Under the pieces are notes generated by a model, which was not told where the DNA came from, searched no databases, and saw only the letters and a program-made list of their open reading frames with translations. Positions 1 to 37,115 of a DNA stretch of 37,115 nucleotides are shown piece after piece (within the stretch, counting starts at the first letter, position 1; each line of letters begins with the position of its first letter). Origin of the DNA: Pseudomonadales bacterium RIFCSPLOWO2_12_59_9. GTDB taxonomy: Bacteria; Pseudomonadota; Gammaproteobacteria; Pseudomonadales; Pseudomonadaceae. The stretch is taken from assembly GCA_001830395.1 (NCBI GenBank), contig MHZN01000049.1:1-37115 (forward strand), read 5' to 3'. A program made the translations under genes and the position numbers.

Positions 1-2003
1 GCCATGCCGATCGGGATCAGGTTGCCGATAAAGCTGGCCAACCCCAGGCGCCAGGCGCCGAACACCAGCATGACGAACAGCGACTCCATCAACAGCGAGC
101 CGAGCATGCCGCCGAACATGCCGGTGATGGAGCGCTCGCCAATATGGGCGAACATCAGCGACAGCGAGGCGCCCTCAACCTGCATGGGCGCCGGCGCATG
201 CTGTTGCAGCCAGGCCTTGGCGGCGGCATCCACGGCGATGATCTGCTGCCCGCTGGAAGTGCCGACCGCGACCCGTACCCGCGACTCGGAACGGTCGAAG
301 CGGATCAGGTAATTGAGGTCCATGCCAAACGGCATCGACAGCTCGTATTGCAGCAGGTATTGGGCAATTTCCTCACGGGAATCGGGGATCCGATAGAAGG
401 CCGGATCGTCGCCATGCATCACCTGATTCATCCGTTTGATGATGTCCACCAGGGAGTTCACCTGGGTCACGTCGGCCTGGGTTTTCAGCCACTGCTGGAA
501 GGCATCGACGGTCTTCAGGTAGGCCGGATCGCTGATCTGCTCCGGGCCGCCGGCCGGCAACGAATAGTTGAGTTCGGAGATGCCGGTCAGGTGCTGGTTA
601 ACGAACTCCATGTCCTGGCGAAAGGTGGTGTCGGGGGTGTAGTACTTGACTATGTCGTCGTTGATTTGATTGCGCGGCACACAGCTGATCAGCAACCCCG
701 CCAGCAGCAAAAGGGTGGCGAAAATCGGGTAGCGGCGCTTGATCACAAAGTCGGCCAGGCGACCCATCTGTGGCGAGTCGGAGGTCATCAACGGGGAGAT
801 TTTTTTCGGCGCCTGGCCCGGCAATATGGCCAGCAGCGGCGCGGTGAAAAACAGGGTGATCAGCAGGGCGAAAATCACCCCGGTGGCGACTATGTAGCCC
901 ATCACCCGAAACGGCGGTGAGTCGTTGAAGTGCAGGGTCAAAAAGCCAATCGCGGTCATCAGCGAGGTGACGCTCATGGCGCCCATATTGGTGCGCAGGC
1001 TGTCGACCATGGCCGTGCGCTTGTCGCGCCCGCCGTGCATGCCCTGAATCCAGTTGACCACCAGGTGAATGCCGTCGGCGAAGGCCATGGACAGAATCAT
1101 GATCGGCGCCACTATCACCGAATCGTTGATGGTCGGGGCGAAGAAACCGATCAGCCCGGCGCCGCCGAACACCGCCAGCAGGCAGGCGACAAAGGTCACC
1201 AGCATGGCTTTGACACTACGGAAGAAATACACCAGCAGCAGCATCATGGTCAGCATAAACCAGGGCCAGACACGCACCGCGTCGGCCTGGGATTCCTCCG
1301 GGAAGGCCTGGTTGGCGATGGTCTGCCCGGCCAGGTGCACCTCGATATCCGGATGGGCTTTTTGCAGCTCGGCGACCAGGGCGCGGATGGCGAATACCAC
1401 CTCTGGCACTTCCTTGATCTGCTCGACACCCGGCATATTCAGGGTCACCCGCACCCCGGCGACTGTGCCTTCGGGATTGACCAGGGCATTGACCAGGAAC
1501 GGCTCGGCCAGGGCCGCGCGGCGAATCTCGGCCAGGGCGGGGCCGTCCAGGGCGGCCGGATTAGCCACCAGATCGGCGCTGTCGATGCTGTCGCCGGCCA
1601 CCTGTACATATTGGAAGTTGGTCAGGGACTCGACCCGCTGGGAGTAGGGCAACTGCCAGCTTTTTTCGGTCAGCTCGCGCAGCACGCCGAGAAACTCGCG
1701 GCTGAATACCGAGCCGGACTGCGGGGCCAGGGCGATGATCACCGCATCGGTTTTCGCGTAGTCCTGGTGCAGCTTCTCGAAGGCCTGCAGTTGCGGATTT
1801 TCCGCGCTGAAAAACACCCGATGATCCAGCGAGTAGTGATAACCACCCAGGCCGCCGGCACCGGCAATCACCAGCAACAAACCGAACAGCATGGAGAGCA
1901 GCGGATGGCCGACTATCCAGCGCGACAGCCGGTCGATCTGCCGATCACTCCAACTCTTTTGGGGGCTCAGCTTTTGCAGGCCGGCGGGGGGGTCAGGGGT
2001 CAT
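1..2003 (-). CDS. RND superfamily (MMPL-like) exporter, partial; C-terminus beyond left edge
   Basis: Minus-strand open frame from ATG at 2003 (MTPDPPAGLQKLSPQKSWSDRQIDRLSRWIVGHPLLSMLFGLLLVIAGAGG...YHYSLDHRVFFSAENPQLQAFEKLHQDYAKT) running off the window; absent from the ORF track because it is open-ended. Plus-strand ORFs here are its antisense shadow. Neighbouring LolA-like gene fits this family's context. Confidence 0.85.
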   Translation of the reverse strand, partial: MTPDPPAGLQKLSPQKSWSDRQIDRLSRWIVGHPLLSMLFGLLLVIAGAGGLGGYHYSLDHRVFFSAENPQLQAFEKLHQDYAKTDAVIIALAPQSGSVFSREFLGVLRELTEKSWQLPYSQRVESLTNFQYVQVAGDSIDSADLVANPAALDGPALAEIRRAALAEPFLVNALVNPEGTVAGVRVTLNMPGVEQIKEVPEVVFAIRALVAELQKAHPDIEVHLAGQTIANQAFPEESQADAVRVWPWFMLTMMLLLVYFFRSVKAMLVTFVACLLAVFGGAGLIGFFAPTINDSVIVAPIMILSMAFADGIHLVVNWIQGMHGGRDKRTAMVDSLRTNMGAMSVTSLMTAIGFLTLHFNDSPPFRVMGYIVATGVIFALLITLFFTAPLLAILPGQAPKKISPLMTSDSPQMGRLADFVIKRRYPIFATLLLLAGLLISCVPRNQINDDIVKYYTPDTTFRQDMEFVNQHLTGISELNYSLPAGGPEQISDPAYLKTVDAFQQWLKTQADVTQVNSLVDIIKRMNQVMHGDDPAFYRIPDSREEIAQYLLQYELSMPFGMDLNYLIRFDRSESRVRVAVGTSSGQQIIAVDAAAKAWLQQHAPAPMQVEGASLSLMFAHIGERSITGMFGGMLGSLLMESLFVMLVFGAWRLGLASFIGNLIPIGM

Positions 2004-2097
2004 CTCAAAGCCTCTTGCGGTTCAGGTGGCGAAGGCTGCGCGAGCGGCCTTTCTCGGCATCGGTGGGCAGCGTCAACAACGTGGGTCTGGGGTGTGG

Positions 2098-3408
2098 TTA
2101 GAAAAACCAGCTCAACTCCAGGCGTAAAAAATCGTCCTGCAGCAAGGGCCGCAATTTGTTTTGCGGGTCCGCGCTACTGAGAAACTCGACGGCGCTCTGC
2201 GGCTGCGGGCTGCCATTGGCGAACACCCGCAGCTCCAGGGCCAGCAACAGCTCATCGCTGAGCCGCCGCTCGGCCTCGACGCTGAACAGCCGCTCGCCGC
2301 TGTAGCGATCGATAATCACGCTGGTCAACAGGCTGCTGCTGGCCGCATCGTTAAACCCCAAGCGCCAGCCCAGCAGAATGTCGTGCTCGAACGGCCCGCT
2401 GGCCCGTTCATCGCGGCTGTCGTAGAGGTATTCCGCCAGCCAACCCAGATCCAGCGGGCTGTCGAAGACGCCGACCTGGGTGTATTCCAGCCCGGCGTCG
2501 GCGGCCTGGTAATTCTCCAGGCCGCCATTGCGCTGGATCGCTTCCAGCTTCCAGAGCAGATCGCCCTGGGTAACCTGCAGATCCAGCCCCAACTGATTAA
2601 TCAGCGGGTAGTAGGGCGCCAGCACCGGTGCATAGCCGGGGGCGAAGCCGCTGAGCTGGCCGTCACTGAACAGCAGCTGGCTGTAGTCAACCACCGGCAG
2701 CAGTTCCGGTTCACGGGCGGTGCCGGAGTAACCGCTGAGGCCCAGGCGCAGCGCCGGCAGATTGAGCTGCCAACGCGCGGCCAGGTCTAGGCGGTGGTTC
2801 TCGCGCGCGGATTCATAGCTGGCCAGGTCCTCATCCACCACCAGTGGCAAACGCAGCCGGCCGTCGGCGTCCGGAAAGCGCCGTTCACGGGAGCCAGTGA
2901 GCACAAACAGATCGAGCATCTGTTGCTCGCCTTCCAGCGCCAGGTTGATCATCGGTTGGCCGAGCTTCTGCTCGCCGTCGAGGCTTTCCACTTGGTCGGT
3001 CTGGTTGATGATGTCCACCAGGTGCACGCCTTCGGTGACCCCCCAAAACACTTGGCAAATCCCGCTGCGCAGCTCATAACCATCGCCCAGATGGTTCCAG
3101 CTGGCCTCGCGCAGATCGAAATGGCTGCGCTCGGCGTCGCGGCTGTCGCCCCGCACGAAGGGGCTGAGGGCGAAGCGATCACTGCCGTTGTTCAGGTCGT
3201 GCCAGAAGTTACTCAGCAGGCTCAGGGAGGTATCGCTCTGGGCTTGGCTCTGGGCGCCCTCGTCGGCGAAACCCCAGAGTTCCAGACTCAACTCGTAGCG
3301 TTGCTCCAGTGCCGATACCGGCAGGCTGGGCAGTAGGGCGAGCAGGGCAACGGCGAGGCGACTGGTGCTGTTAGCGGACACGGAGCAAGGCGTTCTGGCT
3401 AAAGTCAC
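2098..3408 (-). CDS. Putative outer-membrane beta-barrel protein associated with RND exporter
   Basis: 436-aa ORF with signal peptide-like N-terminus (LAVALLALLPSLPVSALEQ) and C-terminal aromatic residue (LRLELSWFF) typical of OM proteins; sits between RND exporter and LolA-like gene. Start may be internal because the N-terminus overlaps the next gene. Confidence 0.7.
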   Translation of the reverse strand: MTLARTPCSVSANSTSRLAVALLALLPSLPVSALEQRYELSLELWGFADEGAQSQAQSDTSLSLLSNFWHDLNNGSDRFALSPFVRGDSRDAERSHFDLREASWNHLGDGYELRSGICQVFWGVTEGVHLVDIINQTDQVESLDGEQKLGQPMINLALEGEQQMLDLFVLTGSRERRFPDADGRLRLPLVVDEDLASYESARENHRLDLAARWQLNLPALRLGLSGYSGTAREPELLPVVDYSQLLFSDGQLSGFAPGYAPVLAPYYPLINQLGLDLQVTQGDLLWKLEAIQRNGGLENYQAADAGLEYTQVGVFDSPLDLGWLAEYLYDSRDERASGPFEHDILLGWRLGFNDAASSSLLTSVIIDRYSGERLFSVEAERRLSDELLLALELRVFANGSPQPQSAVEFLSSADPQNKLRPLLQDDFLRLELSWFF

Positions 3409-4141
3409 GCTCGCTCAGGCCGCTGTTAAAACTGAAGTCGCGCCACTGCAGACGGGTCTGTTTACCGGTCTGCTGATTGACCATCAGCATCTGCCCTGGC
3501 CGCCAGTGTTTGCCGGCGTATTGTTGGAAGTCCGTGGCGTTATAGGTTTTCAGCAGGGTGTTTTTGCGGTCGAAATACTCGATACGGCGGATCAGGTACT
3601 GCTGTTTGTCGATCCACAGCCGCTGGCGGGCATAACCCGAGTAGCTGTCGTTGGGAATTCGCTCCAGGCTGAAGCAGGGCAGACCGTCCAGGCTCTCTTC
3701 GGTCAACGTCTGATAGTGAAACTTTTGCCAAAAAGGCGTGACAATATCTTCGAAAGCGAACTCAGAGCCCATGAAAGGGCCGGACTTGTTGCGGGCGCCA
3801 ATCTGCTTGATCCGTTTCACCGCCGGCAGGTACAGCCACTGCTCGTCTTCACCGCTGGCCCGGTTATGGGAGAGCAGGCCGGAGCCGGCCAGATCACGCG
3901 GGGTGTCGAAGGTCATCAGGGTTTGATCGCTGGCGTCGGCGGCCTCACGGCTGCGCACCCGCAGGCTGCGGCTGGCGGTTTCACCGCTGGGGCTGATCAG
4001 GGTCATCTCCAGCTGCATCTGCACATCGCCATAGCCGCGCAGATTGTCGTCCGCACGCATGGCCACCTGCTCAGCCGTTTGCGCCTGAGCAGGCAGTGAC
4101 AGGACAAAAACCAGGGGCAGCAGCAGCGCATACAGGCGCAT
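3371..4141 (-). CDS. Outer membrane lipoprotein-sorting (LolA-like) protein
   Basis: MRLYALLLPLVFVLSLPAQAQTAEQVAMRADDNLRGYGDVQMQLEMTLISPSG...; signal peptide and family-like pattern; internal Met (4141) preferred over the ORF-track start at 4159. Confidence 0.8.
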   Translation of the reverse strand: MRLYALLLPLVFVLSLPAQAQTAEQVAMRADDNLRGYGDVQMQLEMTLISPSGETASRSLRVRSREAADASDQTLMTFDTPRDLAGSGLLSHNRASGEDEQWLYLPAVKRIKQIGARNKSGPFMGSEFAFEDIVTPFWQKFHYQTLTEESLDGLPCFSLERIPNDSYSGYARQRLWIDKQQYLIRRIEYFDRKNTLLKTYNATDFQQYAGKHWRPGQMLMVNQQTGKQTRLQWRDFSFNSGLSERDFSQNALLRVR

Positions 4142-4699
4142 GGCAGTTCCTTCTGGCACATGACCAGATTAGGGGAAAGAAAAGGGGGGCTGAAAATGCG
4201 TGCTGAGCGCGGCGCGCGGCGAACTGGCGGCAGCTGTATATCGCTGTATTTGCGCCGTTGATGGTTACAAAAAGTATCAGCCTTGACTGTTTTGGTAGGC
4301 CTTACTAAAGGTGGGTGACCGTTCGTACTTGAATATGACTGTTCGTATTCGAACATTTAAGGCGCTGCTGAATTTTGCTGCATGGCCCGCCGCCAGTGCC
4401 TCGCCCACGGACCTGGGTGGCCGTTAAGGGCTTGGGGCGGCGGGAAAGAAAATCTGCCCGATCGGCAGTTTGGTTGCGGCGATGCGCCCCAGGGCCCCAC
4501 CGAAGCGCTGTTCGAGAACCTCTGCGAACCTTACGAAAACCTGCTGGCGAGCCTGAATGGCGCCTTTATGATCAGCTCTTTCAAGGTGTTTTCCCCTCAT
4601 TGGCCTTAATCACCCGGTCCGTTGATGCGTGAGCATGCGCCGCCTTGCCCTCCAGCCATTCCTTGGGTTTGGCTTTTTTGGGGCCGGCTACTTGCTTGG

Positions 4700-4864
4700 G
4701 AGCGGATCAAGCGAAGGATCTATGGCGCACGGCAGGATGCCCGGGCTGTTGTGTTCGATTACATCGAGATGTTTTACAACCCAAAACCCCAGCACGGCTT
4801 CAACAACCAGCTATCCCGGGTAGAGTTTGAAAAGCGACATTTATTGAGCTTGGAAAGTGTCTAG
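4700..4864 (+). pseudogene. IS3-family transposase C-terminal remnant
   Basis: ERIKRRIYGARQDARAVVFDYIEMFYNPKPQHGFNNQLSRVEFEKRHLLSLESV matches the characteristic IS3 OrfB C-terminus (VFDYIEMFYNPxRRHG...SPVEFE); no N-terminal part present. Confidence 0.85.
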
Positions 4865-4999
4865 GAAATCCGCGGCGATTCAAAAAATGCCGGCCGTGCT
4901 TCGGATATAAGTCGGGAAAGTCTTCATCAGTAGTTTCGTTACTTTAAAATTTAGGCGCATTAGCGAGACACAAGAAAAAATATTAAGACTTGTCATCTC

Positions 5000-5371
5000 T
5001 TAACTTTTAATCAAGGCTCTGACTTCGCCGTGCTTATCCACGCGGCCTGTTATTGTCCTGGTTATGGTATAGCTACCGCCATCGTCATTTGTGTTTTTAT
5101 CGTCGAATTCAACTGTCAGTTTTTCTCCATGCGCGTAACCCTTCGTTTTTATTAGAAGGCCAACAGTATCTCCGGCGGAAATATTTGTTATTTCGACAGA
5201 GAAATCACTCTTCATCCACTGGATTGCTATAATTTCCTTATCACTGCCTTCCAAAGATTTCGTCATGTTTTTTGTGGTCGCCGGAATCGGGCCTGGATAA
5301 TGGGGACAACTACAACCTGCCATCAGCAGGTTCAGCATAAAAAACATTGCCAGCCACTTTAGTGTCGTCAT
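5000..5371 (-). CDS. Small putative lipoprotein
   Basis: MTTLKWLAMFFMLNLLMAGCSCPHYPGP: hydrophobic segment plus lipobox LMAGC; about 123 aa. Confidence 0.65.
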   Translation of the reverse strand: MTTLKWLAMFFMLNLLMAGCSCPHYPGPIPATTKNMTKSLEGSDKEIIAIQWMKSDFSVEITNISAGDTVGLLIKTKGYAHGEKLTVEFDDKNTNDDGGSYTITRTITGRVDKHGEVRALIKS

Positions 5372-5478
5372 TTTATATACCGACCTCACTGCAGTATCAG
5401 AATTTATTTTATTTGTATCACAGTTATTTTTGAATAATTACACTGCTTGGAAAGTCTTGGTGTGCGTCTTTCCGAACT

Positions 5479-7011
5479 TTATAGGTTTTCAGAAAGTTGG
5501 TTGGTTTCATTTTGTGGCGTATTGGTCATTCGGATCAAGGTATCAATTATTCCGATCATATTTTCAAAAACTTCTTCCTGGGCTACTGCCGCGGCTTTGA
5601 ATTTCTCAGGATCTTGAAATTTTCCTCCTTGTGAAAGGGGGGCAGTCCAGCGTTGAGTTTTCCTATTTTCGTAACCGATGCTGAAATAAAAATAAAGTTG
5701 GTAAAAGAGCCAGCCTCGATCGTTAGGGTAGCGCTGCGCGAGCTGTGACATCTGTCGCTGTGCGTCGATGTATGAGGTTAATGCCTTATCATTCATTGCT
5801 CTGTTAATGTAAAAGTCGGCCATTGTTTTGTGGCTGGCGACTAAATCCATTTGCCACTCTGTGTTCCTCGGATTCATCTGAATTAGGTTGGCTCGTATTT
5901 TTAATGCTTGGGCATAATGAGCTAACACTTCGCCTTCTAGTTTTTCACCTGGCCCATTGTTATCGTCTTTAATAGCAGCGAACTCCATATGTGCCGCTGC
6001 CAGGTCGTGTTGCCATTCCATGTTGGCTGGGTTCATAGCAGCCAAATCTTGGTACAAGCCAAATTCATCGGTCACTGCGTCGTGAGCCGCTTTCCATTTC
6101 CCCCTTATAGCCAAGGCTTCCCCGATCTTACCGAAGGTCACTGCCAACTCGCGAACGAAGAGCGCATTAGTCTCATTGCTGCTGAACAGTTTCTTTCGTA
6201 TCGTCAATGCCTCATGGTATTCAGCAGGCAATGCGCCTGTCATGGAGTTCACTTGGTCTGCAATTGTCTCGTATGCCGTAGCGAGATTGCGTTGAAACTC
6301 ATTATTGCCAGGCTCTAACTTTACCAGGCGAAGGAGAATATCCAGTGCAGGCTGATAGTAAACTCTGACTTCTTCGATCCCCACATGGCCCGGAGTTGTT
6401 TTTGTATAATTCAGTGCGAGAGCACGATGCCATTTATTGTTGTCGGGCTGCAATGTGACGAGACGTTGATATAAGGCACGTGCTGTGCCGTAGTAACGCC
6501 GGGCGGTATCACGAAACTCCCACAGCGCTTGTTCCGAATCCGCTGCCGCGGTTGCTTCAAGGCGCGCCACCTTTCCTATGAGATCGGTGTGCGGGTGGGA
6601 CTTAAGGTTGTTACGCGCCAGTTCGAGGGCTGCCCTGTATCCTGCACTGTAGGGGAATTTGTGCCTGGCTCTCAGCGTTTGAAGGTCCCCCATCCGATCT
6701 AGCGCCAGGGCTAGAGCATACTGTGCATCAGTACTGCCGGGATGCTTTTCGGCGTCGGTGTACGCCGAGTTCACCTCCGCAGTAGCGCGCTCGAGGTCGT
6801 TGTTTGTTTGAAAGACTTGATTATCCCCAAGGTTGCTGGATTGAGCGACTGCCAGCGTGTCCGTCATCAGGCAACCAACTACGACTGTTGCCGTAAAAAT
6901 ACGTTTTTGCCATTTCCCAAAAGCGATGACTATATAGCCCCTGGAGAGCAAAAAATTGACTTTTAATGCGCCCAACAGAGACGTGGCAATTGCTTTTGTT
7001 ATGAAATGCAT
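5479..7011 (-). CDS. TPR-like repeat protein, uncharacterised
   Basis: 510-aa ORF; recurring LxPxNxxWxxxLAxxY-type helical repeats (LVTLQPDNNKWHRALALNYTK, LVKLEPGNNEFQRNLATAYETI, LAAMNPANMEWQHDLAAAHMEF, LIQMNPRNTEWQMDLVASHKTM); N-terminal hydrophobic segment. Confidence 0.75.
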   Translation of the reverse strand: MHFITKAIATSLLGALKVNFLLSRGYIVIAFGKWQKRIFTATVVVGCLMTDTLAVAQSSNLGDNQVFQTNNDLERATAEVNSAYTDAEKHPGSTDAQYALALALDRMGDLQTLRARHKFPYSAGYRAALELARNNLKSHPHTDLIGKVARLEATAAADSEQALWEFRDTARRYYGTARALYQRLVTLQPDNNKWHRALALNYTKTTPGHVGIEEVRVYYQPALDILLRLVKLEPGNNEFQRNLATAYETIADQVNSMTGALPAEYHEALTIRKKLFSSNETNALFVRELAVTFGKIGEALAIRGKWKAAHDAVTDEFGLYQDLAAMNPANMEWQHDLAAAHMEFAAIKDDNNGPGEKLEGEVLAHYAQALKIRANLIQMNPRNTEWQMDLVASHKTMADFYINRAMNDKALTSYIDAQRQMSQLAQRYPNDRGWLFYQLYFYFSIGYENRKTQRWTAPLSQGGKFQDPEKFKAAAVAQEEVFENMIGIIDTLIRMTNTPQNETNQLSENL

Positions 7012-7429
7012 TTTGATACTTCCCGCCAGACGAATATTAGACTACGAACAAAGGTGGGGGCTGGCCAACCCCTAACCTTGGATGAGCAATTCGAACTTTA
7101 AACAGAACTTACGCTGATTTCACTGCCGCTGCCACCTACATTAAAGCAATCCTCGTTTCCATGTTTAAAATATCGAAATGCTGATATGACTTACGATTTT
7201 TTAGAATCGTGTATGCGCCCACACTCAAGTATATAGGTGCGGTTTAATTACAGATTTCCTGGCGGTCAGAATTCTTTAGGCGCGCCAGTCAATATGTGCA
7301 CTCATATAAGGCTTGTTTAATGTTCCGTTTTGAACCGTATTGGCCTCATGGATGATTTTTTTGTTGACTAGAAAAAGGCCATGGCTCTCATTGGCAGGAT
7401 ATCGAATGCGACCTTTTAGGGATTTAAGC

Positions 7430-7707
7430 TTCGAACAACAGCACTACCGGGCCAGCGGCTTCATCTGGTGAATGTCGCGATTGCGCTGTGGAATACGGTC
7501 TACCTGGAGCGGGCAACTCAAGTGCTGACGCACGCCGGAAACTCGGTGAATCCTGACATGTATCAATACCCGTCGTCGCTGGGCTGGAAGCACGTCATCC
7601 TGACCGGAGATTACGTCTGGCGGCAGAGCCGCAAGCTGAAAAATGGGAAGTTCAGGCCGCTCGGCCAGGTCGGAAACTTTAGCGTACGATTTTTCCGAAT
7701 TCTGTAG
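7430..7707 (+). pseudogene. tnpA: Tn3-family transposase (TnpA) C-terminal remnant
   Basis: [24 protein letters not shown]...[32 protein letters not shown] resembles the TnpA C-terminus (VVAAIVLWNTVYL...LSPLGWEHINLTGDY.W...G.FRPL); upstream match EQQHYRASG is in another frame, indicating a frameshift. Confidence 0.85.
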
Positions 7708-7768
7708 GCTCCCCACGCTTGCAATCGGTAAATACAGGGCGCGCTAATGCGCGCCTAAGCCCAGCGCT

Positions 7769-7808
7769 AAAAAGCCGAGGCCCGCTAGATGCGGGCCTCG
7801 GCTTTTTT
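7769..7808. terminator. Bidirectional rho-independent terminator
   Basis: aaaaagccgaggcccgc-tagat-gcgggcctcggctttttt: perfect stem with A/T tracts on both sides, between the tnpA remnant and the 7832 CDS end. Confidence 0.9.
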
Positions 7809-7831
7809 ATGGCGATTGCGCTGCGGTTAGG

Positions 7832-9226
7832 CTAGTAAACCCACACCTCAACCCGGCGGTTTTTAATACGCCCCTCATCGCCCTGGTTATTGGCGACCGG
7901 CAATTCGGCGCCGAAACCGATGATCTTGTCGATGATCAGCTGGCCTTTGCTCAGCTCCCGGCGGACCACCTGGGCGCGCCATTTAGACAGAATCAACGCA
8001 TGGGCTTCATCGACCTTGGGGTCGCCAAAGCCAACCAGCACCACCTTGTGCTGGGTTTTTTGCTGTTTTTCCAGGTACTCAAGCACCCGCTCGACGTCGC
8101 GCAGGGCCTTGTTGTCCAGGTTGGCGCTGCCTTGCTGGAAGCGGAAGTTGACGCTCAGGCGCTGCGCCTGATGGGCCAGTTCGCGGTAGATCGGCGGCAT
8201 GCTGGAGCTGGCGTTAACGTTAACGGCGCTGACCGTCTGGGGCACGAAGCCCGCTTTCTCGACCAGTGCCTGGCCTTTATCGCTGTGAGCGAACTGCACC
8301 AGGGCTTGTCCCCAGGGGTTGTTGGCGCTGGGCGGGGTGTAGAAAAACAACCGGCGCGACAGCGGATAGTCTTCGGTCGCCACCAGGGTGGCGGTCGGCA
8401 ACATCGGCCGCGATTGGCCATCGGTTACCGCCAGGGCCTTGGCTTGGCGAATATAGGGCAGCCCGATAAAGCCGATGCCTTGCGGGTCCTGGCTGACGGC
8501 GTCGGACAACTGCTCGCTGGACTCGAAACGCCTGCTGCTGGCCGCCAAGGTCTTGCCGTTAGCCGTCAGCACCAGTTCCTTGAAGGTATCAAAGGTGCCG
8601 GAGTTGTCGTCGCGGGCATACAGATGAATAGGCCCACCACTGCCGCCGAGTTCCTCCCAGGTTGTAATCTCGCCGCTAAACACCTGGGCAATTTGGCTGG
8701 TGGTGAGGCTGCTCACTGGGTTTTGCTGGTTAAGGATCACGGCCAAGCCGTCGATGGCGATGATGTGCTCGGCCGCGGCGCTGTGAAAGTCGCCCAGGGC
8801 CGACAGGCTTTGCGCTTCGGCGGCTTTAATCGGCCGCGAGCTGGCGCCGAGCTGCGCGCTGGCATCTTTCAAGGCGACAAAGGCGGTGCCTGAGCCGTGG
8901 GCCGCCACCTCGATAAATACCCGCTGCTTGGCGGCGTTAATGCCCGACACGCGCTGTTCATTGGCAACCTTGGCTGCCTCGATGCGCACTTCCTGAAAAC
9001 CTTGTTCTTCCAGCAAGCCCTTGACCAGGGCCGGCCCCAAGCGGGCGCCTATGGTATTGGAACCCTGGATCTGTAACGCCGGCTGGCCCTCGGGCGGCAA
9101 GGGCAGGGCGGCGAACACCCGCCAAGGCAGGGCGTAGCAGAGAAAGCCAAGAATCAACCAGCCGCTGGTGCGGCCCCAGGTGTCGTTATCAGTGGTAGAC
9201 GGGTTGCGCAGCATGCGGGCATGCAC
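7832..9226 (-). CDS. PstS-like phosphate-binding domain fused to C-terminal OmpA-like domain
   Basis: ALQIQGSNTIGARLGPALVKGLL...NQQNPVSSLTTSQIAQVFSGEITTWEELGG (PstS-like) followed by VNFRFQQGSANLDNKALRDVERVLEYLEKQQ...LVGFGDPK...LSKWRAQVVRREL...GFGAELPVANNQGDEGRIKNRRVEVWVY (OmpA-like). Confidence 0.88.
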   Translation of the reverse strand: MHARMLRNPSTTDNDTWGRTSGWLILGFLCYALPWRVFAALPLPPEGQPALQIQGSNTIGARLGPALVKGLLEEQGFQEVRIEAAKVANEQRVSGINAAKQRVFIEVAAHGSGTAFVALKDASAQLGASSRPIKAAEAQSLSALGDFHSAAAEHIIAIDGLAVILNQQNPVSSLTTSQIAQVFSGEITTWEELGGSGGPIHLYARDDNSGTFDTFKELVLTANGKTLAASSRRFESSEQLSDAVSQDPQGIGFIGLPYIRQAKALAVTDGQSRPMLPTATLVATEDYPLSRRLFFYTPPSANNPWGQALVQFAHSDKGQALVEKAGFVPQTVSAVNVNASSSMPPIYRELAHQAQRLSVNFRFQQGSANLDNKALRDVERVLEYLEKQQKTQHKVVLVGFGDPKVDEAHALILSKWRAQVVRRELSKGQLIIDKIIGFGAELPVANNQGDEGRIKNRRVEVWVY

Positions 9227-9331
9227 CTTAGGTTAGGGAGGAACGTGCTGCGCAGATTAAGTCAGATAGATTACCGAAAGATGACAGTGACTGGCCGGCC
9301 ATGGCTCTAGTGCGGGCCTTAGCGAAGCTGG

Positions 9332-10144
9332 CTAGCTCAACTGCAGCCAGATCGGGGCGTGGTCCGAGGGCTTCTCCATGCCGCGCAGTTCATAGTCGAT
9401 ACCGGCCGCCTGGATGCGATTCTGCAGCGCCGTGCTGGCCAGTATCACGTCGATGCGCAGGCCGCGTTTGGGTTGGTCCTCGAAGCCACGGCTGCGGTAA
9501 TCAAACCAGCTAAAGCAATCATTCACCTCGGGATAGAGCTGCCGGTAGCTGTCGTGCAGGCCCCAGTCCTTCAGGCGTTGCAACCACTCGCGCTCCTCGG
9601 GCAGAAAGCTGCATTTACCGGTTTTCAGCCAGCGCTTGGCATTCTCCGGGCCAATGCCGATGTCGCAATCTTGCGGGGAGATATTGATGTCGCCCATCAC
9701 TATCAGCGGCTGGTCCGGCTGGAACTGGCTTTCGAGCAGCGCTTGCAGGTCGGCATAAAACTGCGTCTTGGCCGGGAACTTGGTCGGGTGGTCGCGGTTT
9801 TCGCCCTGGGGAAAGTAGCCATTCATGATGGTAATGGGCTGGCCATTGGCATCGGCGAAAGTGCCCCAGATAAACCGGCGCTGGGACTCTTCATTATCAT
9901 CGGCAAAGCCTTTATGCAGGCTCAGGGGCGCCTGGCGCGACAACAAGGCCACGCCGTAGTGACCTTTTTGCCCGTGGTAGTGCACCTGGTAGCCAAGCGC
10001 TTCAACCATTTCCAAGGGGAATTGCTCATCGCTGACTTTGGTTTCCTGCAGGCCTATTACATCGGGTTGATGCTTGTCGATCAGCGCCGCCAACTGATGG
10101 GGGCGGGCGCGCAGGCCGTTGATATTGAACGAAACAATCTTCAT
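9332..10144 (-). CDS. xthA: Exodeoxyribonuclease III
   Basis: [43 protein letters not shown]...[10 protein letters not shown]...[10 protein letters not shown]; endonuclease/exonuclease/phosphatase fold motifs. Start at MKIV preferred. Confidence 0.93.
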
Positions 10145-10289
10145 GGGTGGCTGTCCTGGGGATTGGGCTGGCGTGGCTGCGATGCTAGCCGATCTGCTCT
10201 GCACTCGACCAGTGATCTGGCAGCCACACAGCTGCGGTGCTAACGTGCCAGAACCGACCCATAACCTAAAAGATATAAGAGGTCAGCCC

Positions 10290-10931
10290 ATGCCCACATC
10301 GCCCGTTGAAGTTCGAATGCTCGACAGCGGTTACGCCCGCGAGGCGCGTTCCCTGCTGTATCACGCGTACCGCCACGAACCGACCTTCGCCTACTTGTTT
10401 GAAGCCCAGCGCGCCGGCTACGACCAGCGGGTGCGCGCCACGGTGCGCGAGTTGGTGCAGCGACACTTTACCGAGGAGCTGCCGGCGATTGGCTTGCTGA
10501 TCGATGATCGTTTAGCGGCGATAGTGCTGGTGGCACCGCCCATGCGCCGTCTGGAGGTCACTGAAAGCTGGAGCTGGCGCCTGCGCATGTTGTTGAGCGC
10601 AGGCTTTCGCGGTACGCGGCGCTATCTGGACTATCACGCCGCGGTGGCCGCCTGTTTGCCCGAGGGCCCGCATCACTTGTTGCCGCTGATGGGCGTGCAT
10701 CCCGAATTTCAGGGCCAGCACCTGGGTGAACAACTGCTGGCGGCGCTGCATGACTGGTGCGCGCAAGACCCCAATTCGCAAGGCATAGTGCTGGATACCG
10801 GCAATAGCCGGTATCTGGAGTTCTACCAGCGCCATGGCTACCGCAAGATCGGCGAGGTGGCCGTCGGGCCTATCGTTGAGCACGTGTTGTTTCACCCAGC
10901 CCCGCAGGTGTTGGCGAAAGCCAGCGCTTAA
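10290..10931 (+). CDS. GNAT family N-acetyltransferase
   Basis: MPTSPVEVRMLDSGYAREARSLLYHAYRHEP...LLPLMGVHPEFQGQHLGEQLLAALHDWC...GIVLDTGNSRYLEFYQRHGYRKIGE: GNAT motif A (Q-x-x-L-G) and motif B. Confidence 0.85.
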   Translation: MPTSPVEVRMLDSGYAREARSLLYHAYRHEPTFAYLFEAQRAGYDQRVRATVRELVQRHFTEELPAIGLLIDDRLAAIVLVAPPMRRLEVTESWSWRLRMLLSAGFRGTRRYLDYHAAVAACLPEGPHHLLPLMGVHPEFQGQHLGEQLLAALHDWCAQDPNSQGIVLDTGNSRYLEFYQRHGYRKIGEVAVGPIVEHVLFHPAPQVLAKASA

Positions 10932-11054
10932 TACGCATTATTCAAGGTGTTATTGGGGCACTATTTTGTTGCCCATAAAACCTGACTTTGACGACAAACT
11001 TTAATTCAGGCGTGTTTTACTAGGCCTTGTCCATCGACCTATAAAGGAACTCTC

Positions 11055-11555
11055 ATGTCTCAAGTAACCCTGCACGGCAACCCGGTTCAAGTGGCCGGCG
11101 CTTTTCCTCAGGCGGGTCAAACCGCCCCGGCCTTTACCCTGGTCGGCAGCGATTTGTCGGATATTTCGCTGAGCAAGTTTGCCGGCAAACGCAAAGTGCT
11201 GAACATTTTCCCAAGCGTTGACACGCCAACCTGCGCCACCTCGGTGCGTAAATTCAATGCTGAAACCAGCACCCTGGCCAACACCGTGGTGCTGTGTATT
11301 TCTGCTGACTTGCCCTTTGCCCAGTCGCGCTTTTGTGGCGCCGAAGGCCTGGTCAATGTGGTTAACCTGTCCACCATGCGTGGCGCGGCGTTTCTGCAAG
11401 ACTACGGCGTGGCCATCGCCAGTGGTCCACTCACCGGCGTGGCTGCCCGTGCCGTGGTGGTTCTGGACGAGAACGACCAGGTGCTGCACAGCGAGTTAGT
11501 CGCCGAGATCGGCAACGAACCCGATTACGCCGCAGCCACCGCCGTATTGTCGTAA
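11055..11555 (+). CDS. tpx: Thiol peroxidase
   Basis: [68 protein letters not shown]: Tpx signature with catalytic DTPTCATS. Confidence 0.96.
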
Positions 11556-11571
11556 GCCTGCAGCGCTAGCC

Positions 11572-11606
11572 CAACGGCTCGCCTTGGCGGGCCGTTGCTG
11601 TTTTAA
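11572..11606 (+). terminator. Probable rho-independent terminator after tpx
   Basis: caacggctcgcc-tt-ggcgggccgttgctgtttt: GC-rich stem (one mismatch) followed by T-rich tract. Confidence 0.65.
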
Positions 11607-11669
11607 GTTCGGCCATTTGGCTGTGGCCCGGGCAAGGCAAAACGTTAAATACTCAGTGAGTACCGCCTT

Positions 11670-12719
11670 ATGAAAAACTGGCTTATTTATGGCGCCAACG
11701 GCTACACCGGGCGCTTGATTGCATTGCACGCCAAGAGCCTTGGCCTGCAGCCGATTCTGGCCGGGCGCAGCGCGGACATTCATCAGGTGGGCGCTGAAAC
11801 CGGCTTGCCGGTGCGCCAGTTTGATTTGTCCAACTCAATCGCCTGCGCCAAAGCCTTGGCCGATGTGCAATTGGTGCTCAATTGCGCCGGGCCATTTTCC
11901 GCCACCGCCGCCCCCATGCTGCAGGCCTGCTTGGCGGCAGGGGCGCACTATTTGGATATCACCGGCGAATACCGCGTGTTTGAACACGCCCACAGCCTGC
12001 ATGCGGCGGCCAAAACCGCCGGTATAGTGCTTTGCCCCGGGGTCGGTTTTGACGTGGTGCCCACCGATTGCCTGGCCATGGCTCTCAAGGCCGCCATGCC
12101 GGACGCCATCGAATTGAGCCTGGGCTTTGATACCGCCAGCGGCTTGAGCCCGGGCACCAGCAAAACCATGCTGGAAAATCTCGCCGATGGCGGCAAGGTG
12201 CGCGAGCAGGGTGTGCTGCGCAGTGTGCCCAATGCCTACCAAAAACGTATCTGTGATTTTGGCTACGGTCCCAAATGGGCCATGAGCATTCCCTGGGGCG
12301 ATGTGGTCACGGCGTTCTACAGCACCGGTATTTCCACCATCAGCGTGTATGTGCCAACGCCCAAGCCAGTCATTCAGTTGCTGCGCGCCCTCGATGGACT
12401 GCGCCCGGCTTTTGCCTGGCCGTGGCTGCAGCGCCTGCTCAGTGGGGCCATCACTCGCTGGGTTAAGGGCCCCACGGCGGAGCAGCGGGCAACCCTGCGC
12501 ACTGCGGTGTGGGGCGAAGCGCGCAACGCCCAAGGCCAGGTTAAGACCGCCCGGATTGAAACCAATAACGGTTATGAGTTGACCATCCACAGCGCCGTGC
12601 ATGTGGCCCAGTGGCTACTGAATAATCCGGTGGAAGGCGGTTATTACACCCCGGCCCAGCTGCTTGGCTGGCAGTTGGTTGAGCAATTACCCGGTTCGAG
12701 CAAGCTCTATATCAGCTGA
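11670..12719 (+). CDS. Saccharopine dehydrogenase-like NAD(P)-binding protein (trans-acting enoyl reductase-like)
   Basis: MKNWLIYGANGYTGRLIALHAKSLGLQPILAGRS: GxxGYTG Rossmann motif; YLDITGEYRVFEHAHSLHAAAKTAGIVLCPGVGFDVVPTDC. Confidence 0.85.
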   Translation: MKNWLIYGANGYTGRLIALHAKSLGLQPILAGRSADIHQVGAETGLPVRQFDLSNSIACAKALADVQLVLNCAGPFSATAAPMLQACLAAGAHYLDITGEYRVFEHAHSLHAAAKTAGIVLCPGVGFDVVPTDCLAMALKAAMPDAIELSLGFDTASGLSPGTSKTMLENLADGGKVREQGVLRSVPNAYQKRICDFGYGPKWAMSIPWGDVVTAFYSTGISTISVYVPTPKPVIQLLRALDGLRPAFAWPWLQRLLSGAITRWVKGPTAEQRATLRTAVWGEARNAQGQVKTARIETNNGYELTIHSAVHVAQWLLNNPVEGGYYTPAQLLGWQLVEQLPGSSKLYIS

Positions 12720-12860
12720 GTTGGCTGGCGGTGGCTGAGCAGGGCAGTTGGCGGCTGTTGTCGGCCGGAAATGCCCAGTAAGTAAAAAGCCGGTAAAGAG
12801 GCTTTGCTTGGCGGCCTGAAATGCATATGGTTCCGCGCACATTCCCGCACTGTGAAACCC

Positions 12861-14090
12861 ATGTCCGCGACCTCCAAGCAAAACAGCCTATTTCTAACCC
12901 TGCGGCCGTGGCTGATCAGCACCTTGGTGCTGGTTGGCTTGGTGCTCTTGGTGCAGCAACTGGCCAAGCCCAATGCCGTTGAGCGCGAGGGCCGCAAGTC
13001 CGCCGCCGCCGGCGACTTTTTAATCAGCGCCGCCGCGGTGGTGCGCACTGACTTGCCGGTGTACTTCAACGGTTTAGGTACGGTAACGGCCTATAACACC
13101 GTGACAGTGCGCAGCCGGGTCGATGGCGAATTGCTCAAGGTGCTGTTCGAGGAGGGCCAGGAGGTCAAAGCCGGCGACCTGTTGGCGCAGATCGACCCGC
13201 GCAGTTTTCGCGTCGCCCTGCAGCAGGCCGAAGGTGCGCAGCAGCGCGATCAGGCGCAACTGCAAAACGCCCTGATCGATCTTGAACGCTACCGCGGCCT
13301 ATTTGCCCAGGACTCCATTGCCAAACAGACCCTCGACACCCAATTGGCGCTGGTCAATCAATACCAGGGCACCCTCAAGGCCAATCAGGCGGCGGTCGAT
13401 CAGGCCAAGCTCAACCTGCAATTCAGCGAGGTGCGCGCACCGATCAGCGGCCGCCTGGGCTTGCGCAAAGTCGATGTGGGTAATCTGATCAGCGCGGGCG
13501 ATACCACCGGCATAGTGGTGATTACCCAGGTCAAACCCATAGCCGTGGTATTTAGCCTGCCCGAGCAGCAGCTGCCGTTGATTCGCCAGCAGATGGCCAG
13601 TGGCAAACCCTTGCCGGTGGTGGCCCTGGATCGCAACCAGAACCTGCAATTGGCCGAGGGCGTGCTGGCCACCCTCGACAACCAGATCGACATCACCACC
13701 GGCACCCTGAAGCTCAAGGCGCGCTTCGATAACAGCGATAAGGCGCTGTTTCCCAATCAGTTCGTCAATGTGCGCTTGCTGGCGCAAACCCTGAGCGATG
13801 CCCTGGTCATCCCGGCGAATGCGGTGCAGCGCGGCACCCAGGGCAGTTTCGTCTATGTGCTGGATGCCGAAAACCGCGTGCACCTGCGCAATATCAGCGT
13901 CGGTGCCACCACCGGCGAACAGCTGCAAGTGCTCAGCGGTCTGGCCGCGGGTGAGCGAGTGGTGACCGAAGGCGTCGACCGTTTGCGCGAAGACATGCAG
14001 GTCAAGGTCGCCGAACCGACGGCGGTCGCGCCGGCATCGAAGCCTATTGCGCCAGTGCCAACGACGGCTAACCCCGGCTCCGCGCAATGA
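12861..14090 (+). CDS. muxA: RND efflux periplasmic adaptor, MdtA/MuxA type
   Basis: [34 protein letters not shown]...[49 protein letters not shown]; membrane fusion protein pattern; first gene of pump operon. Confidence 0.92.
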
Positions 14091-17000
14091 ACCCATCACG
14101 GCTGTTTATCTTGCGGCCGGTGGCCACCACCTTGTTGATGCTGGCCATTCTGCTGGCGGGCTTGATTGCCTATCGGATCTTGCCGGTGGCGGCCTTGCCC
14201 GAGGTCGATTACCCGACCATTCAGGTGGTCACCCTGTATCCCGGCGCCAGCCCGGAGATCATCACCTCAACGGTCACCGCGCCGCTGGAAAGCCAGTTCG
14301 GGCAGATCGCCGGCTTAACAGAAATGAGTTCCAGCAGCTCCGGTGGCGCCTCGCTGCTGACCCTGAGGTTTGGCCTGGCGACCAATCTGGATGTGGCCGA
14401 GCAAGACGTGCAGGCGGCAATTAACGTGGCCGCCAGCCTGTTGCCCAAAGACCTGCCGACCCCGCCGGTGTTCAGCAAGGTCAACCCGGCCGATGCGCCG
14501 ATCATGAGCCTGGCAATCGTCTCGGACAGCCTGCCGCTGGCGCAGATCCAAGACCTGGTGGACACCCGCCTGGCGCAGAAAATCTCGCAAATATCCGGCG
14601 TCGGCCTGGTCAGCATTGGCGGCGGCCAGCGCCCGGCGGTGCGTATCCGCGCCAACCCGAATGCCTTGGCCTCATATGGCCTGAGCCTGGAAGACCTGCG
14701 CAGCGCCGTCACCCGCAACAACCTGAATGGCCCCAAGGGCAGCTTCGACGGCCCCAATCGCGCCTCCAGTCTGGATGCCAATGACCAGCTGGAAAAACCC
14801 GAAGACTATCGCCAGCTGGTGATCGCCTATAAAAACGCCGCGCCGGTGCGCCTGCAAGATGTCGCCACTGTCGACAACGACGCCGAGAACCTGCGCCTGG
14901 CCGCCTGGGCCAACCTGACCCCGGCGGTGATTGTGAATATCCAGCGCCAGCCCGGCGCCAATGTGCTGGCCGTGGTCGAGAGCATCAATGCCTTGCTGCC
15001 ACAGTTGCAGGCCAGCCTGCCGAGCACGGTGGAGGTGCAGGTGCTGACTGACCGCACCACCAGCATCAGCGCGGCAATTGCCAGCGTGAAATTCGAGTTG
15101 ATGCTATCGATCGTCCTGGTGGTGATGGTCTGCTTCCTGTTCTTGCGCAATGCCTCGGCCACCTTTATCCCCAGCTTGGCGGTGCCGCTGTCGCTGATCG
15201 GCACCTTCGGGGTGATGTACCTGGCCGGGTTTTCCATCAACAACCTGACGCTGATGGCGCTGACCATAGCCACCGGCTTTGTGGTCGATGACGCCATCGT
15301 CATGCTGGAGAACATCAGCCGTTACCTGGAGGAGGGTGACTCGCCCCTGACCGCCGCCCTGAAAGGCTCGCGGCAGATCGGCTTCACTATTATTTCCCTG
15401 ACCCTGTCGCTGATCGCGGTGTTGATTCCGCTGCTGTTTATGAGCGATGTGGCGGGGCGCTTGTTTCGCGAATTTGCCATCACCCTGGCGGTGGCGATTT
15501 TAATCTCGGCGGTGGTTTCCCTAACCCTAACGCCGATGCTCTGCGCCAAGTTGCTGCGCCATAAGCCCGAAGCCGAGCAAGGGCGATTTGCCCGTGGCGC
15601 CGGGCAGTTTATCGAACGGATGATTGAGCGCTATGCCGGCGCCTTGCAATGGGTGCTGCGCCATCAAACCCTGACCTTGCTGGTCGCCCTCGCGACTCTG
15701 GCGTTGACCGTGCTGCTCTATGTACTCAGCCCCAAAGGGTTTTTTCCCGAGCAAGACACCGGGGTGATTCAGGGCATCAGCGAAGGGCCGCAGTCGGTGT
15801 CGTTTCAGGCCATGGCGGTGCGCCAACAACAATTGGCCGAGCTGATTTTGCGTGATCCGGCGGTGGCCAGTTTGTCGTCCTACATAGGTGTGGACGGCAA
15901 CAACGCCACCTTGAATACCGGGCGTTTGCTGATCAATCTCAAGCCCTTTGCTGAGCGCGATGTCAGCGTGCAACAGGTGATCCGCCGCTTGCAGCCGCAA
16001 CTGGCGCAGCTGCCGGGCACCAAGCTGTACCTGCAGCCGGTGCAAAACTTGAGCATCGAAGACCGCATCACCCGTACCCAGTATCAGTTCAGCCTCGAAG
16101 ACCCCAATCAGGACAACCTGCGCTACTGGGTGCCGAAACTGGTGGAGCGCTTGCAGCAATTGCCGGAACTGGCCGATGTGGCCAGCGACCTGCAAGACCA
16201 GGGCCTGCAAGCCTATTTGCAGATCGACCGCGACCAGGCCGCGCGCCTGGGGGTAAGCCTGGCCTCGATCGATAACGCGCTGTACAACGCCTTTGGCCAG
16301 CGGCTGATTTCGACCATCTTTACCCAGTCGAGCCAATACCGGGTGGTGCTGGAAGTGGCCGCGCCTTTCCAGTTGGGGCCCCAGGCGCTGGAGCAACTCT
16401 ATGTGCCGAGCAGCGATGGCACCCAGGTGCGGCTGTCCAACTTGGCCCGGGTCGAGCAGCGTTCGACCCTGCTGGCGATCAATCACAGCGACCAGTTCCC
16501 GGCCGCCACCCTGTCGTTCAACCTGGCGCCGGACACCTCCCTGGGGGCTGCGGTCACGGCGATTCGTGGGGTGCAGGCCGAGCTGAATTTGCCGCCGAGC
16601 ACCAACAGCCGTTTTCGCGGCGCGGCCCTGGCCTTTGAGGCCTCGCTGGGCAACACCTTGCTGCTGATTCTGGCGGCGATAGTGACCATGTACATAGTGC
16701 TGGGGATTCTTTACGAGAGCTTTATCCACCCCATCACCATCCTATCCACCTTGCCGTCTGCCGGGGTCGGCGCCTTGCTGGCGTTGATGCTGGCCGGTGA
16801 GGAGCTGGGCATGGTGGCGATTATCGGCATCATCTTGCTGATCGGCATCGTCAAGAAAAACGCCATCTTGATCATCGACTTCGCCCTGGAGGCCGAGCGC
16901 AACGCCGGCAAAAGCCCGGAGGAGGCGATCTATCAGGCCTGTTTGCTGCGCTTTCGACCTATTCTGATGACCACCATGGCGGCCTTGCTCGGTGCCTTGC

Positions 17001-17191
17001 CGTTGATGCTGGCCAGCGGTTCCGGCGCCGAATTGCGCCAACCCCTGGGGATTACCCTGGTCGGCGGCTTGCTGCTCAGTCAGCTGCTGACCCTGTTTAC
17101 CACCCCGGTGATCTACCTGGCCTTTGACCGCCTGGCCCGGCGCCTGAATAACTGGCGCCAGCCTGCCATCGCGTCTGAGCCTGCTGCATGA
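14087..17191 (+). CDS. muxB: RND multidrug efflux permease, MdtB/MuxB type
   Basis: 1034 aa; [47 protein letters not shown]...; RND motif [16 protein letters not shown]; overlaps upstream stop by 4 nt. Confidence 0.94.
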
Positions 17192-20100
17192 GCTTCTCCA
17201 CGGTGTTTATCCGCCGGCCAGTCGCTACCCTGTTGCTGACGGTGGCGCTGCTGCTGGCCGGCGGGCTGTCCTTTAGCCTGCTGCCGGTAGCACCGCTGCC
17301 ACAGGTCGACTTTCCCTACATAGTGGTCAACGCCGCGATGCCCGGCGCCAGCCCCGAGACCATGGCCAGCTCGGTGGCCACGCCCCTGGAACGGGCGCTG
17401 GGAAGGATCGCCGGGATAGTCGAAATGACCTCATCCAGCACCCTGGGCAACACTCAGGTGGTGCTGCAGTTTGACCTGGAACGCAATATCGACGGCGCCG
17501 CCCGCGAGGTGCAGGCTGCCATCAATACCGCCATGAGCCTGCTGCCGACCGGCATGCCGCGTAATCCCAGTTACCGCAAGGCCAACCCGGCCGATATGCC
17601 GATCATGATCTTGTCGCTGACCTCCGAGACCCTGAGCCGCGGCCAATTGTATGACTTGGCCTCCACGGTGCTGGCGCAAAAAATCGCCCAGGCCGAAGGC
17701 GTCGGCCAGGTCAGCGTCGGCGGTAGTTCGCTGCCGGCGGTGCGGGTCGACCTCAACCCGGATGCGCTCAACCAACACGGTTTGGCCCTCGATGATGTGC
17801 GCCAGGCCATCAGCGACGCCAACAGTGACGGCCCCAAGGGCGCGGTGGAGCAGGGCAGCCAGCACTGGCAAATCGATGGCAGTGACCAACTGCGCAGCGC
17901 CGCCGAATTTATCCCGCTGATCATCCGCCACAACAGCCTGGAGGGCGGGCAGGTGCTGCGCCTGGGCGATGTCGCCGAGGTCAGCGACTCGGTGGAAAAC
18001 GTGCGTAACTCCGGTTTTTCCGGCGGTTTACCTGCGGTACTGCTGATCATCACCCGCCAACCTGCGGCCAATATCATCGCCGCCACCGATGCCATTCATG
18101 GCCTGCTGCCGGCGCTGCGGGAAACCCTGGGGCCGGCGGTCAAACTCAAGGTCATGGATGATCGCAGCCCGAATATCCGCGCCTCCCTGCATGAGGCCGA
18201 GTTCACCCTGATGGTATCGGTGGCGCTGGTGATCCTGGTGGTCTTCGCCTTTTTGCGTAACGCCCGCGCCACCTTGATCCCTAGTGTGGCGGTGCCGGTC
18301 TCGCTGATTGGCACCTTTGTGGTGATGTACCTGTGCAATTTCAGCCTGAACAATTTGTCCCTGATGGCGCTGATTATCGCCACCGGTTTCGTGGTGGACG
18401 ATGCCATCGTCATGCTGGAGAACATCGCCCGGCGGATCGAGGAGGGCGAGACGCCATTGGCGGCCGCGCTCAAAGGCGCCAGTGAAGTGGGCTTTACCGT
18501 GCTGTCGATGAGCCTGTCGCTGGTGGCGGTGTTTATTCCCTTGCTGCTGATGGGCGGCATTCCCGGCCGACTGTTTCGCGAGTTTGCCGTGACCCTGTCG
18601 GCGGCCGTACTGATCTCGCTGCTGGTGTCGCTGACCCTGACGCCGATGCTCTGCGCCAAGCTGTTACAAGCCAAACCGGCGCTGCTGGTGGCGCCACGCC
18701 AGAAGCGTTTTGCCCGGCTGTTTGCGCAACTGGCCCAGCACTACCGCGCCAGCCTTGAGTGGGCGCTGGACCACTCACGCTTGATGCTGGTGATCTTGCT
18801 CTCGACCATAGTGCTGAACTTTTACCTGTTCGCCATAGTGCCCAAGACCCTGTTCCCCCAGCAGGACAGCGGCCGTTTACGTGGCCAGGCGGTGGCCGAC
18901 CAGAGTATTTCCTTTCAGGCGCTGCAAGAAAAACTCGCGGACTTTCGCCAGATCCTCGCCGCCGACCCGGCGGTGGCCAACGTGGCCGGTTTCAGTGGCG
19001 GCGGCGGGCGCGGCTCGGGTGGTGGCGGGGCCAACACCGGCTCGTTCTTTATCACCCTGAAACCCATAGACCAGCGCGAACCCATGACGGTGGTGGCCAG
19101 CCGCTTGCGCAAAGAGTTGGCCAAGGTCGCCGGCGCGACCCTGTACCTGAACCCCGGCCAGGACCTGCGCATTGGCGGGCGTGAGGGCAATGCCCAGTAC
19201 CAGTTCAGCCTGAAAAGCGATGACCTGGAGCTACTGCGCGCCGCCACGCCACGGGTCGAGGCGGTCATGCGCCAGTTGCCCGAGCTGGTCGATGTCAGCG
19301 GCGATGAGCAAAACAAAGGCCTGCAAACCCGCCTGGTGATTGATCGCACCGCAGCCGCCCGCTATGGCGTCGATATCGAGATGATCAGCGCGCTATTGAA
19401 TAACTCCTTTGGCCAGCGCCAGGTGTCGACCATCTATAACCCCTTGAACCAGTATCGGGTGGTGATGGAAGTCGGCCAGGCCTACCAGAGCAGCCCGGAT
19501 ATTCTCGAACAGGTCTATGTGATCAGTGGCGACGGCGCACGGGTGCCCATCTCGACCTTCGCCCGGATCGAACCGAGTAACGCCCCCTTGGCGGTCAACC
19601 ACCTGGGCCAGTTTGCCGCCACCACCTTCAGCTTCAATCTGGCCCCCGACATTCCCCTGGAAACCGGCCAGGCCGCCATCCTCAAAGCCTTGCAACCGCT
19701 GCATCTGCCGGTGGCCGTGCAAGCCAGTTTTGCCGGCACCGCGGGGGCGGCCCAAGACACCCAAAACGACATGCCGATCATGATTCTGGCCGCCTTGCTG
19801 GCGGTCTATATAGTGCTGGGCATGCTCTATGAGAGCTATGTGCACCCGCTGACGATCATCTCCACCTTGCCGTCTGCCGGGGTGGGTGCCTTGCTGGCCT
19901 TGCTGTTGTGCCGTACCGAGCTGTCGCTGATTGCGTTGATTGGCATCATCTTGCTGATCGGCATCGTCAAGAAAAATGCCATTTTGATGATCGACTTTGC
20001 CCTGGATGCCGAACGACGCCTGGGCATGAGCCCGCGCGAGGCGATTCTGGAGGCCTGCGTGAAACGCTTCCGGCCGATCATGATGACCAGCCTGGCCGCG

Positions 20101-20316
20101 CTGCTCGGCGCCTTGCCGCTATTGTTTGGCACCGATGGCGACGCCGAACTGCGCCGGCCTTTGGGCATCACCATCGTTGGCGGCCTGATCGGCAGCCAGC
20201 TGCTGACCCTTTACACCACGCCTGTGGTTTATCTCTATCTCGATCGACTGCGCCACTGGGCTTTGCGCCGCTGGCATGGCCGCGCCAAACCTTTACCGCT
20301 GGAGAGTCAGCTATGA
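17188..20316 (+). CDS. muxC: RND multidrug efflux permease, MdtC/MuxC type
   Basis: 1042 aa; [47 protein letters not shown]...[22 protein letters not shown]; overlaps muxB stop by 4 nt. Confidence 0.94.
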
Positions 20317-21797
20317 ACCCGCATCCACTTCGCCACTTGCCCATGGCTCGTTTGGCGCTTGCCGTGTTGCTGCTCGGTGGCTGTGCGGTTGGGCCGGATT
20401 ACCAACGTCCCGAGTCGGCCACCTCCGCGCAGTTCAAACAGGCCGCCGGCTGGAAAACCGCCACGCCGGCCGACGCGGTTCTGCGCGGCGCCTGGTGGGA
20501 ATTGTATGGCGACAGCGAGCTAACTCAGCTGATTGGTCGGCTGAATCTATCCAATCAAAATCTGGCCGCCGCCCAGGCCCAATATGCGCAAGCCCGGGCA
20601 CTGGTCAGCCAGGCCCGCGCCGGCTTTTATCCAACCCTCTCAACCAACGCCTCAGTGAAACGTGCCGGGCAGGGGGGAGGAAGCAGCACCCTAAGCACTG
20701 CCGATGGCATCAGTGTAAGCGGTGCCAATGCGGCGAAAATCTCGAAAAGCTACGACCTCAGCCTGAACGCCGCCTGGGAGCTGGATGTCTGGGGCAAACT
20801 GCGCCGCAGCCTGGAATCCAGCGATGCCAGCTTCCAAGCCAGCGCCGCCGATTTGGCCGCCCTGCAGCTGAGCCTGCAGTCGGAGCTGACCCAAAGTTAT
20901 CTGCAATTGCGCGTGCTGGATGAACAGAGCCGGCTGCTGGAGGCCACGGTAGCCGCGTATGCCCGCGCCTTGAAGTTGACCGAAAATCAGTACTCGGCCG
21001 GCATCGTCGCCAAGTCGGATGTCAGTCAGGCGCGCACCCAGCTGTACAGCACCCAAGCCCAGGCCATCGACCTGCAATGGCAACGGGCCCAGTTCGAAAA
21101 CGCCATCGCCGTATTGGTTGGCGTGGCGCCCAGCGAGTTCAGCATTGCTGCCCGTAAAGAGCTGCCCAGCCTGCCGGAGATTCCGCTGGGCTTGCCGTCA
21201 GAATTGTTGGAACGGCGCCCGGATATCGCCAGCGCCGAGCGCAAAATGATTGCCGCCAACGCCGAGATTGGCGTTGCCGAAGCCGCCTGGTATCCAGACC
21301 TGAGCCTGTCCGCCAGTGGGGGTTACAACGGCAGCAGCTATGCCGACTGGATCAATGTGCCCAATCGGGTTTGGTCGATTGGCCCGCAACTGGCCCTGAC
21401 CCTGTTCGACGGCGGCGCCCGCAGCGCCCAGGTCGACAGCGCTGAGGCCGGCTATCAGCTGACCGTCGCCCAGTACCGGCAAACCGTGCTCGACAGCTTT
21501 CGCGAAGTCGAAGACGCCCTGGTTCAGTTGCAGGTATTAGGACAAGAAGCTCAGGTTCAGCAACAGGCCGTCAACTCAGCCCGTGAGTCGCTGCAACTGC
21601 TGAGCAACCAATATCAAGCCGGCACCATCGATTACAACAGCGTGGTCAGTGTGCAAACCAGCACCCTGGGCAACGAACGTACGGCGCTGACCTTACTCGG
21701 CAACCGCCTGACCGGCAGCGTGCAACTGATCGCCGCGCTGGGTGGTGGCTGGCAAAACACTGCATTGGAACCACGTCAGCCGTCTGCGCAGCAATAG
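20313..21797 (+). CDS. opmB: Efflux outer membrane lipoprotein, NodT/OpmB family
   Basis: [38 protein letters not shown]: lipobox and VGPDYQRP signature of OprM-like channels. Start at 20313 rather than the ORF-track start at 19908; ATGA overlap with muxC. Confidence 0.93.
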
Positions 21798-21946
21798 CCG
21801 CGGTGTTGCGCAGGCGTTTCAGCGTTTTGCGCACGCGAGGGGCAAGGGCTTTTTAAGCCTTGATTGCAGTTTTTTTAATTGTGATCAAAAACTCGGCAAA
21901 AAAACGGCGGCATGCTCATCACTCTGCCCATGCCAAGGCCGTAGCG

Positions 21947-22630
21947 ATGACAAACCATCAAGTGCTGGATATTCCAATTGCCAACCGTGCGGTCGCAGGC
22001 CGTGCCTTGGCCCATTTACTGCAGGACTATCGCGCCCGGACGGATACCTTGGTGTTGGCCTTGCCACGGGGTGGGGTGCCGGTGGCGTATGAAATCGCCG
22101 AGACCTTGCACGTCCCCTTAGACCTGCTCCTGGTGCGCAAGTTGGGCGTGCCGGGCTATGCCGAGTTGGCCATGGGCGCCATCGCCAGCGGCGGGGTGCA
22201 GGTGTTCAACCCGCAGGTATTGCAACTGCATCGGATTGATCAGGCCTGCATCGACTCGGTCGCCGCGCGTGAATATCGCGAGCTGCAACGTCGCGAGCAG
22301 GCTTATCGCGGCACCCGGCCAGCACCGAAAATCGCTGGACAGCAGGTCATTCTGGTGGACGACGGGGTCGCCACCGGGGCCACCATGCAGGCTGCGGTGC
22401 TGGCGGTTCGCAAGCAGGCGCCGGCGCGCATTCTCATCGCCATACCCGTGGCCGCCACCGACAGCCTGGACGCATTGCGACCGCTGGTGGATGAGATCGT
22501 TTGCCCGTGCCGACCGGAAATGTTGTTTGCCATTGGCCGCTGGTACTTGGACTTTTCCCAAGTCAGTGATGAGCAGGTCTGCACCTTGTTACAGCGCGCC
22601 TGGCTGCGCGAAGACCAGGACCGGCGCTGA
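21947..22630 (+). CDS. Phosphoribosyltransferase family protein
   Basis: MTNHQVLDIPIANRAVAGRALAHLL...LVLALPRGGVPVAYEIAETLHVPLDLLLVRKLGVPGYAELAMGAIASGG...VILVDDGVATGATMQAAVLAVR: PRTase PRPP-binding motif VILVDDGVATGATM. Confidence 0.88.
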   Translation: MTNHQVLDIPIANRAVAGRALAHLLQDYRARTDTLVLALPRGGVPVAYEIAETLHVPLDLLLVRKLGVPGYAELAMGAIASGGVQVFNPQVLQLHRIDQACIDSVAAREYRELQRREQAYRGTRPAPKIAGQQVILVDDGVATGATMQAAVLAVRKQAPARILIAIPVAATDSLDALRPLVDEIVCPCRPEMLFAIGRWYLDFSQVSDEQVCTLLQRAWLREDQDRR

Positions 22631-22644
22631 GGGAGGAGAGGCGG

Positions 22645-23304
22645 ATGAAGATAACCGCGCGCTCCTTGCGGTTGCCGGTAAACCAGCTGCAACTGGCCGC
22701 CGACCTGCACCTGCCCGCTGCGGCAGTGGGCTTGGTGGTGTTTGTGCATGGTAGCGGCAGCGGTCGCCTAAGTCCGCGTAACCAACAGGTGGCCGGCTAT
22801 TTTAATCAACGCCACTTGGCGACCCTGCTGTTTGATCTGCTGAGCGAACAAGAACAGCCATTCGACGAACTGACCCGTGCCTTGCGTTTCGACATTCCCT
22901 TGCTGAGTCAGCGCCTGATCGAGGTGCTCGATTGGCTGAGCCACGAGCCGGACTTGGCGCACTTCGCCGTTGGCCTGTTTGGTGCCAGCACCGGGGCCGC
23001 GGCGGCATTGTTTGCCGCGGCAGAACGGCCACAACTGGTCCGTGCGTTGGTCTGCCGGGGTGGGCGCTCAGACCTGGCCCAAGCCGCCGCGCCCAACGTC
23101 AGGGCGCCAGTTCTGCAGCTGGTGGGGGAGCGGGACCCCGTGGTGTTTGAACTCAACCGCCAAACCAGTCGTAGCCTGCATTGTGCGCAGCAGTTGCTGG
23201 TAATCCCGAATGCCACGCACTTGTTTGAGGAGCCGGGGGCACTCGAAGCGGTGGCCCGCTACTCGGCCGACTGGTTTTGCCAATACCTTGGCGTTGCCGC
23301 TTAG
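22645..23304 (+). CDS. Alpha/beta hydrolase (dienelactone hydrolase-like)
   Basis: LVVFVHGSGSGRLSPRNQQVAGYFNQRHLATLLFDLL...FAVGLFGASTGAAAALFAAAERP...VLQLVGERDPVVFELNRQ...PNATHLFEEPGALE: HGSGSG, GASTGAA nucleophile elbow, D and H positions. Confidence 0.85.
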   Translation: MKITARSLRLPVNQLQLAADLHLPAAAVGLVVFVHGSGSGRLSPRNQQVAGYFNQRHLATLLFDLLSEQEQPFDELTRALRFDIPLLSQRLIEVLDWLSHEPDLAHFAVGLFGASTGAAAALFAAAERPQLVRALVCRGGRSDLAQAAAPNVRAPVLQLVGERDPVVFELNRQTSRSLHCAQQLLVIPNATHLFEEPGALEAVARYSADWFCQYLGVAA

Positions 23305-23870
23305 TTACCGCTGGGGCCGCGGCGCAAAAGATCAATGCGAAAGTCCGCTTCATAGGGCGGCACGTTGCATTCAATGACATCGCTGCCTGCGATTTGCAGG
23401 CGCAGACCAATAATGTCGGCATGGACAGGTTGCTGGCTGATACAGCGATCGACCAACACGGCCGTACGGATTTCACGGGCACCAAGCCGCGCCAGATATG
23501 CGCAGGTACGCAGCAGCGAGTGGCCCTGATAGAGCACGTCATCCACCACCAGCAAGGCTGTGTTTTGCAGATCAAGGGCGGCAAGTTCAGGGCTTTCGGT
23601 CAGCGCTGTTTCAGCGTGCAACAGCGTCAGGTCATCGGCATAACGCTTGACCTTGAGTGGGTAGATCGGCAACGCGGCTTGGCCGCTTTGGAGCATTATT
23701 TGTTGTTGCAGCATGCGCGCCAGCGGCTCACCCCGGCGCAGCATCGCCACCAATACGCTACGCCCGCCAGGCAGCAGGCTAATGGCCTGACTCGCCATGC
23801 GCGCTATTACTGGCTCCAGTTCCGCCGAACAATAAAGGCAGAGGCGCTGGCTTGGAGCTGTTGCCTGCAT
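23301..23870 (-). CDS. PyrR-like phosphoribosyltransferase domain protein
   Basis: VLVAMLRRGEPLARMLQQQI...NTALLVVDDVLYQGHSLLRTCAYLARLGAREIRTAVLVDR; PRTase-like loop. Start at Met 23870 has an appropriately spaced GGAGG. Confidence 0.72.
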   Translation of the reverse strand: MQATAPSQRLCLYCSAELEPVIARMASQAISLLPGGRSVLVAMLRRGEPLARMLQQQIMLQSGQAALPIYPLKVKRYADDLTLLHAETALTESPELAALDLQNTALLVVDDVLYQGHSLLRTCAYLARLGAREIRTAVLVDRCISQQPVHADIIGLRLQIAGSDVIECNVPPYEADFRIDLLRRGPSGN

Positions 23871-25067
23871 GCAGACCTCCAGAACGAAGTAAGCGGGCGC
23901 AACATTCGACACTGCACGATCTTGAGGGGCTAAATCAAAGCGTGCCAATCAGAGTTAAAGCCTAGCGCACTCAATCGAACATTTTTGCTAAAACTCCTGG
24001 GTTGACCGACCAGAGGGTATTTTCACTGTCGCTGAAAACGCATGACCTGCCTGCATTCGGTCGGGCCGACCGAGGAACGAGGCGGTACGGCTGGCGGCGC
24101 AGTAGCCGATCGCCATTTGACGGTTATCAACTAGGGCAAGCCAGGACTGCTTTGGTAGGATCAAATGCTTCGCATAATGTATATTATGTTAAATAGCTTA
24201 TGCAAGGCACAACCCCTCTCTGAAAATGCACGCCGCGTCTATGCTTATGTGAGAGTCGGGATTTAAAGATACTCCTGACCTCTGAGGGGTTTCCTTCTCT
24301 CTAGTTCGGGCATCTGAGGCATCCTTGGCTGCTGTCCTCGCGCAGCGTGTTACAGGAATAGATGAGACTAGCCTCCGCATATATAAATTCTAACTATCTG
24401 ATATGGCTCGTTTTTCAGAGTGGAAGATCTGTCGCAAGCTGTTGTGAAATTAGTAGATCGATCCGGTAAACGATTGAGGGGATTATTTGCTGTAACACAA
24501 GCTGGACGCGGCTTTCAGGAGGGTTGAACGTATTTTGGATACTCCATTAAGCAATTGGATTTCGGTGAATTGGAGATACTCCAACTGGGCACCTTCGGTT
24601 TACGAGTCAAATGTAGCGAAAAACTAATGATTTCACCGTCATTTTGCGAGTGAAACTACCTGTGGTGTCCAAAAATTGGGAGACTTCGAACGACAGGCTT
24701 TTCGGAGAATGCTAAAGCAGTAGGCTTATGGCGATCGCCAAAATAAAGGAGACTCGGTAAGGCGGAGTATCATTTTCGTTAAAAAAGAGACTTCTTCTCA
24801 GAAAGGCTTACGGCTTCCCATAGGAGATATTTGAAAGGGTTCGTCATTGAGTCTTTTCGATCAGGCTCCAAGCCGCCGGCAGAGTTAAAGCCATCTGCGC
24901 TTTGGCAGAAAATCACGACAAGCGCTCTCCCCCTTAACCTCGGCCGTTAATTTAGTCTGCTCGCCTGTCATGCCACTTGCGAATGCGGGTCGACGAACGC
25001 CCAGGCACGCCGCCAAGCTTTCCATGCGCTGAAATTCCAGCCAAGACCACCCTCGGCGATAGGCGCG

Positions 25068-25259
25068 TTAATCATTTCTGCCCAGCCCGAAAAGCCACGC
25101 AGCGCGCGATAGCAACACTGCTTGGCCTTCCAGGAGTACCCGAAGGACTGTCGCCATATACGCCATCCATAGCGCCTTGTTCGATTTGACACCAAGCTGG
25201 AAAAGCATCTCATAACGAGCGTCCACTACTAGCGGGGACTGATCCAAATACCTACCCAT
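25068..25259 (-). other. Short ORF translationally coupled to the TOPRIM-like gene; possibly the frameshifted start of a further operon gene
   Basis: ATG at 25259 overlaps the stop of the preceding gene by 8 nt (ATGGGTAG); MGRYLDQSPLVVDARYEMLFQLGVKSNKALWMAYMATVLRVLLEGQAVLL...; an overlapping second frame (24968-25213) continues with AEMINAPIAEGGLGWNFSAWKAWRRAWAFVDPHSQVA. Confidence 0.35.
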
Positions 25260-26018
25260 GAACCCACACCCTCAACCCCTTCCACATCATCGACTCTTGC
25301 GAAAACCCCGCCTTGTGCGTCTTGATAATATTGGCCAATGGATGCCCTCCGGCAAGCAGTGACGGCATCAGGTGCTGTTGCTTAATGTGGTCCTGCGGCT
25401 TATCAAGGCCGGCATCAGCGAGCGCCTGAAAGGCCTCCAGCTCGCATGACAATATCCCGCAGCAATTGTGGGCGCCCCAAGGCTGTTGGCCAAGCCCTGC
25501 GGGTCGGTGTCCGGGAAGTAGATGACCTTTGGGATGAGCTTGGCTAATGCCGTCACCGGTGCCGGTGAGAATTGGGGTGAGCCCCGGAACACGAACGGCA
25601 CGCCGACAAGCTCAACGGGCACGCAGTAGTTATGCGCTTGCAGCATCACCTCAAGGTTCTCGACAGCAATGATGCAGGCCAAGCCCTCTAATAGGCTTGC
25701 AGGCATGGCCATAGCGCAGCCAGGCATGATCTGTTGCTGCCGATCGCCGATCGTAAGCACGCCACTGGGAGCTGCCACCAGAACCATGCTCTTGGCAACA
25801 GCCTCACCCGACAGCTTTTCGTTCCGTGTCTTGCTGGCCAGCTCGCTTCGCGATCCCACTACCTTGGCCCCTTCAATAAAAGGGTCCCAGCCTGAATGCT
25901 TTTTCAGTAGCCCTCGCAAGGCTTTGCGATCGTCAGCGTCGAGCAGCAGGATGCGGCCAAAAGCCCGGCCAACGCCGTGAGCGTGATGGATCTTCGACCA
26001 GGCATCACCTAGCACCAC
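25252..26018 (-). pseudogene. TOPRIM-like protein resembling the Wadjet JetD nuclease domain (DUF7281/DUF2220-like), frameshifted
   Basis: Frame 1 (25368-26018): LEGLACIIAVENLEVMLQAHNYCVPVELVGVPFVFRGSP...ALAKLIPKVIYFPDTDPQGLANSLGAPTIAAG; then near 25440-25455 the plausible continuation moves to another frame (SCELEAFQALADAGLDKPQDHIKQQHLMPSLLAGGHPLANIIKTHKAGFSQESMMWKGLRVWVHG). E...DxD arrangement is TOPRIM-like. Confidence 0.6.
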
Positions 26019-26029
26019 TTCTGTGGCAC

Positions 26030-27433
26030 CTAAACGGATAGCCTTACCCTAGAGTTTTCCTCGATCAATTTCGAGCGCAAAGCTTCTTCAGCAGACAGTT
26101 CTGCCGTGTGCGAAACCGTGGCCTGCTGGATTGCTTTAGCGGCCTGAGCGTTATGGTCGTCAAGGCACTTCTGCGCCTCTCGCGCTTTAATCTGTGATTC
26201 CGCTCTTCGCCTTTCACGACGCTCGGTGATCGAGTCCTTTACGCCCTCCTTCATACTGGCGAAGCGTGACTGAATATCCGTCCCCTGGATTGTCAGAGTC
26301 TGCAACTGTGTCTTTTTCGATGCCAGCTCCTCTTGCAAACCCGGAAGTGTCTTGATCTCAATAAGCGTCCCGGCAAGGCCAGCAGCATAACTATCGCGTT
26401 GCTTTTCTATCTGCTGGACACGTTCAAAAAGCTGCTGCGCCTCAGCCACAGCGGAGCCAAGCCGATTTTGAATTTCCATCTGTTTCTGGTTCGATTTCTC
26501 TTTAGCAGCAACTTCCTGCTCCCGAGCTTCCGTCATAGCATCAGAGACCTTTTTAAGCTCCGCAGAAAGTTCGGCAGTTTTTCTTGTGGCCACAGACTTT
26601 AATCGGCCTTGCTGCAATTCGTTACCCAGCAGAATGTTACGCATCTGCGAGAGTTGAAGTATCTTGGGCTTGGTTTCGCGCTCCATAACCAAAAAACTGG
26701 CTCGGCTATTGATGGCACCTGCAAAGGCGTGCGCATCAACGCCCGACAGGTCAATGTCGCTACGCATTACCTCTTGCTGGAGGATCTCGCCTACAGCGGC
26801 CTCCATTGAATTGAAGGTGCCTTTGGACTCAAGGAGCGAGAACATCAAATTGTCGATGCCCGCAAAGTGATGCTTTGGCGGGGCCAGGGAATAAGAGCGC
26901 CGATACAGCGTGATCATCTTTTTACGACTGACATCCTCTACGCCATCAAGGTCGCCTGAGCCTGTGTTGTATTGAATGATCTTCCGGTAATGCAGGGTCA
27001 ACAGCTCTGGCGTGCAGTCAATGCCCATGGCAGCCACGTGCCGTTGCACGTCTTTTGGTAGCACCAGCTCACCTGACTGCTGGTCTTTGTAAAGCAGCTC
27101 GGGCCTCCATCCGGAGGACAGCAGCTGATACGCATAACCCGAAGATGAGCGGTGCAGAATCGCGGTTCGCAACTCATTTTCGTGATTGAGGTATTCGTAG
27201 ACGATGTAGCTGGAAGCGTTCGGCAGATAGTGGTCGGCAAACCTCACGGTGTTCACCCCGCCTTTCACCATGCGACCAGCTGAAGCACCGAAGAAGAGCG
27301 GGATCAACTTCAAGAACGTGGACTTGCCAATGCCGTTCGTACCGGTCAGGCAGGTGTTTTCATCGACCTTCACCTCGACCAGAGCACCCTGGCATAGAGA
27401 GTCGATCAGTACGACGCGGAGCAGTTTGGCCAC
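26030..27433 (-). pseudogene. SMC-like P-loop ATPase, N-terminal head and coiled coil only (probably truncated)
   Basis: GTG start at 27433: MAKLLRVVLIDSLCQGALVEVKVDENTCLTGTNGIGKSTFLKLIPLFFGASAGRMVKGGVNTVRFADHYLPNASSYIVYEY...; Walker A GTNGIGKST, then long Glu/Lys/Gln-rich coiled coil; no C-terminal ABC signature or Walker B before the stop. Confidence 0.75.
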
Positions 27434-27460
27434 AAAAAGAGTCCTCGATTGCGCAGAAGT

Positions 27461-27563
27461 GTGGATAATCGTTGTTGCCGACGCATTACCCATTGCATGG
27501 TCAAATCATATTGATCGCACTACACAATCATATACGCACATCGGCAACTGAGGATTTATCCAG
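27461..27563. promoter_or_regulatory. Imperfect inverted repeat in the divergent WYL/SMC intergenic region; candidate operators
   Basis: Left arm TGGATAATCGTTGTTGCCGACG (27462-27483); right arm (27539-27562), reverse complement TGGATAAATCCTCAGTTGCCGATG. Shared TGGATAA and GTTGCCGA blocks, one arm upstream of each divergent gene. Confidence 0.5.
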
Positions 27564-28450
27564 TGTCTGAATCGATCACCTTGAGCGAGCTACCCCGCAA
27601 GCAGCGAGACCGACTGGCTTTCATTGAAATGCAGGCGTGGTTTTGCGGTGACGTGTCCCGTCAAAACGTGGTTTCTCGCTTTGCCGTAAAGACGGCGGCG
27701 GCAACCCGAGACCTCGCGCTGTATCGGTGCTTGGCACCGCAGAATCTGGCGTTCAATGACAATAGAAAGTGCTATCACCCAACGACTGGCTTCACGCCGC
27801 TGTTCGACTTCAACACAGAGCGTGTTTCGACCTGGCTAAGCCACGGCTTTGGCGATGAAGAGCCGCTGGCATGGAATACCGGGATTGAGTGCTCGATCAC
27901 CGAGCAGTTATCACGACCAAAGCTGAACCACTTGGCTGCAATCTGCCGAGCGATTAAGCAAGAGCAGCCCGCTGAGATTGAGTACCAATCACTGAACGGC
28001 AAGAGCACTCGGGTGATCGTTCCTTTTGCACTGCATAACAACGCACAGCGCTGGCATGTCCGGGCCTTTGATCGCAAGGCGAACGAGTTTCGTGACTTTG
28101 TGCTGACCCGTATTACCTCGGTGACACCGGCTGGCGATGCCGCCGCCCACGAGAAATCGGGCGAGGATGATCAATGGAACAGGAAGGTTGAACTCGAACT
28201 GGTTCCTCACCCAAATCTTGAGCGCCCAGAGCCGGTAATTTTGGATTACGACTTCGATGACACCTTGGTTAAAAAGGTCAAAGTGCGCGCGGCTGTAGCG
28301 GGTTATGCGCTACGCCAGTGGGGCGTGGATTGCTCCGAAAGCCACACGCTAAACCCGAGAGAGCACCAGCTATGGTTGCGCAACAGGGCTGTGCTTTACG
28401 GCGTACCCAACCTCAAGCTGGCGCACGGATATGAAGATGCAACCGAATAG
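27563..28450 (+). CDS. WYL-domain transcriptional regulator (BrxR/CapW-like)
   Basis: GTG start; SELPRKQRDRLAFIEMQAWFCGDVSRQNVVSRFAVKTAAATRDLALYRCLAPQNLAFNDNRKCYHPTTGFTPLF (winged HTH) ... AAICRAIKQEQPAEIEYQSLNGKSTRVIVPFALHNNAQRWHVRAFDRKANEFRDFVLTRI (WYL core). Confidence 0.85.
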   Translation: MSESITLSELPRKQRDRLAFIEMQAWFCGDVSRQNVVSRFAVKTAAATRDLALYRCLAPQNLAFNDNRKCYHPTTGFTPLFDFNTERVSTWLSHGFGDEEPLAWNTGIECSITEQLSRPKLNHLAAICRAIKQEQPAEIEYQSLNGKSTRVIVPFALHNNAQRWHVRAFDRKANEFRDFVLTRITSVTPAGDAAAHEKSGEDDQWNRKVELELVPHPNLERPEPVILDYDFDDTLVKKVKVRAAVAGYALRQWGVDCSESHTLNPREHQLWLRNRAVLYGVPNLKLAHGYEDATE

Positions 28451-28462
28451 CCGCCGCAACCT

Positions 28463-28627
28463 ATGCAGCTGAGTCGGAAACTCGCAAAAACTTGCTGCTA
28501 CGACCTGCTGGGTGACGAGGGTTACGCAGCATTCCGGCAAGAACTAGCTGACCGCCCGGAAGTCGTTAATCTAATCGAGGGACGGGCGGCATCCGTAAGC
28601 TTCGCGCCGCCGCTAGGGGCACTCTGA
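28463..28627 (+). other. 54-aa ORF immediately downstream of the WYL gene, possible gene-start remnant
   Basis: MQLSRKLAKTCCYDLLGDEGYAAFRQELADRPEVVNLIEGRAASVSFAPPLGAL; starts 12 bp after the WYL stop; below the length threshold of the ORF track. Confidence 0.3.
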
Positions 28628-28970
28628 AAAAGACTTCCTGATTTTGGAAGCCATACTCCACCGGCTGAATTCTCCGATGAAGAAAATTACCAAAGAGCGC
28701 CTCGTTCGCCTTCGATATAAGCGCCGGCCGGCCCTCGCGAGGCCGGGCTTGAACCGTGCTCCATTCTGGTCTGAGCTCCACTTCCATCATCGATACGTCG
28801 TGCGAATGGTCGCCCTCCTGATGATGCAGATAGCCACCAAGCAATGGATGAGCTAGCCGCTCAAGCCCAAGAGCTGCAGATGGGATACGAGTAAAATCTT
28901 CGCAATCCATGGTGGCTGTGCATTACACCTATTTCAACCTATTGCTTGTCCTGATGATTAGTTTACGAAT

Positions 28971-29558
28971 TCAGTTCGGGCGTGGTGTTTCTAGTACGCC
29001 AAGTAAGACACTTAGGAGAGACTGCCCTAACCCACGGTCAAGTAATCGAGCAGACATTCCAAACGCTTCTGGGCCTTCAAGGTCAGCCTTCTTGCTGTCA
29101 CCTACGAACAGAACATCCCGCGGGCGACATGACATACGCTTACACACATCAAAATAGATTTCAGGATCAGGTTTAGCTGCGCCCACCTCGCAGCTAAAAA
29201 TATACTCGTCGACTGTGGGCAAAATAGTTCGTACCGCGGCACAGTACTCAAACGCCAAATTACTGCAGACCGCAACTCTATATCCGGCACCTTTTAGCTG
29301 AGCCAGAGTTGGCGCGACATCTGGATAGAGAGTCAGCCCATCAATTTCTTGCTGGATTTCTCTGCGAAGGATCGGCACCAAATAGCCAACTCCGAGCTCC
29401 TCTGCGAAAACATCAATTGCGACATTACGCGTGAGGATTGGCATGCGAGTTGGTTTCTCACCACTCCCGAGGCCAATTAGTCGACTGTATGGATTTGCAC
29501 GCCTCCGAGCCTTTGGGATCAGGGTGCCGAAAGCATCAAAAACGACTACGGATACCAT
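28971..29558 (-). CDS. HAD family hydrolase
   Basis: MVSVVVFDAFGTLIPKARR (DxFGT motif I), VAVCSNLAFEY (motif II), GAAKPDPEIYFDVCKRM (K motif III), VLFVGDSKKADLEGPEAFGM (motif IV). Confidence 0.88.
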   Translation of the reverse strand: MVSVVVFDAFGTLIPKARRRANPYSRLIGLGSGEKPTRMPILTRNVAIDVFAEELGVGYLVPILRREIQQEIDGLTLYPDVAPTLAQLKGAGYRVAVCSNLAFEYCAAVRTILPTVDEYIFSCEVGAAKPDPEIYFDVCKRMSCRPRDVLFVGDSKKADLEGPEAFGMSARLLDRGLGQSLLSVLLGVLETPRPN

Positions 29559-29801
29559 GCTTACTCTCGGCTCTGACGATTAGCAGTGCGCACCGCCGCA
29601 CATTGAAAACTGGTCGATCCAATTTGAATCTCACAAAAAGGAAAGACCCGATAAACCTGCATCCAAGCAATGGAAAAGGCTCCGGAAGCAGTCACAGTAG
29701 ACCCTCACTTGGAATTTCCGCCTTACTCGGCCAATGCATCAAGCCTAGTCATCTACTCAATGCGGCGAGTGTTGGCGCAATTGGTAGTCCCATGTGCTAG
29801 A

Positions 29802-30095
29802 TCAGGTTCTGATTTCACTATCTTCCGCAATCAGTTTCTGAATACGACCAGTTTCATCCAGCCTGGCGGTAATGAGCAGGTTATATGGAATGGTTCCGCC
29901 TATCCTGCGGATGTATTCCTCTTTTTCAGCGAGCATGTTCACCTCGCTTGCAGAGGGATAATGACGCAGAGCGCGCGTGGCCTGGCGTTTTATCTCATCG
30001 CTGACCTCGCTGCTGGTAGTCAGGCTGTTGAGGAATTGGCGCACTTCCATGAGTGCGGCAGTGCGTTCGATCGGCATAGTCACGGCTGCCTCCAT
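29802..30095 (-). CDS. BPSL0761-family-like small protein
   Basis: MPIERTAALMEVRQFLNSLTTSSEVSDEIKRQATRALRHYPSASEVNMLAEK: resembles the TMPxERTRAvxxxREFLxxL...LLRHYPTxxDM pattern of accessory-genome BPSL0761 proteins. Confidence 0.65.
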   Translation of the reverse strand: MEAAVTMPIERTAALMEVRQFLNSLTTSSEVSDEIKRQATRALRHYPSASEVNMLAEKEEYIRRIGGTIPYNLLITARLDETGRIQKLIAEDSEIRT

Positions 30096-30202
30096 TAAAT
30101 CGCTCCGGGTTTCGTAGACATCTCCAGGCCTAAGCCGGAGCGTAGTCGTTTATGGTTCCGCCTCTAGGACATTGTTCAGACGCATTTAGCTCCGCGGCGT
30201 GA

Positions 30203-31066
30203 TCAAGCCCCGTCATTACTGAGTAGAAGCTGCCAATCTCGTGAGACAAGTGTTTCGCATGCCTGAGGAGCACCACCAAAGCAGCGCTCTGAAACTGCGT
30301 CCATCACAGCTGCAGTGCGATAACTGATTGCCACGCCATCCTGGTTTACCAAGGTGCCGCCTGAAGCGCGTAACAAGGCGTGCCCGGCAACAACGTCATG
30401 CGCAGAAACCGGGTACAAGGACACTGCACATATGCCGTCGCCGGCGGCGACTCGGGCTAAACGATAAGCGATGCTGGGCATTGCAACGAAACGCCCAGGG
30501 GCACAAAGCTCTGCATTAAGCAGAGACTTTTTCACAGCAGCGGCGCTAACCATTACGTGATCGGAATCAGTCAGTTTTCGGTCCGTCAGATCCAAGTTTA
30601 CTGGCAGGCCGTTACGCAGTAATTCAGGCAATCCTTCAGCCCACGCAATGCAGTCAGCTCCGCGCGCCTCGGTAACAGGTGCATAAACAACACCGAGTAC
30701 AGGAATGCTGTTGCGCAGCAAGCCTACAGACACGGCAGACCCTTTCAAGCCTCTAAGAAAGTCGGAGGTTCCATCATTTGGATCGACAACCCAGCAGTAG
30801 GCGTGGCCCGATAGTATGTGGCCGGTTTCTTCGCCCCAAAAATCACACGGCAATAGCGTCAAAAGTCGCTGACGCAAAATAAGCTCGATCTCAACATCAA
30901 CGTCCGCTTTGTCGCCTTGACCACGAGGGCCACCTGCACGCGCCCACTCCGCTTCGATCAGCTTTCCAGCAGACTCGACTACATCCATAACCTGGATCAA
31001 CAGTTGCGGAAGGATAACGTCACCCATCTGAGTCGACCGGCTGTCCCTACTTGTCTGCTTACTCAC
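30203..31066 (-). CDS. Inositol monophosphatase / 3'(2'),5'-bisphosphate nucleotidase-like protein
   Basis: FWGEETGHILSGHAYCWVVDPNDGTSDFLRGLKGSAVSVGLLRNSIPVLGVVYAP (EE and DPxDGT metal-binding motif); C-terminal SAHDVVAGHALLRASGGTLVNQDG. Confidence 0.85.
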   Translation of the reverse strand: MSKQTSRDSRSTQMGDVILPQLLIQVMDVVESAGKLIEAEWARAGGPRGQGDKADVDVEIELILRQRLLTLLPCDFWGEETGHILSGHAYCWVVDPNDGTSDFLRGLKGSAVSVGLLRNSIPVLGVVYAPVTEARGADCIAWAEGLPELLRNGLPVNLDLTDRKLTDSDHVMVSAAAVKKSLLNAELCAPGRFVAMPSIAYRLARVAAGDGICAVSLYPVSAHDVVAGHALLRASGGTLVNQDGVAISYRTAAVMDAVSERCFGGAPQACETLVSRDWQLLLSNDGA

Positions 31067-31271
31067 GGTCCCATTGCTCGACTAACTCATCAATGCGATT
31101 GGGAATGCGCGGGATTTTTGAAATGACAAGGACCCGAGTAGTACCTATGAACTCCTCAACCAGGTAAACCGTGTCACCGACATCCCCCCCCATTTCCTGC
31201 AAAACCTCATCCGGTATTCGGATGCCGCCATCACCATCCCAGTCCTCAATCGTAATCGGCTGGTTGTACAT
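31059..31271 (-). CDS. AbrB/MazE/SpoVT-like DNA-binding protein (antitoxin-like)
   Basis: MYNQPITIEDWDGDGGIRIPDEVLQEMGGDVGDTVYLVEEFIGTTRVLVISKIPRIPNRIDELVEQWDRE: swapped-hairpin AbrB pattern; 8-nt overlap with the IMPase-like gene. Confidence 0.75.
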   Translation of the reverse strand: MYNQPITIEDWDGDGGIRIPDEVLQEMGGDVGDTVYLVEEFIGTTRVLVISKIPRIPNRIDELVEQWDRE

Positions 31272-31335
31272 GCTGTCCTCACTCCACCTGAAAAATGATG
31301 TGCGCTCACGCTTATAAGCGCTGTCGATACCACAT

Positions 31336-32736
31336 TTAAAAGCAGGCCAACAACTGTTGCCGATAGTGCTTGGAAAAGCTGACCTGATAGCTTGACTCAG
31401 CCACAAAGTCCGCTTGAGAGTAAGTGCTCATAGCGCCTAAGCCGACAGCCTGTTCGGCTCCTCCTGCAATACTGCCGCCGTGGCCATCGATATTACCGGC
31501 AGATCCAATCCAGCCGATATCTGAACCTGAAGAGACGACAGGCATCTGCACCGCGCTCCATACCGCCAGGTCATCCGGCAGATCATCCGCAATTCTCTCC
31601 GCTAAGCGCTGTAGCGTTGGCTCCGCCAGCATGAAAAGCCATGCGCGGTCATCGGTCTGACCAGTACGCCGAAGCACTCGGCCCAGCACTTGCCGGTAAT
31701 GCAGTTCGGTACGGATGCGGCTGAGGTAGCAGCACACCTGTAAGCGGGGGATGTCGGTGCCTTCACTGATCATCCCCACGGCAACAATCCACCGGCAGGC
31801 GCTGTGCCTGAACACATTAATCACTTGCTGCGCATCCGGAGTTTTGTTGGTCACGATGCAGCAACCTTCACCCCTGGTGACGAGAGCCTGGGCTATTTGC
31901 TGAGCGTGCTCAATGTCGGTGGCAACTACCAAACCGGCTGCATCAGACTTGATAAGACGAAGCTCATTGAGCTTGTTACAGCCAAGATCGAGCAGTTGAT
32001 CAATCACCTCGTCATGGCGTAGCAGTTCTTCATAGGTGACAGGGGATTCCCCCAAGAGCTTGGCAATGCTGGAAAACAGCTTCACAGAGCTATCACCACC
32101 CAGTTCTTCCGTGACTTTCACCTTCTCATTGTCGAGCAGGACAATGCGCGGGGATCGACACACGCCGTCAGCTACGGCGTCTTTCAGGCTATAGCGGTAG
32201 TCACAGATCAGGTGCCCCTCGGGTGTCGAATAGCGTGCCAAGGCAATGGCCCGGTCATCCGAGCGCCATGGTGTGCCGGAGAGAGCCAGCGTGAAGGCAG
32301 CCTGATCCTGTATCCGGAGCAGTATCTGCTGCCCCCAAGCGTTGCTAAGAAGCGGATCATGACCTGCGCAATGGTGGATTTCATCGAAGACCACGAGCAC
32401 ACGGTAGTCATCAAGAAGCTGCCAAAACCCCTCATCTCGGTACTCCATAGCCTGGTAGGTAGACGCTTCCCCCACTGCGCCAATCTGGCCATCAAAACGC
32501 CGGCCAAGTACCGTGACAAAGGTTGAACGAAGGCCATCAACAACTTGGCAGGATGGTGCGAAACACAACACTAGATCGATCCTGTCCTGCTCAAGCAGTC
32601 TGCTAGCCAATTCTGCCGCCATGCGCGTCTTGCCGGCACCCGGTGTTGCCTGGCAGAAGAAATGCGGCGTAACGGCAAAGTGCGCCAACGCCGTATTGAT
32701 GCAGTTGTTTTGCCAGTCTCGTAGCGATCTGGTCAT
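31336..32736 (-). CDS. SF2 DEAD/DEAH-type helicase (DEIH box)
   Basis: CQATPGAGKTRMAAELASRLL (motif I), VLVVFDEIHHCAGHDPLL (motif II), LALSGTPWRSDD (motif III), VAVGMISEGTDIPRLQVCCYLSRIRTELHYRQVLGRVLRR (motifs V/VI). Confidence 0.9.
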   Translation of the reverse strand: MTRSLRDWQNNCINTALAHFAVTPHFFCQATPGAGKTRMAAELASRLLEQDRIDLVLCFAPSCQVVDGLRSTFVTVLGRRFDGQIGAVGEASTYQAMEYRDEGFWQLLDDYRVLVVFDEIHHCAGHDPLLSNAWGQQILLRIQDQAAFTLALSGTPWRSDDRAIALARYSTPEGHLICDYRYSLKDAVADGVCRSPRIVLLDNEKVKVTEELGGDSSVKLFSSIAKLLGESPVTYEELLRHDEVIDQLLDLGCNKLNELRLIKSDAAGLVVATDIEHAQQIAQALVTRGEGCCIVTNKTPDAQQVINVFRHSACRWIVAVGMISEGTDIPRLQVCCYLSRIRTELHYRQVLGRVLRRTGQTDDRAWLFMLAEPTLQRLAERIADDLPDDLAVWSAVQMPVVSSGSDIGWIGSAGNIDGHGGSIAGGAEQAVGLGAMSTYSQADFVAESSYQVSFSKHYRQQLLACF

Positions 32737-33323
32737 CGTGCGGCGGCAAGCGTCTTACGTGTATTCTCTATGGCGCGAAGATGACCCATCAGGATAGAGC
32801 TTTGATTTCTAGCCTTTAGATACTCGCCCTCAACCTTATCGCGCAGATGCGGCATATCATCCAGTAGCTGTTTGTAGCGCGCCGCCTCGCCCATCAAAGA
32901 CAGGAAATCCAGCTGAATCTCATTTTCGAGCGTTTCCAAGTAGTGATCCGTATCCGGTAAAGGACTAAGCGGTAAAGCCGAATTATCGGACACTGATAAC
33001 TCCTGCTCTGCCTCAAAAACAGGCTTAAGGCTGTTCTCGAAGCCGTTGTCGATCAGCTCCAACTGCAAATGCGCCGGAATGGGTTGCAGGTGATAGACCT
33101 GCCCACGCACACGGCGTTCCTTATCGTGTACTAGCCAGTCCATGCGCAGCATTCGGCGGATCTGCTCATACACATAGCGACGTACATCGGCGATACGGAA
33201 ATTCATGCCATTTAGCTGTTTGGCATAGGCGTCGCGTAGTTCACGGGTCGTGAACTTTGTACGCCCTTCCTCCTGAAGCAACCCATACAGGCGCCTGTCA
33301 AAGATGAACGAGGCCGATTTCAT
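32733..33323 (-). CDS. Uncharacterised 196-aa protein operonic with the helicase
   Basis: 4-nt overlap with the helicase start; MKSASFIFDRRLYGLLQEEGRTKFTTRELRDAYAKQLNGMNFRIADVRRYVYEQIRRMLRMDWLVHDKERRVRGQVYHL: winged-helix-like N-terminus, helical C-terminus. Confidence 0.75.
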   Translation of the reverse strand: MKSASFIFDRRLYGLLQEEGRTKFTTRELRDAYAKQLNGMNFRIADVRRYVYEQIRRMLRMDWLVHDKERRVRGQVYHLQPIPAHLQLELIDNGFENSLKPVFEAEQELSVSDNSALPLSPLPDTDHYLETLENEIQLDFLSLMGEAARYKQLLDDMPHLRDKVEGEYLKARNQSSILMGHLRAIENTRKTLAAAR

Positions 33324-33353
33324 TAAGGCACCAGAAGAGTAATAGCGTAAAAA

Positions 33354-33387
33354 TACGGATTATAGTCCGTGGATCGTGCGTCCGCAA
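33354..33387. promoter_or_regulatory. C-box-like tandem dyad operator overlapping a leftward sigma70-type promoter
   Basis: ACGGAttatagTCCGT (33355-33370, perfect 5-bp arms) followed by GTGGAtcgtgcgTCCGC (33369-33385); core TATAGTCCGTG. On the minus strand TTGCGG (33387-33382), 17-nt spacer, TATAAT (33364-33359). Confidence 0.7.
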
Positions 33388-33426
33388 ACGCTGGATAGTG
33401 CCGCCTCAAGTAGAATTGAGACGGTC

Positions 33427-33657
33427 ATGGATAAGTTGGCGCAGGCGTTAGGGGAACGCATCCGGGCACAGAGGAAGACCTGCGGGATGTCTCAGGATGC
33501 GCTAGCACTGGCCTGCAGTATCGACCGCAGCTATGTGGGGCGAATCGAGCGGGGTGAAGTAAATATTACTGTCGAGAAGCTATATCGCCTCGCTGCTGAA
33601 CTCGCCTGCGAGCCGTCCTGCCTTCTGCCTACAACATCTGATTTGCAGCCCAGCTGA
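33427..33657 (+). CDS. Small XRE-family HTH regulator, C-protein-like
   Basis: MDKLAQALGERIRAQRKTCGMSQDALALACSIDRSYVGRIERGEVNITVEKLYRLAAELACEPSCLLPTTSDLQPS: single HTH_3 domain, size and layout of R-M controller proteins. Confidence 0.85.
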   Translation: MDKLAQALGERIRAQRKTCGMSQDALALACSIDRSYVGRIERGEVNITVEKLYRLAAELACEPSCLLPTTSDLQPS

Positions 33658-33751
33658 TCGATAGCACTGGCGCGCGATAAAGCCGGCACCAGACGACAGT
33701 CTGTCTAGGGAAAGTGAATAGCCCCGACTTACATCGTGAATGTACGACTGC

Positions 33752-34140
33752 TCAGTCCTTACTGACTTTTCTCGCACGCGGTTTGCGCTTAGGCGGCGAC
33801 GGTTCCCGAAGTTGAGTGATCTGGTGCTCCAGCGTGTCACCCCTTGCCAGCTCCGCTGCTGCTCGCCGCTCTGCCTGACTGAGTTCGACCTGCGTCGACT
33901 CCAACCGACGATGCAGCTGTTCCAGTTGGCGGTTCACCCACTCATGCGCGCCACTCTGATGTTCTTTCCTTTAACGAAAAGCTCCAGCGCCATACGCATT
34001 TCGTCAATCGCACGCGCTGCATGGTGATGAAACATAACGATTTCATCGTCGCCCTCTCGAAGGATTGCTTTATCTTGGTGGAATCACACAAGCATTGCTA
34101 ATGCGACCCCCATCTGCTCAATAGTCACTTGCGTTTCCAT
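33752..34140 (-). pseudogene. Disrupted coiled-coil/basic-tail protein gene (in-frame TGA plus frameshift)
   Basis: METQVTIEQMGVALAMLV*FHQDKAILREGDDEIVMFHHHAARAIDEMRMALELFVKGK / frame change / HQSGAHEWVNRQLEQLHRRLESTQVELSQAERRAAAELARGDTLEHQITQLREPSPPKRKPRARKVSKD. Confidence 0.5.
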
Positions 34141-34398
34141 GGCGGTCTTTTCCACTTGATGGCGTTGATTACGTCGTTGCTGAAGTTTCGGGCGAATAGT
34201 CAGCAACACTGAGTGCTGTCGATCCACAGACCTATGATGAAGCAGAATGGTTAGAGCTCTGCACTAGGCCCCGCCGTAGAGGCCTCGCGCTGATTGTTCG
34301 TCTAATATCAGGATATACGGCTAGCGCTTCTACAGCCCAGTAAACACGCTGAAACCCGATATAGTATTTGAACGCCATCTACCCCACCTCGGGCTAAA

Positions 34399-34714
34399 TC
34401 ACCGCACCTGCCAAAGCTCATCCAACCGAGTAGTAAAACTTGGACTCTTGAGTTCCTGCCGCATACCCCAGTCTGGCGTTGCCGGAACCCCACCTGGGCG
34501 CAGCGTTCCCCTTCCCCATTTCGCATTAATCTTGTCCATCACTCCCATGACCCGCTCGCTCGTCGCGGGCTGCACTAGGGCGAACAGATCGTCGGTGAAG
34601 ATCCACCAGCAGCACTTCGGCCTTGCTGAATTTGAATCCCTCCCTGAACACTTCGTCCAGGCCGGCCATGGCCGCCTTCGTGATGATTCGGGTGTCGTCG
34701 GTTGGATATGGTAT
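34399..34714 (-). pseudogene. umuC: umuC (Pol V catalytic subunit) C-terminal remnant, frameshifted
   Basis: Frame A: IPYPTDDTRIITKAAMAGLDEVFREGFKFSKAEVLLVDL; frame B: FTDDLFALVQPATSERVMGVMDKINAKWGRGTLRPGGVPATPDWGMRQELKSPSFTTRLDELWQVR. Together resemble the UmuC C-terminus ending (S)YTTRLDxLWxVR. Confidence 0.85.
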
Positions 34715-34927
34715 CTATCCGCGTAGAACACAGCACGAGCATAATCAAGCGTCTATAGAAGTGGTAGATGGCGCGATAGTCCCTGCGCCAAAGCGCAGTA
34801 CATCCCCCTCTCCCTGAACTCTGCCTTACCGAATTTCACAACTTAAATTCCCGGCGGGCTTACTCGGACGCCAGCTTCTCGAAAGCGGAGATGGGCAGAA
34901 GCTGCGCCCTGCCCGTTTACCGGCCAC

Positions 34928-36553
34928 TCAGAAGATGTAATCGGTGGTGATGAAGCTCGACTCCCGGTTGCGGATGATCTCGCTGATCAGCGCTTTGTTG
35001 TCCGCCTGGAACTTGGTCGCCACCAGGGTGCGGATGGAGAACACGCGCAGCGCGTCATGCACCGACAATGTCCCTTCGGCCGAGTTCTTGCGGCCGTTGA
35101 AGGGAAAGGTATCGGGGCCGCGCTGGCACTGCGCATTGATGTTGATACGGCCGACCTGGTTGGCGAAGGCATCCACCAGCCGACCTACTTCCTTGGAGTT
35201 GTTGCCGAAGATGCTCAGCTGCTGGCCGTAGTCGGAATGCAGCACATAGTCGATCACCTCCTCCACCTCGCGGTACGGCACCACCGGGATCAGCGGGCCG
35301 AACTGCTCTTCGTGATAGAGGCGCATCTCGCTGCTCACCGGGCTCAGCACGGCCGGGTAGAAGAAGCTTGCGCGGTGCGTGCCGCCACCTGGGTTGACCA
35401 CCCGCGCGCCCTTGGCGACGGCGTCTGCCAATAGCGCATTGAGGTAGTCGACCTTGCCGGGCTCGGGCAATGGCGTCAGCGACACTCCCTCCTCCCAGGG
35501 CATGCCCTGCTTGAGCTCGGCCAGCGCGGCACAGAACTTGTCGAGGAAGGGTTGCAGCACCTGCTCGTGGACGAAGAGGATTTTCAGCGCCGTGCAGCGC
35601 TGGCCGTTGAACGACAGTGCGCCAGTGATGGCCTCGCTCACCGCGTTATCCAGGTCGACCTGGGGCAGCACTATGCCGGGATTCTTCGCATCCAGGCCCA
35701 GCGCCGCGCGCAGGCGGTGCGGCCGCGGGTGCAGCTTCTTCAGGTCGCTGGCGCCTTTGTTGGTGCCGATGAAGGCGAACACGTCGACCTTGCCGCTGGC
35801 CATCAGCGCGCTGACCGTGTCGCGGCCACGGCCGTAGATGATATTGATCACCCCCGGCGGAAAGCTGTCGCGGAAGGCTTCGAGCAGCGGACGGATCAGC
35901 AGCACACCGAATTTTGCCGGTTTGAAGATCACGGCGTTGCCCATGATCAGCGCCGGAATCAGCGTGGTGAAGGTCTCGTTCAGCGGGTAGTTGTAGGGGC
36001 CCATGCACAGTGCCACGCCCAGCGGCGCGCGGCGGATCTGGCCGAGGGTGCCCTGCTCCAGCTCGAAGCGGCTGGAGCAGCGGTCCAGTTCTTTCAACGC
36101 CTCAATGGTGTCAACCATGTAGTCGCAGGTGCGGTCGAACTCCTTCTCCGAGTCCTTGAGGTTCTTGCCGATCTCCAACATCAGCAGCTTGACCACCGCT
36201 TCGCGCTGTTCGCGCATGCGGGCGAGGAAGGCCTCGACATGCTGGATCCGCTCGGCCACGCGCATGGTCGGCCAGACACCCTGACCGTGATCGTAGGCCT
36301 GTACCGCAGCGTCCAGCACGCTCAGTGCGGCGTCGGCATCCAGCAGCGGCGTGCTGCCGAGCACTACCTGCTCGTCGCCTCGCTCGGTAGCGAAGAAGAT
36401 CGGGCTGCACACCTTAGCTAGCGGCCCGTCCCAGCGGATCAGCTCACCGTTCACCAGGTACTCGCGCTGTTCGATGGGTTCGCCTGGACTATAGCGCTCG
36501 GGAATCTCGGCGGCAGTAGGAAACAGGGTGTCGAGGTTCTTGTCGTGGCTCAT
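34928..36553 (-). CDS. NADP-dependent glyceraldehyde-3-phosphate dehydrogenase-like aldehyde dehydrogenase (GapN-type)
   Basis: 541 aa; PLGVALCMGPYNYPLNETFTTLIPALIMGNAVIFKPAK...ALGLDAKNPGIVLPQVDLDNAVSEAITGALSFNGQRCTALK...EEQFGPLIPVVPY: ALDH cofactor and catalytic Cys motifs; next to eda. Confidence 0.88.
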   Translation of the reverse strand: MSHDKNLDTLFPTAAEIPERYSPGEPIEQREYLVNGELIRWDGPLAKVCSPIFFATERGDEQVVLGSTPLLDADAALSVLDAAVQAYDHGQGVWPTMRVAERIQHVEAFLARMREQREAVVKLLMLEIGKNLKDSEKEFDRTCDYMVDTIEALKELDRCSSRFELEQGTLGQIRRAPLGVALCMGPYNYPLNETFTTLIPALIMGNAVIFKPAKFGVLLIRPLLEAFRDSFPPGVINIIYGRGRDTVSALMASGKVDVFAFIGTNKGASDLKKLHPRPHRLRAALGLDAKNPGIVLPQVDLDNAVSEAITGALSFNGQRCTALKILFVHEQVLQPFLDKFCAALAELKQGMPWEEGVSLTPLPEPGKVDYLNALLADAVAKGARVVNPGGGTHRASFFYPAVLSPVSSEMRLYHEEQFGPLIPVVPYREVEEVIDYVLHSDYGQQLSIFGNNSKEVGRLVDAFANQVGRININAQCQRGPDTFPFNGRKNSAEGTLSVHDALRVFSIRTLVATKFQADNKALISEIIRNRESSFITTDYIF

Positions 36554-36601
36554 TGCTTATCCCTCTGAAACGGACGGGTGATGGTGGAGCGGTCGACCCT
36601 T

Positions 36602-37115
36602 TTAGGGGGCAAGGTTGGCCAGGGCCTCAGCGCTGCAGGCGGCGATGCGCTGCCAGTCGCCCTGGCGTATCCAGTGGCTGTCCAGCATCCAGGTGCCGCC
36701 CACGCACATCACATTGGGCAGCGCCATGTAGCTCTGCACATTAGTCGCATTGACGCCTCCGGTCGGGCAGAAACGGGCGCTGGCAAACGGGCCGCCGAAT
36801 GCCTTCAGTGCCGCGACGCCGCCACTGATCTCGGCAGGGAAAAGCTTGAAGCGGCGGTAACCCAGCGCGTAGCCGAGCATGATTTCCGAGGCGCTGCTGA
36901 TACCCGGCAGCAGCGGCAGCCGGCTTTGCACACCGGCCTGCAGCAGTTCGGTCGTGCAGCCTGGGGTGACGATAAACTGCGCCCCGGCGGCCTCGGCCTC
37001 GGCCAGCATCTGCAGGTCGAGCACAGTGCCGGCACCGACGCACAATTGTGGGCGCTGCTCGCGCAACAGGCGGATGGCGGTCAGGCCGTGCTCCGAGCGC
37101 AGGGTGATTTCCAGC
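36602..37115 (-). CDS. eda: 2-dehydro-3-deoxy-phosphogluconate aldolase, partial (N-terminus beyond right edge)
   Basis: LEITLRSEHGLTAIRLLREQRPQLCVGAGTVLDLQMLAEAEAAGAQFIVTPGCTTELL...YRRFKLFPAEISGGVAALKAFGGPFASARFCPTGGV: KDPG aldolase FKLFPAE and FCPTGGV motifs; open to the window edge. Confidence 0.93.
   Translation of the reverse strand, partial: LEITLRSEHGLTAIRLLREQRPQLCVGAGTVLDLQMLAEAEAAGAQFIVTPGCTTELLQAGVQSRLPLLPGISSASEIMLGYALGYRRFKLFPAEISGGVAALKAFGGPFASARFCPTGGVNATNVQSYMALPNVMCVGGTWMLDSHWIRQGDWQRIAACSAEALANLAP

Follow-up and report, generated by a model that had tools for sequence, protein, structure and literature searches.

A probable restriction-modification controller-type operator between an XRE regulator gene and a divergent winged-helix and helicase gene pair in Pseudomonadales

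To our knowledge, the switches built by controller (C) proteins have been studied almost exclusively within restriction-modification (R-M) systems. PvuII has a layout in which the M and C genes diverge. The binding sites of C.Esp1396I consist of GAC and GTC on either side of TATA and have a TG motif farther out (PMC3758141), and their bases are read by residues R35, T36 and R46 of the protein (PMC4041747). Occupancy of the OL site activates, and filling of both sites represses (PMC8053105; reviewed in PMC12707154). C.Kpn2I represses an overlapping methyltransferase promoter (PMC6237814).

We analyzed a 37,115-nucleotide stretch of DNA from Pseudomonadales bacterium RIFCSPLOWO2_12_59_9 (hereafter, the window), in which a gap of 103 bp (33324-33426, ATG to ATG) separates the divergent genes P196 and XRE. 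XRE (33427-33657, plus strand) encodes a 76-aa XRE/HTH_3 regulator: the Pfam HTH_3 domain spans most of the protein (E 7e-14), the PADLOC "control protein" models match it (E 2e-13), and its closest sequence in the PDB is C.AhdI (1y7y, E 1.9e-10), with the next match far behind (2.7e-6). An earlier note on this DNA had taken the protein for a C-protein type, and these matches agree with it. On the minus strand, the genes P196 (32733-33323) and HEL (31336-32736) share a 4-nt overlap. The AlphaFold2 model of the 196-aa P196 protein (mean pLDDT 82.8) predicts a winged helix joined by a disordered linker to a helical hairpin. Its nearest solved fold is PadR (E 7.5e-4), with a low TM and poor overall superposition, and P196 is matched by neither PADLOC nor PHROG models, nor by Pfam above its cut-off. 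HEL is a 466-aa RadD-like SF2 helicase/translocase with Pfam ResIII and Helicase_C domains, whose GK, DE-HH and QxxGR motifs are invariant in the HEL alignment (A5). RadD is its top match in fold (PDB, E 8e-19) and family, at ~20% identity and 47.9 bits against a RadD family cut-off of 720; unlike RadD, HEL is paired with P196 and lies on mobile islands. The curated anti-phage models of PADLOC returned no match to the pair beyond weak partial helicase ones for HEL. Downstream of HEL (28971-31406) lie genes for a MazE-like domain protein, an inositol-phosphatase/CysQ-like protein, a BPSL0761 family member and a HAD hydrolase, a set that partly recurs in two related loci, L050 and L080. Farther on, a DUF3584 SMC-like gene (25368-27493), whose match covers no more than positions 1-453 of the 1191 in the profile, adjoins a DUF7281 gene, and a WYL regulator gene diverges from them at 27563-28450; this region is probably a truncated defence locus.

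The gap between P196 and XRE contains a strong operator, OL (CGGATTATAGTCCG, 33356-33369, centre 33362.5), and a weak operator, OR (33371-33384, centre 33377.5), 15 bp from it, with the spacer CGTGG between them. The earlier note had described two adjacent dyads; the first and the 15-bp distance stand, and the second is in the window a half-site, the right-hand GTCCG, at the correct distance. The first dyad, ACGGATTATAGTCCGT at 33355-33370, pairs in 7 of 8 mirror positions. By itself it is only mildly unusual, since 19 of 1000 dinucleotide shuffles of the gap equal its pairing. GATTATARTCCGTG has one exact copy in the window, and no shuffle contained three matches to it at ≤2 mismatches. Owing to the lengths and match levels that they require, neither the inverted-repeat finder nor the promoter scan picked up the operator. 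The position of the second site is apparent from the relatives: when the right half of the dyad was compared, over 50 loci, with the sequence at downstream shifts of 9 to 24 bp, half-site similarity peaked at a shift of 15 bp (4.4 of 7 bases, against ≤3.1 at other shifts). A half-site PWM also gave its best mean at offset 15; 25 loci individually score best at offset 33, over the −10 GATAGTGCC, so that the per-locus calls of the PWM are not decisive. Distant relatives have a fuller second site—TATA stands on the second centre in L008, L009 and L025, and the whole GTCCGC is repeated in L027.

These features parallel the C.AhdI/C.Esp1396I type in several respects: a small single-domain XRE protein (a class of about 70-100 aa), a pair of TATA-centred operators at a distance of 15 bp with CGTG in the spacer, a strong site distal and a weak site proximal to the regulator gene, and a divergent promoter overlapped by a site. 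The C-box architecture proposed in the earlier note is thus borne out in its spacing, centres, spacer and polarity towards the regulator gene. The C.Esp1396I OR is printed as TGTGTGATTATAGTCAACA and OL as ATGTGACTTATAGTCGTGTGATTA, the latter being 24 letters for a 25-mer (PMC3758141). The distance from centre to centre is 15 bp in both the window and C.Esp1396I. The printed OL presumably lacks one C after TAGTC, and given this extra C, TTATAGTCCGTG of the window equals the C.Esp1396I OL core, and GATTATAGTC equals the OR core. The two differ in the half-site, which here is GGAT/RTCC with an extended CGGAT arm and not GACT/AGTC, and in the degenerate second site and predicted leader of the window. 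The linkage of C genes to a restriction gene, usually with co-transcription, is absent in the window, and is present by position in L163, L079, L104 and the loci with MmeI-like genes.

The regulator also differs in its presumed reading residues. XRE retains R34 and S35 (S35 as in C.AhdI), V45 replaces the equivalent of R46, one of the three base-reading residues, and a new arginine, R39, appears in the motif DRSYxGRxERGEV and is kept in nearly all close relatives. In L010 and L011, K39 accompanies TGCC half-sites, and in L025, H39 accompanies GGCC, with the 15-bp spacing unchanged. This co-variation of residue 39, in the reading helix, with the half-site is suggestive and rests on two switches.

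The conservation of the operator and the genome scan rule out a chance dyad. The layout is kept in 50 distinct homologous gaps, and dozens of Pseudomonas relatives share the switch. Across 46 aligned gaps, the columns CGGATTATA-TCCGT are invariant; in the numbering of the gap, the invariant positions are C33-A41, T43-T47 and G49. OL varies at one A/G position, and the dyad has a mean conservation of 0.97, compared with 0.80 for the initial 30 bp of the gap. Among order-level relatives fetched by helicase, the operator TATA-N2-CCGTGG is found in 10/10 loci with XRE and in 0/17 loci with P196-HEL and without such an XRE (Fisher p 1e-7, uncorrected for relatedness). The earlier note had looked to conservation at homologous helicase loci, which is thereby confirmed where XRE is present. 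The exact 17-mer CGGATTATARTCCGTGG occurs at 11 sites in 11 of 392 genomes of the order and at 59 sites in 54 of 299 genomes of the family, two overlapping sets in which 70 is the sum of sites, whereas the reversed 17-mer has 0 sites in both scans. XRE adjoins the 17-mer at all 38 sites with enough contig, and P196 and/or HEL are present at 37 of the 39 examined sites, some of which also served to define the motif. In the genome of the window, the operator site is the sole exact copy. A match of the same type, CGGATTATAGTCCGTGG, directly precedes the start of a related XRE in a phage contig (L102, 7553-7604), so this type of operator is also used outside R-M and helicase loci. A second viral-contig match (L103) lies within a coding frame and is probably due to chance. 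The C-type controller and operator are, judged by their architecture and linkage, well supported at the level of sequence.

Probably, a C-protein-like autoregulator uses this site as its operator and thereby controls a mobile pair of winged-helix protein and helicase. The direction of this control would follow from the positions of two promoters. The P196-HEL promoter on the minus strand has a TATAAT −10 (33359-33364), which is invariant and lies within OL, and a TTGCGG −35 (33382-33387) in a block conserved at 0.98, separated by a 17-nt spacer; this is the leftward promoter that the earlier note had read, and it is both present and conserved. On the plus strand, the putative −10 of the XRE promoter, GATAGT (33394-33399), is nearly invariant (GATA-T in all 46 gaps) and stands 30-31 bp away from the centre of OL, a distance that the divergent L008, L010 and L025 share. 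This distance places OL at about −43 of the predicted XRE start and OR over the −35 region, where no recognisable −35 is found; OL at about −43 would be a C-like geometry of self-activation. The standard built-in promoter scan, which is stricter, listed neither the rightward promoter nor the TTGCGG one.

If XRE is absent from a cell, nothing would occupy the leftward promoter, and P196-HEL would be made first. As XRE builds up, a dimer on OL would block the P196-HEL promoter and at the same time aid RNA polymerase at the weak XRE promoter, until higher XRE levels fill OR, which overlaps the XRE −35 region, and limit XRE itself. The outcome would be a burst of P196-HEL upon entry into a new host or upon loss of XRE, with low expression afterwards. 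As OR in the window is only a half-site, the co-operative filling of the two sites may be weak. The layouts of C.Kpn2I and PvuII would be comparable: in them, divergent promoters share a single region bound by C, which represses the gene that diverges from its own. The partner here is a winged-helix protein with a helicase and not a methyltransferase.

The earlier note had proposed the opposite order, with XRE delaying and then activating a costly or toxic P196-HEL pair in the manner of restriction-enzyme timing. C proteins do time restriction genes, and both P196 and HEL are expected to act on DNA; however, OL overlaps the −10 of P196-HEL, which is a repressing position, 17 order-level relatives have P196-HEL pairs without this XRE or operator, and nothing in the analysis supports a toxic or costly pair. 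The location of OL on the −10, as at C-repressed methyltransferase promoters, makes an early burst followed by repression likelier than delayed activation. We find delayed activation barely credible, and the earlier note was probably wrong on the direction of timing.

A simpler regulator of the Cro/CI type would bind OL as a negative autoregulator, repressing both promoters without self-activation, and its likeness to the C-box would reflect nothing more than shared ancestry. A TATAAT-like hexamer on both strands of OL means that one dimer could block both promoters, the P22 C2 repressor is among the PDB relatives of XRE (E 1e-5), and the dyad directly upstream of the related XRE in the phage contig fits simple autorepression. 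By contrast, an activated promoter would require an element such as the invariant GATAGT, whose distance of 30-31 bp to the centre of OL is fixed. The rightward TATA within OL lacks a conserved −35 and is preceded by a stretch of variable length. Simple autorepression is therefore unlikely, and C-like self-activation is the reading that we retain.

The predicted XRE mRNA has a leader of about 21 nt, whereas C genes usually have leaderless mRNAs (PMC4824078). The stretch from the putative −10 to the XRE ATG contains an inverted repeat, CCGCCTCAA-N6-TTGAGACGG (33401-33424, plus strand), which is marked by covariation: 90.8% of cells are paired, 0 of 500 shuffles reach the covariation score, and variant forms are kept in L008, L139 and L145. 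In a read-through RNA the ribosome-binding region would be hidden (predicted mean unpaired probability 0.30), and in an RNA from the predicted XRE start it would be freer (0.61), the same being true in 48/48 loci; this contrast depends on the assumed start of transcription. The hairpin in the window is no more stable than in shuffles (z −0.5), and relatives with perfect arms reach z of about −2 to −2.7. Hairpins that block translation of read-through transcripts are known in transposase genes, and the XRE leader hairpin may be analogous to them. P196 was considered as a binder of the repeat and is disfavoured, because the repeat persists in L139 and L145, in neither of which a neighbouring P196 was found.

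A further explanation is suggested by the neighbourhoods of related loci: XRE could be the true controller of an R-M system located 3' of it, with P196-HEL as a passenger and the R-M genes of the window lost or replaced. Many relatives have type I or MmeI-like genes on the 3' side of XRE. These genes are co-directional with XRE in the type I loci L079, L104 and L163 and in nine loci with MmeI-like genes at 354-375 bp, and fragments of hsdR remain beside XRE in several further loci. In Mycoplasma gallisepticum, too, the first gene of a type I hsd operon is of the C family (PMC12707154). By contrast, the divergent P196-HEL is far more constant (37/39) than any R-M gene, the hsd genes of nine complete type I systems 3' of XRE are convergent with it and so not readable from its promoter, and the window 3' of XRE contains no R-M fossil, a UmuC remnant being all that was found. 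A dedicated R-M controller is thus very unlikely. The earlier note had remarked on the absence of restriction or methyltransferase genes, and a Pfam scan of the ten genes at 25.4-33.7 kb confirms it at the locus, the part of the window before 25 kb being covered by reading rather than by the scan; it does not extend to the module, which in relatives carries type I or MmeI-like genes 3' of XRE.

The UmuC remnant (34399-34731, minus strand) is the C-terminal part of a UmuC/RulB protein, with a frame break near residue 376, and may mark a former hotspot of insertion; in Pseudomonas, the umuC homologue rulB is known as such a hotspot (PMC4542609). Other neighbours in relatives include ginABCD, a gamma-mobile-trio, a DUF499/DUF1156 anti-phage set, BREX, Lamassu and integrases, with ginABCD adjoining the trio of P196, HEL and XRE in L067, L093, L094 and L096. 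GInt mobile islands have the ginABCD operon at one end (PMC5385486). A GInt element in the window itself was rejected: gin genes are absent, and no fossils of them were seen. The integrase- and defence-rich setting suggests that P196-HEL serves to establish or defend the element.

The partner of the switch is not constant in all relatives. In L163, XRE and the operator stand at the head of a type I hsdR-M-S set, and the gene that diverges from them encodes an unrelated 381-aa protein, of which L145 has an apparent homologue. This suggests that the controller can be separated from its partners. The 381/436-aa proteins form a Cys-containing family of alternative divergent partners (L163, 8487-9632; L164, 10278-11588), whose member in L139/L163 has no Pfam or PADLOC match. 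Another lineage of P196-HEL, in L024, has a different, longer divergent XRE and two ACTTAG-N5-CTAAGT dyads 34 bp apart (3197-3250), which recall the operator type of C.Csp231I. A similar role is known for RptR, a dedicated small repressor with its own site in a defence-island promoter, often beside type I R-M genes (PMC12255303). RptR differs in having another fold, in reading TAGCTA repeats and in repressing the promoter of its own island, where XRE is set against a divergent helicase pair.

Here, the C-type layout is linked to a helicase pair found on mobile islands and defence islands, and the R-M genes next to it are interchangeable. Tentatively, XRE and its C-box might form a portable timer of early burst and shut-off that serves varied partners—P196-HEL, which is widespread on integrase-rich islands, type I or MmeI-like R-M genes, or the Cys-containing protein—and P196-HEL might be a novel system for establishment or defence that is expressed when a new cell is entered. 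If this were true, the timing circuit would be a module in its own right, detectable in genomes by its 17-mer signature with zero background in the control, and a two-gene system of Pseudomonas and other gammaproteobacteria would thereby be named.
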